NCBI RefSeq assembly: GCF_001661075.1
Contig: NZ_CP014870.1
Span: 496,001-560,000 of the forward strand
Source of the DNA: Pseudomonas silesiensis
GTDB taxonomy: Bacteria > Pseudomonadota > Gammaproteobacteria > Pseudomonadales > Pseudomonadaceae
Direction: 5' to 3'
Length of the DNA stretch: 64,000 nucleotides
Below are positions 1 to 64,000 of this stretch, piece by piece (the stretch's first letter is position 1; every line of letters begins with the position of its first letter). The notes beneath the pieces are model-generated. The model ran no database searches. It was given only the letters and a program-made list of their open reading frames with translations, and had not been told where the DNA came from. Position numbers and translations under genes: made by a program.

Positions 1-2010
1 GCCGGCAACATGGACTCGATGATCAACCGCTACACCGCCGACAAGAAAATCCGTTCCGATGACGCCTACACCCCGGGTGGCCTGGCGGGCAAACGTCCGG
101 ACCGCGCGAGCCTGGTCTACAGCCAGCGTTGCAAGGAAGCCTACAAGCACGTGCCGATCGTGCTCGGTGGCATTGAAGCTTCATTGCGCCGCATCGCCCA
201 CTACGATTACTGGCAGGACCGGGTCCGCAACTCGATCCTGATCGACGCCTGCGCCGACATCCTGCTCTACGGCAACGCCGAGCGTGCGATCGTCGAAGTC
301 GCCCAGCGTCTGTCCTATGGTCACAAGATCGAAGACATCACCGATGTGCGCGGCACCGCATTCATTCGTCGCGATACGCCGAAAGACTGGTACGAAGTCG
401 ATTCCACGCGCATCGATCGTCCGGGCAAGGTCGACAAGATCATCAACCCGTACGTGAATACCCAGGACACTCAAGCCTGCGCCATCGAGCAGGAAAAGGG
501 GCCGTCTGAAGACCCGACTGAAGCTAAAGTCGTGCAGATCCTGGCCAGCCCGAAAATGACCCGCGACAAGACCGTGATCCGTCTGCCGTCGGTTGAGAAA
601 GTCCGTGGCGACGCCGTTCTTTATGCTCACGCCAACCGCGTGCTTCACCTGGAAACCAACCCGGGCAACGCCCGTGCGCTGGTGCAGAAGCACGGCGAAG
701 TCGACGTCTGGTTCAACCCGCCGCCGATTCCGATGACCACCGAAGAAATGGACTACGTGTTCGGCATGCCCTATGCGCGCATTCCGCACCCGGCGTACGG
801 CAAGGAAAAGATCCCGGCCTACGACATGATCCGCTTCTCGGTGAACATCATGCGCGGCTGCTTCGGCGGCTGCACCTTCTGCTCGATCACCGAACACGAA
901 GGCCGGATCATCCAGAACCGTTCCGAAGAGTCGATCATTCGCGAAATCGAAGAGATCCGCGACAAGGTCCCAGGCTTTACCGGCGTCATTTCCGACCTCG
1001 GCGGCCCGACCGCGAACATGTACCGCATCGCCTGCAAGACACCGGAAATCGAATCGGCGTGCCGCAAGCCGTCGTGCGTGTTCCCCGGCATCTGCCCGAA
1101 CCTGAACACCGATCACTCGTCGCTGATCCAGCTCTATCGCAGCGCCCGTGCCTTGCCGGGTGTGAAGAAGATCCTGATCGCTTCCGGCTTGCGCTACGAC
1201 CTCGCGGTCGAGTCGCCGGAATACGTCAAGGAGTTGGTGACCCACCACGTCGGTGGTTACCTGAAGATCGCCCCGGAACACACCGAGGAAGGTCCGCTCA
1301 ACCAGATGATGAAACCGGGCATCGGCAGCTATGACAAGTTCAAGCGCATGTTCGAGAAGTACTCCAAGGAAGCCGGGAAAGAGCAGTACCTGATTCCGTA
1401 CTTCATCGCCGCCCACCCGGGCACTACCGACGAAGACATGATGAACCTGGCCCTGTGGCTCAAGGGCAACGGCTTCCGTGCCGACCAGGTGCAGGCGTTT
1501 TATCCGTCGCCGATGGCCACCGCCACTGCGATGTACCACTCGGGCAAGAACCCGCTGCGCAAGGTCACCTACAAGAGTGACGCGGTGACCATCGTCAAGA
1601 GCGAAGAGCAGCGTCGCCTGCACAAGGCGTTCTTGCGTTATCACGACCCGAAAGGCTGGCCGATGTTGCGTGAAGCGCTGACCCGCATGGGCCGCGCCGA
1701 CCTGATCGGGCCGGGCAAGAACCAGTTGATCCCGCTGCATCAGCCGGCGACCGATAGCTATCAGAGTGCTCGTCGCAAAAACTCGACGCCGGCCGGCAGC
1801 CACAAGGTCGCGGGTGAGAAGACCACCAAAATCCTGACCCAGCACACCGGTCTGCCACCCCGTGCCAGCGATGGCGGTAATCCGTGGGACAAGCGTGAAC
1901 AGGCCAAGGCTGCGGCGTTCGCCCGCAACCAGCAGGCGGCCAAGGAGCGTAAGGATGCGGCTAAAGGCAAAGGGCCAAAGCCTGCGCGCAAGCCAGTCGT
2001 ACCGCGCTAA
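1..2010 (+). CDS. YgiQ-family radical SAM protein (5' end outside window)
   Basis: Large radical-SAM protein of the YgiQ (UPF0313) family; its reaction is not established. The frame is open from base 1 and the first ATG in frame is at 10, but relatives are usually longer than 700 residues, so the true start lies upstream of the window. The iron-sulfur motif CFGGCTFC (CxxxCxxC) is encoded at 859-882, inside the family-typical stretch [17 protein letters not shown]. The last roughly 60 residues are a Lys/Ala/Arg-rich, probably disordered tail ending at TAA 2008-2010. A strong hairpin terminator follows within 25 bases, so this is the end of its transcript. Family assignment is firm; function is not. 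Confidence 0.93.
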
Positions 2011-2030
2011 GCCTCGTTTGAGTTGAACAG

Positions 2031-2056
2031 AACGCCAACCTTCGGGTTGGCGTTTT
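2031..2056 (+). terminator. Rho-independent terminator after the YgiQ gene
   Basis: A perfect 10-bp stem (AACGCCAACC at 2031-2040 with GGTTGGCGTT at 2045-2054) encloses a TTCG tetraloop and is followed by T residues. It lies 20 bases past the stop codon. Confidence 0.9.
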
Positions 2057-2087
2057 GCGTTTAAGGCTTGAAAGTTTTGCCCGGGCG

Positions 2088-2198
2088 ACTGGCCCCTTCG
2101 CGGGCAAGCCTCGCTCCTACAGGGATCCCTGTTGTTCACAAGATGCTGCGTCCACAGAAAAACCTGTAGGAGCGAGGCTTGCCCGCGAAGGGGCCAGT
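2088..2198. repeat. REP doublet (REPIN), Cys-Leu 'TAGGAGCGAGG' type
   Basis: Two inverted REP copies: CGCGGGCAAGCCTCGCTCC in the left half (about 2099-2117) and its complement GGAGCGAGGCTTGCCCGCG in the right half (about 2169-2187), with outer arms ACTGGCCCCTT and its complement pairing further. The rest of the 375-base gap between the ygiQ-like gene and the next gene (2199-2370) shows nothing I can name. Confidence 0.85.
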
Positions 2199-2385
2199 AC
2201 AGTCTCGAAAACTTCCCTGACAGCACTCGCTGCCACATAAACGTGCAATCCCCCCAAACCAAATTCCCGCATCGCCCGATTTTGGTGCTGTACTGCCTCA
2301 AGCAACCGAAGAAAGCGCCAGCGCTGCTGGATGGCATAAGTCTTGCGCGCTTTCCAATACGCTTAAGGCTCGCAGGAGGCACGCC

Positions 2386-5300
2386 GTGTCGATTCATGTC
2401 GCATTGCACCATGTCACTCATTACCGCTACGACCGCACTGTCGAGCTCGGACCGCAGATCGTTCGCCTGCGCCCGGCCGCCCACAGTCGCACGCGAATAC
2501 TGTCCTACGCGCTGAAGGTCTCGCCTGGGCAGCACTTCATCAACTGGCAGCAGGATCCCCAGGGCAATTACCTGGCGCGGTTGGTGTTCCCGGAAAAAAC
2601 CGATGAGCTGCGGATCGAAGTCGATCTGGTGGCCGAGATGGCGGTCTTCAATCCGTTCGACTTTTTCCTCGAGCCCTACGCGGAAAAGATCCCGTTTACC
2701 TACGCGGCGGACGAGCGCAAGGAATTGGCGCCGTACCTGGAAACCTTGCCCCTCACCCCGAAATTCCAGGCTTATCTGCAGGGTATCGACCGCACACCGC
2801 TGCCCAGCGTGGATTTCCTTGTCGCACTCAATCAGCGTCTGAGCGAAGACATCGGCTACCTGATCCGCATGGAGCCGGGCGTGCAGACCCCGGAGCACAC
2901 CCTCGAGCAGGCCTCCGGTTCCTGCCGCGACTCCGCGTGGCTGCTGGTGCAATTGCTGCGCAATCTTGGCCTGGCGGCGCGTTTCGTCTCCGGCTACCTG
3001 ATCCAGCTTACCGCTGACGTCAAAAGCCTCGATGGCCCGTCGGGCACTGACGTGGACTTCACCGACCTGCACGCCTGGTGCGAGGTCTATCTGCCCGGTG
3101 CCGGCTGGATCGGCCTGGACGCGACCTCCGGGCTGTTTGCCGGCGAAGGACACATACCGTTGGCCTGTAGCCCCGATCCGGGCTCTGCGGCACCGATCAG
3201 TGGCCTGGTGGAACCGTGCGAGTGCGAATTCACCCACGAAATGTCCGTGGAGCGGATCTGGGAAGCGCCGCGAGTGACAAAGCCCTACACCGACGAGCAA
3301 TGGCTGGCGATCCAGGCGCTGGGGCGGCAGATCGATGCCGATCTGCTGGAGGGTGACGTCCGCTTGACCATGGGCGGCGAGCCGACCTTTGTGTCCATCG
3401 ATGACCCCGACGGCGCCGAGTGGAACACCGCAGCGCTCGGGCCGGACAAGCGTCGCCTGTCCGCCGAACTGTTCCAGCGCATGCGCAAGCACTATGCACC
3501 CGAAGGCCTGGTGCATTTCGGCCAGGGCAAGTGGTACCCCGGCGAACAATTGCCACGCTGGTCGCTCAACTGCTACTGGCGCCGCGATGGCGTGCCGATC
3601 TGGCACAACAGCGCCTTGATCGCTGATGAGCAAGAGGACTACGGTGCCAATGGTGAATTGGCCGGGCGTTTTCTGGCGAGTGTCGCCGAGCGCCTGAAAA
3701 TTCCCACACGCTTCGTGTTTCCGGCCTACGAAGACAATTTCTATTACCTCTGGCGCGAGGGGACTTTGCCGCAGAACGTCAGCGCCGAAGACTCACGCCT
3801 GGAAGAACCATTGGAGCGTGCGCGACTGCGTAAAGTCTTCAGCCAAGGCCTGGACAAGATCATTGGCCAGGTCCTTCCTCTGGCGCGCACGGCCAAGGGC
3901 GATCAATGGCAGAGCGGGCGCTGGTATCTGCGTGAAGAACACTGCCGACTGATACCGGGGGATTCGCCACTGGGCTATCGCCTGCCACTCGGCTCGCAGC
4001 CTTGGGTGAAAGCGGCAGAGTATCCGTTTATCTATCCCAAGGACCCGAACCAGGATTTCCCGACGTTGCCTGACACCGCCCAGCTGCAGAGTCATGGCGA
4101 CCCTGCGGTGGCTGACGAGCGCGTGCCCGGAATCGACGAATCCGCAGACTGGCTGACCCGTACGGCGTTTTGCGCCGAGGCGAGGGAAGGCCGGTTGTAT
4201 CTGTTCATGCCGCCACTGGAGCGGGTCGAGGATTACCTGGAACTGATCAGCGCCATCGAGGCCACGGCTGAAGAACTGCATTGCCCGGTGTTGCTGGAAG
4301 GCTATGAGCCGCCGAGCGATCCGCGCCTGAGCAACTTCCGGATTACGCCGGACCCAGGCGTGATCGAGGTCAACGTGCAGCCGTCCGCCACCTGGGATGA
4401 GCTGGTCGAACGCACTGAGTTTCTTTACGAAGAGGCGCGCCAGACGCGACTGACCACCGAGAAGTTCATGATCGACGGCCGGCACACCGGTACCGGTGGC
4501 GGTAACCATTTTGTCCTGGGTGGCGCGACACCGGCTGACTCTCCGTTTTTGCGCCGCCCCGATCTGCTGCGCAGCCTGATCAGTTACTGGCATAACCATC
4601 CGTCCTTGTCCTACCTGTTCTCCGGACTGTTCATCGGCCCGACGTCCCAGGCGCCACGTGTAGATGAGGCGCGCAACGATGCGTTGTACGAACTTGAAAT
4701 CGCTTTTGCACAAATGCCCGAACCGGGCGAGGAGTGTGCGCCGTGGCGGGTGGATCGGCTGTTGCGCAACTTGCTGATCGATGTCACCGGCAACACGCAT
4801 CGCGCTGAATTCTGTATCGATAAGCTTTATTCGCCGGACGGTGCTACCGGTCGCCTCGGGTTGCTTGAGCTGCGAGCATTCGAGATGCCACCCCATGCGC
4901 GCATGAGCCTGGCGCAGCAGTTGCTGCTGCGGGCGCTGGTCGCACGGTTCTGGCGCGAGCCTTATGCGCCGCCGAAGCTGGCGCGCTGGGGCACAGAGCT
5001 GCATGACCGATTCCTGTTGCCACACTTTATCGAGCAGGATTTCGCTGATGTCATCGTCGATCTCAATGCCGCCGGTTATCCCGTGCGGGCCGAGTGGTTT
5101 GCAGCGCATCTGGAGTTCCGTTTTCCCAAGGTCGGCGATTACGCGGTCAGCGGTATCGAGCTGGAAGTGCGTCAGGCACTGGAACCCTGGCATGTGCTGG
5201 GCGAGGAGGGTGCGGTCGGTGGCACGGTGCGTTATGTGGATTCGTCCCTGGAGCGTTTGCAGGTCAAGCTCACGGGCTTGCCACCCCAGCGTTATCTGTT

Positions 5301-5661
5301 GACCTGTAATGGCATTCCAGTGCCATTGCAGCCTACCGGTCGGGTTGGCGAGTTTGTGGCAGGCGTACGTTTTCGCGCCTGGCAACCGGCCAACTGCCTG
5401 CATCCCACCATCCCGGTTCATGCGCCGCTGGTGTTCGACCTGCTCGACACCTGGATGCAACGCTCGCTGGGCGGCTGCCAGTACCATGTCGCCCATCCGG
5501 GCGGGCGCAACTACGACAGCCTGCCGGTGAATGCCAATGAAGCCGAGAGCCGCCGGATGGCGCGTTTCTTCCGCATCGGACATACGCCAGGGAAACTGCC
5601 TGTACCGAATGTGGACATTAGCGACGAACTACCGATGACGCTCGATTTACGACGTTACTAA
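2386..5661 (+). CDS. Transglutaminase-like / DUF2126 protein
   Basis: 1091 residues in two parts. The N-terminal roughly 290 residues are a transglutaminase-like domain (COG1305) with the triad visible as Cys180 (in SGSCRDSAW), His229 (in DLHAWCEV) and Asp245 (in GLDATSG). The remainder matches the DUF2126/COG4196 region. The start is GTG at 2386, set by AGGAGG at 2374-2379. It is the first gene of a three-gene set with a circularly permuted ATP-grasp/alpha-E protein and a second transglutaminase. From the literature on ATP-grasp amidoligases, this gene neighbourhood is predicted to ligate and cleave an amide-bonded peptide-like product; no substrate is known. No signal peptide is seen, so a cytoplasmic role is inferred. 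Confidence 0.9.
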   Translation: MSIHVALHHVTHYRYDRTVELGPQIVRLRPAAHSRTRILSYALKVSPGQHFINWQQDPQGNYLARLVFPEKTDELRIEVDLVAEMAVFNPFDFFLEPYAEKIPFTYAADERKELAPYLETLPLTPKFQAYLQGIDRTPLPSVDFLVALNQRLSEDIGYLIRMEPGVQTPEHTLEQASGSCRDSAWLLVQLLRNLGLAARFVSGYLIQLTADVKSLDGPSGTDVDFTDLHAWCEVYLPGAGWIGLDATSGLFAGEGHIPLACSPDPGSAAPISGLVEPCECEFTHEMSVERIWEAPRVTKPYTDEQWLAIQALGRQIDADLLEGDVRLTMGGEPTFVSIDDPDGAEWNTAALGPDKRRLSAELFQRMRKHYAPEGLVHFGQGKWYPGEQLPRWSLNCYWRRDGVPIWHNSALIADEQEDYGANGELAGRFLASVAERLKIPTRFVFPAYEDNFYYLWREGTLPQNVSAEDSRLEEPLERARLRKVFSQGLDKIIGQVLPLARTAKGDQWQSGRWYLREEHCRLIPGDSPLGYRLPLGSQPWVKAAEYPFIYPKDPNQDFPTLPDTAQLQSHGDPAVADERVPGIDESADWLTRTAFCAEAREGRLYLFMPPLERVEDYLELISAIEATAEELHCPVLLEGYEPPSDPRLSNFRITPDPGVIEVNVQPSATWDELVERTEFLYEEARQTRLTTEKFMIDGRHTGTGGGNHFVLGGATPADSPFLRRPDLLRSLISYWHNHPSLSYLFSGLFIGPTSQAPRVDEARNDALYELEIAFAQMPEPGEECAPWRVDRLLRNLLIDVTGNTHRAEFCIDKLYSPDGATGRLGLLELRAFEMPPHARMSLAQQLLLRALVARFWREPYAPPKLARWGTELHDRFLLPHFIEQDFADVIVDLNAAGYPVRAEWFAAHLEFRFPKVGDYAVSGIELEVRQALEPWHVLGEEGAVGGTVRYVDSSLERLQVKLTGLPPQRYLLTCNGIPVPLQPTGRVGEFVAGVRFRAWQPANCLHPTIPVHAPLVFDLLDTWMQRSLGGCQYHVAHPGGRNYDSLPVNANEAESRRMARFFRIGHTPGKLPVPNVDISDELPMTLDLRRY

Positions 5662-5750
5662 ACCCTACGCGACGCTCGGATTTTTCGTCTATCCGGGCGT
5701 CATGAGCCTGCGTTAGTCTGACCGTTCCTTGCTGTCTGCCGAGCTTTTCC

Positions 5751-8237
5751 ATGCCTGATCTGCTTGACCGCTACCCGCTGACGGCGGGCACTTATCACGA
5801 ACTGCTCGATGGCAGTGGAGCCGTGCGCCCGCACTGGCGACGGCTGTTCGACCAATTGCAACGCAGCACACCTGCGCAGTTGGTGCAGCGTCAGGCGTTG
5901 CTGACCCGGCAGATCCAGGAAAACGGCGTGACCTACAACGTCTACGCCGATCCCAAGGGGGCTGACCGGCCGTGGGAACTGGACCTGCTGCCCCATGTCA
6001 TTGCGGCTGACGAGTGGGAGCAGTTGTCGGCGGGCATCGCCCAACGGGCGCGCTTGCTCAATGCCGTGCTGGCGGACCTCTACGGTCCGCAACGCTTGAT
6101 CGCCGAGGGCCTGTTGCCCGCCGAGCTGGTATTCGGCCATAACAACTTCCTCTGGCCGTGCCAGGGCATCACGCCGCCCGACGGGGCTTTTCTGCATCTG
6201 TACGCGGTGGACCTGGCGCGCACGCCCGATGGTCGCTGGTGGGTGACGGCGGATCGGACCCAGGCGCCATCCGGTGCCGGTTATGCCCTGGAAAACCGTA
6301 CCATCGTGTCCCGGGCCTTTCCCGAGTTGTACCGCGATATGAAGGTGCAGCATCTGGCCGGATTTTTCCGCACGCTTCAGGAAACCCTGGCCCGCCAGGC
6401 GCCGAGCGACGATGAAGCGCCGTTGGTGGTGTTGCTGACGCCGGGACGATTCAACGAAAGCTATTTCGAGCATCTGTATCTGGCGCGCCAGCTGGGTTAC
6501 CCACTGGTGGAGGGTGGCGATCTCACGGTGCGCGATGCCACCGTCTACCTGAAAACCTTGAGCGGTCTGCGCCGGGTCCACGCGATCATGCGTCGGCTGG
6601 ATGATGACTTCTGCGATCCGCTGGAGTTGCGTACCGACTCGGCGCTTGGTGTGCCGGGCCTGCTCGAGGCCGTGCGGCAAGGGCGAGTGCTGGTGGCCAA
6701 CGCACTTGGCAGTGGCGTGCTGGAGTCGCCGGGGTTGCTGGGCTTTCTGCCGAGGATCAATCAGTTCCTCTTCGGCGAAGCACTGATCCTGCCCTCCATT
6801 GCCACTTGGTGGTGCGGCGAAGCGCCAGTGCTGGCCCAGGCCTTGGAAAAATTACCGGAGCTGTTGATCAAACCGGCATTCCCGTCCCAGAGCTTCACTC
6901 CGGTGTTTGGTCGTGATTTGAGTGAAAAACAGCGCCAGGAGCTGGCCGAGCGCATGCAGGCACGGCCTTACGCCTATGTGGCGCAAGAACTGGCGCAGCT
7001 TTCCCAGGCGCCGGTCTGGCAGGCTGAAGACGGACAGTTGCAACCGCGGGCCATCGGCATGCGTGTGTATGCCGTAGCCAGCCGCAATGGTTATCGGGTG
7101 CTGCCCGGTGGACTGACCCGGGTGGCCGCCGACGCCGACGCCGAAGTGGTATCGATGCAGCGCGGCGGTGCGAGCAAGGACACTTGGGTGCTGGGGGATC
7201 GCCCACCCAGCGGCGAACAATGGAAAACCCGACGCAACATCGGGGTGCGCGATCTGGTGCGGCTCGATCCGTATCTGCCGTCACGGGTGGTGGAAAACCT
7301 GTTCTGGTTCGGCCGTTACTGCGAGCGTTGCGACGGCAGCGCACGGTTGCTGCGGATCATGCTGGCGCGCTATGTCGACGGTGACGATCCCCAGGCCTTG
7401 CAGGCTGCCGTCGATCTCGGCGAACGCCTGAATCTGTTGCCGGATGAAGGCGAGTTGCAGGAGCGCTTGTTGGCGGCGCTGCTCGGCGATGACTGGCCGT
7501 TCAGCCTGCGCTCCAACCTGCAGCGTTTGCAGTGGGCGGCGTCCCAGGTGCGGGGCAAGCTCTCGCGGGAGAATTGGCAGGCGCTGGTGGAATTGCAGCG
7601 CGAAGCCATGGCGCTGGAAACCGATGAAGCGGATTTTGGCGAGTTGCTGGATTTTCTCAACCGTCTGGTGATGTCCCTGGCGGCGTTGTCCGGTTTCGCC
7701 CTGGACGACATGACACGGGACGAAGGCTGGCGCTTCCTGATGATCGGTCGCCGGATCGAGCGACTGCAGTTTCTCAGCGCCAGCCTTGCGGCGTTCCTGC
7801 GCGGTGCCGGCGCCTTCGACCAGGCTGGCCTGGAGTGGCTGCTGGAGTTGGGGAACAGCAGCATCACCTACCGTTCGCGGTATCTGGCGGTGGCGCAATT
7901 GATACCGGTACTGGACCTGTTGCTGCTGGATGAACAAAACCCCCATGCGGTGCTGTTCCAGTTGAAGCTGGTGACCCGCACGCTGAAACGCTTGAACGAT
8001 GACTTTGGCGTACCTCGTGAAGCAGGCCTGCCGCAACTGGTGGACCGCCTGGCGTGCTTTGATCTGGGTAGCCTGGAGAATTCGCTGTTGGGTGAATCCA
8101 GCGTTCGCGCCGCTATCAATGGTCTGGCTGATTTGCTGCAAGAGATCGCCGATATCAGCGGGCAAATGTCGGATCGCCTGGCCTTGCGCCATTTCGCCCA
8201 TGTCGATGATGTCAGCCAGCGCACGGTGTCCGTCTGA
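5751..8237 (+). CDS. Circularly permuted ATP-grasp / alpha-E fusion protein
   Basis: 828 residues. About residues 1-490 correspond to the type-2 circularly permuted ATP-grasp domain (DUF404/DUF407, COG2308), recognisable by stretches such as NFLWPCQGITPPDG and NALGSGVLESPGLLGFLP. About residues 505-815 are the all-helical alpha-E domain (DUF403, COG2307), starting near SRVVENLFWFGRYCERCDG. In many bacteria these are separate genes; here they are fused. ATP-grasp enzymes join a carboxylate to an amine using ATP, so this is the presumed ligase of the three-gene set. It starts 89 bases after the upstream gene, and its TGA overlaps the ATG of the next gene (TGATG at 8235-8239), which indicates translational coupling. 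Confidence 0.9.
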   Translation: MPDLLDRYPLTAGTYHELLDGSGAVRPHWRRLFDQLQRSTPAQLVQRQALLTRQIQENGVTYNVYADPKGADRPWELDLLPHVIAADEWEQLSAGIAQRARLLNAVLADLYGPQRLIAEGLLPAELVFGHNNFLWPCQGITPPDGAFLHLYAVDLARTPDGRWWVTADRTQAPSGAGYALENRTIVSRAFPELYRDMKVQHLAGFFRTLQETLARQAPSDDEAPLVVLLTPGRFNESYFEHLYLARQLGYPLVEGGDLTVRDATVYLKTLSGLRRVHAIMRRLDDDFCDPLELRTDSALGVPGLLEAVRQGRVLVANALGSGVLESPGLLGFLPRINQFLFGEALILPSIATWWCGEAPVLAQALEKLPELLIKPAFPSQSFTPVFGRDLSEKQRQELAERMQARPYAYVAQELAQLSQAPVWQAEDGQLQPRAIGMRVYAVASRNGYRVLPGGLTRVAADADAEVVSMQRGGASKDTWVLGDRPPSGEQWKTRRNIGVRDLVRLDPYLPSRVVENLFWFGRYCERCDGSARLLRIMLARYVDGDDPQALQAAVDLGERLNLLPDEGELQERLLAALLGDDWPFSLRSNLQRLQWAASQVRGKLSRENWQALVELQREAMALETDEADFGELLDFLNRLVMSLAALSGFALDDMTRDEGWRFLMIGRRIERLQFLSASLAAFLRGAGAFDQAGLEWLLELGNSSITYRSRYLAVAQLIPVLDLLLLDEQNPHAVLFQLKLVTRTLKRLNDDFGVPREAGLPQLVDRLACFDLGSLENSLLGESSVRAAINGLADLLQEIADISGQMSDRLALRHFAHVDDVSQRTVSV

Positions 8238-9127
8238 TGAACGCCCATTACCAGATTCTCCACGACACCCATTACCACTACGACAGCCCGGTATCCCTGG
8301 CCCAGCAACTGGCACACCTGTGGCCGCGGGCCTGTGCCTGGCAGCGCTGCACCGAGCAGCAATTGCAGATCAGTCCGGAGCCGACTACGCGCCGGGACGA
8401 ACTGGACGTATTCGGTAATCCCCTGACCCGGTTGGCGTTCGAGCGGCCCCACGATGAATTGCTGGTCAATGCCCGGCTCACCGTTGAAGTGCTGGCCCGG
8501 CCTGCGCTGGACTTCAATCGATCCCCGGCCTGGGAAGACACCCGCAACGCGCTGACCTATAGCAGTCAGCCGCTGTTACCTGAATTGCTGGACGCGTGCC
8601 GTTTCCGTTTTGAATCGCCCTATGTGCATTTGAAACGCAACTTCGTCGAGTTTTCGGACAGTTGTTTTCCCGCGGGCCGTCCGCTGTTGCTCGGCGTTCA
8701 GGCGCTGATGGAGAAAATTTTCAGCGAGTTCACCTTCGACGCCGAAGCGACACAGGTGGCAACGCCGTTGGTGGAGGTGCTGGAGCGTCGGCGCGGTGTT
8801 TGTCAGGATTTCGCGCACCTGATGCTCGCCTGCGTTCGCTCCCGTGGATTAGCGGCGCGGTACATCAGCGGCTACCTGCTGACCCAGCCACCGCCGGGGC
8901 AGCCGCGACTGATCGGGGCCGACGCATCCCACGCCTGGGTCTCGGTATTTTGCCCGGTGCTGGGCTGGGTCGATTTCGATCCGACCAATAACGTACAGCC
9001 GGCGCTGGAACACATCACGCTGGCCTGGGGCCGGGATTTCTCCGATGTTTCGCCGTTGCGCGGGGTGATTCTTGGGGGCGGTAATCATGACCCGGAGGTC
9101 CGCGTCACCGTGATGCCACTGGAGTAA
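8237..9127 (+). CDS. Transglutaminase-like cysteine protease-fold protein
   Basis: 296 residues, with an N-terminal beta-rich bacterial transglutaminase region (HYQILHDTHYHYD near the start) followed by the catalytic transglutaminase-like core. The triad is Cys189 (RRGVCQDFAH), His232 (DASHAWVSV) and Asp248 (DFDPTNN). Such proteins are usually peptidases or amidases rather than true transglutaminases. The start codon overlaps the stop codon of the ATP-grasp/alpha-E gene, so the two are translated together. Its likely role is hydrolysis or editing of the bond made by the ATP-grasp partner (inference). It resembles only the N-terminal third of the DUF2126 protein encoded at 2386-5661. Confidence 0.88.
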   Translation: MNAHYQILHDTHYHYDSPVSLAQQLAHLWPRACAWQRCTEQQLQISPEPTTRRDELDVFGNPLTRLAFERPHDELLVNARLTVEVLARPALDFNRSPAWEDTRNALTYSSQPLLPELLDACRFRFESPYVHLKRNFVEFSDSCFPAGRPLLLGVQALMEKIFSEFTFDAEATQVATPLVEVLERRRGVCQDFAHLMLACVRSRGLAARYISGYLLTQPPPGQPRLIGADASHAWVSVFCPVLGWVDFDPTNNVQPALEHITLAWGRDFSDVSPLRGVILGGGNHDPEVRVTVMPLE

Positions 9128-9157
9128 CGGTATCCCTTGTGGGAGCGGGCTTGCTCG

Positions 9158-10438
9158 GGTAGAAACCGGAGACATCCTTTACGTTTTAAACCGGAGACAT
9201 CGTTTACAGGTATGAAATACGGTCAGGAGGTGCCTGACCATGCCCTGGAATCGAGAGTCCCCAATGGATCAACGAATCAAACTCATAGGCGACTGGCTGC
9301 AAGGCAGCTATTCCAAAAGCGAGTTGGCCCGTCACTACGGGCTCAGCCGACCCACTTTGGATAAATGGCTTGCGCGCTACGAAACACAGGGCATTGATGG
9401 GCTCAAGGAACTGTCACGGCGTCCGCATACGAGCCCTTTCAAAATCAGCGATGAGGTGCTTGAGCTGCTAGTCGCGTACAAGCGCGAGCATCACAGCTGG
9501 GGACCTGAGAAGCTGGTGCATAACCTTAAGATTGATCATCCAGAGTTGTCTTGGCCAACAGTCAGCACGGCAGGCGAATGGCTTAAGCGAGCAGGTCTGG
9601 TGCAAAAACGTCGTTTCCTCAATCGCCCGCCAGCGGGGAAAAATCCGCTGCGCGACGCTACTGCGCCTAATCAGACATGGGCGGCGGATTTCAAAGGTGA
9701 CTTCGCGCTTCAGAACGGCCAACGTTGTTACCCACTGACCATTACTGATCACGTCAGCCGATTTCTATTGCTGTGCAGAGCGCAAAGCAGCGTTGCCGGG
9801 GCTCGCGAAGGGTTCGACTGGGCGTTTCGGGAGTACGGGTTGCCTAATGTGATTCGCACAGACAACGGCTCCCCCTTTGCCTCCACCGGCATTTCGCGCA
9901 TATCCAGCCTGGCGGCTTGGTGGATACGCCTAGGGATCTACCCTGAGCGAATCCAGCCGGGGCGGCCTGACCAGAATGGCCGTCATGAGCGCATGCATCG
10001 AACGCTCAAGGCTGCATTACTTCATGCGCCTGAACGTAATCTGGTGGAACAACAGTTGGCATTTGAACAGTTTCGACAGGAGTTCAATTACGTAAGACCT
10101 CATAAGGCTTTAGAGATGAAGGTTCCTGCGGATCTGTATAAGCCTTCGCCAAGGCAGTACGACGGACGCGTGCCTGAGGCTGATTACGCTTCGGATATGA
10201 GGATCCGCATGATCCGACAAAATGGATCGATGAAATGGAAAGGCAAAATGATTTTCGTCAGTGAATCTTTGGCAGGTGAGGCGCTAGGACTGAAGGAAGT
10301 GGACGATGATGTGTGGGATATTTACCTTTGCAACTACCTTTTAGGCAGACTGAAAAGCGGCGAGAGCCGCCTTTCAAGCCAACAGAAACGTAAAGGATGT
10401 CCCCGGTTTCAGTCGTAAAGGATGTGTCCGTTTCTACA
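9158..10438 (+). mobile_element. IS481-family insertion sequence, apparently complete
   Basis: A 1281-bp element carrying one transposase gene. The ends are imperfect inverted repeats: GTAGAAACCGGAGACATCC at 9159-9177, and on the opposite strand GTAGAAACGGACACATCC reading inward from 10437. Each end also has a second, internal copy of the motif (AAACCGGAGACATCGTTTAC near 9188 and a matching copy near 10391-10411). A possible 3-bp target duplication, TCG, is at 9155-9157 and 10439-10441. The terminal base differs between the ends (G left, T right on the complementary strand), so the exact boundaries are uncertain by about one base. Confidence 0.88.
9240..10418 (+). CDS. IS481-family transposase
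   Basis: 392 residues and intact. The N-terminus carries a helix-turn-helix (KSELARHYGLSRPTLDKWLARY, about residues 22-43) and begins MPWNRESPMDQR, as is typical of the family. The start at 9240 is supported by AGGAGG at about 9225-9230. The DDE catalytic core is complete: Asp in WAADFKGDF, Asp in VIRTDNGSPFAS, and Glu in NGRHERMHRTLK, followed by the conserved EFNYVRPHKAL. It catalyses cut-and-paste or copy transposition of its own element. The stop codon is 20 bases before the right end. Nothing suggests inactivation. Confidence 0.93.
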   Translation: MPWNRESPMDQRIKLIGDWLQGSYSKSELARHYGLSRPTLDKWLARYETQGIDGLKELSRRPHTSPFKISDEVLELLVAYKREHHSWGPEKLVHNLKIDHPELSWPTVSTAGEWLKRAGLVQKRRFLNRPPAGKNPLRDATAPNQTWAADFKGDFALQNGQRCYPLTITDHVSRFLLLCRAQSSVAGAREGFDWAFREYGLPNVIRTDNGSPFASTGISRISSLAAWWIRLGIYPERIQPGRPDQNGRHERMHRTLKAALLHAPERNLVEQQLAFEQFRQEFNYVRPHKALEMKVPADLYKPSPRQYDGRVPEADYASDMRIRMIRQNGSMKWKGKMIFVSESLAGEALGLKEVDDDVWDIYLCNYLLGRLKSGESRLSSQQKRKGCPRFQS

Positions 10439-10634
10439 TCGCGAAAGCGGCGGCACATCCCACATCCATGCGTCTGAAATACCGCCTTCGCGAGCAAGCC
10501 CGCTCCCACAGGGGAAATGTGCAAGGACGTTCGGATAGGGGATATTCAGAGTGGCCTGTGAGGGTCGGCAGCGACGCTGCCAACCCTGGACACAGATCCG
10601 GTGGGCCTGATCAGATCATCCGGCCCTGAGGGTC

Positions 10635-10823
10635 TCAGGCGTCGGGCGCCTGATCTTTCGGTGCTTCAGTTTCGTCTGTCGCCACTTCGCCTTCGGCATC
10701 CGGGTTCAGTGCTGCTGCTTCTTCTTCAGCGGTAGCTTTCTTGCGCTGAAGCTTTTCCTCTTTCTTCTGCTCCTTGGCCAAGTCTCTCTGACGTTTGGCG
10801 AACGAATAATTGGGTTTAGCCAT
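10635..10823 (-). CDS. Small charged hypothetical protein
   Basis: 62 residues. The N-terminal half is strongly basic (MAKPNYSFAKRQRDLAKEQ then a KKEEKLQRKK stretch) and the C-terminal half acidic (AEGEVATDETEAP), so it is probably mostly helical or disordered. I chose the ATG at 10823; an upstream GTG in frame at 10916 would add 31 residues without family character and would overlap the neighbouring gene. Small proteins starting MAKPNYSFAKRQRDLAKEQKK are widespread in Pseudomonas next to the LOG-family gene, as here. No function is known to me. Confidence 0.75.
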   Translation of the reverse strand: MAKPNYSFAKRQRDLAKEQKKEEKLQRKKATAEEEAAALNPDAEGEVATDETEAPKDQAPDA

Positions 10824-10891
10824 GGGCGATCCTCTGGGGTCGAAGGTGAGGTTGAGCGGCGCGTATTCTGCCTTGTATCGGTGCCCAGCCG

Positions 10892-11479
10892 TTAGCTGGG
10901 TTTTTGCTCGATCCACTTTGGCACCACTGTCGGCTGCCAGGCATCCAGGGCGTCGAGCAAGGATTGCGGCGATTCGCTCACCTGCAGCATGTCACGGTGA
11001 GCCTCGCGAACGAAGCCTTCGCCGACGATATGATCAAGAAAACCGGTCAATTTGCTGTAGAAACCGTTCACTTCCAGCAGTCCCAACGGTTTGCCGTGGT
11101 AACCGAGCTGGCCCCAGGTCCAGACTTCGAACAGTTCTTCCAGGGTGCCCAGGCCGCCAGGCAGGGCGATGAAGGCGTCGCTGAGCTCGGCCATCCGCGC
11201 CTTGCGCGCATGCATGCCGTCGACCACTTCCAGGCGGGTCAGGCCGCTGTGGCCGATTTCCTTGTCCTTGAGACTTTGCGGGATGATCCCGATCACTTCA
11301 CCGCCGGCGGCCAGTGCCGCATCGGCGACAATGCCCATCAGTCCGACGGCGCCACCGCCATACACCAGGGTCAGCTTGCGCTCGGCCAAGGCTCGCCCCA
11401 GGGCGACAGCCGCTTCACGATAAGCCGGGTTGGTGCCGGTACTGGCACCGCAAAATACACAAACGGACGCTAAAGACAT
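10892..11479 (-). CDS. LOG-family (TIGR00730) nucleotide 5'-monophosphate phosphoribohydrolase
   Basis: 195 residues with the full family signature: the Rossmann start VCVFCGAS, the nucleotide loop GGGAVGLMG, and the catalytic [19 protein letters not shown]-type enzymes split a nucleoside 5'-monophosphate into base and ribose 5-phosphate. In plants and some bacteria the substrate is a cytokinin nucleotide; in most Pseudomonas the physiological substrate is uncertain (AMP is common). A small basic protein gene lies 68 bases downstream on the same strand. Family assignment is firm and the precise substrate unknown. Confidence 0.9.
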
Positions 11480-11538
11480 GCCTTACTCCACGGTCAGGGT
11501 GGACACAGAGTAAAGGCAGGCGAGCGGCGCTCCAAGGT

Positions 11539-11628
11539 CTAGACTTCGCGTTCAGGTGTTTCACAGGTGCCGCTGGCGCCACAGGCATAAGCGGCGAGCA
11601 AACTGCGCAACAGGCTGTTAAGGGACAT
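11539..11628 (-). CDS. Possible 29-residue small protein
   Basis: A short frame reading MSLNSLLRSLLAAYACGASG and nine further residues, with GGAG placed 8 bases before the ATG at 11628 and TAG at 11539-11541. The first half is hydrophobic and helical; there are two cysteines. It sits in the gap between the LOG gene and azurin on the strand of the LOG gene. Support is the ribosome-binding site and amino-acid composition only; I cannot confirm translation. Confidence 0.4.
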   Translation of the reverse strand: MSLNSLLRSLLAAYACGASGTCETPEREV

Positions 11629-11735
11629 GACAGACGCTCCAGATGAGGATGACGGCTTGATGATAGGGCCGCACCAGACGTCTGGCTGGTAGATTGTCTC
11701 GATAGGGGTCATAGCCCGAAAGTTGTATACAATTT

Positions 11736-11749
11736 TTGATTCAGGTCAT
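11736..11749 (+). promoter_or_regulatory. Degenerate Anr/Fnr-type box upstream of azurin
   Basis: TTGAT-TCAG-GTCAT agrees with TTGAT-N4-ATCAA at 8 of 10 positions and lies 73 bases before the azurin start. Azurin genes in Pseudomonas are known to be controlled by Anr and RpoS, which makes the match plausible. A single degenerate site is weak evidence. Confidence 0.35.
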
Positions 11750-11821
11750 AGGAACTTGCGAAGTTTTCAGGCAGTCTTCTGTCCATTCGCATTTTTGTTA
11801 ACCCTGCCTTGGAGATTCACC

Positions 11822-12268
11822 ATGTTTGCCAAACTTGTTGCGGTATCCCTGCTGACACTGGCCAGCAGCCAATTGATGGCTGCCGAGTGCAAGGTCACTG
11901 TCGACTCCACCGATCAGATGTCCTTCAACACCAAGGCCATTGAAATCGACAAGAGCTGCAAGACGTTCACCGTAGAGCTGACTCATTCCGGCGCCTTGCC
12001 GAAAACCGTCATGGGCCATAACTGGGTGCTGAGCAAAGAGGCTGACATGCAGCCGATCGCTACCGATGGCCTGGCTGCCGGCATCGACAAGAACTACCTG
12101 AAAGAAGGTGATGCACGCGTCATCGCCCACACCAAGGTCATTGGTGCCAAGGAAACCGACTCGGTGACCTTCGATGTAGCGAAGCTTGCTGCTGGCGAGA
12201 AGTACGGGTTCTTCTGCTCGTTCCCGGGCCATATTTCGATGATGAAAGGTACTGTTACCCTGAAGTAA
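11822..12268 (+). CDS. azu: Azurin precursor (periplasmic blue copper protein)
   Basis: 148 residues: a 20-residue Sec signal peptide ([20 protein letters not shown]) and a 128-residue mature protein starting AECKVTVDS. The copper site is complete in mature numbering: Gly45/His46 in MGHNW, Cys112 in FFCSFPG, His117 in GHISM and Met121. Cys3 and Cys26 can form the usual disulfide. Azurin carries electrons in the periplasm between cytochromes, including denitrification partners, and has a role under stress. The ATG at 11822 follows GGAG at 11811. An upstream in-frame extension exists but would spoil the signal peptide. A strong terminator follows, so it is monocistronic. Confidence 0.97.
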
Positions 12269-12283
12269 TCGAATCGAGCTCAT

Positions 12284-12316
12284 AAAAAAGCGTCCCTTGA
12301 AGGACGCTTTTTTTTG
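12284..12316 (+). terminator. Terminator after azurin
   Basis: AGCGTCC (12289-12295) pairs with GGACGCT (12302-12308). The stem is extended by A6 on the left and a run of eight T on the right, so it can act in both directions. Confidence 0.92.
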
Positions 12317-12343
12317 TGCCTGACGATAGACCGAGTCATCGTT

Positions 12344-12430
12344 CTTCGCGGGCAAGTCGAATCGTCGCACCGCACGCTCCCACAGGGATCGCGTGACTCT
12401 GTAGGAGCGAGGCTTGCCCGCGAAGGCGCC
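12344..12430. repeat. REP doublet with a variant left arm
   Basis: The right arm is the common TAGGAGCGAGGCTTGCCCGCG form. The left arm reads GCGGGCAAGTCGAATCGTCGCACCGCACGCTCCCAC, so the core between GGCAAG and GCTCCCAC is expanded. The same expanded form recurs at 20.27, 42.47 and 63.72 kb. Confidence 0.75.
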
Positions 12431-12456
12431 GGAACAGACGCCACCTCATTCACGCC

Positions 12457-13284
12457 TTACGGCGCGAACGGCATCACTCGCTTGTGATGGGTCTTTTTAT
12501 ACGTATCGCAAATGATCTTGAACGCTTCCTCACGCACCGGCTCGCCATGCAGGAACGCATCGATCTCGGCATAGGTCACGCCATGGGAGGCTTCATCCGG
12601 TTTGCCCGGCGACAAGTCCTCAAGGTCCGCCGTCGGGATTTTTTCCACCAGCGTTTCCGGCGCGCCGAAGCTGCGGGCGATGTCCCGAACCTGGTTTTTC
12701 ACCAGGCCACTCAACGGCGCCAGGTCACACGCGCCGTCACCGAACTTGGTGAAGAAGCCCATCACCGCTTCCGCCGCGTGATCGGTGCCGATCACCAGCC
12801 CATGCGCTGCGCCGGCAATGGTGTATTGGGCGACCATGCGCATCCGCGCCTTGGTATTGCCGAGCACGAAATCCACCGATACTGCTTGCTTGCCTTCGAA
12901 CGCTGCCACTTCACTGGCCAGGGCTTTGACCGCCGCACCGATGTTGACCGTGTGACGTTCGTCCGGGGCAATGAAATCCAGCGAAGCCTGGGCGTCGTGC
13001 TCATCGAACTGGGTCTGGTACGGCAGGCGCACGGCGATGAACCTGTAGCTGTCGTCACCGGTGCGTGTGCGCAGCTCGCGCATGGCGCGTTGGGCCAGCA
13101 GGCCGGCGGTCAGGGAGTCGACACCGCCGCTGATGCCGAGCACCAACGTCTTGAGCCCGGAATTGACCAGGCAATCCTGGATAAAGGTGATCCGTCGGGC
13201 GACTTCGGCCTCAAGGGCGGCCTGGTCGGCGAACGGCGGTTGAACCTTGAGCTGCTCAGCAATCTCACGCTGTTCGGCTTGCAT
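12457..13284 (-). CDS. nadE: NH3-dependent NAD+ synthetase
   Basis: 275 residues, the usual length for the ammonia-dependent enzyme without a glutaminase domain. It adenylates nicotinic acid adenine dinucleotide and amidates it to NAD+, the last step of NAD synthesis. The ATP pyrophosphatase motif [10 protein letters not shown] is present near residue 51, and the C-terminal regions [21 protein letters not shown] and [15 protein letters not shown] are typical. It starts 5 bases after the pncB stop, so the two are one operon. Convergent to azurin. Confidence 0.95.
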
Positions 13285-13288
13285 GAAT

Positions 13289-14524
13289 TCACTCCTTGCT
13301 TGAAATGCCTGCTGTACTGGAAAGCGCGGCAGGTACCTGGAAAACGTGTCGCAAATAGGCGACGAAATTTGGGTCTTTGCAATGCGTCTTGCCCGGCTCG
13401 TCGGAGATCTTTGCCACCGGCTGGCCGTTGCAGGCGGCCATTTTAAGCACGATGCTCATCGGTTCGACACCCGGAATATCGCACGTCAGGTTGGTGCCGA
13501 TACCGAAGCTGACATTGATCCGACCACGCAGCGCCCGGAAAATCTCCAGGGATTTGGGCAGCGTCAGGCTGTCGGAGAACACCAGCGTCTTGCTCATCGG
13601 GTCGATGCCAAGTTTGTGATAATGGGCGATGGCCTTTTCCGCCCAGAGCACCGGATCACCGGAGTCATGGCGCAAGCCGTCGAAAAGCTTGGCGAAATAC
13701 AGGTCGAAATCACTGAGGAAGGCATCGGTGGTGATGCAGTCGGTCAGCGCGATCCCGAGCAGGCCGCGATATTCGCGGACCCAGCAATCGAGGGCGGCAA
13801 TCTGGCTGTCGATCAGTCGCGGGCCGAGCTGCTGATGGGCCATGATCCACTCGTGGGCCATGGTGCCCAGCGGTTTCATGTCCAGCTCACGCGACAGGTG
13901 CACGTTGCTGGTGCCGACGAAACGACCGGGGAAGTCGTGCTTGAGCACGTTTACCACTTCTTCTTGCACGCGGAACGAGAAGCGCCGGCGCGTACCGAAA
14001 TCGGCCACCTGCAGTTCGGATAATTCATCGCTGCCGGCATTGGCGGTCAGCCAGTCGAACTTGCGATAGAGCTGCTCGCGCGCCTGCTCCAGGACGATTT
14101 CCCTGTAGCGATAGCGGTTGCGCACTTCGCTGACGATCGCCAGCAGCGGCACTTCGAACAGAATCACATGCAGCCATGGCCCACGCAGGCGGATGAACAA
14201 CTCGCCGTTTTCGATCCCCGTGTGCACATAGCGCAAGTTGAAGCGAAACAACCCGAGAAAGCGCAGGAAATCCGGTTTCATGAAACTGATGCGCTCCATG
14301 AAACTCAACTGGTCGGCACTCAGGCTCAACTCGGCCAGGCGCTCGATCTGGAAGCGGATCTCCGCCAGGTACGGGCGCAGGTCTTCACTGTTTCGGCAAC
14401 GGAACTCCCATTCGACTTCCACATTCGGGTAGTTGTGCAGCACCGCCTGCATCATCGTCAGTTTGTAGAAGTCGGTGTCGAGCAGGTTCTGCACGATGCG
14501 ATCGGCAAACACGCTCTCGCTCAT
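13289..14524 (-). CDS. pncB: Nicotinate phosphoribosyltransferase
   Basis: 411 residues. It joins nicotinate to PRPP, forming nicotinate mononucleotide, the entry point of the Preiss-Handler salvage route that ends in the NadE reaction. Family stretches are visible: [20 protein letters not shown] at the N-terminus, GTSNVHLS around the phosphate-binding region, and [16 protein letters not shown]. It is the first gene of a tight pncB-nadE operon, with a REP doublet upstream (14646-14741). Confidence 0.95.
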
Positions 14525-14645
14525 AACGGGGGTTCTCCAGGCTGGCCGCGGCCTGTGGCAGCGGCGTTGCAGCTGTTCAATGAATTGGGCTAGTGGCGCA
14601 TATCGGTGGTGAGGATTGCCAGCGATTTTTTAGACCGCAGCAGAT

Positions 14646-14741
14646 CCTTGTGGGAGCGAGCTTGCTCGCGATGGCGGTATTTCATTCAATATCAATATTG
14701 ACTGACCCACCGCCATCGCGAGCAAGCTCGCTCCCACAGGG
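14646..14741. repeat. REP doublet
   Basis: CTTGTGGGAGCGAGCTTGC near 14647 and its complement GCAAGCTCGCTCCCAC near 14722-14738 face each other, with ATGGCGGT/ACCGCCAT extending the arms around an AT-rich loop. It lies between pncB and the LysR gene. Confidence 0.85.
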
Positions 14742-14754
14742 GCTGGGGGCAACC

Positions 14755-15666
14755 CTAAATAGATGACATTTGCGGACTATCAATCTGCTCCAGCATCCAC
14801 TTCACAAAATCCCGCACTTTCGGCACGTCTGCCGCATGCTCCGGGTACGCCAGGTAATAGGCGTCGGTGCTGGGCATCGCGTGCTGCCAGGGTATGACCA
14901 GTTTGCCGTCGGCCAATTCCTCTTCCACCAGAAACTTCGGCATCAGCGCCACGCCACAGCCGACCTGGGCGGCGCGGATGCACATGTAGAAGGTTTCGAA
15001 CCGCGGCCCGTGGTAACTGTGCTCGGTGTGGTAGCCCTGGCTGTCGAACCAGTCGTGCCAGGCCTGGGGGCGCGAAGCGTTTTGCAGCAGGACCAGGTCA
15101 GTGAGTTGCGTAGGATCGGTGAATGGCGTGTCCGGCAGGCTGCCCGGTGCGCAAACCGGCACCAACTCTTCGCTGAACAGCTTCAGGCATTCGGTGCCGG
15201 GGCGCGAACCCTGGCCAAAATAGAAAGCCAGGTCGCTGCGCCCCTGCAGCAGATCGTCGGCTTCCTGTTCGCTGCACAGGTCCAGGTGGATCGATGGGTG
15301 GCGCAGGCGCCAGCCTTTCAAGCGTGGCACCAACCAACGGGCGCCGAAGGTCGGAGGCGTGGAGACGCGCAGGACTTCTGTTTCACCGCCGTAGGAGCGC
15401 AGGTAATGGGTCGACATTTCGACTTGGGTGAGAATTTTTCGTACTTCTACCAGGTACAAATCTCCGGCCGGGGTCATTTGCAGGCGGCGGCGCACCCGAC
15501 GGAATAGCAGATGCTGTAATAACTCTTCGAGTTGCGCGACCTGTTTGCTCACCGCACTCTGGGTCAGGTTCAGCTCTTCTGCGGCCCGAGTGAAACTCAA
15601 ATGCCGGGTCACAGCCTCGAAACACTGCAGTGCGGTGATCGAAGGCAGATAGCGTTTGTTCAGCAT
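14755..15666 (-). CDS. LysR-family regulator divergent from amaB
   Basis: 303 residues with an N-terminal winged helix-turn-helix (about residues 8-67, ALQCFEAVTRHLSFTRAAEE and NLTQSAVSKQVAQLE), most like the GcvA subgroup, and a C-terminal effector-binding domain. It is transcribed away from amaB with 175 bases between the starts, the usual arrangement for a LysR regulator and its target. From memory, a LysR gene also flanks amaAB in P. putida. The inferred effector is a lysine or pipecolate catabolite. No clear T-N11-A operator could be singled out by eye. Confidence 0.88.
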   Translation of the reverse strand: MLNKRYLPSITALQCFEAVTRHLSFTRAAEELNLTQSAVSKQVAQLEELLQHLLFRRVRRRLQMTPAGDLYLVEVRKILTQVEMSTHYLRSYGGETEVLRVSTPPTFGARWLVPRLKGWRLRHPSIHLDLCSEQEADDLLQGRSDLAFYFGQGSRPGTECLKLFSEELVPVCAPGSLPDTPFTDPTQLTDLVLLQNASRPQAWHDWFDSQGYHTEHSYHGPRFETFYMCIRAAQVGCGVALMPKFLVEEELADGKLVIPWQHAMPSTDAYYLAYPEHAADVPKVRDFVKWMLEQIDSPQMSSI

Positions 15667-15841
15667 GGGCGGTCCTTTCGTCTTGTCTCTTTATTGCCAG
15701 CAATGCACAGCATGAATAAACGGAATGATATCTCTCTTAAAGGTCGTTTGTTGAGTAACCTCGGGGGCGCTAAAACTACAGGTCTGATCAGTCGTGATTT
15801 TCCGGCTGCCCACTTTCTGTTTTTTGCTTGAGGAGTGACCC

Positions 15842-17332
15842 ATGGTTGCCGCATTGCTTGATCGTCTTGGCGTGAACCCGGCCCTGTATCAGAATGGCAA
15901 AGTGCCGGTGCATTCGCCGATCGATGGCAGCCGGATCGCCGCCGTGAACTGGGAAGGCGCCGCTGAAGTCGAGCAGCACATCAGTCGCGCAGATCATGCG
16001 TTCGAACTCTGGCGCAAAGTCCCGGCGCCGCGCCGTGGCGAACTGGTGCGTCAGCTGGGCGATATCCTGCGTGAGTACAAGGCCGACCTCGGCGAGCTGG
16101 TGTCCTGGGAAGCCGGCAAGATCACCCAGGAAGGCCTGGGTGAAGTTCAGGAAATGATCGACATCTGCGATTTCGCCGTCGGCCTGTCCCGTCAGCTGTA
16201 TGGTTTGACCATCGCTTCCGAGCGTCCTGGCCACCACATGCGCGAAACCTGGCACCCGCTGGGTGTCGTCGGCGTGATCAGCGCGTTCAATTTCCCTGTC
16301 GCGGTCTGGGCCTGGAACACGACGCTGGCGCTGGTCTGCGGTAACCCGGTGATCTGGAAACCGTCGGAAAAAACCCCGCTGACGGCCTTGGCCTGCCAGG
16401 CGTTGTTCGATCGTGTGCTGAAAAACTTCAGCGATGCGCCGCCGCACCTGAGCCAAGTCATCATCGGCGGCCGCGATGCGGGTGAAGCCCTGGTCGATGA
16501 CCCGCGCGTCGCACTTATCAGCGCCACCGGCAGCACCCGCATGGGCCGCGAAGTGGCGCCGAAAATCGCCGCCCGTTTCGCTCGCAGCATTCTTGAACTG
16601 GGTGGCAACAACGCGATGATCCTCGGCCCGAGCGCCGACCTGGACATGGCCGTGCGTGCGATCCTGTTCAGCGCCGTGGGGACCGCGGGTCAGCGCTGCA
16701 CCACGCTGCGTCGTCTGATTGCCCATGAATCGGTGAAAGAAGAAATTGTCACCCGCCTCAAAACCGCTTACTCGAAAGTGCGCATCGGCAACCCGCTGGA
16801 AGGCAACCTGATTGGTCCGCTGATCGATAAACACAGCTTCGAAAACATGCAGGACGCGCTTGAGCAAGCCTTGAGCGAAGGTGGCCGGGTGTTCGGTGGC
16901 AAGCGCCAGCTGGAAGATAAATTCCCTGATGCGTATTACGTCTCGCCGGCGATCGTTGAAATGCCGGAGCAGAGCGATGTGGTCTGCAGCGAAACCTTCG
17001 CACCGATCCTCTACGTGATCGGATACAACGATTTCGAAGAAGCCCTGCGCCTGAACAACGCAGTGCCACAAGGCCTGTCGTCGTGCATCTTCACCACTGA
17101 CGTGCGTGAAGCCGAGCGGTTCATGTCGGCAGTGGGCAGCGATTGCGGGATCGCCAACGTCAACATCGGCCCGAGCGGCGCGGAAATCGGCGGCGCGTTC
17201 GGTGGCGAAAAAGAAACCGGCGGTGGTCGCGAGTCGGGCTCCGATGCATGGCGCGGGTACATGCGTCGTCAGACCAACACCGTGAACTATTCGCTGGAGT
17301 TGCCGTTGGCTCAGGGTATTACGTTCGACTGA
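15842..17332 (+). CDS. amaB: L-piperidine-6-carboxylate / aminoadipate semialdehyde dehydrogenase
   Basis: 496 residues, aldehyde dehydrogenase family 7 (the ALDH7A1/antiquitin group). It oxidises 2-aminoadipate 6-semialdehyde (in equilibrium with piperidine-6-carboxylate) to 2-aminoadipate with NAD+. Visible motifs are FNFPVAVWAWN with the cofactor-binding WKPSEKTPLTA, the general-base Glu in LELGGNNAM and the catalytic Cys in GTAGQRCTT. The start has GAGGAG 7-8 bases upstream. A REP doublet separates it from amaA, which supplies its substrate. Confidence 0.93.
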   Translation: MVAALLDRLGVNPALYQNGKVPVHSPIDGSRIAAVNWEGAAEVEQHISRADHAFELWRKVPAPRRGELVRQLGDILREYKADLGELVSWEAGKITQEGLGEVQEMIDICDFAVGLSRQLYGLTIASERPGHHMRETWHPLGVVGVISAFNFPVAVWAWNTTLALVCGNPVIWKPSEKTPLTALACQALFDRVLKNFSDAPPHLSQVIIGGRDAGEALVDDPRVALISATGSTRMGREVAPKIAARFARSILELGGNNAMILGPSADLDMAVRAILFSAVGTAGQRCTTLRRLIAHESVKEEIVTRLKTAYSKVRIGNPLEGNLIGPLIDKHSFENMQDALEQALSEGGRVFGGKRQLEDKFPDAYYVSPAIVEMPEQSDVVCSETFAPILYVIGYNDFEEALRLNNAVPQGLSSCIFTTDVREAERFMSAVGSDCGIANVNIGPSGAEIGGAFGGEKETGGGRESGSDAWRGYMRRQTNTVNYSLELPLAQGITFD

Positions 17333-17335
17333 CGG

Positions 17336-17415
17336 GCCCCTTCGCGGGCAAGCCTCGCTCCTACAGGGGTTGTGTCATGGCAGATAACCTGTAGGAGCGA
17401 GGCTTGCCCGCGAAG
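17336..17415. repeat. REP doublet between amaB and amaA
   Basis: TTCGCGGGCAAGCCTCGCTC (17341-17360) faces GAGCGAGGCTTGCCCGCGAA (17396-17415). It lies inside the amaB-amaA unit, where a stem-loop could change relative mRNA stability. Confidence 0.85.
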
Positions 17416-17456
17416 CTTTTGCTTTGTGTTGGTTAGGTTTCGGTTGGAGTCTGGCA

Positions 17457-18740
17457 ATGCCGTTACGCGAAGAGTGTCTGTGGGAAAAACTGACGCCGCA
17501 AAGGCCGGACAATTCGGCGCTCAAGGGTGAGGTGAGGGTAGATGTCTGCGTCATCGGCGCCGGTTTCACCGGTCTGTCGGCGGCGGTGCATCTGCTGGAA
17601 CAAGGTAAAAGTGTCTGCGTGCTGGAAGCCCATCGTGCCGGTCATGGCGGTTCGGGGCGCAATGTCGGGTTGGTCAACGCCGGGATGTGGATTCCACCGG
17701 ACGAGATCGAAGCCGGGTTTGGCGAAGCGGTGGGCAGTCAGCTCAATCGCATGCTCGGTGCGGCACCGTCCCTGGTGTTCAGCCTGGTCGACAGATATGA
17801 CATCGATTGCCAACTGCGCCGCGAAGGCACGTTGCACATGGCGCACAACGCCCGTGGCGAAGCGGATTTGCGCAGTCGTGAACAACAATGGAAGCGTCGC
17901 GGCGCGCCAGTGGAACTGTTGACCGGTCAAGCTTGCGAACAAGCGACAGGTACCAAAAAGATCGCCGCCGCGCTGCTTGATCGACGTGCTGGCACGATCA
18001 ACCCGATGGCGTATACGACAGGACTGGCCAAAGCGGCGATCGGCCTTGGCGGTCAGCTGTTCGATCATTCCCCGGTCATCCGACTCGAACGTCAGGGCCA
18101 ACGCTGGTCGGTGCAAACGGCTCAGGGTTCGGTACTGGCCGAGCAAGTGGTCATCGCCTCCAACGCTTACACCGAAGGCGACTGGACCGAGTTGCGGCGC
18201 AATTTCTTCCCGGGTTACTACTATCAGGTGGCTTCGGTCCCGCTGACCGAGGAGGCCGCGCAGCAAATCCTGCCCGGTGGCCAGGGTTCCTGGGATACCC
18301 GCCAGGTTCTCAGCAGTATTCGTCGGGACAAAGACGGACGCCTGTTGCTCGGCAGTCTCGGTAATGGCAATCAGAAGCCGACCTGGTTCCTGAAAGCCTG
18401 GGCCGACCGGGTTCAGCAGCACTACTTCCCTTACTTGAAACCAGTGGAGTGGGAGTGCACTTGGACCGGCTGCATCGCGTTCACGCCTGACCATCTGATG
18501 CGTCTGTTCGAACCCGCGCCCGGTTTAGTGGCAGTCACCGGTTACAACGGCCGGGGCGTGACGACCGGCACCGTGGTCGGCAAGGCCTTTGCCGATTATT
18601 TGTGTAATGGAGATCCTCAAGCTTTGCCGATTCCCTTCGCCGCCATGCAGCCACTGGCAGGGGCGGGATTGCGCAGCTGTTTATACGAAGCCGGTTTTTC
18701 GCTGTATCACGCAGGCCAGTGCCTGCGGATCGTTATCTGA
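17457..18740 (+). CDS. amaA: L-pipecolate oxidase (FAD-dependent, DAO family)
   Basis: 427 residues. An FAD-binding Rossmann motif lies near the N-terminus (VDVCVIGAGFTGLSAAVHLL), with a second conserved stretch GYNGRGVTTGTVVGKAFADY near the C-terminus, as in DadA/glycine-oxidase-like enzymes. AmaA oxidises L-pipecolate to piperidine-6-carboxylate, the substrate of AmaB, in the lysine catabolic branch through pipecolate. I chose the ATG at 17457 because GGAG (17446-17449) precedes it; an in-frame ATG at 17424 lacks a site. The product name depends on synteny with P. putida amaAB and close motif recall. Confidence 0.88.
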   Translation: MPLREECLWEKLTPQRPDNSALKGEVRVDVCVIGAGFTGLSAAVHLLEQGKSVCVLEAHRAGHGGSGRNVGLVNAGMWIPPDEIEAGFGEAVGSQLNRMLGAAPSLVFSLVDRYDIDCQLRREGTLHMAHNARGEADLRSREQQWKRRGAPVELLTGQACEQATGTKKIAAALLDRRAGTINPMAYTTGLAKAAIGLGGQLFDHSPVIRLERQGQRWSVQTAQGSVLAEQVVIASNAYTEGDWTELRRNFFPGYYYQVASVPLTEEAAQQILPGGQGSWDTRQVLSSIRRDKDGRLLLGSLGNGNQKPTWFLKAWADRVQQHYFPYLKPVEWECTWTGCIAFTPDHLMRLFEPAPGLVAVTGYNGRGVTTGTVVGKAFADYLCNGDPQALPIPFAAMQPLAGAGLRSCLYEAGFSLYHAGQCLRIVI

Positions 18741-19031
18741 TTGTTGAAATATGTTGCTGGAAGCGGCGCTTTCACGCGTAGCGACTAGCCTGTAGTGGTG
18801 CGGGTTGTAGCAGTCCCGCACCAGCAGTGTGCACTTCGGTGACGCACGTTGTTACAGGCTGGTTGCACGTCGTTTGTCGACGCGGTTGCAATGATGGCGC
18901 ATGCGGGTTGCGCCTTTAAAAATAAATGGTTTCACCTCTCGCGGTTTAGACGGTTGCACGCCCAATGAAAATGGGCTCGAAACAGTCGAAAGAACAATAA
19001 GGTAGCGACTTTTCCCAGAATAAAAAACCGA
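18741..19031. other. Intergenic region upstream of the Liv operon
   Basis: No gene seen. It holds a perfect 9-bp inverted repeat, TGGTGCGGG-N10-CCCGCACCA, at 18796-18823. The repeat has no T-run, so it is not a convincing terminator. It lies about 210 bases upstream of a sigma-54 promoter, a normal distance for an enhancer-binding-protein site. A second imperfect arrangement with GTCG-N5-CGAC is near 18871. Confidence 0.5.
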
Positions 19032-19047
19032 TGGCACGGCCCTTGCT
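19032..19047 (+). promoter_or_regulatory. Sigma-54 (-24/-12) promoter of the Liv operon
   Basis: TGGCACG-GCCC-TTGCT is an exact match to TGGCACG-N4-TTGCW, with the GG and GC doublets at the required spacing. Transcription should start near 19058, giving a leader of about 45 bases before the ATG at 19103. Confidence 0.8.
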
Positions 19048-19102
19048 CTGAGCATTCAGAGAAGTCGCAGTGCCAACTAAAAAAACCATGGAGCACCACC
19101 TC

Positions 19103-20236
19103 ATGTCCCAGACGTTTTACAAAAAAGGCTTTCTGGCCCTCGCAGTGGCAGCTGCGCTGGGTGTTTCTGCGTTTGCACAGGCTGACGTAAAAATTGGTGT
19201 GGCGGGTCCAATGACAGGTGCCAACGCGGCATTTGGCGAGCAGTACATGAAGGGTGCACAAGCGGCGGCCGATGCGGTCAACGCGGCGGGCGGCGTCAAT
19301 GGGGAAAAAATCGTACTGGTCAAGGGCGATGACGCCTGCGAACCGAAACAGGCGGTGACGGTCGCCAAGGACCTGACCAACCAGAAAGTCGTTGGCGTGG
19401 TCGGTCACTTCTGTTCTTCGTCGACCATCCCGGCTTCCGAGATCTACGATGAAGCGGGCATCATCGCGATCACCCCCGGTTCCACCAACCCGGCGGTGAC
19501 CGAGCGCGGCCTGAGTGCCATGTTCCGTATGTGCGGGCGTGACGACCAGCAAGGTATCGTGGCCGGCGACTACATTGTCGACGTGCTCAAGGGCAAGAAA
19601 GTCGTGGTCCTGCACGACAAGGACACCTACGGCCAAGGCCTGGCGGACGCGACCAAGGCCCAGCTGGAAAAACGCGGCGTGAAGCCGGTGTTGTATGAAG
19701 GCCTGACCCGTGGCGAGAAAGATTTCAGCACCATCGTCACCAAGATCCGCGGCGCTGGCGCCGACGTCGTCTACTTCGGTGGTCTGCACCCGGAAGCCGG
19801 TCCCCTGGTGCGCCAACTGCGCGAGCAAGGTCTCAAGGACGTCAAGTTCATGTCCGACGATGGCATCGTGACCGACGAACTGGTGACCACCGCTGGCGGT
19901 CCGCAATTCGTCGACGGCGTGCTGATGACCTTCGGCGCCGACCCGCGCATGCTGCCAGAAAGCAAGACCGTAGTGGATGAGTTCCGCAAGAAGGGCACCG
20001 AGCCTGAAGGCTACACCCTGTACGCCTATGCTTCGGTCCAGACCCTGGCCGCTGCCTTCAATGGCGCCAAGTCCAACAATGGTGAGAAAGCCGCCGAGTG
20101 GCTGAAGAAAAACCCGGTCAAGACCGTGATGGGCGAGAAGACCTGGGATGCCAAGGGCGACCTGAAAGTCTCCGACTACGTGGTTTACCAGTGGGACAAG
20201 GACGGCAAATACCACCAGCTGGAAAAACAGAAGTAA
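19103..20236 (+). CDS. livK: Branched-chain/amino-acid ABC transporter, periplasmic binding protein
   Basis: 377 residues. A Sec signal peptide (YKKGFLALAVAAALGVSAFA) is followed by a type I periplasmic binding fold beginning ADVKIGVAGPMTG. Cys residues in DDACEPKQA and GHFCSSSTIPAS match the disulfide seen in Leu/Ile/Val-binding proteins. It binds an amino acid in the periplasm for the permeases encoded downstream. The ATG at 19103 follows GGAG at 19090-19093. The sequence differs clearly from P. aeruginosa BraC as I recall it, so this is a second Liv-type system and its substrate may not be limited to branched-chain amino acids. Confidence 0.88.
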   Translation: MSQTFYKKGFLALAVAAALGVSAFAQADVKIGVAGPMTGANAAFGEQYMKGAQAAADAVNAAGGVNGEKIVLVKGDDACEPKQAVTVAKDLTNQKVVGVVGHFCSSSTIPASEIYDEAGIIAITPGSTNPAVTERGLSAMFRMCGRDDQQGIVAGDYIVDVLKGKKVVVLHDKDTYGQGLADATKAQLEKRGVKPVLYEGLTRGEKDFSTIVTKIRGAGADVVYFGGLHPEAGPLVRQLREQGLKDVKFMSDDGIVTDELVTTAGGPQFVDGVLMTFGADPRMLPESKTVVDEFRKKGTEPEGYTLYAYASVQTLAAAFNGAKSNNGEKAAEWLKKNPVKTVMGEKTWDAKGDLKVSDYVVYQWDKDGKYHQLEKQK

Positions 20237-20266
20237 GGGCTGACTCGATCGGCTGATCCCTCGATT

Positions 20267-20392
20267 CCCTGTGGGAGCGGCGGTGCGGCGATCCGACTTG
20301 CCCGCGATGACGGCCTGACAGACGACAAATTTGTTGAATGTTCAACCGCTATCGCTGGCAAGTCGGATCGCCGCACCGCAGCTCTCACAGGG
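20267..20392. repeat. REP doublet of the expanded type
   Basis: Arms CCTGTGGGAGCGGCGGTGCG plus GCGATCCGACTTGCC and their facing complement (CAAGTCGGATCGCCGCACCG near 20359) enclose the insert GGTGCGGCGATCCGA not found in the basic REP. It lies between livK and livH. Confidence 0.75.
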
Positions 20393-20503
20393 GCGGTGGT
20401 GTCTGGGCTGATCGCATCTGACATTGCTCCGACGTATATCTGTATTTTCCTTAGAAGAGCCGCACAGCCACATGTGCAGGTTCTCATTGCGTGAGATTGC
20501 GTT

Positions 20504-21418
<915 letters not shown>

Positions 21419-21421
21419 GCG

Positions 21422-22705
21422 ATGTCTTCAACCACTAAAAAAACCATTGATCTCAAAAGAAGCCTGGTTGACGCGATTCTCGCCGGCCTGGTGGCCCTGA
21501 TTGTGTTCGGCCCGATTGTCGGCGTGGTCCTGGACGGCTACGGCTTCAACCTGGAAACGACCCGGGTGGCATGGATTGTCGCCATCGTCATGGCGGGCCG
21601 CTTTGCCCTGAGCCTGTTCCTGCAAACCCCCAAGGGCCTGAAAATTCTCGAAGGCTTCGAAAGCACCGGCTCCGGGGTGCATGTACTGCCGCCGGACTAC
21701 AAGACCCGGTTGCGCTGGATCATTCCGGTGGTAATCGTCGTCGCCGTGGTGTTCCCGTTTTTCTCCAACTCCTACCTGCTGGGCGTGGTCATCCTCGGGC
21801 TGATCTACGTGCTGCTGGGCCTGGGGCTGAACATCGTGGTCGGCCTGGCCGGCCTGCTCGACCTGGGTTATGTGGCGTTCTACGCCATTGGTGCCTATGG
21901 ACTGGCGCTCGGTTATCAATACCTGGGGCTGGGCTTCTGGACGGTGCTGCCGCTGGCCGCGATCACGGCTGGGCTGGCCGGTTGCATCCTCGGTTTCCCG
22001 GTGCTGCGCCTGCACGGTGACTACCTGGCGATCGTGACCCTGGGCTTTGGTGAAATCATCCGTCTGATCCTCAATAACTGGCTGTCCCTGACGGGTGGCC
22101 CGAACGGCATGGCGGCGCCGTTGCCGACCTTCTTCGGCCTCGAGTTCGGTAAGCGAGCCAAGGAAGGGGGTGTTCCGTTCCATGAGTTTTTCGGCATCGC
22201 CTATAACCCGGACGTGAAGTACTACTTCATCTATGCGGTATTGTTCCTGGTGGTATTGGCCGTGCTGTACGTCAAGCACCGCTTGACCCGCATGCCGGTC
22301 GGCCGCGCCTGGGAAGCCTTGCGCGAAGACGAAATCGCTTGCCGCTCCATGGGCCTGAACCACGTACTGGTCAAGCTTTCGGCATTCACCATCGGTGCAT
22401 CGACAGCTGGCCTGGCCGGCGTGTTCTTCGCCACTTATCAAGGCTTCGTCAACCCGACCTCGTTCACCTTCTTCGAATCGGCACTGATCCTCGCCATCGT
22501 GGTACTGGGCGGCATGGGCTCGACCATCGGCGTGGTCATCGCCGCATTCGTGCTGACCGTGGCCCCGGAACTGTTGCGCGGCTTCGCCGAATACCGCGTA
22601 TTGCTGTTCGGCATCCTGATGGTGTTGATGATGATCTGGCGACCGCGCGGCCTGATTCGGATCAGCCGTACCGGTGTGACCCCGCGTAAAGGAGTAGCGC
22701 CATGA
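21422..22705 (+). CDS. livM: Liv-type ABC transporter permease (LivM)
   Basis: 427 residues. About 100 residues of N-terminal extension with two membrane segments precede the conserved permease core, which starts near NSYLLGVVILGLIYVLLGLG. The coupling loop MPVGRAWEALREDEIACRSM is typical. It is the second membrane half of the transporter. The last codons overlap the start of livG by 4 bases, so the genes are translationally coupled. Confidence 0.93.
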   Translation: MSSTTKKTIDLKRSLVDAILAGLVALIVFGPIVGVVLDGYGFNLETTRVAWIVAIVMAGRFALSLFLQTPKGLKILEGFESTGSGVHVLPPDYKTRLRWIIPVVIVVAVVFPFFSNSYLLGVVILGLIYVLLGLGLNIVVGLAGLLDLGYVAFYAIGAYGLALGYQYLGLGFWTVLPLAAITAGLAGCILGFPVLRLHGDYLAIVTLGFGEIIRLILNNWLSLTGGPNGMAAPLPTFFGLEFGKRAKEGGVPFHEFFGIAYNPDVKYYFIYAVLFLVVLAVLYVKHRLTRMPVGRAWEALREDEIACRSMGLNHVLVKLSAFTIGASTAGLAGVFFATYQGFVNPTSFTFFESALILAIVVLGGMGSTIGVVIAAFVLTVAPELLRGFAEYRVLLFGILMVLMMIWRPRGLIRISRTGVTPRKGVAP

Positions 22706-23570
22706 GCGAAGTCGTACTCTCGGTCGAGAAGCTGATGATGCACTTCGGCGGCATCAAGGCATTGAGCGATGTCAGCCTGAAAGTGCACCGCAACTCGATC
22801 TTCGCCCTGATCGGCCCCAACGGAGCCGGCAAGACCACCGTGTTCAACTGCCTGACCGGGTTCTACAAAGCCTCCGGCGGCAAGATCGAACTCAATACCC
22901 GTGGCGAGCGAACCAACGTGATCCAGCTGTTGGGCGAATCATTCAAAGCCATCGATTTCGTTTCACCGAAAAGCTTTATCACTCGGCTGCGCTACAAGAT
23001 GTTTGGCGGTACCCACCTGGTTAACCGGGCGGGCCTGGCGCGCACGTTCCAGAACATTCGCCTGTTCAAGGAAATGTCGGTGCTGGAGAACCTGCTGGTC
23101 GCCCAGCACATGTGGGTCAACCGCAACCTGCTGGCCGGTATCCTCAACACCAAGGGCTACCGCAAGGCCGAAAGCGATGCGCTGGATCATGCATTCTACT
23201 GGCTGGAAGTGGTGGACCTGGTGGACTGCGCCAACCGTCTGGCCGGTGAGCTGTCCTACGGGCAACAACGCCGCCTGGAAATCGCCCGGGCCATGTGCAC
23301 CCGGCCCCAGATCATCTGCCTCGACGAACCGGCCGCCGGCCTCAACCCTCAGGAAACCGAAGCGTTGAGCGCGATGATCCGGCTGCTGCGCGACGAGCAC
23401 GATCTGACCGTGGTGCTGATCGAACACGATATGGGTATGGTCATGAGCATTTCCGATCACATCGTGGTACTGGACCACGGCATTGTCATCGCTGAAGGCG
23501 GGCCTGAAGCGATTCGTAACGATCCGAAGGTGATTGCGGCCTATCTGGGCGCGGACGAAGAGGAGGTGGT

Positions 23571-23574
<4 letters not shown>
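22702..23574 (+). CDS. livG: Liv-type ABC transporter ATPase (LivG)
   Basis: 290 residues. Walker A GPNGAGKTT, ABC signature LSYGQQRRLEIARA, Walker B IICLDEPAAGLN, and the switch histidine in VLIEHDMGMV are all intact. It also has the LivG-specific insertion of about 30 residues after the Walker A region (around IDFVSPKSFITRLRYK). It hydrolyses ATP to drive uptake, in a heterodimer with LivF. It overlaps both neighbours by 4 bases. Confidence 0.95.
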
Positions 23575-24287
<713 letters not shown>

Positions 24288-24305
24288 GTTCACTGTTGTA
24301 ACACC

Positions 24306-24339
24306 AAGCCCCGGCGCGCAATCGCCGGGGCTTTTTTAC
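24306..24339 (+). terminator. Terminator of the Liv operon
   Basis: A perfect 11-bp stem (AAGCCCCGGCG 24306-24316 with CGCCGGGGCTT 24323-24333) is followed by a T-run. Confidence 0.93.
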
Positions 24340-24370
24340 GTCCTCAAACACCGCAAATTCCCTGTGGGAG

Positions 24371-24552
24371 ATATTGGTGGACTCAATGGCGACTTCGACA
24401 GCCCCTGGCAAGCCCTTCAGCCATTGCTTGATCGCCGTCTTGTTGTTGGGAATCGTCTCAAGCAGATCCAGCTCAGCTTGAAAGATCACCAACTCATTCT
24501 TGGCGACATCGACGCCAACGATTGGCATCAGGACAGAAACTGGCATTGCCAT
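24371..24552 (-). pseudogene. IS110-family recombinase, N-terminal fragment
   Basis: Starting at the ATG at 24552, about 60 residues read MAMPVSVLMPIVGVDVAKNE and continue to EVAIESTN, the first two acidic motifs of the DEDD (RuvC-like) nuclease domain of IS110 recombinases (Asp in GVDVAK, Glu in IESTN). After ESTNI the frame runs into REP sequence and terminator DNA. The remaining acidic residues and the whole catalytic-serine domain are missing, so it cannot be active. Confidence 0.85.
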
Positions 24553-24661
24553 TGAAATTCCCCCGAGATATGGTTTTGAACACTTGAAGGGCTCACCCAG
24601 GGGCGCAGGCTTGTTCCTATCGTCGGTCTTAGCCTGATGCATTCTTTATCGGCGCTTGAGT

Positions 24662-24742
24662 GAAAGGAGGAGGGGCGAAATCTCCCACGGATCTGTACTG
24701 CGTCAACAGTCAGAATCGGGCTTTGTCCCTTCTCCTCCCTTC
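24662..24742 (-). ncRNA. Fossil bridge RNA: target-binding stem-loop matching REP
   Basis: In the non-coding left end, GAAAGGAGGAGGGG (24662-24675) pairs with CCCTTCTCCTCCCTTC (24727-24742). An inner stem, CTGTACTG (24693-24700) with CAGTCAG (24707-24713), caps the structure. The internal loop between them carries CTCCCAC (24682-24688) on one side and CGGGCTT (24717-24723) on the other. The REP target reads GTGGGAG then CGGGCTT, so the first is its complement and the second is identical. This is the arrangement of left and right target guides in IS110 bridge RNAs. Transcription is expected from the minus strand. Structure and guide match are seen directly; identity as bridge RNA is inferred. 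Confidence 0.68.
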
Positions 24743-24843
24743 AAGTCCTAGCATACAAGCGGGCTTGCTCGCGAAGGCGGTGTTTCAGCCACTTTGATGC
24801 TGGATGTGCTGCCGTCTTCGCGAGCAAGCCCGCTCCCACAAGG

Positions 24844-25517
24844 ATCTCCATGTGCTTTTTGGAAATTGTGGAAAACAATATTCACAAGCTCTCAAAGCGC
24901 GACATAAAGTCGCTGCAAATAGTTGTTTTGCCACAGTTTTGACTTGTCCCCGTTTGCTGTGGAGCTGGCTGTGAATAACGTGGGAGTAGGTGGCTGCAAG
25001 CCTTTGAATCCGGGGTCTGCAGAGATATGATCGTTTTTTGATCATGGGTTTTTGCCGGGAATGAACCCGACGTTGTCAACCTTTTTAATGATAGCGAAAA
25101 CAGGTCGAAATGAGTCGGAGCAGCCTGTGGATAAGTCTGTGGTTAAACTCTGGAAAGACTCGGCTGGAGGCCGTAGTTGCTGGCTTGGCGCCATCGTTGG
25201 TTCTACCTGAATCGTGCAAATTGCCCTAGGGCTGCATGGGAGGACGGCCAGGGTCAAGCGAAAAAATTTTGAAATGGCTCTTGAAGCCTTGTGCACAGCG
25301 GCTTTCAGCTTTTCCACTTGCCCCCGGAATGTGTGGATGGGGCTGTGGATAAGGTGCGCGCACATGGCTGCAGCCCATGCGGGTCAAGGCCTGGCTACGA
25401 TTGATCGCTTTTTATACAAAAACGCGGCCACAGGTTGCCGGTGGAAGTCTGGCGGGGCATGCTGCCAGCTGATTTCTATCCCACTGGCTGCCCATCAGCC
25501 GAAGCAAGGAGAACACG
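24844..25517. other. Gene-free region with DnaA-box-like sites
   Basis: No convincing gene in about 670 bases. Two exact TGTGGATAA boxes are at 25126-25134 and 25344-25352. Near matches in the same orientation are TGTGGAAAA 24867-24875, TGTGAATAA 24970-24978, TGTGGTTAA 25138-25146 and TGTGGATGG 25332-25340. A 6-bp inverted repeat, ATGATC/GATCAT, lies at 25027-25045 around a T-run. The ribosome-binding site AAGGAG for the SDR gene is at about 25505-25510. Confidence 0.5.
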
Positions 25518-26288
25518 ATGTCCAACACCCTGTTTATTACCGGCGCGACCTCCGGTTTTGGTGAGGCCTGTGCCCGGCGTTTTGCCGATGCCGGCTGGAA
25601 ACTGGTGCTGACAGGTCGTCGTGAAGAGCGCCTCAATGCCCTGTGCGCCGAGTTGTCGAAGCAGACCGAGGTCCACGGCCTGGTGCTCGACGTGCGTGAT
25701 CGCAAGGCCATGGAGGAAGCGATAGCCAACCTGCCGCCTTCGTTCGCCAAACTGCGCGGGCTGATCAACAACGCCGGCCTGGCCCTGGGCGTTGACCCGG
25801 CGCCCAAGTGCGACCTCGACGATTGGGACACCATGGTCGACACCAACATCAAAGGCCTGATGTACAGCACTCGCCTGCTATTGCCGCGCCTCATCGCCCA
25901 TGGCCGCGGCGCCGGCATCGTCAACCTCGGCTCCATTGCCGGCAACTACCCATACCCGGGCAGCCATGTGTATGGCGCGAGCAAGGCGTTCGTCAAACAG
26001 TTCTCCCTGAACCTGCGCTGCGACCTGCAAGGGACTGGCGTGCGCGTCAGCAATATCGAGCCGGGCCTGTGCGAAAGCGAGTTCTCGCTGGTGCGTTTCG
26101 CCGGTGACCAGGATCGTTACAACGCGACCTACGCCGGGGCCGAGCCGATCCAGCCGCAAGACATCGCCGATACGATCTTCTGGGTGCTCAACGCCCCGGC
26201 ACACATCAATATCAACAGCCTGGAACTGATGCCGGTGAGCCAGACCTGGAGTGGGTTTGCGATTGAGCGTAATAGCGACAGGGCGTAA
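25518..26288 (+). CDS. YdfG-like short-chain dehydrogenase/reductase
   Basis: 256 residues of the classical SDR type: cofactor motif TGATSGFGEA at residues 8-17, NNAGLAL, active-site Ser in NLGSIAGNYPYPG, and YGASKAFVKQFS with the catalytic Tyr and Lys. An Arg in LTGRREERL favours NADP(H). It most resembles YdfG, an NADP-dependent 3-hydroxy acid (serine, 3-hydroxypropionate) dehydrogenase. No partner gene is adjacent on its strand, and the neighbours do not fix its substrate. Confidence 0.88.
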   Translation: MSNTLFITGATSGFGEACARRFADAGWKLVLTGRREERLNALCAELSKQTEVHGLVLDVRDRKAMEEAIANLPPSFAKLRGLINNAGLALGVDPAPKCDLDDWDTMVDTNIKGLMYSTRLLLPRLIAHGRGAGIVNLGSIAGNYPYPGSHVYGASKAFVKQFSLNLRCDLQGTGVRVSNIEPGLCESEFSLVRFAGDQDRYNATYAGAEPIQPQDIADTIFWVLNAPAHININSLELMPVSQTWSGFAIERNSDRA

Positions 26289-26303
26289 GACCGCGTAACG
26301 GCC

Positions 26304-26396
26304 ATTCGCGGGCAAGCCACGCTCCCACAGGGTTCGCGCCGTTCACATTATCGTGAACCGGCACGAACCCTGTGGGAGCGGGCTTGCCCGCGAAAG
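26304..26396. repeat. REP doublet
   Basis: TTCGCGGGCAAGCCACGCTC faces GAGCGGGCTTGCCCGCGAAA, with GGTTCG/CGAACC extending the arms. The right arm contains an exact GTGGGAG-CGGGCTT target (26372-26385). Confidence 0.85.
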
Positions 26397-26407
26397 CAAT
26401 CTCCCTG

Positions 26408-27535
26408 TCAACGCAGATAGTCGGCCAATCCGCGATAACAGGTCGCCAAGTGATAAGGCGTGGTCGAAGGCATATCCTGACGGCTCACTTCACCGCGCTC
26501 ATCCCGACACTCATACCAGCCGCCTGCATGCAGATGGCGCTGCTGCAATGCCTGTAACTGCTGTAGCACCGCGGTCTCGCTGTCCGGACGCAAGGTCAGG
26601 GCGCGCAGGTATTCAGCCTGGGCCCAGATGCGTTGGGTGGCATCCTTGGAAAGACCCTCCAGATTGAGCATTGCCTGTACGGCGCCGGTCTGTTGATCGA
26701 CACCCAATTGCTCGGTCAACGCGAAGGCGCGCTCCAGGGACGTGTGTAATGCCGAACCACGCAGTAACGCAGATGACTCCAGCAGGAAATACCACTCGAA
26801 CTGATGCCCCGGTTCAAACCAGTTATCCACAAGCCCCAACGGTTTTTCCATCAATACATCGTGTTGTGGATCGATAAAACGCTTGTGCATGGCAGTGCAT
26901 AAGTCGACGAGCGCGTCTTGCACGGCGTTGTCTTCGCGCACCGACAGCGTGGCGAGGAACGCTTCGGCCAAGTGCATCAGAGGGTTCTGCAGCGGTCCGC
27001 TGTTGAGCGATGACCAATCACGATCAAGGCTGGCTTCGTACAGGCCGTCACCCGTGGAGAAATGCTGCGCTATCACTTGCAGTGCTGCGTTGAGCACCGA
27101 TTCCACCTGCGGTTCGCGGACTTTATCCCAGTAATGGGCGCAAGCGAAAAGGATGAAGGCGTGGGTGTAGAGGTCCTTGCGCTGATCCAGCGGCGCTCCG
27201 TGCGGGTCGACGCTGTAGAACCAGCCGCCATGCTCGACATCTTGAAAATGCTGCTGCAAGGAATGGAACAGCGTCGCGGCGCGCTCCTCGGCGGCCGGTA
27301 CCTGGCCGATCAGGCTTGAAAACAGATACAGCTGCCGCGCGCAGGCCATTGCCCGATAACGTTGAGGGAGCAACGGTTGATGACTGGCGTCCAGCGCCTC
27401 GTAAGGCAGCGCCATGTCGCAGTTCCAGCCGGGTCCTTGCCAGAGCGGCACGATCACGTTCAGAAAGTGCTGTTGCACCGAGGCGAACAGTGCGGTCAAT
27501 TCAGGCTGGGAGGCGGAGCGGGAAACTGGCGGCAT
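26408..27535 (-). CDS. AGE-family sugar epimerase/isomerase
   Basis: 375 residues forming an (alpha/alpha)6 barrel of the N-acylglucosamine 2-epimerase family. Family features are visible in RYRAMACARQLYLFS, EHGGWFYSVDPHG, RKDLYTHAFILFACAHY and WFEPGHQFEWYFLL, including the His and Arg residues used for proton transfer. Without neighbouring sugar genes the substrate cannot be fixed; Pseudomonas members include mannose isomerase, and the lack of an ATP-binding region argues against an N-acetylglucosamine enzyme of the animal type. Confidence 0.88.
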   Translation of the reverse strand: MPPVSRSASQPELTALFASVQQHFLNVIVPLWQGPGWNCDMALPYEALDASHQPLLPQRYRAMACARQLYLFSSLIGQVPAAEERAATLFHSLQQHFQDVEHGGWFYSVDPHGAPLDQRKDLYTHAFILFACAHYWDKVREPQVESVLNAALQVIAQHFSTGDGLYEASLDRDWSSLNSGPLQNPLMHLAEAFLATLSVREDNAVQDALVDLCTAMHKRFIDPQHDVLMEKPLGLVDNWFEPGHQFEWYFLLESSALLRGSALHTSLERAFALTEQLGVDQQTGAVQAMLNLEGLSKDATQRIWAQAEYLRALTLRPDSETAVLQQLQALQQRHLHAGGWYECRDERGEVSRQDMPSTTPYHLATCYRGLADYLR

Positions 27536-27607
27536 TGGCTGGCGTCGTCACGGCAGGGTCGATTGCGCGACATGTTAGCAGGCCTGAGAGATGCGGTGTC
27601 TGTCAGG

Positions 27608-27708
27608 CCGCCTTCGGGCAAGCCTCGCTCCTACGGATGTCGGATTGAATCGCAAATCATGCGAACGACACATTACCTGTAGGAGCGAGGCTTGCCCGCG
27701 AAGAGGCC
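27608..27708. repeat. REP doublet
   Basis: GGGCAAGCCTCGCTCCTAC (from 27617) faces GTAGGAGCGAGGCTTGCCCG (27679-27698). It lies between the epimerase and hupE genes. Confidence 0.82.
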
Positions 27709-27727
27709 CTCGCAGACGATACAAAAA

Positions 27728-28300
27728 TCAGCCCGCCAGCAACCAGGCGCCCGTCACCGCCGAACCCACGCCCGCCAACCTAACCAGCGGGGCCGCCGCT
27801 TGAGGCAGCATTCGAACCACTGCATAACCCGCTGCATGCAACACCGCCGTCGCCGCCACAAACCCCGCCGCATACGCCCAAGGACTCGACATCTCCGGCA
27901 ATTCCAACCCATGCGCCACGCCATGGAACAGCGCGAACAACGCCGTCGCACCCACCGCCAGGCTCAACGGCGGACGCACCGCCAACGCCACCGCCAGCCC
28001 CAGCGCCAGCACCGATGCGGCAATCCCGCTTTCCAGTGCCGGCAAGTTCAATCCTTCAAAGCCCAACAGCCCGCCGATCAGCAGGGTGCCGACGAAAATG
28101 CACGGCAACGCCCATCGCGCGGTACCTTTCTGCTGCGCAGCCCACAGCCCGACTGCAACCATCGCCAGCAAGTGGTCGAGGCCGCCGATCGGGTGGCTGA
28201 TACCAGCGATCAAACCATTGTCGCCATGACCCGGATGAGCGAAGGCGACGGCTGGAGTGAGCAGCAGGGCCATGGCGCCCAGAATGCGTTTAAGTGTCAT
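27728..28300 (-). CDS. ureJ: HupE/UreJ-family membrane protein
   Basis: 190 residues with a cleavable or anchoring N-terminal segment ending at AFAHPGHGD, then about six membrane helices. The HPGHGD motif after the signal and HPIGGLDHLLAM are the characteristic metal-linked motifs of the family. HupE/UreJ proteins mediate nickel entry for hydrogenase or urease. It lies 35 bases downstream of ureG on the same strand, which favours the urease role. Family is firm; nickel transport is inferred from family and context. Confidence 0.88.
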   Translation of the reverse strand: MTLKRILGAMALLLTPAVAFAHPGHGDNGLIAGISHPIGGLDHLLAMVAVGLWAAQQKGTARWALPCIFVGTLLIGGLLGFEGLNLPALESGIAASVLALGLAVALAVRPPLSLAVGATALFALFHGVAHGLELPEMSSPWAYAAGFVAATAVLHAAGYAVVRMLPQAAAPLVRLAGVGSAVTGAWLLAG

Positions 28301-28335
28301 GGATAAGCTTCCTTGTTGATAACGGTTGAGCGAGA

Positions 28336-28950
28336 TCAGGCCGCGGTCAGCAGGCCTTGGCGTTCGATAAAGGCAATGATTTGTTCCAGGCCCAAGCCGG
28401 TTTTCTGGTTGCTGAATACAAAAGGCTTGCCGTTACGCATGCGTTTGGTGTCGCTGTCCATCATCTCCAGCGACGCGCCTACCAGCGGCGCGAGATCGAT
28501 TTTATTGATGACCAGCAGATCTGATTTGCAGATCCCCGGCCCGCCCTTGCGCGGTAGCTTGTCGCCCGCCGATACGTCGATCACGTAGATGGTCAGGTCG
28601 GACAGTTCCGGGCTGAACGTCGCCGAAAGATTGTCGCCACCGGACTCCACCAGAATCAGGTCGAGCCCCGGAAAGCGGCGGTTCAGTTGATCCACGGCCT
28701 CCAGGTTGATCGACGCATCTTCGCGGATCGCCGTATGCGGGCAGCCGCCGGTTTCCACACCGATGATCCGTTCCGGCGCCAGGGCCTCGTTGCGCACCAG
28801 AAAGTCGGCGTCTTCACGGGTGTAAATGTCGTTGGTCACCACCGCCAGGTTGTAGCGGTCGCGCAAGGCCAGGCACAGGGCCAGGGTCAGCGCGGTTTTG
28901 CCGGAACCGACCGGGCCGCCGATGCCGACACGCAGAGGTTGTGTGTTCAT
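28336..28950 (-). CDS. ureG: Urease accessory GTPase UreG
   Basis: 204 residues. P-loop GGPVGSGKT near the N-terminus, [15 protein letters not shown], the metal-binding CPH in [13 protein letters not shown], and the guanine-specificity region VINKIDLAP are all present. UreG hydrolyses GTP to deliver nickel to apo-urease with UreE, UreF and UreD (UreH). The ATG at 28950 was chosen because GGAG stands 6 bases upstream; a TTG at 28962 is not supported. It is the third gene of the ureEFG-ureJ unit. Confidence 0.96.
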
Positions 28951-28973
28951 GTGATTCTCCAAAATAACAGGCC

Positions 28974-29648
28974 CTAGGAACGGAACAGACGGCTGTACTG
29001 GCGCTCATGGGCCATGCACGCCAGCGACAGGCCGAAAGCGGCGCTGCCACACTGTTCGGGTTTGATTCGGGTAGCGTTTTTCTGAGCCTGTTGCAGCAAT
29101 GGCAGCAGTTCGCTGGTCAGGCGTTGCGCGGCTTGCTGGCCCAGGGGCAGGGTTTTCATCAGCACGGCCAGCTGGTTTTCCAGCCAGCTCCAGAGCCATG
29201 CCGCCAGCGCATCTTGCGCACTGATGTGCCATGCGCGAGCGGCCAACGCCCAGCCAAGGGCCAGGTGCGGTTCCGGGTGTTGGTCGAGAAAGGCGCGGGC
29301 CGGGGCATCCAGTTCCGGCAAGCCATTGAGTAGTTGCTGCAAGGAATAGCCCATTTGCCGGCTTTCCTGGTGCAACTCGCGGGTTTCCCGGCTGGAGCGG
29401 TGTTCTTCACAACGTTGCAGCAAGTCGGCCCAGTTTTCCTCGGCCGCGGCCGTGCAGTGGGCGAGCAGCAGAGGCGCTTCGAAGCGTGCCAGGTTCAGCA
29501 GCAGTTGATCGCTGATCCAGCGTCGCGCACTCCCGGGATCGTTGACGCGGCCATTTTCCACAGCCATTTCCAGGCCTTGGGAATAGCTGTAGCCACCAAT
29601 CGGCAATTGCGGACTGGCCAGACGCAGCAGCGCCCAGGCTGGATTCAT
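28974..29648 (-). CDS. ureF: Urease accessory protein UreF
   Basis: 224 residues, all-helical. The typical N-terminus [21 protein letters not shown] and the C-terminal [17 protein letters not shown] are present. UreF bridges UreD and UreG on the urease apoenzyme and gates GTPase activity during nickel insertion. Its start overlaps the ureE stop by 4 bases. Confidence 0.95.
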
Positions 29649-30145
29649 GAACGCACGCCGAACTGGTGAAGTTTCGGCGGATAATTGAAATCTTCATCGC
29701 CATGGCGTGAATGGTGATGGCCTCCGCCGTAGGCACCGTGTTCCGGCTGAAACGGCGCTTGGCTGTCCTCGACCCTGGCCCCCAGCTGTTCGAGCATGGC
29801 CTTGAGTACATAGTCATCGAGCAGGCGCAGCCAGCCATCCCCGACTTGCAGTGCCACATGGCGATTTCCCAGGTGATAGGCGGCGCGGGTCAATTCGAAG
29901 GCATTGGCGCAGGTGACGTGCAGCAATTGTTCGGCCCGGGCACGGACGCGGACGATGCGACCGTCCTCGGCCTGCAGGCATTCGCCGTCATACAGCGGCG
30001 GTTGACCGCGCTCCAAAAACAATCCGACGTCTTCACCGTCAGCACTGAAACAGCGCAGTCGGCTTTTGCTCCGGGCTTCGAAGGTCAGGTGCAATTCAGC
30101 AGCCCAGACGGGTTGAGGGTCGATTCTGCGATGAATCACCAGCAT
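29645..30145 (-). CDS. ureE: Urease accessory nickel chaperone UreE
   Basis: 166 residues: an N-terminal peptide-binding domain, then a ferredoxin-like metal-binding domain (LGNRHVALQVGDGWLRLLDD contains the conserved His), then a short His-rich tail GGGHHHSRHGDED. It binds Ni2+ and hands it to UreG. I chose the ATG at 30145 with a GGAAG site 6 bases upstream over a TTG at 30169. It is the first gene of the accessory operon, behind a sigma-54-like promoter. Confidence 0.95.
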   Translation of the reverse strand: MLVIHRRIDPQPVWAAELHLTFEARSKSRLRCFSADGEDVGLFLERGQPPLYDGECLQAEDGRIVRVRARAEQLLHVTCANAFELTRAAYHLGNRHVALQVGDGWLRLLDDYVLKAMLEQLGARVEDSQAPFQPEHGAYGGGHHHSRHGDEDFNYPPKLHQFGVRS

Positions 30146-30181
30146 GGGAAGGCTTCCAGCAATGAACAATAGTCAGGCTAG

Positions 30182-30197
30182 AGCAAGGGGCTTGCCA
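30182..30197 (-). promoter_or_regulatory. Sigma-54-like promoter of ureEFG
   Basis: On the minus strand, TGGCAAG-CCCC-TTGCT agrees with TGGCACG-N4-TTGCW except at one base, and keeps the invariant GG and GC at correct spacing. The start would fall near 30170, about 25 bases before the ureE ATG. Confidence 0.65.
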
Positions 30198-30270
30198 AGG
30201 ACGGGATCTGTAGGAAATAGGCGCCGAAGTCTGTAAGACGTTTGGGTGTGGCGCAACAAACTGAATTAAT

Positions 30271-30299
30271 TTGGTGCAAGGGTAAGTGTGATGCACCAA
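30271..30299. promoter_or_regulatory. Inverted repeat with NtrC-like half-sites
   Basis: A perfect TTGGTGCA-N13-TGCACCAA lies about 75-100 bases upstream of the sigma-54 promoter. TGCACC and GGTGCA are the halves of the NtrC consensus, but in that consensus they occur in the opposite order with a 5-base spacer, so this may be two overlapping degenerate sites or another activator's site. Confidence 0.5.
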
Positions 30300-30340
30300 T
30301 TTGCAGCGCACACAAAAAGCTCGTCCATGCGCCCGGGGAG

Positions 30341-30973
30341 CTATTCGGTACTTCCCAGCCCCTGCCAATGTTTCAACCCGATAAAGATGAACCTTAGCTG
30401 CTGGGTGATCTTCGCCTGCGGTGTCAGGTGTTCGGGTAACGCCTGCGCCGGCGGATCAATGATGTCTGGCAGCGTCGCAAACACACTCTTGACGATCAGA
30501 TCGGCCATTACGCTCAGGGCGGCGATATCCAGGTGCTGAAGTTTGGGCATCAGCGACAAATCAGCCGCCAGGTCCGAGCTGATGTCTTCGCGCAAACGAC
30601 CGATGGCCTGGCGCACCGGCAGCGAGCCTCCGTATTGCTCGCGGGCCAGAAACAGAAATTGCGAACGGTTGGCGGACACCACGTCGAGAAAGATTCGCAC
30701 AGAGGCGTCGATGATGCCGCCCATGACGAACTCGTTGTGGCGCACCAGGCGGATGGTTTCGCGGAAAGTCTGCCCGACTTCACTGACCAGCACCAAACCC
30801 AGCTCATCCATGTCGGCGAAATGCCGGTAGAAACCGGTGGGGACGATGCCGGCGGTCCTCGCCACTTCGCGCAGGCTCAGGCTGCCGAATCCTCGGCCGC
30901 ACTCCATCAAGTGGCGGGCAGCGTCCATCAGGGCGTTGCGGGTCTGTTGTTTCTGTTCGGCGCGGGGCAGCAT
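30341..30973 (-). CDS. desT: DesT-like TetR-family regulator
   Basis: 210 residues. An N-terminal helix-turn-helix (SLSLREVARTAGIVPTGFYR then HFADMDELG, about residues 32-60) belongs to the FabR/DesT group. The C-terminal domain contains RSQFLFLAREQYGGSLP and the ending FIFIGLKHWQGLG, as in DesT. DesT senses the ratio of saturated to unsaturated acyl-CoA and represses acyl desaturase genes. From memory PAO1 desT (PA4890) also lies beside ureE. The desCB target genes are absent from this window. I chose the ATG at 30973; a longer frame starts at 31009 but adds non-family residues. Confidence 0.75.
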   Translation of the reverse strand: MLPRAEQKQQTRNALMDAARHLMECGRGFGSLSLREVARTAGIVPTGFYRHFADMDELGLVLVSEVGQTFRETIRLVRHNEFVMGGIIDASVRIFLDVVSANRSQFLFLAREQYGGSLPVRQAIGRLREDISSDLAADLSLMPKLQHLDIAALSVMADLIVKSVFATLPDIIDPPAQALPEHLTPQAKITQQLRFIFIGLKHWQGLGSTE

Positions 30974-31096
30974 CGCAAGGGTGTTTTCTGGACAGGGACA
31001 GCGACGCACTCTAGCAAATAGGCCTTGCCAGCGTCGAACGACTATCGGGGGATTGTGCGGGGAAATCGGGTGTACGAGGTGAAACGCTATAAAATC

Positions 31097-31127
31097 AAAA
31101 GCCCAATCCGTTGATTGGGCTTTTTTT
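31097..31127 (-). terminator. Bidirectional terminator
   Basis: AAGCCCAATC (from 31099) pairs with GATTGGGCTT (31113-31122) around CGTT. T-runs flank both sides (seven T after the plus-strand stem, AAAA before it). It lies 17 bases downstream of the minus-strand repeat-protein gene. Confidence 0.88.
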
Positions 31128-31143
31128 CAAGGCCGCCATGGGC

Positions 31144-31530
31144 TTAGCTCAAGGCGCTGTTGCGTTCGATGACGCGATCACCACCACCTTCAGCCAGGGT
31201 TTGACCTTGTGGAGTGCGATCGGAACCGTCAGCCGCCAGGGTTTGACCTTGTGGAGTGCGATCGGAACCGTCAGCTGCCAGGGTTTGACCTTGTGGGGTG
31301 CGATCGGAACCGTCAGCTGCCAGGGTTTGACCTTGTGGTGTACGGTCCGAGCCATCTTGAGTGATCAGGCCTTTTTCTTTCAGGCGATCATTGCCACCTT
31401 CGGCGACGGTTTGACTGAATGCCGAGTGGCTTGATTTCACTTGCGGAGTGGCCTGGTCGGCCGCAGGCAGGGCAAAAGCAGTGCTGGCCAGCATTGAAAG
31501 GGTAAGGCTAAGCAGTAATTGGCGTTTCAT
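31144..31530 (-). CDS. Small exported protein with tandem DGSDRTPQGQT repeats
   Basis: 128 residues: a Sec signal (KRQLLLSLTLSMLASTAFA) cleaved before LPAADQ, a short spacer, then EGGNDRLKEKG, four copies of DGSDRTPQGQT joined by LAA, and a last divergent copy EGGGDRVIERN. The DNA units are 42 bp. Small Pseudomonas proteins with EGGSDR-type repeats share this plan, with no known function. I chose the ATG at 31530 because it opens the signal peptide; the 33 codons upstream have no signal character. It should be periplasmic or secreted. Confidence 0.78.
   Translation of the reverse strand: MKRQLLLSLTLSMLASTAFALPAADQATPQVKSSHSAFSQTVAEGGNDRLKEKGLITQDGSDRTPQGQTLAADGSDRTPQGQTLAADGSDRTPQGQTLAADGSDRTPQGQTLAEGGGDRVIERNSALS
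31195..31353. repeat. 42-bp tandem repeats within a coding region
   Basis: Units start at 31195, 31237, 31279 and 31321, each beginning CAGGGTTTGACCTTGTGG. The last is partial and more diverged. Differences between the first three are few and mostly silent, which indicates recent expansion or homogenisation. Confidence 0.9.
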
Positions 31531-31918
31531 GATTGGGTGCTCCGTGGGAGGGCGATAAAGTGGGTACGAGGGCAATGCTACTCTCGATAAGTCGATATAA
31601 AAGTTCATAAACGCAATGGTAATAATCAACGGAATTGATTGTTCGCTGAAAAGGCTCTAGATCGGGTGTTTCCGAAGGACGGTTTTGCACCGGCGTGGGT
31701 ATTTTCGACTCACTTGCGTCACACAAAAGTGCGGGTGCGGTAACGCTGAAGGGAACGCTACGCCCGCAACCGAACGGCTATTTGTGTGCGAATCAATCTT
31801 TCCATTAAACCTGCGGCCGGTTTTTCAGTCCTAGATTTCAGGGCAAGCCGGTTCCGGCCTAACGTTTTACACGCGCGTCGCAGTCAGGGGCGCTCAGTCG
31901 TATAAGGAGCTCTGTGCA
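31531..31918. other. Intergenic region between the repeat protein and asmA-like gene
   Basis: 388 bases with the two divergent starts at its ends. AAGGAG at about 31903 serves the asmA-like gene. I see no gene, REP or strong hairpin in the rest. Confidence 0.5.
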
Positions 31919-33985
31919 ATGACGCGCACTCGTAAAATTATTCTCTGGACGGTCGCCAGCCTTGTTGTTCTGCTGGCCGTACTGGTTCTGGTCATCGCGT
32001 TCTTCGATTGGAACCGGATCAAACCGCCACTCAATGCCAAAGTGTCTGAAGAGCTGCACCGCCCGTTCGCCATCAATGGCAACCTGGCGGTCGTCTGGCA
32101 GCGCGACCCCGACGAAGGTGGTTGGCGGGCCTGGGTGCCGTGGCCGCATGTGGTTGCCGAGGACCTGAGCCTGGGTAACCCGGACTGGTCGAAGCAGCCG
32201 CAGATGGTCACCCTCAAACGCGTCGAATTGCGCATTTCACCCTTGGCCTTGTTGGCACAGCGGGTGGTGATCCCGCGCATCGATCTCACTGAGCCCAATG
32301 CCGAGCTGCAGCGCCTGGCTGACGGCCGCGCCAACTGGACATTCAAGTTCGATCCCAAGGATCCGGATGCCGAGCCTTCGAACTGGGTGGTGGACATTGG
32401 CGCGATCGGCTTCGACAAGGGGCACGTCACCCTCGACGACCAGAACCTGAAGACACAGCTTGAGCTGATCATCGACCCGCTGGGCAAACCGATTCCGTTC
32501 AGCGATATCGTCGGCGACAAGGCGGCGAAAACCGCGCAGGAGAAGGGCGCCGCTCCCCAGGATTACGCGTTCGCCCTGAAGGTCAAAGGCCAATACCACA
32601 ACCAGAAACTGACAGGGGAGGGCAAGATCGGCGGCCTGCTGGCCCTGCAGGATGCGGCCAGACCGTTTCCGCTCCAGGCCCAGGTCAAGATTGCCGACAC
32701 CAGTGTCGAACTGGCCGGCACCCTGACCGATCCGCTTAACCTCGGTGCTTTGGACTTGCGGCTGAAGCTGGCCGGCGCCAGTCTCGGCAATCTCTACCCG
32801 TTGACCGGCGTGATCCTGCCGGATACGCCACCCTATGCCACCGACGGCCATTTGATCGCCAAGCTGCATGAGCCCGGTGGCACGGTTTTCCGCTACCAAG
32901 AGTTCAACGGCAAGATCGGCGCGAGCGACATCCATGGCAGCCTGGCCTATGTCGCCAGCCAGCCACGGCCGAAACTCAGCGGCTCGCTGGTGTCCAATCA
33001 ATTGCTGTTTGCCGACCTGGCGCCATTGATCGGCGCCGACTCCAACGCCAAGCAGAAAGCCCGTGGCGGCGAAAGCAAGCAACCGGCGGACAAGGTATTA
33101 CCGGTCGAAGAGTTCAAGACCGAGCGCTGGCGCGACATGGATGCCGACGTCGAATTCACCGGGAAACGCATCGTTCACAGCGAAAGACTGCCGTTTAACG
33201 ATCTTTATACCCATTTGGTACTGACTGATGGCGTGCTCAGCCTGGAACCGCTACGTTTCGGTGTGGCGGGTGGCAAGCTGGATGCGCAGATTCGCCTGAA
33301 CGGACACGCCGAGCCGTTGGAAGGCCGGGCGCAGCTCACCGCACGTGGATTCAAGCTCAAACAGTTGTTCCCGACATTTGAGCCGATGAAAACCAGTTTC
33401 GGTGAGCTCAATGGCGACGCCGACATTACCGGGCGGGGTAATTCGGTAGCCGAATTGCTGGCTACTTCCAATGGCAACTTGAAGATGCTGATCAACGACG
33501 GCGCCATCAGTCGCGAGTTGATGGAGCTGGCCGGGCTGAACGTCGGCAACTATGTGGTTGGCAAGATCTTTGGCGACAAGGAAGTGAAGATCAACTGCGC
33601 GGCCGCCAATTTCGACATCAAGACCGGCCTGGCAACCTCGCAGCTGTTTGTCTTCGACACCGAGAACGCGATCATTTATATCGATGGCACGGCGAACATG
33701 GCGACTGAGCAACTGGACCTGACCATCTCCCCGGAATCCAAGGGCTGGCGTTTGATTTCGTTGCGATCGCCGCTGTATGTGCGGGGTAAGTTCATCAAGC
33801 CCGATGCCGGCGTGAAGGCGGTCCCGCTGATGTTGCGCGGGGCGGGGATGGTGGCGTTAGGTGTGATTGCCGCACCGGCGGCGGGTCTGTTGGCCTTGGT
33901 GGCGCCTAGTGGGGGCGAGCCTAATCAGTGTGCGCCATTGCTGGAGCAGATGAAGGCGGGCAAGGCGCCGAAGACCGTCAAATGA
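31919..33985 (+). CDS. AsmA-family protein
   Basis: 688 residues. A single N-terminal membrane anchor (residues 6-28, KIILWTVASLVVLLAVLVLV) is followed by a large beta-rich periplasmic region, and the C-terminal AsmA_2-type segment contains FGELNGDADITGRGNSVAEL and NGNLKMLINDGAI. AsmA-like proteins are bridge-like lipid-transfer or outer-membrane homeostasis proteins (TamB/YhdP relatives). It appears to be a single-gene unit. The AAGGAG site 10 bases upstream fixes the start. Confidence 0.88.
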   Translation: MTRTRKIILWTVASLVVLLAVLVLVIAFFDWNRIKPPLNAKVSEELHRPFAINGNLAVVWQRDPDEGGWRAWVPWPHVVAEDLSLGNPDWSKQPQMVTLKRVELRISPLALLAQRVVIPRIDLTEPNAELQRLADGRANWTFKFDPKDPDAEPSNWVVDIGAIGFDKGHVTLDDQNLKTQLELIIDPLGKPIPFSDIVGDKAAKTAQEKGAAPQDYAFALKVKGQYHNQKLTGEGKIGGLLALQDAARPFPLQAQVKIADTSVELAGTLTDPLNLGALDLRLKLAGASLGNLYPLTGVILPDTPPYATDGHLIAKLHEPGGTVFRYQEFNGKIGASDIHGSLAYVASQPRPKLSGSLVSNQLLFADLAPLIGADSNAKQKARGGESKQPADKVLPVEEFKTERWRDMDADVEFTGKRIVHSERLPFNDLYTHLVLTDGVLSLEPLRFGVAGGKLDAQIRLNGHAEPLEGRAQLTARGFKLKQLFPTFEPMKTSFGELNGDADITGRGNSVAELLATSNGNLKMLINDGAISRELMELAGLNVGNYVVGKIFGDKEVKINCAAANFDIKTGLATSQLFVFDTENAIIYIDGTANMATEQLDLTISPESKGWRLISLRSPLYVRGKFIKPDAGVKAVPLMLRGAGMVALGVIAAPAAGLLALVAPSGGEPNQCAPLLEQMKAGKAPKTVK

Positions 33986-34070
33986 TGAAAAGGCTCGTTT
34001 TTTTGCGGTGCACATCATTGCTATTCAAGCGGCTGATCACATGCTGTTCAGATGTGCATGGGTGCTGACT

Positions 34071-34739
34071 TTATAACGGCGTTGCATTGAGGTGGAAGAG
34101 CTTGGTTTTAATGTTGCTACCAAGCTTTTCGATCACCTTGTCACGAATGCCGGCATAATTGTCGTCCCCTAGATAAGTAATCCACAGGTCGACCTGCGGA
34201 GCGACTTTTTCCAGGGGAAACTCTTCGTCAAGAATCGTGATGTCAACAGGGTTGGCGGCGTTGAGCATGATGTTGCATGAAATGACCATCGTGTTTTCAC
34301 AGACAACGGTCAATAACAGGCGGGCCGTGTTGGAGGTCGTCTGGTCAACAGGTTGATTGCGTTGGACGTTATTCAAACAGGCCGCCAAGGCCTCGGAGTC
34401 TTCAGGTAGATTTTTTACGACAGCCAGACAGTCAGCAAGCTGACTAAGCTGCGCAGGGGTCAAGTACCTGGATAGCGTAAGCTCGGCGAGTGTTAGTATA
34501 CTCGCCGATTTAACTTTAGGGCTATGGCTTGCATCAGCTTTGGCTGCCCAAAATATAGAGCCAAGTGTTCGCTTGTAAGAGTAGAACCAAGAGTCCGGAG
34601 CACCGCTGCTCAGGTTGGAGGCCAAACTCCCTAGCAAACTTGAATTCAAGATATCATTCTTGAAGTCAGATGAGTGTTGTCCCAAAAAAACAGTAATGTT
34701 TCCATTGACGATATACGTGTCAAAGGCGCTATTAGTCAT
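34071..34739 (-). CDS. Unrecognised protein, A-type member of a duplicated two-gene module
   Basis: 222 residues with no signal peptide or membrane segment; I do not recognise the family. Its N-terminus, YIVNGNITVFLGQHSSDF, matches the YLVSGNITVFFGQHTEAF of the product at 35691-36455, so the two are paralogues. The segment DSWFYSYKRTLGSIFW and the C-terminal NYAGIRDKVIEKLG resemble WYKVYTETMEKLGW and YAGIRQLVLQKIG in the B-type protein encoded at 34815-35576, suggesting that A and B share a fold. The AGGA site is 6 bases before the ATG. It is the last gene of the run, AT-richer than flanking genes, and probably horizontally acquired. Confidence 0.8.
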   Translation of the reverse strand: MTNSAFDTYIVNGNITVFLGQHSSDFKNDILNSSLLGSLASNLSSGAPDSWFYSYKRTLGSIFWAAKADASHSPKVKSASILTLAELTLSRYLTPAQLSQLADCLAVVKNLPEDSEALAACLNNVQRNQPVDQTTSNTARLLLTVVCENTMVISCNIMLNAANPVDITILDEEFPLEKVAPQVDLWITYLGDDNYAGIRDKVIEKLGSNIKTKLFHLNATPL

Positions 34740-34814
34740 TTGTATTCCTGCTGGCTACAATGGTTTGACGAAACGGCTCGTGGGCACTGCCTGGATAGTT
34801 TGGCAGGATCAGTG

Positions 34815-35576
34815 TCAGTCTAGATCCGGAATATCGGCGAGAGCGTTTCTGGCAGTATCGCCAATTTTTTGAAGAACCAATTGACGTATCCCGGCGTAGA
34901 CATCCAGGTTCAGGTACATGGCCTGTGCGGCTGTCTGGATTTTTGTTTGCTGGCTGGTTGATTTCCAGAACAGAATGCCACGACTGCTTTCGCTGACATC
35001 GAGGGAATTGCAGTTAAGGATCATCATTGGATAACCCTCCTTGGTTTGCCAGATCGGCGACATGTCGAATTTGGCGTCTGATCCGACATCAGCTTTACGG
35101 TTGTAAATATCAATAAGCCCGTCATCGTTTTTGACAACCCCTACCGCCTTGGCAGCCACTTCCGCGAGTTTCGGGGCATTAGCTCCCACCAGGCCTTGCA
35201 GTGCAAGGACAGCGACAACATCCATCGTCAAGCCACTGCGTTTAATCGTTTGTTGCTTGATCTGGGAAGCCTGAATGATCCAGCCAAGCTTTTCCATAGT
35301 CTCGGTATAGACCTTGTACCATTGATGGAGCTCTTTTTTGGGGTCATAACGCTTCGTCGCAGCGTTCTGTACCAATTGCTTGCAGTTATTGACGTCTTTA
35401 CGGTTCTGTTCCGCTATGTCCGCCATGAAGAGATTCATCATCTCTTCTCCAATGGTGGCGTTTGGCTTGCTAAGATCGATTGTCGGTTGAGCAGCTAAAG
35501 ATCGAATGGCGGGGGTCTTGACTGCTGGCAAGGAAGGTAGAGAATCAATAAGTTCAAGGCGTTGTTCAAGATGCAT
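34815..35576 (-). CDS. Unrecognised protein, B-type member of a duplicated two-gene module
   Basis: 253 residues, family not recognised. The N-terminus MHLEQRLELIDSLPSLPA aligns with MYMEERIDFVASLPISAA of the product at 36481-37239, and both are preceded by AAAGGA 8 bases upstream, which fixes both starts. Shared landmarks are HQWYKVYTETMEKLGWIIQA, the segment FDMSPIWQTKEGYPMMILNC, and FWKSTSQQTKIQTAAQAMYL. No signal peptide. The A-type partner follows after 75 bases. A soluble bicomponent factor, possibly a toxin, is one possibility, but nothing in the sequence proves it. Confidence 0.8.
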   Translation of the reverse strand: MHLEQRLELIDSLPSLPAVKTPAIRSLAAQPTIDLSKPNATIGEEMMNLFMADIAEQNRKDVNNCKQLVQNAATKRYDPKKELHQWYKVYTETMEKLGWIIQASQIKQQTIKRSGLTMDVVAVLALQGLVGANAPKLAEVAAKAVGVVKNDDGLIDIYNRKADVGSDAKFDMSPIWQTKEGYPMMILNCNSLDVSESSRGILFWKSTSQQTKIQTAAQAMYLNLDVYAGIRQLVLQKIGDTARNALADIPDLD

Positions 35577-35690
35577 GTTTAAAATCCTTTTTTGGTTTGA
35601 TCAGACTTAATGTCTGTATCGTTACTATAATGGCTGAAAACTGTAAGTCTATCGCTTGATTGTAACTCGATGCAGATGATGTGAATCTGG

Positions 35691-36455
35691 TTAAATCTGG
35701 AGCAAATCGGTGATATGAAGTAATTCAGTTAGCATTTTGTCTCCAAGTTTTTTTGCGATTTGCGCGCGCCTGGTGTTGTATCGATGTTCGTTTATAGTGC
35801 TGATCAATAAGCGACTATTATAAACCTCGTCGAGTGCTTTCAATGTCGGATTGGTCAGGATGTCGAGCCCAATCAAATCGTCGGTTTTAAACGAGACTTG
35901 CAGAGTCGCGACTTTTTTATTGTCGAATACGATGGTTAGCGTAACTGAAGTAGCGTATGACTGCTTGAAAGGGGAGCGAGAGCCAGTTGTGTAGGAGACG
36001 TCAGAAGCGTTGAGCTCAAGTCTGTTAGTAATGCTCTTGGCTGCGGGTACGTCACTTGGGAGCCTGGCCAGTTTTATCAATATTGTGTCCAATATCGCTC
36101 TTTCATTGGTTTTGAGGGTCTTGCCAGTACACAAATCAATAATATTCAAGAGGCTGCTGTTTTCGAATTTCAAAAATTTCAGCTCGGAGCTGCTCCCGAT
36201 CCAGTCCAGTTTTTTTAACGTGCCTGTATAAGTGGACCACGAGGTGAGGCCGTCGTTGAGTTTTTGAGACAAAAGATGGCCGCACAAGCTTGTGTGCAAT
36301 ATGTCTTTTTTGAAAGCCTCAGTATGCTGTCCAAAAAAAACCGTTATATTTCCACTGACAAGGTAAATATCAATTAATTGTTTAATGATGGCTTCTCCGA
36401 AGTGAGGCTGATACGGAGCGGGGAATTGAAATCGACTATGGGTAGCCGATTTCAA
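35691..36455 (-). CDS. Unrecognised protein, second A-type copy
   Basis: About 254 residues if translation begins at the TTG at 36455; no ATG or GTG lies before the conserved region YLVSGNITVFFGQ, so the start is unusual or uncertain. It is paralogous to the product at 34071-34739 along its length (SWSTYTGTLKKLDWIGSS corresponds to SWFYSYKRTLGSIFWAAK). A 9-bp inverted repeat, TTGAAATCG/CGATTTCAA, sits exactly at the presumed start (36455 downwards) and could hide it. The B-type partner ends 25 bases upstream. Confidence 0.72.
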   Translation of the reverse strand: MKSATHSRFQFPAPYQPHFGEAIIKQLIDIYLVSGNITVFFGQHTEAFKKDILHTSLCGHLLSQKLNDGLTSWSTYTGTLKKLDWIGSSSELKFLKFENSSLLNIIDLCTGKTLKTNERAILDTILIKLARLPSDVPAAKSITNRLELNASDVSYTTGSRSPFKQSYATSVTLTIVFDNKKVATLQVSFKTDDLIGLDILTNPTLKALDEVYNSRLLISTINEHRYNTRRAQIAKKLGDKMLTELLHITDLLQI

Positions 36456-36480
36456 TTAAGCTTCAAGCGTTAGCCATTAG

Positions 36481-37239
36481 TTAAAAGTCGGGCATGCCTA
36501 GCACGAAATTGTTGAACATGGTCTCGTATTTCGCAACCAGAGTATTGCGCAGTTTCGGGAACACGTTGTTGTCCAGGTAAGCATGTGTAGCACCGCTCTT
36601 TACGGTGGTCGACTGCGTGGTCGACTTCCAGTTCAGGACGTCGATGATGCCTTCACGGGAGTCGAAGGATATGCAGTTGACGACCATGTTCGCCTGGCCC
36701 TTCTCATCGTACCAAACCGGCCCGAGGTCGTATTTTCGATTTTGCTTGGTTTCTTCCTTCATATTAAAGAGTTCAAGGGCGCCTGGTGTGTTTTTAACGG
36801 CGGCCATTGCCTGTTCGAAGCAGGAGGTGATAATCGGAGCTTTGTCGCCGATATGAGGCTTCGCGAGCTGCAGGGCCAGTGTCTCCAGCGTCAATCCGGC
36901 TTGGTCGATGGTGGTGTTTTCATAGTTTCTGGCCTGCAGCACCCAGCCTAATTTGCCAAGGCCGGAGGTGTAGTATTTATACCACTCGAATATTTGCTCG
37001 GGTTCAGGGAATAGTTTGTCAGCAGCAGTCTGCATCACCAATTTGCAGAGGTTGACGTCATCAAAGATCTGTTGTCGTACACCCGGCAAGCGCACACTTA
37101 TATTGTTAGGGAAGACGCAGGCTGAGGCCTTGTTGGTGTTGTTTGTGATTTTGACATTTAAATTAATAAGGGATCGCTTTGCGGGTGCTGCACTGATTGG
37201 CAACGAAGCAACGAAATCAATGCGTTCTTCCATGTACAT
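36481..37239 (-). CDS. Unrecognised protein, second B-type copy
   Basis: 252 residues and the first gene of the B'-A'-B-A run. Paralogue of the product at 34815-35576, with shared EWYKYYTSGLGKLGWVLQAR, YDLGPVWYDEKGQANMVVNC, and LNWKSTTQSTTVKSGATHAY. The latter region alternates polar and small residues, as strands of a beta-hairpin would. No signal peptide or membrane segment. The promoter should lie in the 166 bases upstream, which are AT-rich and carry a strong inverted repeat at 37363-37396. No function is assigned. Confidence 0.8.
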   Translation of the reverse strand: MYMEERIDFVASLPISAAPAKRSLINLNVKITNNTNKASACVFPNNISVRLPGVRQQIFDDVNLCKLVMQTAADKLFPEPEQIFEWYKYYTSGLGKLGWVLQARNYENTTIDQAGLTLETLALQLAKPHIGDKAPIITSCFEQAMAAVKNTPGALELFNMKEETKQNRKYDLGPVWYDEKGQANMVVNCISFDSREGIIDVLNWKSTTQSTTVKSGATHAYLDNNVFPKLRNTLVAKYETMFNNFVLGMPDF

Positions 37240-37362
37240 AGATGTATTCCTTTACTTGAATGTAAACAACGGTTTTGTTGTGGGCTCGAGTATAAGTAAG
37301 TGTGGCGTGGTGTCTATTTGGCTTTTGTGTCTTTAGTTTGCTGCTGTGGCGAGTGGTGGGGC

Positions 37363-37396
37363 AGCCTTATTGCGTTATTTCATGTGCAATAAGGCT
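37363..37396. terminator. 11-bp inverted repeat between bacterioferritin and the B'A'BA genes
   Basis: AGCCTTATTGC (37363-37373) and GCAATAAGGCT (37386-37396) are perfect complements with a 12-base loop. The T-run is weak (GTTTT on the plus side only). It most likely terminates the minus-strand bacterioferritin-like gene, which ends 10 bases away. Confidence 0.6.
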
Positions 37397-37405
37397 GTTT
37401 TGCCG

Positions 37406-37936
37406 TTACAGATCTTTCAGGATATCGGCCATGTCATCCGCATGCTCTTCTTCCTGGGCCAGGATGTCTTCAAAGATGCGGCGGGTAGTGGGGTCTTGTT
37501 CGCCAATGTACTGAATAATCTCGCGGTAGCTGTCGATGGCGATGCGCTCGGCGACCAGGTCTTCATAGACCATTTCCTTGAGCGAATTGCCGGCCACGTA
37601 CTGGGCGTGGGAGTTTTTCGACAGCAGGTCGGGGTTGAACTCGGGTTCACCGCCCAATTGCACGATGCGTTCGGCCAGACGGTCGGCGTGTTGGGCTTCC
37701 TGGGTCGCGTGCTCGAGGAATTCGTCAGCGGCGACATGGGCTTTGAGGCCGTTGGCCATGAAGTAATGGCGCTTGTAGCGCAACACGCAGACCAGTTCGG
37801 TGGCCAGCGATTCGTTGAGCAGGCGCAGTACCTCTTCGCGGTCGGCGCTGTAGCTTTCGGTCACTGCGCCGTTCTCGACATTCTTGCGGGCACGTTCGCG
37901 CAGGGTGGTTACATCGGACAAATGCATGTCGCTCAT
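37406..37936 (-). CDS. Bacterioferritin-like (ferritin-fold) protein
   Basis: 176 residues forming a four-helix ferritin fold. Di-iron ligands are visible: Glu in LNESLATELVC, Glu and His in EHATQEAQHADR, Glu in VYEDLVAERIAI and EEEHADD at the end. It differs from the 158-residue haem-binding Bfr and resembles the PA4880-type 'probable bacterioferritin', which by memory also lies near the urease genes. Iron storage or protection against peroxide is the likely role. AGGAG stands 7 bases before the ATG. Confidence 0.87.
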   Translation of the reverse strand: MSDMHLSDVTTLRERARKNVENGAVTESYSADREEVLRLLNESLATELVCVLRYKRHYFMANGLKAHVAADEFLEHATQEAQHADRLAERIVQLGGEPEFNPDLLSKNSHAQYVAGNSLKEMVYEDLVAERIAIDSYREIIQYIGEQDPTTRRIFEDILAQEEEHADDMADILKDL

Positions 37937-38170
37937 CTCGATCTCCTGGAGGCTAATCCGGTTTTCGCCACGCCTCTGAGGACGTGATCGCTACTTAAGG
38001 TGTGAGTGATGGGCGAAGCGAAAAGTTTTATGGAAATGATCAATCGCCAAATATCCAGGTGGGGCGGATGTCATAGACTGGTTGTCGAGTTGTCACCTTC
38101 GATGTCGAAGCTTGGCGGAGGTATTGCATCGCGCCTTGCGTCATCTCACCGATCACAAGGATGTTTGCCC

Positions 38171-39061
38171 ATGTCGCAAGGTTCTGCCACACGCTATCCG
38201 TTGGTCCTGGTTCCGGGAATGCTCGGGTTTATCCGTCTGCTGCTCTATCCGTACTGGTATGGAATTGTTTCGGCGCTGCGCCGGGATGGGGCGACGGTGG
38301 TAGCGGTGCAGGTCTCGCCGCTCAACTCGACCGAGGTGCGCGGTGAGCAGCTGTTGGCGCGGATCGAGGAGATTGTGCGAGAAACCGGGGCCGAGAAAGT
38401 CAACCTGATCGGCCATAGCCAAGGCTCGCTCACCGCCCGTTATGCCGCCGCCAAACGCCCCGATCGGGTCGCCTCGGTCACGTCGGTGGCGGGACCCAAT
38501 CACGGTTCGGAGTTGGCGGACTACCTGCACGAACACTACCCGGCAGACAGCGCCAAGGGTCGCCTGCTCGCTGTTTTGCTGCGGTTGATCGGGGCGGTGA
38601 TGAGCCTGCTGGAAACCGGCTATCGCGGGCCGAAGCTGCCAGTGGATATCCCGGCCTCGCATCAATCGCTGACCACTGAAGGCGTGGCGTTGTTCAACCA
38701 GCGTTATCCACAGGGGTTGCCGCTGACCTGGGGCGGGCAAGGGCCTGAAGAGGTCAACGGCGTGCGTTATTACTCCTGGTCCGGGACCTTGCAACCGGGG
38801 AAAACCGATCGGGGCGCCAACCTGTTTGATGGGACCAATCGAAGCTGCCGCTTGTTTGCCAGAACCTTTGTGCGCGAAACCGGGCAGTGCGACGGGATGG
38901 TCGGGCGATACAGTTCGCATCTCGGGACAGTGATTGGCGATCAATACCCCCTGGATCACTTCGATATCGTCAATCAGTCGCTGGGACTGGTCGGCAAGGG
39001 GGCGGAGCCGGTTCGGTTGTTTGTCGAGCACGCGGCGCGGCTGAAAGCGGCCGGGGTTTAG
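38171..39061 (+). CDS. Triacylglycerol lipase (alpha/beta hydrolase, family I type)
   Basis: 296 residues. The lipase start YPLVLVPGMLGF, the nucleophile elbow IGHSQGSLTARYAA, Asp in QCDGMVGRYSSHLG, and the His/Asp calcium loop YPLDHFDIVNQ match Pseudomonas family I lipases. Unlike secreted relatives, no signal peptide precedes the domain, and no foldase (lif) gene is nearby, so it may be cytoplasmic. I chose the ATG at 38171 with AAGG 10 bases upstream; an in-frame extension to 38006 shows no signal sequence either. Confidence 0.85.
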   Translation: MSQGSATRYPLVLVPGMLGFIRLLLYPYWYGIVSALRRDGATVVAVQVSPLNSTEVRGEQLLARIEEIVRETGAEKVNLIGHSQGSLTARYAAAKRPDRVASVTSVAGPNHGSELADYLHEHYPADSAKGRLLAVLLRLIGAVMSLLETGYRGPKLPVDIPASHQSLTTEGVALFNQRYPQGLPLTWGGQGPEEVNGVRYYSWSGTLQPGKTDRGANLFDGTNRSCRLFARTFVRETGQCDGMVGRYSSHLGTVIGDQYPLDHFDIVNQSLGLVGKGAEPVRLFVEHAARLKAAGV

Positions 39062-39107
39062 CAGGTTGATAGAGTCATCGTTCTTCGTCGGAACGCCGCC
39101 GGGAGCC

Positions 39108-39194
39108 GGCTCGCTCCCACAGGAAATGTATGGCGAACACAAAATCTGTGGGCAACCGAGATCAATGTGGGAGCGGGCTTGCTCGCGAATGGCG
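39108..39194. repeat. REP doublet, partly degenerate
   Basis: GCCGGCTCGCTCCCACAGG on the left faces TGTGGGAGCGGGCTTGCTCG (39166-39185) on the right. The left arm has lost part of its pairing. The right arm holds an exact GTGGGAG-CGGGCTT target at 39167-39180. Confidence 0.75.
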
Positions 39195-39199
39195 TCGGA

Positions 39200-40087
39200 T
39201 CAGGCAGCGCAAGGCCTACGGCCCAGCACGGTGGTCCAGCGCTCCGAAACAATCACCCCGCCCAAGGTCAGCACCCCACCCACCAGGTGGTACATCGCCA
39301 ACTGCTCTTGCAGCACCACCGCCGCAATCAGCGCCGTAATCAACGGCAGCAGATTGAAAAACAGAGTGGTCCGGCTCGGCCCCAGGCGCACCACCGCCTG
39401 CATCCACGCCAGCGGCGCAATCATCGAGGCAAGCAGGCAGGCATATAACACCAGCGGAATGTTCTGCTGGGTCAGGCCGATTTTCGGTGAAGTAAGAAAT
39501 AGCGGAAACAGCACCATTACCGCTACCAGTACCTGTAAATACAGCAACACCAGCGGTGGCAAGCGCAATTGCCACTTTTTCAGCAGGGTACTGTAGATCG
39601 CATAGGCCAGAGTGGCGATCAGCATCATCGCGTCGCCCAGATTGACGCCGTGTTCCAGCAATGCTGCCAGGTTGCCGGAGGAGATAATCACCAGCACGCC
39701 GGCAAACGACAGCACCGCCCCAGCCAAGGCCCCGGCAGTCAGGCGCTGGCCCAGGCTGACGATTGCCATGACCAGTGACATCAGCGGCATCAGCGACAGG
39801 ATGATCCCCATGTTCGTGGCCGAGGTCAGCGTCGCGGCGAAATACGCCAGGCTTTGATACACCGCCATGCCCAGCACGCCAAGAATGAAGATCTTGCCCA
39901 GGTTGGGGCGGATCGCCGGCCAATGGGTGATCACCGGTTTGAGCATGAACGGTGTGAACAGGATTCCGGCCAGCAGCCAGCGGTAGAAGCCAATCTCGGC
40001 GGGGAAAATCGCGCCAGCCGACATTTTGGTGATCACGGTGTTGCCGGCCCAGATGAAAATGGCCAGCAGGGGATACGCGTATTGCAT
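39200..40087 (-). CDS. DMT-superfamily (EamA) transporter
   Basis: 295 residues with ten predicted membrane helices in two EamA repeats. The first begins LLAIFIWAGNTVITKMSAGA. The second contains YAIYSTLLKKWQ and ends with LTLGGVIVSERW. Such proteins export metabolites or amino acids; the substrate cannot be told. An AraC-family regulator starts 84 bases away in the other direction and probably controls it. Confidence 0.88.
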   Translation of the reverse strand: MQYAYPLLAIFIWAGNTVITKMSAGAIFPAEIGFYRWLLAGILFTPFMLKPVITHWPAIRPNLGKIFILGVLGMAVYQSLAYFAATLTSATNMGIILSLMPLMSLVMAIVSLGQRLTAGALAGAVLSFAGVLVIISSGNLAALLEHGVNLGDAMMLIATLAYAIYSTLLKKWQLRLPPLVLLYLQVLVAVMVLFPLFLTSPKIGLTQQNIPLVLYACLLASMIAPLAWMQAVVRLGPSRTTLFFNLLPLITALIAAVVLQEQLAMYHLVGGVLTLGGVIVSERWTTVLGRRPCAA

Positions 40088-40170
40088 CGGAAAAAACCAG
40101 GTATTGATGAGACGTAATTATCGCCTGTCTGGATGCAAGCCTATACTGCGATCCGGACAACCTGCCCCTG

Positions 40171-40971
40171 ATGACAGACAGCATGAACAGCAAACACATC
40201 GACCTGCTGGATTTCAGCGAGTTACCTTCGCCGGTGTACTTCCGTTATGCCGACTTCGATGCGCACCGCTACGCCTCGGCTCACCGTCATCCCTGGGGCA
40301 CACTGGAGTATTCGGCCCACGGCGTATTGCAGATGGAAGTCGGCGGCAGCCGCTTCATGTCGCCACCGCAATACGCGGTGTGGGTGCCGCCGCAGACCGA
40401 GCACAGCTTCTACAGCAATCAGCCGATCAATTATCGTGCGGTCTGCCTGGCACCGCTCTTGTGCCACGACCTGCCGCAACAGGCTTGTACGCTGGCGATC
40501 AGCGACATTCTGAAAGCGATCCTCAAGGATTTTGCCGCCCGGGATGTGAAAATTCCCGAGCGTGCAGCCGACAAACGGCTGGCCCAAGTGCTGGTGGACC
40601 AGCTGCAACAGGCCCAGGTACATGAGTGTTACTTGCCCTACGCCAGCAGCCCCGGATTGCTCGGGATACTGGAATGCTTGCAGGCGGAGCCGGGCGACAA
40701 CCGACCTTTGGCGCACTGGGCGGCGCAGATACACGTCAGCGAACGGACCCTGGCGCGGCAGTTCGTACGCGAGTTGGGCATGAGTTTTGGCGAGTGGCGC
40801 CAGCGTTTGCGCTTTCTTGCGGCGATTGAAGCGCTGGACAGCCATCGCAGCATCCAGGAAGTCGCTTTCGATATGGGCTACAGCACTGGGTCGGCATTTA
40901 TCGCGATGTTTCAACGCCAGGCCGGATGCACACCGGAGCAGTATCGACGCAGCCACTTGGAGAGCCGATGA
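40171..40971 (+). CDS. AraC-family transcriptional regulator
   Basis: 266 residues with an N-terminal cupin-like sensing domain (HRHPWGTLEYSAHGVLQMEV) and two C-terminal helix-turn-helix motifs (AAQIHVSERTLARQFVRELG and EVAFDMGYSTGSAFIAMFQR). Translation may start at 40171 or at the ATG at 40183; neither has a strong ribosome-binding site. It is divergent from the DMT transporter, the usual pattern for a local regulator of an exporter. Confidence 0.88.
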   Translation: MTDSMNSKHIDLLDFSELPSPVYFRYADFDAHRYASAHRHPWGTLEYSAHGVLQMEVGGSRFMSPPQYAVWVPPQTEHSFYSNQPINYRAVCLAPLLCHDLPQQACTLAISDILKAILKDFAARDVKIPERAADKRLAQVLVDQLQQAQVHECYLPYASSPGLLGILECLQAEPGDNRPLAHWAAQIHVSERTLARQFVRELGMSFGEWRQRLRFLAAIEALDSHRSIQEVAFDMGYSTGSAFIAMFQRQAGCTPEQYRRSHLESR

Positions 40972-41043
40972 AGATGTAACGGGTGTTGTCTACACTGCAG
41001 GACGAGGCCGCGCCCCTCGTTGCGGCAACAAGGAGAAAACTCC

Positions 41044-41349
41044 ATGAAGATGTTGCATGTCCCTTTGTTGATGATCGGTGTACTGATGTGCGCCCAGAGT
41101 TTCGCCGCCACTGACCAACAGAACAAGATGACCACCTGCAACGCCGACGCCACCGCAAAAAGCCTCAAGGGCGATGAGCGCAAGGCCTTCATGAGCACTT
41201 GCCTCAAAGCTGCGCCGGCAGCGGATGCCGCCAAACCCATGACTCCCCAGCAGGAAAAGATGAAAACCTGCAACGCCGATGCCGCGACTAAACCCCTCAA
41301 GGGTGATGAGCGCAAGGCGTTCATGAGTGACTGTCTGAAGAAAAAATAA
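41044..41349 (+). CDS. psiF: PsiF-family protein
   Basis: 101 residues: a signal peptide (MKMLHVPLLMIGVLMCAQSFA), then two PsiF repeats, each with the pattern M-x-TCNADA..K..KGDERKAFMS-x-CLK and two cysteines. PsiF is phosphate-starvation inducible in E. coli and its function is unknown; no clear Pho box is seen here. AGGAG lies 8-9 bases before the ATG. It should be periplasmic. Confidence 0.87.
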   Translation: MKMLHVPLLMIGVLMCAQSFAATDQQNKMTTCNADATAKSLKGDERKAFMSTCLKAAPAADAAKPMTPQQEKMKTCNADAATKPLKGDERKAFMSDCLKKK

Positions 41350-41425
41350 ACATTCGGTTGGGATGTGCTGTCACCGGAACGCTGGCAGACTGCCAATCCT
41401 TTTACGCCGTTCGTTTTGAGGCTGT

Positions 41426-42439
41426 ATGCCAACGTTTTCTCAACGTCAAGTCTTGCTGGTAATCAGTTGGGTCATCATCTTCGGTGGTTTGCTGCTGGTG
41501 TTGCCGTTGCGGCTGCTGCCCAGCCTGCTGGCCGGGCTACTGGTGTTCGAACTGGTCAACATGCTCACCCCGCAATTGCAGCGGCTGATCGAAGGCCGGC
41601 GCGCGCGCTGGCTGGCGGTGGCGTTGCTGGGCACATTGGTGGTGAGTGTACTGGCGTTGATCTTTGCCGGCGCCATCAGCTTCCTGCTGCACGAGGCGGA
41701 GAACCCCGGCGCTTCCCTCGACAAATTCATGGGCGTGGTCGACCGGGCGCGCGGGCAGCTGCCGCCGTTCATCGACGCCTATTTGCCCGCCAGTGCCGCC
41801 GAATTCCGCGTGGCGATCGGCGAGTGGATGAGCAAGCACCTGAGTGACTTGCAGCTGGTGGGCAAGGACGCGGCGCACATGTTCGTGACGCTGCTGATCG
41901 GCATGGTGCTGGGGGCGATCATTGCCTTGCAGCGAGTGCCGGACTTGACCAAGCGCAAGCCTCTGGCCGCCGCACTGTTCGATCGTTTGCACCTGCTGGT
42001 CCAGGCGTTTCGTAACATCGTGTTCGCCCAGATCAAGATTTCCCTGCTCAATACCTTCTTCACCGGGATTTTCCTGGCGGTGGTCCTGCCGATGTTCGGC
42101 ATCAAGCTGCCGCTGACCAAGACCCTGATCGTGCTGACCTTCCTGCTCGGCTTGTTGCCGGTGATCGGCAATCTGATGTCGAATACCTTGATCACCATTG
42201 TCGGTTTGTCGCTGTCGATCTGGGTGGCGGTGGCGGCACTGGGTTACCTGATCGTTATCCACAAGCTCGAATACTTTCTCAACGCGCGCATTGTTGGCGG
42301 GCAGATCAGTGCCAAGTCGTGGGAGTTGCTCCTGGCAATGCTGGTGTTCGAGGCCGCGTTCGGCCTGCCGGGGGTCGTGGCGGGGCCGATTTATTACGCG
42401 TATCTGAAGAGTGAGTTGAAGCAGGTGGGGATGGTTTGA
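41426..42439 (+). CDS. AI-2E family transporter (UPF0118, PerM-like)
   Basis: 337 residues with about eight membrane segments. A hydrophobic N-terminal pair is followed by a soluble segment (residues about 90-150) and a conserved C-terminal core (LGYLIVIHKLEYFLNARIVG, GVVAGPIYYAYLKSELK). The family includes TqsA and ion or solute permeases; the name does not prove AI-2 export. No obvious operon partner. Confidence 0.88.
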   Translation: MPTFSQRQVLLVISWVIIFGGLLLVLPLRLLPSLLAGLLVFELVNMLTPQLQRLIEGRRARWLAVALLGTLVVSVLALIFAGAISFLLHEAENPGASLDKFMGVVDRARGQLPPFIDAYLPASAAEFRVAIGEWMSKHLSDLQLVGKDAAHMFVTLLIGMVLGAIIALQRVPDLTKRKPLAAALFDRLHLLVQAFRNIVFAQIKISLLNTFFTGIFLAVVLPMFGIKLPLTKTLIVLTFLLGLLPVIGNLMSNTLITIVGLSLSIWVAVAALGYLIVIHKLEYFLNARIVGGQISAKSWELLLAMLVFEAAFGLPGVVAGPIYYAYLKSELKQVGMV

Positions 42440-42468
42440 TCAGGTAGAGATGTGTTGCCTGATCTGAC

Positions 42469-42580
42469 GCCTTCGCGGCGGTGCGGCGATCCGACAAGCC
42501 ACGCCCCCACAAGATTTGCGTCGTTCGCTGCATTGGGTACGACACAAATCCTGTGGGAGCGTGGCTTGCCCGCGATGGGC
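42469..42580. repeat. REP doublet with one expanded arm
   Basis: The left arm has GCGGCGGTGCGGCGATCCGAC before AAGCCACGC. The right arm, GTGGGAGCGTGGCTTGCCCGCG (42553-42574), is of the basic type. The arms pair over TTTG(T/C)GTCG with facing complements in the loop. Confidence 0.72.
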
Positions 42581-42596
42581 GCGCCTCGGTTCAGGA

Positions 42597-43871
42597 TCAG
42601 TCCATGTTGCCGTAACGCTTCATCGCCTCGATCGCCAACCCGCTGCCGATGCTGCCAAAAATGTTCCCCTCCACATGCCGCGCATTCGGCAGCATCGCCG
42701 AAACACTGTTGCGCAGCGCCGGGATCCCGCTCGAGCCACCGGTGAAGAACACCGTATCCACCTGATCGACCCGCACATTCGCATCGTTGAGCAACTGCGT
42801 GACGCTGTTGCGCACGCGCTCGAGCAGGTTGTCGATGGCCGATTCGAACAGTGCCCGGCTGAGCTCTACGCTCAGCCCCGGCTCGATGCGGTCCAGCGGC
42901 ACATGCCGGCTGTCGGCGTGGGTCAGCTGAATCTTGGTTTCTTCCACTTCCATGGCCAGCCAATGCCCGGCGCGCTGGTCGATCAGCTTGAACAGGCGGT
43001 CGATGCCGCCCGTGTCTTCGATGTCGTAGCGCATGCTGCCCAGGGCCAGGGTCGACTTCTGCGAGTACACCGAGTTGATGGTGTGCCAGGTCGCCAGGTT
43101 CATGTGGTGGCTGGTGGGCATGTAAGCGCCGCTCTTCATGCGGCTGCCGTAGCCGAACAGCGGCATCAGGCCCTGCAGGCTCAGTTGCTTGTCGAAATCG
43201 GTCCCGCCGATGTGCACGCCGCCGGTGGCGAGGATGTCGTCGTGACGGTTGTCGTGATTGCGGCGCTCGGGTGACAGGCGCACCAGCGAGAAGTCGGACG
43301 TACCGCCGCCGATGTCGACGATCAGCACCAGCTCTTCCTTTTCGATGGTCGACTCATAGTCGAACGCCGCCGCAATCGGTTCGTACTGGAACGACACGTC
43401 CTTGAAACCGATGGCGCGGGCCACATCTACCAGGGTGTTTTCCGCTTCCTGGTCAGCCATTTCGTCGTCGTCGACGAAGAACACCGGACGACCCAGCACC
43501 ACTTCTTCGAACTCCCGACCGGCGGCCGTTTCGGCGCGCTTCTTCAATTGGCCGATGAACAGTCCGAGCAGGTCCTTGAACGGCATCGCGGTGCCGAGGA
43601 CACTGGTGTCGTGCTTGATCAGCTTGGAGCCCAGCAGGCTTTTGAGCGAGCGCATCAGGCGGCCTTCGTAGCCTTCGAGGTACTCGTGCAGCGCCAGCCG
43701 GCCGTACACCGGGCGACGTTCTTCCATGTTGAAGAACACCACTGACGGCAGGGTAATCTTGTCGTCCTCCAGCGCGATCAGCGTTTCCATGCCGGGGCGC
43801 AGCCAGCCGACGGTGGAGTTGGATGTGCCGAAGTCGATACCACAGGCACGGGCTGGAGATGCGTTTTTCAT
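42597..43871 (-). CDS. Hsp70-family ATPase (YegD-like)
   Basis: 424 residues comprising only an actin/Hsp70 nucleotide-binding domain. Phosphate-1 loop GIDFGTSNSTVGW and phosphate-2 LIVDIGGGTSDFSLVR are intact, and the adenosine motif VDTVFFTGGSSGIPALR is near the C-terminus. The substrate-binding domain and lid of DnaK are absent, as in YegD. It is probably a chaperone-like ATPase of unknown client range. It is divergent from cbpA-cbpM, which supplies a J-domain cochaperone. I chose the ATG at 43871. Confidence 0.88.
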   Translation of the reverse strand: MKNASPARACGIDFGTSNSTVGWLRPGMETLIALEDDKITLPSVVFFNMEERRPVYGRLALHEYLEGYEGRLMRSLKSLLGSKLIKHDTSVLGTAMPFKDLLGLFIGQLKKRAETAAGREFEEVVLGRPVFFVDDDEMADQEAENTLVDVARAIGFKDVSFQYEPIAAAFDYESTIEKEELVLIVDIGGGTSDFSLVRLSPERRNHDNRHDDILATGGVHIGGTDFDKQLSLQGLMPLFGYGSRMKSGAYMPTSHHMNLATWHTINSVYSQKSTLALGSMRYDIEDTGGIDRLFKLIDQRAGHWLAMEVEETKIQLTHADSRHVPLDRIEPGLSVELSRALFESAIDNLLERVRNSVTQLLNDANVRVDQVDTVFFTGGSSGIPALRNSVSAMLPNARHVEGNIFGSIGSGLAIEAMKRYGNMD

Positions 43872-43967
43872 GTCTTTCAGGTTCCGGTTAAAAAACGGCC
43901 GCGCAGTGTATGTCACTGCGGCACAGATTCGAAGGCCGACTATCCGCTAAATCTCAGCTATTAGCGC

Positions 43968-43994
43968 CTTGAAAGACTATCCTTTGCCCCAAAC
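43968..43994 (+). promoter_or_regulatory. Possible sigma-32 heat-shock promoter for cbpA
   Basis: CTTGAAA (43968-43974), a 12-base spacer and CCCCAAAC (43987-43994) agree with CTTGAAA-N11-16-CCCCATNT. It points toward cbpA, about 165 bases away. The match is good in the conserved CCCC and TTGAAA bases but not perfect. Confidence 0.4.
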
Positions 43995-44169
43995 TTGTCT
44001 GCATTGGGCCTGGCAGCCACCGGACGGTCGCAAGAACCGCCCACTGCTGCCGATAAACTTCTGATGCGCTGCCCGGTCACAATCTTGAGATCGGTCAAAC
44101 CCGGTGATGCAAATCAAGTGCATGCTCTGGCAGGTGGCGCGATATCGATAATGGATGGTGATTCCCACG

Positions 44170-45117
44170 ATGGACTTTAAAGATTATTACAAGATTCTCG
44201 GTGTGGAACCGACTGCGGACGATAAGACGATCAAGGCGGCTTATCGCAAGCTGGCGCGCAAATACCACCCCGATGTCAGCAAGGAAAAGGACGCCGAGGC
44301 CAAGTTCAAGGATGCGTCGGAAGCCTATGAGGCGCTGAAAAGCGCCGACAAACGCGCCGAATACGACGATTTGCGCAAATACGGCCAGCACGGCCAACCG
44401 TTCCAGGGGCCGCCGGGTTGGCAGGGGCGAGGCGCTGGCGGGTTCGGTGGTGGTCAGGACACGGGCGATTTTTCGGACTTCTTCAGTTCGATCTTCGGCG
44501 GCCGTGGCCCTGGTTTTGATGGTGGACAGTCGCGTCGCAGCACCGGACGTCGAGGGCAAGACGTGGAAATGGAATTACCGGTTTTTCTGGAAGAAACCCT
44601 CTCGAACGAGTCGAAGAAGGTCAGCTTCCAGGTGCCGCAGTACAACGCTGCGGGCCAGCATGTCAGCAATACCAGCAAAAGCCTGAACGTGAAGATCCCG
44701 GCCGGCGTGGCCGACGGCGAGCGTATCCGCCTCAAGGGCCAGGGCGCACCGGGTGTCGGTGGCGGCGCCAATGGCGACCTGTACCTGATCATCCGTTTTG
44801 CGCCGCATCCGAAATACGATGTAGAAGGCGATAACCTGATCATTACCCTGCCACTGGCACCGTGGGAGCTGGCGCTGGGCGCTGAAGTCGCGGTACCGAC
44901 CCTGACCGGCAAGATCAACCTCAAGGTCCCGGCCGGCAGCCAGAACGGCCAGCGCATGCGCGCCAAGGGACACGGCTTGATGAACAAGGCCGGCGAGCGT
45001 GGTTACCTGTTCGTGCAACTCAAGGCCGTGATGCCTAAAACCTCGGACGACGAGGTCAAGGCGCTGTGGCAGGAACTGGCGAAAAAAGCCGCTTTCAATC
45101 CCAGAGAACACTTCTGA
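44170..45117 (+). CDS. cbpA: Curved DNA-binding protein CbpA (DnaJ-like cochaperone)
   Basis: 315 residues. An N-terminal J domain with the HPD motif in [12 protein letters not shown] is followed by a Gly/Phe-rich linker ([20 protein letters not shown]) and two C-terminal beta-sandwich domains, with no zinc finger. CbpA stimulates DnaK and binds curved DNA. The CbpM modulator gene follows 23 bases later. The ATG at 44170 opens the conserved [12 protein letters not shown]. Confidence 0.93.
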
Positions 45118-45140
45118 TCCAAGAGACGGAGTAGCCCATC

Positions 45141-45446
45141 ATGAGCAACCCCCTGATCGTTCAACTGGACATGGCAGAATTCTGTGAGGCAACCGACCTG
45201 TCGGACGTCTACGTGATCGAAATCGTCGAACACGGCATCCTCGAACCTCAGGGCAAGCAGCCCAAGGATTGGCGTTTCAACGATTACGAGCTGGCGCTGG
45301 CCAAGCGTGCCGCCAAGTTGCGGCACGACCTGGAGCTGGAGTGGGAGGGGGTTGCCCTGGCGCTGGATCTGCTTGAAGAGGTCCAGCAGCTAAGGGCGGA
45401 GAATCGGATGTTGAAGCAGCGGTTGGGGCGGTTGGTGGTTGAATAA
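45141..45446 (+). CDS. cbpM: Chaperone modulator CbpM
   Basis: 101 residues, a MerR-like helix-turn-helix fold (YVIEIVEHGILEPQGKQPKD) with a C-terminal coiled coil (LEEVQQLRAENRMLKQRLG). CbpM binds the J domain of CbpA and blocks both its cochaperone activity and DNA binding. It is co-transcribed with cbpA. Confidence 0.92.
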   Translation: MSNPLIVQLDMAEFCEATDLSDVYVIEIVEHGILEPQGKQPKDWRFNDYELALAKRAAKLRHDLELEWEGVALALDLLEEVQQLRAENRMLKQRLGRLVVE

Positions 45447-45498
45447 CAAAATGGTTAAACACCAGGCCGCGAATCAGTGGGAAACTGGATTGTCACTG

Positions 45499-46524
45499 TT
45501 AGTGACCGGACCCTTGCCTCCGAATCCCAATCTCTGCACGGATTCGCCTTACCTGATAACGTGACTCCGAAAATATTATGCTTCCTATGGCTGATGGTGA
45601 TGTAAAACCTTGCCTTTGCAGTTGCGCACCTCTTACCCGCACCCAAGTATTGTACTCAACTCGCTCGGGCTCGCTCATTTGCTGGCGAGACGTCGAACTC
45701 GCGCTACCACTTGTGTTAGTACCCCTCCCGCTTCCACCCCGAACCGGTTCTCGAGGGCGTGTGACACTTCGCCCATTACTATAAGTAGTTGTTATTGCAT
45801 CTCTGCCAAATTGATGTCTTTCAACCGTTATGCGGCTCGCCAGGTTTGGGTTCTGTGAAGCACTTCGGGTGATTGATCTATTACCTAGAGCGGTCAATCC
45901 GGCTAACGCCGCTCCGTCTGCGTATCCAGGTCGACCAAGATTCTCCGAGGCAACGCTGGTCATCCGCGCACCCTCCCTTAGTATGTCTCCTCTTGGGCCG
46001 GGTGCCGCCGCTACAGGAGCCCCCGCTATGATTAACCCCGTGAGTTCACCCGTTTTTTCAGGCGACATTGGACCATTCAGTAATGGTCTGCCTGACCCTG
46101 TAGCTCCGGGACCGCCAAATAGAAAATCATAGGCGCCCCAAAGTAATTTTCCCACCCTGGAATGTCCCGTCGGATCCGAAAAATTCACCGGATCACCCAC
46201 GCAATACATATACGCATTCAATCCGCCTTCCCCAAACGGGCTCCAACTGTCCGGGCTATGAAAACGCATCAATGTCGGGTTGTAAGCCCGGTAGCCATTG
46301 CCCAGCAAATACCAGCCGAGGTGCGGCTCGAGCAATTCACCGTTGAACCCGATTTTCGTCGCAACATCCTGCTGAGCGGACTGCTGGCCGTAGGCGGAAT
46401 AAGCGATGGCATTAGATTTGCCCCCTGCGACTTCAGCGAGTATCGAGTTTTTGTTGTCGGCAGCCAGCAGGACAGTGCGCGACTGTTGGGAGGACGTGTG
46501 GTTGTCAGCAGGTAACTGAGGCAT
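45499..46524 (-). CDS. Orphan RHS-core protein with variable C-terminal domain
   Basis: 341 residues. The first 60 are a short leader with the repeat-like YSAYGQQSAQQDVATKIGFNG. Residues about 60-125 are the RHS-associated core (GWYLLGNGYRAYNPTLMRFH, GGLNAYMYCVGDPVNFSDPT). The remaining roughly 200 residues are unrelated to the core, Ser/Arg/Gly-rich (RGGSGRGTNTSGSAS) and of no family I know. In polymorphic-toxin genes the part after the core is the toxin. The main RHS shell is missing, and no immunity gene follows: the downstream gap to cbpM is only 52 bases. The start at 46524 has GGAAGGA about 6 bases upstream. Confidence 0.82.
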   Translation of the reverse strand: MPQLPADNHTSSQQSRTVLLAADNKNSILAEVAGGKSNAIAYSAYGQQSAQQDVATKIGFNGELLEPHLGWYLLGNGYRAYNPTLMRFHSPDSWSPFGEGGLNAYMYCVGDPVNFSDPTGHSRVGKLLWGAYDFLFGGPGATGSGRPLLNGPMSPEKTGELTGLIIAGAPVAAAPGPRGDILREGARMTSVASENLGRPGYADGAALAGLTALGNRSITRSASQNPNLASRITVERHQFGRDAITTTYSNGRSVTRPREPVRGGSGRGTNTSGSASSTSRQQMSEPERVEYNTWVRVRGAQLQRQGFTSPSAIGSIIFSESRYQVRRIRAEIGIRRQGSGH

Positions 46525-46636
46525 GGCGCATCCTTCCTTGGTGAAAGCGTTGATAGTGTCAGCGCCCCAGTCTGATCCTGCTGCAGAGTGTTGGGAACTA
46601 GCAGAACTGATAGTCAGGCGCCCCCTGGCGCTGAAT

Positions 46637-46657
46637 TTGCCGGGAGAAGCCCGGCAA
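46637..46657. other. Strong hairpin between the sensor kinase and RHS genes
   Basis: TTGCCGGG (46637-46644) and CCCGGCAA (46650-46657) with a 5-base loop. There is no T-run on either strand. It could end the kinase message or protect a transcript end. Confidence 0.5.
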
Positions 46658-46735
46658 CTGTTGGCCGAGAACCGCGCGCTCGAGCAGCCACTATTGGTTG
46701 GCCAAAGCTGCCTGCACCAATCCCCTGCACAAGCC

Positions 46736-47860
46736 CTAGGTCCGGCGAGGCAACACCACGGTAAACAGCGTGCCATCGGCCTCACTGGAGCTGACCTCGA
46801 TCGTCCCGGCATGCGCGTTGACCACTTCCTTGACGATAAACAGGCCCAGGCCGAGGCTGGTGGAGGGCTGGCCGAGTTCTTCGTCGGCACTGCGCACCAA
46901 GGGGTCGAAGATAGTGCCAATGGCATTCTCGGGAATCGGCGTGCCGTAGTTATGCACCGTGAGACGAACCGTATCTGGCTCGCCAGTGAGCTTTATCGTC
47001 ACATCCCGCTTGTTCGAACCATGCTGCAATGCGTTGCCGATCAGGTTTTGCAGGAGTTGACCCAGGCGCCCTGCATCCCAGACGCCTCGGGTGTCTCCCG
47101 ATACGTTGAGTATCGGATCGCACTCCGGGTTGCCGGCACAGGCTTCGGCGATCGCGGCATGGGCTGCGTCCGCCAGATCCATGGGGACAGGCTCGATGGG
47201 CAGGCTCTTGCCCAGGCGACTGCGCACCAGCTCCAGCAAATCGCCGACCATCACCGCCATGTGCCGCGCGCCGCGCTTGATGTTGATCGCGCAGGTCAGC
47301 GCATCGCCCTCGAGCGTCGCCTTGCGCATCAGCAGTTCAGTGGACATGCTCACCGCTTGCAGCGGCGCACGCAGGTCATGGCCGAGAATCGCCAGAAAGA
47401 TGTCCCGCGAACGGTTGACCTGTTCGGCATAGGCCGCGGTGGACTCGGCAAGGGCTTCGTCGATGGCTTCATTGAAGCGGATCATGTCCTGGAAGTACGT
47501 CATGTCCGGCGATTCCAGGCTGTCGACCCACAGACGAATCACGCAGGCCCGCAAATGGCGGAACTCGGACGTCATTTGCACCAGGTCGAACCCGACGTTG
47601 TGGCGCAGCTCGCCATGACAGGCTGCGGCCTGGTCCAGGCTCGGAGTTTTCTCCGGGCCTTCGCCTTTGGCCTTGGCCGCCTGTTCGCAGGCGGTCTGTG
47701 TCTTACACATATCGGTTGAGGCGGCGAGCAGGATCGACTTCGCGTGATCGCGCAAGGTCGTGCGGTCCAGCGAATCGTCGGCGCTGATGAATTCGGCAAA
47801 TACTTCCCATTCATCAACGATGCGATCCACGTGCTGCACGATGAATTCAGATAAACGCAT
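46736..47860 (-). CDS. Sensor histidine kinase with RsbRD-like N-terminus
   Basis: 374 residues and no membrane segment. The N-terminal 140 or so residues (MRLSEFIVQHVDRIVDEWEV) resemble the helical RsbRD/sensor-globin-like input domain. The HisKA box is FLAILGHDLRAPLQ with the phospho-His. The ATPase domain has the N box LLQNLIGNALQHGSNK and G boxes ending in SLGLGLFIVKEVV. No response regulator is adjacent, so it is an orphan kinase. The upstream start codon choice (47860) gives the family-like beginning; the ribosome-binding site is weak. Confidence 0.88.
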   Translation of the reverse strand: MRLSEFIVQHVDRIVDEWEVFAEFISADDSLDRTTLRDHAKSILLAASTDMCKTQTACEQAAKAKGEGPEKTPSLDQAAACHGELRHNVGFDLVQMTSEFRHLRACVIRLWVDSLESPDMTYFQDMIRFNEAIDEALAESTAAYAEQVNRSRDIFLAILGHDLRAPLQAVSMSTELLMRKATLEGDALTCAINIKRGARHMAVMVGDLLELVRSRLGKSLPIEPVPMDLADAAHAAIAEACAGNPECDPILNVSGDTRGVWDAGRLGQLLQNLIGNALQHGSNKRDVTIKLTGEPDTVRLTVHNYGTPIPENAIGTIFDPLVRSADEELGQPSTSLGLGLFIVKEVVNAHAGTIEVSSSEADGTLFTVVLPRRT

Positions 47861-48081
47861 GGCTTTGCATCTGCATGGCAATGATAGCCAATGAGTGTGG
47901 CGCATCCTGACGCCTTTGTCCTGTCCCTGCTGCACGCGCCGATGAAGCGGTATGGATGCGCAGACAAGGTAGTAATTAATTGTTTTTTGATGCTGTTAAT
48001 TGAATGGTTATGGCCGCTTGCTCAGACTTTATTCGATGGATTTTCGATTTGTTGTTTCAGGTGTGTGGTGAGTAAATTGAA

Positions 48082-48095
48082 AGTTCAATTGAACT
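48082..48095. promoter_or_regulatory. 14-bp perfect palindrome upstream of the first NEL gene
   Basis: AGTTCAATTGAACT ends 17 bases before the ATG at 48113 and overlaps a second palindrome, TTGAA-AG-TTCAA. The position suits an operator that blocks transcription or translation. No known regulator is assigned. Confidence 0.45.
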
Positions 48096-48112
48096 GCATA
48101 CGGATATGCGAC

Positions 48113-51100
48113 ATGTCTGAATCTCTTATGGAAAACACCACGGTTGATGCGCCCGGCGCTGATGAAAAGGGTCGTCACTTCGACTTCTTAAAAAGCACTA
48201 TTCCCGAATGCCTTGTTCAGGCCTCGCCGCTACGGCGCAAGGTGCTCAAAGACACTAAACCGACTCTTCCAGATTGGTATGAACATTGTTCGCCGGATCA
48301 GCGCAGTGTACTGAAAGGGCTAATAGAAGCTGACTGTCATACGCAGAATAAATGGGACAAGACCTTGGCTGCCGTGGACAGTGTCACCGCTTATGCAAAG
48401 CCCTTGTTGACGGCTGCTTTGGCCAAAGCGGGTATTGAGCTGGATGTCGAGAAAACCTGGGTACGTCTCTACTACCCGATAGATTACAAGTTTTTCGGTA
48501 TTCCGACGGGCGTGAACACTGGCGATGTACGTAGCAGGACCTTCTCGTTGCTGCAGGCGGCATTGCATAATTTCGAAGCCTTCGAGGCCGATGAGCGTTA
48601 CTTTGATAAAGACTCTACGTTCATTACCGAGCCCGATGTGCAGGGTCGCTTCGAGGTTGTTTCTTCCGGCCTGAAAATTTCGCAGTTCGTCACAATCTGT
48701 AGAAACCTGGATATAGGTGGCCAGTATGAAACCTATATCAAGGACTTCCTTTACGAAGGGGGCACTGCGCATCAGCAGGCGTTAAGCCAAGCGTTCATCG
48801 ATAGTAAAAAAACCGCCCTGAAGGCCGCCGCCTATGCAGCCCTCCTGAAAAGTGATATCGAACTCGCACATTACGAAATGTTAGTCGAGCTGATCAACGA
48901 GCAGAATATCGTCAGGGATAAAAGCAGCCGACGCCCCATCAGCTACAGCCCGCTTCGGTTGATGGGGTACGAAATCGCCGAGTGTGCGGTGTTTTTTCCA
49001 ACCCACGCCAATCGTTACGATTGCAGCTATGTCATTGCCTGGATTCCGGACGATCCCGAACACCCGATAAAAAAATACGCCTCGTTCGCTGACCTCGAAG
49101 CGCAACTGACCCATCAACTGATGTACCGGCCACCGGGCAGCCGAATCGATAGCGCCAGGGACGCGCTCACCGACTATCAACGCTTTTTCAGCCGGTTCAT
49201 CGGCGAAAAGGACCGGGGCCGGTTTTTTCTTCGGTTTACCCAGAAGGTTCTGGACGCGCCGTCCGGCACTTACTGGAAAGACCAGGTGCGCGGTTATCTG
49301 AAGTATGTGAGCCCTGCGTCAAGGTTGGTCGGCCCCATAGCGGATCGGCACTGGCGGCACGACCCGCGGGAGAATATCGATCTGCATGCCGAGCTTTCGC
49401 TGAATTTTCAGTGGGTCGGCATGGCTGGCATCTGGACCGAGATGTTTCGTCAGAAACGTCGACACATGCGAGAGGACGCGCAGGTACTTGCCGTGTCCAC
49501 GGCTGCCGAGGATGACATTACCCGCGAGCGTCGGCTCTCCAATTATCTGAATATCGGCATGTCTGTCGTCGGTATCGCCGCGTTCTTTGTGCCGCCGGTC
49601 GGCGCTGCCCTGCTGCTGGTCACTGCGGACCAGTTGTTGTTCGAGACGATCGAGGGTGTGCGCGAGTTGAGCCAGGGCGACAAGGACGCGGGCTGGGCGC
49701 ACATCACCGATGTGCTGGAAAACCTGGCGACGATGGCGGCACTGGCTCCGGTTTTTCATTACACGGTTTCGCCGTTCATCGAAGGCTTGAAGTCGGTCAC
49801 CTTGCCCAGCGGCAAGACGCGGCTGTGGAAACCCGATCTCAAACCCTACGAGCGCAACGTCGAATTGCCAGCGAACGCCTGGCCCGACAAGCTGGGGCTG
49901 CATCGGCATTCCGGGGAGAATATTCTGCCGCTGGAGGGCAAGCATTACGCGCTGAACAAGGAACCGCACTCCGGAACATACCGAATCAAGCATCCGACGC
50001 GGGAGGACGCCTACCAACCGGCGTTGAACCATAACGGCAACGGGGCCTGGCATCATGAGGTGGAGGCACCCCTGCAGTGGTCGAAACATACCTTGTTACG
50101 GCGCTTGGGACACTCGGTGGACGCCTTCACCGAGAGTGAGCGCGAACACATGCTCAAGGTCAGCGGCACGCATGAGGATGCGCTGCGTCGAATGCATGTC
50201 GAGGGTGAGCCGACGCCGCCAATGCTGGCCGACACCATCAAGCGGTTTCAAGCCTATGCCGATGCCGGCGAAGTCGGCACCCAGATTCGTCGCGGCCAGC
50301 TGCAGGACGACCTTTGCGGCTATGCCGCCTCGTTGATGGTCGAGCTGCCAGGATGGCCTCGCAGCAAAGCCATAGAGGCGTTCGAAGGCCCTGATTTAAG
50401 CGGCGACTCCGTTCAATATGGCGATAGTGCCGCACCGGCCTCGGACGTCATCAGGGTCAGCCGGGCCGAGCTTATGGCGGGGCAATTGCCGGAGCGTGTA
50501 CTCACCTTTCTCAGCGAGGAGCAAATCAAGCGCCTGGTCGGCCAGCATGTCGCGCCGGACCAACAGGCCCTGACGTTGAAAACTCGATTGGCCGACCATG
50601 CGGATCAGGCCAGGGCGCGGATATTCCAGAGTTTATCCAAGGAACGGGAGGAACTGGGCAATCCCCGGACACAGATGATCCAGCGTAGCTTTCCCTCATT
50701 GTCGACCCCCCTCGCAAACGAACTGTTGGAGGAGGCGACACCCGACGAGCTGCGCCAGATGAAAACCACCCGGCGCCTGCCGTTGCAATTGGCGCAGAAA
50801 GCGCGTCTGGCGCAGCAAGAGGTGCGTTTGTCGCGCGCTTATGAGGGGCTTTTCCTGGAGACGCTGGCTGCGCCGGACACTGAAAGCCTGGCCCTGCATA
50901 CACTGGGAAAATTACTCGACGAGCCAGGCGATTTGCGTATCGAGGTCCGGGAGGGCTCCTTCACCGGAGCGATACGTGCCAGCGTCGGCCCCGAAGATGC
51001 CCTTGAGCGCAAAGTGCTGGTTCGTACCGGGGATGGGCAGTACGAAGCACGCGACGCCAGCGACAATCATTTACACGGAGGGGATGACCTGTATGCCGCC

Positions 51101-53359
51101 CTTCAGCACGCCTTGCCGGATGTTCAACGAAGATCCCTGGGGTTGCCCCAGGTGAATCAGGGCGCCGAGCTCAAGGCACTGATCCAGCAACAGGCACTGG
51201 CGCGTGATGAGCTGCGCTCGGTCCTGAACATGCAGGCGCAGCGTCAACCGTTCTTCAAGCCTCTGACGCTGTTGCCCGATGGTCGGCGCGGCTATCCGTT
51301 GAGCGGTCGCGGTCAGGGGATATGGGAGGGGATTATCGAGGAGCGGGTCAAAACGCTCTACCCCGACTTTGTCCGTGAAGAAATCGATGAATTCGTCGCC
51401 GCGCTGAATGCTCAGGACGACTCGCCTGAGCAACAGCTGAAACGGCTGGAGCGTGAATACAAGCAACTGGATCATCGCCTGCAGGCCTGGTTGAGGGCAC
51501 CGAACGAGTATTCTGGCGTAAGAGACAGCCCGCAATACATCAGGGAGTGGGGCGCGAGGATAAAAATCGTCAGAGCCCTCAAGCAGGCCTGGCAAAGGAC
51601 CGGACCTAAAGACTATGACGCCTATGGCAATTATCGCGGCCAGAGCATCGATCTGAGCGATACCTCGTTGCACTACCAGCTGCGCAGCTTGCCGGCGCTG
51701 GAAGCGAATTTCGACCATGTCACCCGGCTGAGATTGAATCGTTCGCAATTCAGCAATGAAGTAGAAGGGTTCCTTGGACATTTTCGCCAGCTTCGCGCCC
51801 TGGATCTATCCAGCAACCAGTTGACCCGCCTGCCTGCAGCGATCAGCGACATGCCGCATCTGCTGGAACTGCATGTGGGCAATAACCAGATCGTGTTGAC
51901 CGGACCAGCCATCGACAGCATCAAGAACCTGACCCGGTTAAAAGTCCTCGGGATGGAAAACAATCCACTGGCCTTATCGCCCGATATCAGCCGTATGCCT
52001 GACTTGCACATCGTGAACCTCTCGAACACCGGCCTCGCCACTTGGCCTAGCGGGACCTTTGCCCTGCCCAGACCCCGGCATTTCGATTTGAGACTGGTCG
52101 ATAACCCCATTACCGAGCTTCCCGTGGTGGCCCCCGGCTCCATCCGGGCTGAAATGGTGGCGCGCACGCTGATCAGTCGCGATCCGCCATGGCTTTCGCC
52201 AGAAAGTCTCACCACGTTCAGAACCTACATTGAATCGGTAGGGCTCAATCCTGACCGTGGTTCGCCCAATTCGGTGATGTCCGATAGCAGTTTCTGGATC
52301 AAGGCGTTGCCACCGGAGGCGCGAGCGACCCCTGAATTACGCGCGTTGAAACGTGATCTGTGGAGCGCGGTGGCGGACGAGTTCGGCTCCGAGGCCTTTT
52401 TTGCTGAAATCCAAAAACTTGCCGGCTCCTCGGATGCCGTGCCCGCGTATCGAACCGAGCTGGCGGACAAGGTCTGGAGAATGCTGCAGGCGGTCGCCGA
52501 AAACACCGAGCTACGCGAGAGGCTGTTCAAAGAAGCGCTGGTTCCTTCCTCCTGTGTCGACTCCGGCGCGCAACTGTTTAACGCCATGGGCGTCGAAGTG
52601 CTGGTGCATGAGGCCTACGGTCTTGTCAGCAAGGATCTGGTGGAAGCGGACCTGGTGAGTCTGGCCAAGGGCAAGTCACGTCTGAACGAACTGGGCAGGA
52701 TAGCCCGCAAGAGGATCTCGGACCTGATGGAGCAAGGCCGCAAACTTCCCGAATATGATCAGGACGGCGACATGATCATGCAGCGGGATGAGGAAGGAAA
52801 CTTTGTCAGGTCGATCGATGAAGTGGAAATTTATCTTTCCTATGTAACCGCGCTGGCTGAACGCCTGGATTTGCCTTGGCAGTCGCGCAGCATGTTGTTC
52901 GAAGAGGAGGACGTCACGCCGTGGATGATAGAGACCGCTTACCAGCAAGTACTGGCGCTCGAGACGGGTGATGATCTGACTGATTTATTGCTTGAGCAGG
53001 ATTTCTGGAGCAAACATATCCAGGGTGCCAACCGGCAGGCCTTCAAGAACCTGCGGCGCAGAACTCACGCGGCATTAGCCCTGCAAACGGCACAAAAAGA
53101 CTGGACGCAAACCTCCGATTCATCGGCGCGCGCACGACTGCGCGAGACCATCACGACATTGGCGACGACGCTTGGCAAACAGCCCGCCGATGTTCCTCCC
53201 GGTCGCGTGATGACGGATGAGGAGTACTGGGCAGAGTGTGATGTGATCAATACCGAAACGACCACCCTGCTGAGGAAACTGACCCGGGAAGCGATGGCCA
53301 GGGCCAAACTTCAAAGAGTCGAAATTCCCTTCGCGGTGCAGTCGAATCAAGCGCCTTGA
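48113..53359 (+). CDS. Giant NEL-type E3 ubiquitin ligase effector-like protein (1)
   Basis: 1748 residues. N-terminal about 450 residues: dermonecrotic-toxin-like (DUF6543) region starting HFDFLKSTIP. A hydrophobic segment (about 477-510, SVVGIAAFFVPPVGAALLLV) could serve membrane insertion. Leucine-rich repeats occupy about 1190-1345 (LRALDLSSNQLTRLPAAISD). The C-terminal NEL domain has the catalytic CxD motif with Cys1481 (SSCVDSGAQLFNAMG), followed by the IpaH-like SIDEVEIYLSYVTALAERLD. NEL enzymes transfer host ubiquitin inside eukaryotic cells. No signal peptide or secretion gene is nearby. I chose the ATG at 48113 by alignment with the paralogue; the frame runs further upstream. Confidence 0.85.
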   Translation: MSESLMENTTVDAPGADEKGRHFDFLKSTIPECLVQASPLRRKVLKDTKPTLPDWYEHCSPDQRSVLKGLIEADCHTQNKWDKTLAAVDSVTAYAKPLLTAALAKAGIELDVEKTWVRLYYPIDYKFFGIPTGVNTGDVRSRTFSLLQAALHNFEAFEADERYFDKDSTFITEPDVQGRFEVVSSGLKISQFVTICRNLDIGGQYETYIKDFLYEGGTAHQQALSQAFIDSKKTALKAAAYAALLKSDIELAHYEMLVELINEQNIVRDKSSRRPISYSPLRLMGYEIAECAVFFPTHANRYDCSYVIAWIPDDPEHPIKKYASFADLEAQLTHQLMYRPPGSRIDSARDALTDYQRFFSRFIGEKDRGRFFLRFTQKVLDAPSGTYWKDQVRGYLKYVSPASRLVGPIADRHWRHDPRENIDLHAELSLNFQWVGMAGIWTEMFRQKRRHMREDAQVLAVSTAAEDDITRERRLSNYLNIGMSVVGIAAFFVPPVGAALLLVTADQLLFETIEGVRELSQGDKDAGWAHITDVLENLATMAALAPVFHYTVSPFIEGLKSVTLPSGKTRLWKPDLKPYERNVELPANAWPDKLGLHRHSGENILPLEGKHYALNKEPHSGTYRIKHPTREDAYQPALNHNGNGAWHHEVEAPLQWSKHTLLRRLGHSVDAFTESEREHMLKVSGTHEDALRRMHVEGEPTPPMLADTIKRFQAYADAGEVGTQIRRGQLQDDLCGYAASLMVELPGWPRSKAIEAFEGPDLSGDSVQYGDSAAPASDVIRVSRAELMAGQLPERVLTFLSEEQIKRLVGQHVAPDQQALTLKTRLADHADQARARIFQSLSKEREELGNPRTQMIQRSFPSLSTPLANELLEEATPDELRQMKTTRRLPLQLAQKARLAQQEVRLSRAYEGLFLETLAAPDTESLALHTLGKLLDEPGDLRIEVREGSFTGAIRASVGPEDALERKVLVRTGDGQYEARDASDNHLHGGDDLYAALQHALPDVQRRSLGLPQVNQGAELKALIQQQALARDELRSVLNMQAQRQPFFKPLTLLPDGRRGYPLSGRGQGIWEGIIEERVKTLYPDFVREEIDEFVAALNAQDDSPEQQLKRLEREYKQLDHRLQAWLRAPNEYSGVRDSPQYIREWGARIKIVRALKQAWQRTGPKDYDAYGNYRGQSIDLSDTSLHYQLRSLPALEANFDHVTRLRLNRSQFSNEVEGFLGHFRQLRALDLSSNQLTRLPAAISDMPHLLELHVGNNQIVLTGPAIDSIKNLTRLKVLGMENNPLALSPDISRMPDLHIVNLSNTGLATWPSGTFALPRPRHFDLRLVDNPITELPVVAPGSIRAEMVARTLISRDPPWLSPESLTTFRTYIESVGLNPDRGSPNSVMSDSSFWIKALPPEARATPELRALKRDLWSAVADEFGSEAFFAEIQKLAGSSDAVPAYRTELADKVWRMLQAVAENTELRERLFKEALVPSSCVDSGAQLFNAMGVEVLVHEAYGLVSKDLVEADLVSLAKGKSRLNELGRIARKRISDLMEQGRKLPEYDQDGDMIMQRDEEGNFVRSIDEVEIYLSYVTALAERLDLPWQSRSMLFEEEDVTPWMIETAYQQVLALETGDDLTDLLLEQDFWSKHIQGANRQAFKNLRRRTHAALALQTAQKDWTQTSDSSARARLRETITTLATTLGKQPADVPPGRVMTDEEYWAECDVINTETTTLLRKLTREAMARAKLQRVEIPFAVQSNQAP

Positions 53360-53466
53360 ACATGACGAGTTGAGGTTTTTTCCCAACAAGCGATACATAT
53401 ATAGGGCTTTTACAACAGGGTCGCTCGTTAGACTGGAAGCTTCATAACCCGTCAAGGACGACCCCT

Positions 53467-56400
53467 ATGCCAGACTCACTGACACCCGTTACCACCCCCG
53501 CAGGTATGTTCAATGCCGACCTGCGGGGTGTCCACTACGACTTCCTGAAAGACCGCGTGCCTACGTGGTTCTCGGGGGCTTCGACGCAACGCCAGTTGGA
53601 ACTTGCCCAACATGAAATGGAGCTGCCCAGCTGGTACCTGACCGCCATGCCCGAGGACAGGACCGCGCTTGCCGACAGTCACATCCAGTATCGCGAAGCC
53701 TTGAACAACATCGAAGACAAGCTCGGCGGCATCGAAGATGTATTGGCCTTCGCCGAACAGCCACTCAAGGACGCGATCAAGAAAGAATTCAAGCTGGATC
53801 TGGACGTCAGGAACACTTATTTCGCGCGCAAATACGGCGTCAAGGATCGAGATGACTTTTATGGTTTCTTTGTCTTCGACCAGCAAAACGATCCGGCGCT
53901 GAAGTACGAGTATCGCGGCATATCGCTGCTCGAGGCCGCCCTGGCCAACTTCGAGCCTGACGAAGAACACAGCAGCCCTTGCACGGATTGTCAGATCATT
54001 ACCACTTGGAGCGATTATGACGGAGACGTCATACCGACGTTCAACGCGGTCAATGGTCAGGCCGTGTCCATTGCGCCGCATGCCTTTGCCAGGCTTTGTC
54101 GCACACTGGATCTGGGCGAGCTGTATCAGAAGCACCTGAAGGCTATCCTGAAGCCCAGGGGTGTGGTCGACCGCAAGGCGCTCAATGACCGGATGGAGGC
54201 GTACCAGCGACAACAGCTGGCGCTGAGCACCGAGATCGGTCGCCGCCAGGCCGCCATGGGCAGCGGCAACAGCACATGGGGCATCAGTGTCGACGCCTGG
54301 CAGATGCTCAAGCAAGTGGTGACCGATCAGAAGGATGTCACCCTGGACGGGAAGCCTGTGACGTTCGCGGCGCTGAAGATCTTCGGCTCTACCCTGGTCG
54401 GCCCCTTGCTGATCGGTCCGGACCGCAAGAACAGTGACAAGGTCGAGCGGCTGCTGGTGTATATCCCCAATGACCCGCAGCAGCCACTCAAGGAATATGC
54501 ATCCAGCGCCGACTTCATGAATGAGCTCAGGACGCGTTTGCACAGTGCCTCGTATCGACGTTTTTTCAGCCGTTTCGTGCCACAGCGGGATCAAGGCATT
54601 TTCTTTCAGCGCTTCAATGCCTTGTATCAGCCCACCGGTTCTGGTGCGGCAGCCGACTTTGCGCTCCAGCCAAATCCGCTGAAACTGCCGCTGGATGAGG
54701 TCGCCATTACCGGCAATCTGTGGGAGCAGTTGCGTCAGGCCCATGTGAACAAGGTTCTTGCCGACGCCAGAGCTGTCGCCGTGCCTACCGGGGACGAGGA
54801 CCGCAAGGCTCGAATGGAGAGGCTGGAGAGCTTCCTGGACGCGGTGAACAGCGTGTTCAACCTGGCGGCTTTCGTGGTGCCGGGGCTGGGGCCGATCATG
54901 CTGGCCGTGGGCGCCGCCCAGATGGGCTCGGAAGTATTTGAAGGCATCGAAGCGTACGAGCAGGGTGACGTGAAAGCCATGTGGGCGCACTTTTCCAGCG
55001 TGGCCCTTAATGTGGCCTTTATCGGTGCCGGGGCCAAGGTCCTCCCCGAAATCAAACTGTCGAGCAGGGTGGATACGCTCAAGCCCGTTACGCTGTCGAA
55101 CGGCAAGCAAGCGCTGTGGAACCCTGATCTTTCGCGCTATAAGGCTCCCGTTGAACTGGAGCCGAATGCAAAGCCCGATAAATTGGGCCTGTTTCAGAAC
55201 AACGGCCAGAAACTCCTGGCCCATGAGGGTGATCACTACGGCATCGTTGAGGACGCTACTCAGTATCGCATCCAGCACCCGACCCGGCCCGAGGCCTATC
55301 GGCCTGTTGTCGAGCACAACGGCGCGGGGGCCTGGAAGACCGAACTCGATGAGCCGCTGACGTGGGACAAGGCGCGCTTGTTGCGCCGACTGGGGGCTTC
55401 AACCCAGGACTTTACGGATGAAAAACTTGAGCAAATCCGGACCGTGGCGGGTGTTTCGGAAGACCAACTGCGACGTTTACATGTCGAGCTCGATCCGCCC
55501 CCGATCATGCTGGACGATACGCTCCAGCGTTTCAGGCTGCATGCCGAAGCGGGTAAGGTCGGCCAACAGATACTGGTCAATCAAGTGCCTGAGCGGTTGC
55601 TGGAGGATGTGGCAAGACTCACGGCCGACTTGCCTCGCTGGCCGGATAACCGGTCCGTGGAAGTCTTTGCTGGCCCTGAGCTGAAAGGGCCGTCGACCCT
55701 CATCGGAAATATTGACGTGGCCAGCGCGAACCGGATCAAGCTGACCCGATCCGAATTGCGCGACGGGCAGTTACCGCAGCGCATAATCGAAACCCTCGGC
55801 GAAGATGAAATCCATCAACTGTTGGGGCAAGCCATTTCCAGCAACAAGGAAGTGCGCATCCAGGCGTTGAAGGACGCGCTGGCGGAGCAGGCGACGCTGC
55901 GCCATAAGCGACTCTTTGATTCGCTGTACAAACAGCACCAGCTCGACGGCGGGGAGCAGGTGCAGCTGCTGACCAATGAGTATCCGGGGTTGCCGAACGC
56001 TGTCGCCGCACGTCTGCTGCAAGAGGCTACCCCGGCCGATCTCGAACACCTGACGAAAAAGCGCACCATTCCCTTGCGCTTGCGCGAACAGGTCCGCCAG
56101 GCCATGCACCGCGTGCGGGTCAGCCGCGCCTATGAAGGGCTGTATCTTGATGGGCTGGAGAACAACGACACGCGGCGATTGGAGCTGGCATCGCTGGCCG
56201 CACTGCCGGGATGGTCGAGCGATGTGCGCATCGAAATTCGTGAGCATTCGTTCACTGGCAAGCTTCACGCCAGTGTCGGTCCAGAAAACGCAACCATCCG
56301 CAAGGTGCTTGTTCTCGAAGACGAGGGCGGTTATCAGGCGCGTGATGAGAGTGATCAACACCTGCACGGTAGCGATGATTTTTTTGCCTCGGTGTTGCAT

Positions 56401-58410
56401 GCGTTGCCGGACACTGAACGCAAGGCGCTGGGGTATGACATTTTCGAGGGGGAGCGGCTCAAGTCAGATCTGCAACGTTCACCGTTGGCGTTCGAGCAAT
56501 TCGAATCGGTCCTGAATGAACATCCGTTGCGTAAACCGGCTTATGACCCTGTAACGATGCGCCTGCTTGGCGGTATGCAGGGCTATCGCCAAGTGCTCGA
56601 CGAGCCGATGTTAAAGCGCCGGATCGGGGCGCTTTATCCGAATTTTTCCGTGGCGCAGGTCGACTCGATGCTGGCGGAATTCGGCGAGGCGGCGCCTGCG
56701 CGAGTCCTGGCCCTGGAGACCGAGTTCCGCGAGTTGGACAATGCACTGCAAGGCTGGTTGAACTCGCAAAATCGCTTCGGCCCCCTGGGGGCTCTGAAGT
56801 GGGAATCGCGAAACTTGCTGTACAGGGCGCTCAAGCAATGTTGGCAAAGAACAGGGCCAGCGGGTGTCGACGTTCCGGGTATCGTTGGCGCGCAACATCT
56901 GCAGCTGGACGATTTTGCGATGGGTCGCAACCTGGCGGACTTGCCCCGACTGACCGCCAATTTCGATCACGTGACGAGCCTGAGCATGCGTAGCACCAAT
57001 GCACTTGCCAGCCAGGGGAAGTTTCTTGAAAAATTTCCGCAACTTCGTCAGTTGGATCTGGAAGGAAACCTAATGAACCGCTTGCCGCCGGCCATCGGCG
57101 AGCTGCGTCAGCTGACCCATCTGGTGCTGGATAACAATCAAATCATGCTGACACCGCAAGCGGTCGCGCGGTTGAGAAGCTTGACCCGGCTTGAGGTTTT
57201 GCGGCTGCACGGCAATCCGCTGGGGCTCGTGCCTGACATCAGTCAAATGCCTGATCTGCAGGTCCTCGATCTTGAACGGACAGGCATCGACCAATGGCCC
57301 ACCGGACTGTTTGGCAAATCCCGTCCGCGGCACATCTATCTGAACCTGAAACATAATCGATTGGCAATCATTCCAGACGTCGCTCCTGGCTCATTCCGGG
57401 CGGAACTGCTGGCCCGGACCATCGTCAGCCGTGATCCCGCGTGGATGCCGGAGCGTGTTCTGAACAAGTTGAAAGGTTATGCGGAATCGCTAGGCATGGA
57501 TCCTGACCGTCCCTACCCCCCACGGGGATTGATGGACAGCCACAAATGGGGTCAGGGCTTGTCTGAGTCAGCGTTCAGGGAAAAGCTGATTATCTGGGAC
57601 GGGGTTGAGGATGAGATCGGTTCCGAAAAATTCTTCGACATGGTACGAAGGCTTACCGAGTCGGCTGACTTTAATTCGCCGCAGCTGTCCTACCGCGCCG
57701 AGCTGACAGCCAAGCTCTGGCGAATGCTCGAGGCCATGTACGACGATGCGCAGTTGCGGGAAACGGCCTTCTCCGAATCCGTTGTGGTGACCGAATGTTC
57801 CGATGGAGCAACCCAGTTGTTCAATGCATTGGGGGTCAAGGTTCTGGTCAAGGAAGCCTACGCTCTGCAGCATCCGGGACTTATCGAGGCGGAACTGGTG
57901 GAATTGGCCAGGGGCAAGTCCCGGCTGGATGAACTCGGCGCTATTGCGCGTCGACGAATTGCCGCGCGCTTCGAGAACGGAGAACGATTCAGACGTGTCG
58001 ATGCCAATGGCAACGTTACCGGTACGATCGACGAAGTGGAGGTGCAGCTCGCCTATATGACCGATCTGGCGGAAAAACTGGATCTGCCGTGGCAAGCGCG
58101 TGGCATGTTATTCCGGGCCATTAGCGGGGTGACGTCCGAGATGATAGAGGCCGCTCGTGTGCACGTACTGGGGCTTGAACTGGGTGACCTGCTCGAGGAG
58201 ACCATTCTTGAGCAGCCTTTCTGGAAAGATTATCTGGAAAACACTTATCGTGATGATATCGCCAGAAAAAAGCTCGAGCTGCGCAACGAAGATGAGATGG
58301 CCCAGTTCACCGCGATCAAGGGCCTGATGAAAACCTGGACGAGTCAAGCTATCGAGCGTGCCAAGCTGCGAAGGACGGAGCTACCGTTCACGGTGCAGGC
58401 CGATAGTTGA
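53467..58410 (+). CDS. Giant NEL-type E3 ubiquitin ligase effector-like protein (2)
   Basis: 1647 residues, paralogous to the preceding gene over its whole length with the same domain order. It starts MPDSLTPVTT with HYDFLKDRVP in the DUF6543-like region. The hydrophobic segment is about 465-490 (VFNLAAFVVPGLGPIMLAVG). Leucine-rich repeats lie at about 1155-1310 (LRQLDLEGNLMNRLPPAIGE). The NEL motif is TECSDGATQLFNALG with Cys1444, followed by TIDEVEVQLAYMTDLAEKLD. Both catalytic domains appear intact. A 107-base gap and its own AAGGA site suggest separate or read-through transcription. A terminator follows 15 bases after the stop. Confidence 0.87.
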   Translation: MPDSLTPVTTPAGMFNADLRGVHYDFLKDRVPTWFSGASTQRQLELAQHEMELPSWYLTAMPEDRTALADSHIQYREALNNIEDKLGGIEDVLAFAEQPLKDAIKKEFKLDLDVRNTYFARKYGVKDRDDFYGFFVFDQQNDPALKYEYRGISLLEAALANFEPDEEHSSPCTDCQIITTWSDYDGDVIPTFNAVNGQAVSIAPHAFARLCRTLDLGELYQKHLKAILKPRGVVDRKALNDRMEAYQRQQLALSTEIGRRQAAMGSGNSTWGISVDAWQMLKQVVTDQKDVTLDGKPVTFAALKIFGSTLVGPLLIGPDRKNSDKVERLLVYIPNDPQQPLKEYASSADFMNELRTRLHSASYRRFFSRFVPQRDQGIFFQRFNALYQPTGSGAAADFALQPNPLKLPLDEVAITGNLWEQLRQAHVNKVLADARAVAVPTGDEDRKARMERLESFLDAVNSVFNLAAFVVPGLGPIMLAVGAAQMGSEVFEGIEAYEQGDVKAMWAHFSSVALNVAFIGAGAKVLPEIKLSSRVDTLKPVTLSNGKQALWNPDLSRYKAPVELEPNAKPDKLGLFQNNGQKLLAHEGDHYGIVEDATQYRIQHPTRPEAYRPVVEHNGAGAWKTELDEPLTWDKARLLRRLGASTQDFTDEKLEQIRTVAGVSEDQLRRLHVELDPPPIMLDDTLQRFRLHAEAGKVGQQILVNQVPERLLEDVARLTADLPRWPDNRSVEVFAGPELKGPSTLIGNIDVASANRIKLTRSELRDGQLPQRIIETLGEDEIHQLLGQAISSNKEVRIQALKDALAEQATLRHKRLFDSLYKQHQLDGGEQVQLLTNEYPGLPNAVAARLLQEATPADLEHLTKKRTIPLRLREQVRQAMHRVRVSRAYEGLYLDGLENNDTRRLELASLAALPGWSSDVRIEIREHSFTGKLHASVGPENATIRKVLVLEDEGGYQARDESDQHLHGSDDFFASVLHALPDTERKALGYDIFEGERLKSDLQRSPLAFEQFESVLNEHPLRKPAYDPVTMRLLGGMQGYRQVLDEPMLKRRIGALYPNFSVAQVDSMLAEFGEAAPARVLALETEFRELDNALQGWLNSQNRFGPLGALKWESRNLLYRALKQCWQRTGPAGVDVPGIVGAQHLQLDDFAMGRNLADLPRLTANFDHVTSLSMRSTNALASQGKFLEKFPQLRQLDLEGNLMNRLPPAIGELRQLTHLVLDNNQIMLTPQAVARLRSLTRLEVLRLHGNPLGLVPDISQMPDLQVLDLERTGIDQWPTGLFGKSRPRHIYLNLKHNRLAIIPDVAPGSFRAELLARTIVSRDPAWMPERVLNKLKGYAESLGMDPDRPYPPRGLMDSHKWGQGLSESAFREKLIIWDGVEDEIGSEKFFDMVRRLTESADFNSPQLSYRAELTAKLWRMLEAMYDDAQLRETAFSESVVVTECSDGATQLFNALGVKVLVKEAYALQHPGLIEAELVELARGKSRLDELGAIARRRIAARFENGERFRRVDANGNVTGTIDEVEVQLAYMTDLAEKLDLPWQARGMLFRAISGVTSEMIEAARVHVLGLELGDLLEETILEQPFWKDYLENTYRDDIARKKLELRNEDEMAQFTAIKGLMKTWTSQAIERAKLRRTELPFTVQADS

Positions 58411-58424
58411 TTGATGATGTGACC

Positions 58425-58460
58425 AGCCCCGATTGCGATATCGCCTTCGGGGCTTCTTTT
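58425..58460 (+). terminator. Terminator after the NEL genes
   Basis: AGCCCCGA (58425-58432) pairs with TCGGGGCT (58447-58454), followed by TCTTTT. It lies between the convergent NEL and ureC genes. Confidence 0.85.
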
Positions 58461-58470
58461 CGAAGGTCCG

Positions 58471-60171
58471 TCAGAACAGGAAATAACGCTGTGCCATCGG
58501 CAAGATATCGGCCGGCTCGCACCACAACAATACGCCGTCGGCTTTCACCTGATAGGTCTGCGGGTCGACGTCGATCGTCGGCAGGTAGTCATTGTGAATC
58601 AGGTCGGTTTTCTGCACGTCCCGACAGCCTTTGACGACCGCAATGGTCTTCTTCAGTCCCAGGGCTTCGGGTAACCCCGCATCCTGTGCCGCCTGACTGA
58701 TAAACGTCAGGCTGGTGGCGTGCAGCGAACCGCCGTAACTGGCGAACATCGGACGGTAGTGCACCGGTTGTGGTGTCGGGATCGAGGCGTTGGCGTCGCC
58801 CATCAGGCTCGCCGCGATGGCGCCGCCCTTGAGAATCAGGGTCGGCTTCACACCGAAAAAAGCCGGGCGCCAGAGCACCAGATCGGCCCATTTACCAACC
58901 TCCACCGAACCCACTTCATGGCTGATGCCATGGGTGATCGCCGGGTTGATGGTGTATTTGGCGATGTAGCGTTTGGCGCGGAAGTTGTCATTGCCAGCAC
59001 CGTCGCCCGGCAGCGCCCCGCGCTGTTTTTTCATCTTGTCGGCGGTTTGCCAGGTACGGGTGATGACTTCGCCGACGCGGCCCATGGCCTGGCTGTCGGA
59101 GCTGATCATCGAGAACGCGCCGAGGTCGTGCAGGATGTCTTCGGCGGCGATGGTTTCGCGGCGGATGCGGCTTTCGGCGAAGGCCACGTCCTCGGCGATG
59201 CTCGGGTCCAGGTGATGGCAGACCATCAACATGTCGAGGTGTTCGTCGATGGTGTTGCGGGTGAACGGCCGGGTCGGGTTGGTGGAGCTCGGCAGCACGT
59301 TGGGGAAACCGCAGGCCTTGATGATGTCCGGCGCATGGCCGCCGCCCGCGCCTTCGGTGTGATAGGTGTGGATGGTGCGGCCCTTGAAGGCGGCGAGGGT
59401 GGTCTCGACGAAGCCCGATTCGTTGAGGGTGTCGGTGTGGATCGCCACCTGTACGTCGTATTGGTCGGCGACGTTCAGGCAGTTGTCGATGCTCGCTGGC
59501 GTGGTGCCCCAGTCTTCGTGCAGCTTGAGGCCGATGGCGCCGGCCTTGACCTGTTCGATCAAGGGCTCGGGCAGGCTGGCGTTGCCCTTGCCGGTGAAAC
59601 CGATGTTCATCGGGAAGGCATCGGCGGCCTGGAGCATTCGTGCCAGGTGCCAGGGCCCGGAGGTGCAGGTGGTGGCGTTGGTGCCGGTGGCCGGGCCGGT
59701 GCCGCCGCCGATCATGGTGGTGACGCCGCTCATCAGCGCTTCTTCGATCTGCTGCGGGCAGATGAAATGGATATGGGTGTCGATGCCACCGGCGGTGAGG
59801 ATCATGCCTTCACCGGCGATCACTTCGGTGCTGGCGCCGATCGCGATGGTGACGCCGGGCTGGATGTCCGGGTTGCCGGCCTTGCCGATGCCGGCGATGC
59901 GCCCGTCCTTGAGGCCGACGTCGGCCTTGACGATGCCCCAGTGGTCGATGATCAGCGCGTTGGTGATCAGGGTGTCGACCACTTCGGCGGCCAATAATTG
60001 ACTTTGGCCCTGGCCGTCGCGGATGACTTTGCCGCCGCCGAATTTCACCTCTTCGCCGTAGGTGGTGAAGTCCTTTTCCACTTCGATCCACAGCTCGGTG
60101 TCGGCCAGACGGACCTTGTCACCGACAGTGGGGCCGAACATGTCGGCGTAGGCTTGTCTTGAGATTTTCAT
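58471..60171 (-). CDS. ureC: Urease alpha subunit
   Basis: 566 residues, the catalytic subunit. It hydrolyses urea to ammonia and carbamate. Nickel ligands and active-site parts are present: HIH in [12 protein letters not shown], the carbamylated Lys in [12 protein letters not shown], His in [27 protein letters not shown], and the mobile-flap His in VCHHLDPS. I chose the ATG at 60171 ([18 protein letters not shown]), as in other ureases; upstream codons run into a REP. It is the last gene of the structural operon. Confidence 0.97.
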
Positions 60172-60208
60172 GCGCTTGCCTTGGGATTCAATTGGATGTG
60201 AAATCGCA

Positions 60209-60300
60209 TTCGCGGGCAAGCCTCGCTCCTACAGAATTTGGGTCGGTCGCCGGTATGGGGACGACGCCAAACTGTAGGAGCGAGGCTTGCCGGCGAAGGG
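60209..60300. repeat. REP doublet inside the urease operon (ureB-ureC)
   Basis: TTCGCGGGCAAGCCTCGCTC (60209-60228) faces GAGCGAGGCTTGCCGGCGAA, with TTTGG/CCAAA-type pairing in the loop. The right arm carries a CCGGCG variant. It occupies most of the 151-base gap between ureB and ureC. Confidence 0.83.
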
Positions 60301-60322
60301 GCCGGTGTGGACAACCCATTAC

Positions 60323-61167
<845 letters not shown>

Positions 61168-61701
61168 TTACTCCTTTTGGGCGGCAGGTGGCTGCGCGCC
61201 AGGATTGAGGGTCAATTGCATGAAGGTCAGGTCCAGCCAGCGGCCAAACTTGGTGCCCACCTGGGGCATCTGGCCGGTGGTCACGAAACCGGCTCGTTCA
61301 TGCAGACGTATGGACGCGGCATTACCGCTTTCGATCGCGGCTACCATCACATGCTTGTCGCAGCCTCTGGCGCGGTCGATCAGTACTTCCATCAGTTGTG
61401 GGCCCAGGCCATTGCCGCGCTGATCGCTGCGGACATAGACCGAGTGCTCGACGGTGTGACGGAAACCGTCGAACGGCCGCCAGTCACCGAATGAGGCGTA
61501 GCCCAGCACAGCGTTATCGCTGTCGACGATCACCAGAACCGGATAACCCTGGGATTCCCGGGCGCTGAACCAGGCCTGGCGGTTGCCCAGGTCGACGACC
61601 TTCTCGTTCCAGATCGCCGTGGTATTGAGCACGGCATCGTTGTAGATATCGCGGATCGCCGGCAGGTCGGCATGCACGGCATCGCGGATGTGGTAAGTCA
61701 T
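61168..61701 (-). CDS. GNAT N-acetyltransferase, MddA/phosphinothricin-acetyltransferase type
   Basis: 177 residues. DAVHADLPAIRDIYNDAVLN at the start, VYVRSDQRGNGLGPQLMEVL as the acetyl-CoA loop, and LHERAGFVTTGQMPQVGTKF near the end match the MddA/PAT subgroup. These acetylate methionine sulfone, methionine sulfoximine and similar glutamine-synthetase inhibitors. From memory, PAO1 also has MddA (PA4866) between ureA and ureB. It lies 9 bases after ureA. Confidence 0.85.
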   Translation of the reverse strand: MTYHIRDAVHADLPAIRDIYNDAVLNTTAIWNEKVVDLGNRQAWFSARESQGYPVLVIVDSDNAVLGYASFGDWRPFDGFRHTVEHSVYVRSDQRGNGLGPQLMEVLIDRARGCDKHVMVAAIESGNAASIRLHERAGFVTTGQMPQVGTKFGRWLDLTFMQLTLNPGAQPPAAQKE

Positions 61702-61710
61702 GGCGCGACC

Positions 61711-62013
61711 TCAGGCGATCGGTTGGTGAACGGTGACCAGTTTGGTGCCGTCGGGGAACGTCGCCTCGACCTGGATCTCGGGGATCATTTCCGGGATGCC
61801 TTCCATCACTTGCTCACGGCTGAGCAGGGTGGTGCCGAAGTGCATCAGGTCGGCTACGGTCCGGCCGTCGCGGGCGCCTTCGAGCAATGCGGCGGAGATG
61901 TAGGCCATGGCTTCCGGGTAGTTGAGTTTCACGCCGCGAGCCAACCGCCGTTCGGCCACGAGGCCGGCGGTGAAGATCAGCAGCTTGTCTTTTTCGCGTG
62001 GGGTCAGGTCCAT
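61711..62013 (-). CDS. ureA: Urease gamma subunit
   Basis: 100 residues: [40 protein letters not shown] and the C-terminal [15 protein letters not shown] are diagnostic. It is the small structural subunit of urease, the first of the structural genes after ureD, with a REP doublet between them. Confidence 0.97.
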
Positions 62014-62061
62014 CGTTTGGAATCCATAATCGGCAGTTTAAAAGGTGTTCGAACAGTTCCT

Positions 62062-62126
62062 TTGTAGGAGCGAGGCTTGCCCGCGAAGGGGGCTTCCAGG
62101 CCGCCAACAGCTTCGCTCCTACAGGG
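62062..62126. repeat. Short REP doublet between ureD and ureA
   Basis: TGTAGGAGCGAGGCTTGCCC faces GCTTCGCTCCTACAGGG, the right arm having lost the GGCAAGCCTC core. It fills the ureD-ureA gap. Confidence 0.75.
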
Positions 62127-62135
62127 AATCGGTGT

Positions 62136-62975
62136 TCAGGTGCTCCATATTCGTGGGGCGACGGCTTCTCGCCCAAGCAACGCAGGCCTGAGCAACCGCC
62201 ACACATCAATCAACCAGCCCCGCGCCAACAGGGCTTCGCTGGCCAGGCATCGAGCCACCAGAAGCCCTGGCAGCTGGGTCAGGTCTCCCCGCACCTCATT
62301 GGGCAGCGATCGGCACTTTTCCAGCAGATCACTATCAATTTCGCCGGTCACCAGCAAGGTCGCAAACACCGGCTGCCCATCCAGGCCAATTGGCGAGTCG
62401 AGCAAGCCATCCCCGCCGACAATGCGCTGACGTTCGTGCCAGAGCAACCGGCCATCGCGACGGATATCGAGTTGCGCCTGAAAATGCCCGAGGTCGAAGC
62501 ACTCGCCGCTCGCCGGTCGGCCCAATGCCACTACGTCCCAATAAAACAACCGGGCATCGCCTTCAAGCTCGATGCAGGTGCTGAGTTCGGCCTGCGCAGC
62601 ACTGAAAACGATGGTCTCCTGCGGCAACCATTCCAGTGTCGCACCGCTTGCTACTTTCAAGGCCAACTGCTGATAAGCGGGTCCGGCCGCGCGATACCAC
62701 TTGGCCGCGCCAGGACTGGTGATTTGCGCCCAGGCATCAGGGCCAACGCTGGCCGAGATGTCCAGCCGGTCACCCCCGGCAATCCCGCCCGGCGGGTGAA
62801 CGATGATGTGCTGGCAGACCTGTGGCCCTTCGGCATACAGATGCTTCTGCACCCGCAGCGGGCCTTTGTGCCGGCGCTGAACCGGGCGCGTGCTGTCGCC
62901 GAATCGGGCGTAGCCCAGCTCCAGCTCGGCGTGCCAGCTTGGGGTAAACAGGGCAGTGGGGGCAGGTAGATTCAT
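62136..62975 (-). CDS. ureD: Urease accessory protein UreD (UreH)
   Basis: 279 residues, beta-rich. Conserved stretches are [40 protein letters not shown] and [13 protein letters not shown]. It binds apo-urease and, with UreF and UreG, forms the nickel-insertion complex. It begins 28 bases after the urtE stop, so urea uptake and urease genes may share a transcript. Confidence 0.95.
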
Positions 62976-63003
62976 GGTTTCCAGTTCGTCAGAGCGTTAC
63001 AGA

Positions 63004-63702
63004 TTAAATCGTAACCAGGCCGCGAACACCCTCGGCTTCCATATTTTCGCCACGGCCCTGCTGCACGATCTCGCCCCTGGACATCACCAGGTACTGATCG
63101 GCCAGTTCGGCGGCGAAGTCGTAGAACTGCTCCACCAGCAGGATCGCCATGTCCCCGCGGGCTGCCAGTTTTTTGATCACGGCACCGATCTCCTTGATCA
63201 CCGAGGGCTGAATGCCTTCGGTGGGCTCGTCGAGAATCAACAACCGTGGACGGCTGGCCAACGCCCGGCCAATCGCCAGTTGCTGCTGTTGACCCCCGGA
63301 CAAGTCACCGCCACGGCGTTGCTTCATCTGCAGCAGTACCGGAAAAAGTTCGTAGATAAACGCCGGGACTTCCTTTGCTTCGGAGCCAGGAAATCGTGAA
63401 AGACCCATCAGCAGATTCTCTTCCACGGTCAGGCGGCCGAAGATCTCGCGACCCTGGGGTACGTAGGCAATCCCTGCATGAACCCGTTGGTGCGGCTTGA
63501 ACGTGGTGATCGGTTTGCCTTCCCAGTTCACCGCGCCTTCCTTGGCCGGCAACAGGCCCATCAGGCACTTGAGCAGGGTGGTCTTGCCGACGCCGTTGCG
63601 CCCGAGCAGGCAGGTGACTTCCCCGACCTTCACGTCAAAGCTCAGGCCCCGCAGGATGTGGCTACCGCCGTAGAATTGGTGCAGCTTGTCGACTTGCAGC
63701 AT
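63004..63702 (-). CDS. urtE: Urea ABC transporter ATPase UrtE
   Basis: 232 residues. Walker A GRNGVGKTT, signature LSGGQQQQLAIGRAL, Walker B LLILDEPTEGIQP and the switch region LLVEQFYDFAAELAD are complete. The start MLQVDKLHQFYGGSHILRGL is typical of UrtE. It forms the ATPase pair with UrtD for high-affinity urea uptake. Confidence 0.95.
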   Translation of the reverse strand: MLQVDKLHQFYGGSHILRGLSFDVKVGEVTCLLGRNGVGKTTLLKCLMGLLPAKEGAVNWEGKPITTFKPHQRVHAGIAYVPQGREIFGRLTVEENLLMGLSRFPGSEAKEVPAFIYELFPVLLQMKQRRGGDLSGGQQQQLAIGRALASRPRLLILDEPTEGIQPSVIKEIGAVIKKLAARGDMAILLVEQFYDFAAELADQYLVMSRGEIVQQGRGENMEAEGVRGLVTI

Positions 63703-63721
63703 TTCTGAATCTCCTCAATCC

Positions 63722-63833
63722 CTCTGTAGGGGCGAGCGGTGCGGCGATCCGACTTGCCTGCGAAGAACGATAACGCGGTCTAACAGTTGCACCGCGGCGT
63801 TCCCTTCGCGGGCAAGCCTCGCTCCTACAGGAG
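63722..63833. repeat. REP doublet with one expanded arm (urtD-urtE)
   Basis: The left arm carries the GGTGCGGCGATCCGACTTGCC expansion. The right arm, CGGGCAAGCCTCGCTCCTAC (63809-63828), is the common form. Confidence 0.72.
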
Positions 63834-63839
63834 TAAAAA

Positions 63840-64000
63840 TCAGCGACCGAGATAAACCTCGATCACCCGCTCGTTATCCTGCACCTGTTCCAGCGACCCT
63901 TCCGCCAGCACGCTACCCTGATGCAACACGGTGACGTGGTCGGCGATCGACCCGACAAAGCCCATGTCGTGCTCCACTACCATCAGCGAATGCTTGCCGG
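63840..64000 (-). CDS. urtD: Urea ABC transporter ATPase UrtD (C-terminal part only)
   Basis: The last 52 codons are in the window. They read from AGKHSLMVVEHDMGFV (switch histidine) to the end NERVIEVYLGR. The position before urtE fits the urtABCDE order. The rest of the gene lies beyond base 64000. Confidence 0.9.
   Translation of the reverse strand, partial: GKHSLMVVEHDMGFVGSIADHVTVLHQGSVLAEGSLEQVQDNERVIEVYLGR

Follow-up and report, generated by a model that had tools for sequence, protein, structure and literature searches.

A deletion derivative of an IS110-group element in a Pseudomonas REP and the co-variation of guides and targets among its relatives

The remnant, its insertion site and its intact sisters

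The window analysed here is a stretch of 64,000 nucleotides from the genome of Pseudomonas silesiensis, covering genome positions 496001–560000. Comparison with intact copies in the same genome identifies the minus strand of positions 24371–24759 as the initial 389 bp of an IS110 element that measures 1177 bp when complete, so that element position p corresponds to window position 24760-p. The remnant keeps 207 nt of left end ahead of the transposase ATG and the beginning of the gene (Table 1), and it is missing 788 of the 1177 bp, right end included, and therefore has neither a complete transposase gene nor both ends. Five full-length 1177-bp copies are found elsewhere in this single-contig 6.82-Mb genome. 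They are mutually identical except for one N in L006 (loci are designated by L and genomes by G), and this N is also the only difference between L006 and the remnant over the 389 bp. The preliminary description of the locus spoke of a dead element, which is true in cis, 788 bp being gone, but does not extend beyond it, since the genome has the five full-length copies. The left-end terminus CTTGTATG is altered in L078, L086 and L158, all three of which stand outside the 48-sequence alignment in which it is invariant.

The intact copy L001 has a complete transposase ORF, with the gene ending about 23 nt short of the right end, and the CT core is present at both ends of the intact element. The L001 protein (residues 2–315) matches the Pfam families DEDD_Tnp_IS110 (PF01548, 2.4e-20) and Transposase_20 (PF02371, 1.7e-18), and the PDB chain closest to this transposase is IS621 (structure 8wt6, E 2.6e-18). 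A long non-coding left end before the gene and a short right end are the layout of the IS110 group, and the element belongs to the IS110 group of the IS110 family. The assignment rests on the intact sister because a Pfam search with the remnant's own gene fragment gave zero matches. Rfam returned only chance matches far below the gathering scores for 24200–25000 (four microRNA families and one sRNA), and the remnant has no match among 72,556 plasmid records (E 1e-5).

All six genomic copies, the five intact ones and the remnant, sit at AAGCCCG/CT/CCCAC in the element-strand reading (slashes mark junctions). The interruption of a REP at GTGGGAG/CGGGCTT, as first described, is thereby confirmed and sharpened, the two halves lying at 24364–24370 and 24760–24766. 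CT is the duplicated core and part of the match of the right guide. The empty site is preserved in two relatives, G005 and G021 (L051, L052), where the sequences that flank the remnant are adjacent and overlap by the 2-nt CT core; eight orthologous regions were examined and two of the eight align well enough to show it. No orthologous site filled by a full-length element was found among the loci searched.

Exact copies of the intact 14-nt target begin at 9139, 26372 and 39167 on the plus strand, where they had been reported. The complementary copy placed near 10498 exists, with its true position two nucleotides away at 10496–10509 (minus strand), and a further exact 14-mer, which the earlier account did not have, lies inverted beside the element at 24826–24839 (minus strand). 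With at most one mismatch the window contains 7 matches against 0.03 expected, and 0 of 100 shuffles reach as many. The genome as a whole has 373 exact 14-mers, as against 0 for the reversed pattern used as a control, which agrees with the several hundred repeats originally claimed.

Table 1. Features of the remnant and its insertion site in window coordinates
Feature	Position	Strand	Basis
IS110 deletion derivative, element positions 1–389 of 1177	24371..24759	-	100% identity to the first 389 bp of L001, L002, L003 and L005
Left-end terminus CTTGTATG (CT core and right donor)	24752..24759	-	Invariant in 48 aligned sequences
Transposase gene 5' fragment, about 60 of 315 codons, open frame running into the REP	24371..24552	-	ORF list
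Target-binding loop of the predicted bridge RNA	24660..24745	-	Fold z -4.4; outer and inner stems kept across left ends
Left target guide AAGCCCG, equal to the left target	24717..24723	-	Co-variation with flanks, 45 genomes
Right target guide GTGGGAG, complementary to CTCCCAC	24682..24688	-	Complementarity in 110/118 right-end copies
Inner stem-loop between the guides, 24693–24700 paired with 24707–24713	24693..24713	-	Compensatory U-A to C-G and C-G to U-A pairs
Putative donor-binding loop	24603..24655	-	Closing GCGC/GCGC invariant in 48 sequences; placed by analogy with IS621
Putative left donor guide AAAGAAU	24641–24647	-	AAAGAAT against intact left donor ATAGAAT, 6/7
Putative right donor guide ACAAG	24610–24614	-	CAAG complementary to right donor CTTG
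Left half of the target in the interrupted REP, AAGCCCG (plus strand: CGGGCTT)	24760..24766	-	Empty REP site in L051, L052
Right half of the target in the REP, CTCCCAC (plus strand: GTGGGAG), including CT core 24369–24370	24364..24370	-	Base-level reading; empty-site comparison
Deletion junction ATAT/CT, element positions 386–389 joined to the right-end core; 390–1177 (788 bp) gone	24369..24374	-

The predicted bridge RNA and its guides

The minus strand of 24660–24745 folds with -38.6 kcal/mol, and 0 of 200 shuffles are as stable. Both stems proposed from the sequence alone, an outer one (24662–24675 with 24727–24742) and an inner one (24693–24700 with 24707–24713), are found in this fold, and a base-by-base check places the heptamers of the loop, CTCCCAC and CGGGCTT, where they had been read. 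The minimum-energy fold pairs four bases of the left guide with the right guide, and the loop is therefore not drawn open. A guide identical to the target and a guide complementary to it, on either side of a hairpin, had been recognised as the layout of an IS110 target loop, and the order of stems and guides indeed matches the published order of the IS110 group, with the left guide, which reads the bottom strand, first and the right guide, which reads the top strand, second (PMC11208158; PMC11187229). The stems are conserved across homologues: among 65 distinct left ends folded singly, the outer stem has at least six pairs in 65 and the inner stem is present in 62, being missing in L110 and L115 (both from G080) and in L138. 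These counts come from the individual folds; RNAalifold performed poorly on the MAFFT alignment, in which the outer stems of the subgroups do not line up.

Both donor ends are nearly invariant across homologues, and the matches of the putative donor guides therefore come without a co-variation signal. The base that follows the right donor guide ACAAG does vary. It is C in 118 copies, every left target of which ends in G, and G in 6 copies, all with targets ending in C; the 5 copies with U fit less well, four having a target that ends in C and one a target that ends in G, and 5 copies are unscored. This pattern is possibly the co-variation of a handshake guide with the left target and would fit the handshake guide that has been published.

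The element has a match in 61 of 298 genomes of the genus. The co-variation set consists of L001–L035 and 100 further loci, a selection from the copies known, and its 135 loci give 137 rows, which come down to 134 distinct insertions once same-site repeats are removed. These represent 45 genomes and 16 left guides; the other 16 of the 61 matching genomes are outside the count, none of their copies having been taken and most of these being weak, partial or near contig ends. With a left-guide pattern that was devised after viewing the sequences and that permits a spacer of 3 nt, as applied to G005 and G128, left guide and left flank agree at 7/7 positions in 72 insertions, at 6 or more in 121 and at 5 or more in 130 of the 134. 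Averaged by guide, the identity is 6.125 of 7 nt over the 16 guides (shuffles: mean 4.18, maximum 5.44), and averaged by genome it is 6.24 (shuffles: mean 5.05, maximum 5.71). When the target register is moved 1–8 nt upstream, the mean falls from 6.02 to at most 2.79. The comparison of the guides of intact relatives with their insertion flanks, which had been proposed as a check, thus finds REP-like sites where guides and flanks change together.

The right end is recognisable in 118 of the 134 copies; the remaining 16 are four truncated or decayed copies (the remnant, L007, L086 and L158), one with a run of N (L132) and 11 at a contig end. The right flank is CTCCCAC in 109 of the 118, CTCCTAC in 8 (seven in G094 and one in G253) and CTCTCAC in one (G139), and guide and flank are complementary in 110. 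In G094 the right guide GTAGGAG faces CTCCTAC in 7/7 copies, guide and target having changed together. The eight mismatched copies comprise all six of G080, where the guide GTGAGAG stands beside CTCCCAC with one mismatch, and one each in G139 and G253, the guide in the latter being unchanged.

Named records supply 80 loci outside the 134-count but partly overlapping with it, and 57 of these are scorable, with 7/7 agreement in 35, at least 6 in 50, and no more than 4 agreeing positions in L180, L191, L194, L212 and L213. The unscored loci are 17 without a recognised left end and six from Methyloversatilis that do not fit the pattern; L223 and L232 from Methyloversatilis are poor matches by eye. 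The fit to the guide is also poor in G066 and G213, where the guide ACAGTTCG stands beside CAAGCTCG, CAAGCCCG or CAGGCTCG, and in L010 (the same as L194, P. fluorescens ISL-62), the left end of which abuts TTTGGTAG rather than the left target. The 16 bp CTCCCACATTTGGTAG are present on both sides of the element at L010, which is either an off-target insertion or a rearrangement.

Several copies have a structure of their own. G080 has six copies of 1371 bp (L110–L115) at a shifted target, AAGCCGCC/CTCCCAC, with the left guide AAGCCGCC. Two copies in G066, L027 and L098, occupy separate REPs, with 1352 bp between their starts. L189 (P. mandelii 6A1) has a cut left end upstream of the transposase, where REP sequence ending in GTGGGAG meets the target-binding loop at its middle, and L096 (G094) measures 1257 rather than 1178 bp and has part of the transposase gene tandemly doubled. 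L133 and L134 were considered as internal deletions and rejected, their run of N being an assembly gap.

The REP types of the hosts were counted with five 14-mers in 11 genomes and one 15-mer in 5 genomes. Among the types tested, the one that corresponds to the genome's own guide is commonest in G000 (373), G183 (503), G260 (843) and G094 (124), and likewise in G111 (716, A and G both being allowed at position 2) and G070 (28 against 24). G080 has the 15-mer AAGCCGCC/CTCCCAC, its own type, 81 times and the other five patterns 0 times, and this 15-mer is found in none of four other genomes. The own-guide target is not the commonest in G039 (623, with A or G, against 628, which is about equal) and G295 (295 against 394), and the own guide's type lies outside the patterns counted in G217 and G018. 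The guides would thus follow the REP type of the host in 7 of 11 genomes, which is a tendency and not a rule.

The agreement of guides and flanks would also be seen if the target were recognised by the transposase or through the REP hairpin, and if the agreement came only from joint inheritance. IS110 elements that target REPs were known before bridge RNAs (PMC1525189), and related elements share both flanks and guides by descent. However, guides and flanks change together at several positions, through GCCCG, GCTCG, GTTCG, GCCGG, GCCAG and AAGCCGCC, and different sites in one genome share the variant of its guide, as in G094 (7/7) and G080 (6/6). In addition, 0 of 100,000 shuffles, whether by guide or by genome, match the observed means, with the reservation that these shuffles leave relatedness in. 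We consider joint inheritance as the sole cause very improbable.

The 788-bp deletion and the expression of the guide

Where the intact copies read AATAT/CTATCACTTAGAG, the remnant reads AATAT/CTCCCACAGGG. The lost segment runs from inside the transposase gene and ends exactly at the right core, and the junction has a microhomology of 4 nt, ATCT. The 100% identity of the remainder suggests a recent deletion.

Ordinary slippage or end joining at this microhomology, without any role of the recombinase, has slightly better than even odds of being the cause. It has the 4-nt ATCT at the junction in its favor, with six ATCT sites in the element. However, a random event would rarely be expected to halt exactly at the border of element and REP, and L007 and L158, two of the four shortened or decayed copies among the 134, enter unrelated flank as judged by eye. 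The recombinase itself could have made the deletion by taking an internal CT (CCACCAATAT/CT) for the true left donor, either in place or by way of a 389-bp minicircle that was then inserted into the REP, and the remnant would in that case be a bridge-RNA-bearing mini-element which an intact sister might move in trans. This is a serious candidate with somewhat less than an even chance. The right junction lies exactly at the CT core with the REP half intact. In the handshake described for IS621, the dinucleotide that follows the right target guide recognises the end of the left donor (PMC11208158); here that dinucleotide is AU and the left donor ends in AT, so that the shared ATCT is made up of the core and of what a handshake guide would recognise. 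Separately mobile short segments have moreover been suggested for ISPpu9 (PMC8450116). Against the recombinase, the internal site makes a poor donor, since 15 of the 74 CT sites, a number that counts both this site and the true donor, score at least as well against the left donor guide, and the junction of the would-be 389-bp minicircle has no promoter-like -35 (1 of 6). There is also a single such copy: the junction pattern occurs in 3 of 398 genomes, and the two other candidates for a second copy are, on reading, unrelated sequence. The microhomology accounts for the junction as well as the recombinase does, and we lean slightly to plain deletion over recombinase error because the derivative is single.

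A broader proposal would be that IS110 recombinases can generate guide-bearing mini-elements via an internal CT, with the 389-bp copy as a natural case that intact sisters can move in trans, in a lineage with guides repeatedly rewritten to the REP variant of each host species. We regard this as doubtful. No paper on a non-autonomous IS110 element with a bridge RNA was found in the open-licence PMC literature.

IS621 expresses its RNA from a promoter that is reassembled when the circle closes, the right end supplying the -35 box (PMC11208158). When the best of three hexamers 16–18 nt before TATGNT is compared with TTGACA, the mean is 3.39/6 over 41 distinct joined ends and 1.70 over 120 integrated flanks (which were not made distinct); IS621 scores 3, and the remnant and the hypothetical 389-bp circle score 1 each. 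A sigma-70 scan of 24300–24950 gives two promoter-like sites, both on the plus strand. The -35 box was likely lost along with the right end, and the guide of the remnant, being without a right end, is probably silent. The guide had been called readable, and it is legible in the sequence, but with its hexamer score of 1/6 it is probably not transcribed from the remnant. Similarly, the statement that the guide explains the targeting of a repeat family stands as far as the 373 targets are concerned, but the agents are probably not the remnant but the intact sisters, because their guides are identical to those of the remnant.

Interpretation and comparison with known systems

The best overall explanation, to which we assign a probability of about 0.93, is that an IS110-group element inserted into the REP under the direction of a bridge RNA and later underwent a deletion. 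The left target guide would have read AAGCCCG and the right target guide CTCCCAC, with strand exchange at the CT core. At a later, recent time 788 bp would have been lost, from within the transposase gene to the right end and down to the right core, which would leave the left end, with the right donor and the whole predicted bridge-RNA gene, and some 60 codons of the transposase. Since the intact copies, five in number, have the same guides, they would be the likely agents that target the 373 matching REPs. The anatomy, the insertion site, the empty site, the co-variation of guide and target and the intact sisters are read directly from the genomes; that an RNA guides the reaction we infer from the published mechanism of IS621 and ISEc21.

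The targeting of REPs by Pseudomonas IS110 elements has been in print since 2006 (PMC1525189), and bridge and seeker RNAs since 2024 (PMC11208160; PMC11187229). Natural rewriting of guides has been reported (PMC11187229), as has guide and target co-variation over 5,511 pairs (PMC11208160), and ISPpu10 is one of six whose bridge RNAs are given predicted target guides in the legend of Extended Data Fig. 10 in Durrant et al. (PMC11208160). On its sequence, the present element is well supported as a further case of the published IS110 bridge RNAs (IS621, ISPpu10), the mechanism of which has been known since 2024. What it adds is a series of natural guide variants together with one precise deletion derivative, in which the bridge-RNA layout is legible from raw sequence. 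Within one genus, a single IS lineage matches differing REP variants with 16 different left guides, one altered right guide and what may be an altered handshake guide, so that guide evolution is testable on a target with hundreds of copies, and one copy may record an error of the recombinase at a false donor.

Among known systems, IS621 of E. coli, also of the IS110 group, shares with the present element the CT core, insertion into a REP and a homologous transposase (PMC11208160, PMC11208158). In both, the left end would hold the target loop and then the donor loop, with left guides for the bottom strand and right guides for the top strand. The left end of IS621 begins with CTTGTATT, the start CTTGTAT being common to both elements, and it holds ACAGTATC, its own left donor followed by C, at 139 and GCAAG at 177. 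Unlike IS621, which is 1279 bp long as delimited in the present analysis against 1177 bp here, the element has a distantly related transposase (E 2.6e-18), a different target and different guides, and the copy at this locus is truncated. By their published descriptions, ISPpu10 and ISPpu9 from P. putida KT2440 are IS110 family members that insert into Pseudomonas REPs with a 2-bp duplication (PMC1525189, PMC8450116, PMC11208160), which for ISPpu9 is AG, i.e. CT, as in the present element. The orphan ssr9 segments of ISPpu9 have been reported as another kind of short piece (PMC8450116), unlike the remnant. The seekRNA of ISPa11, an IS1111-group element in a P. aeruginosa REP, offers another RNA-guided choice of a Pseudomonas REP, but its RNA lies downstream of the gene and its target matches come in reverse order, whereas the predicted RNA here lies upstream (PMC11187229). 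The seekRNA of ISEc21, which is of the IS110 type, is closer to the present arrangement in lying upstream of the transposase, with the bottom-strand match before the top-strand match, and differs in host and target (PMC11187229).
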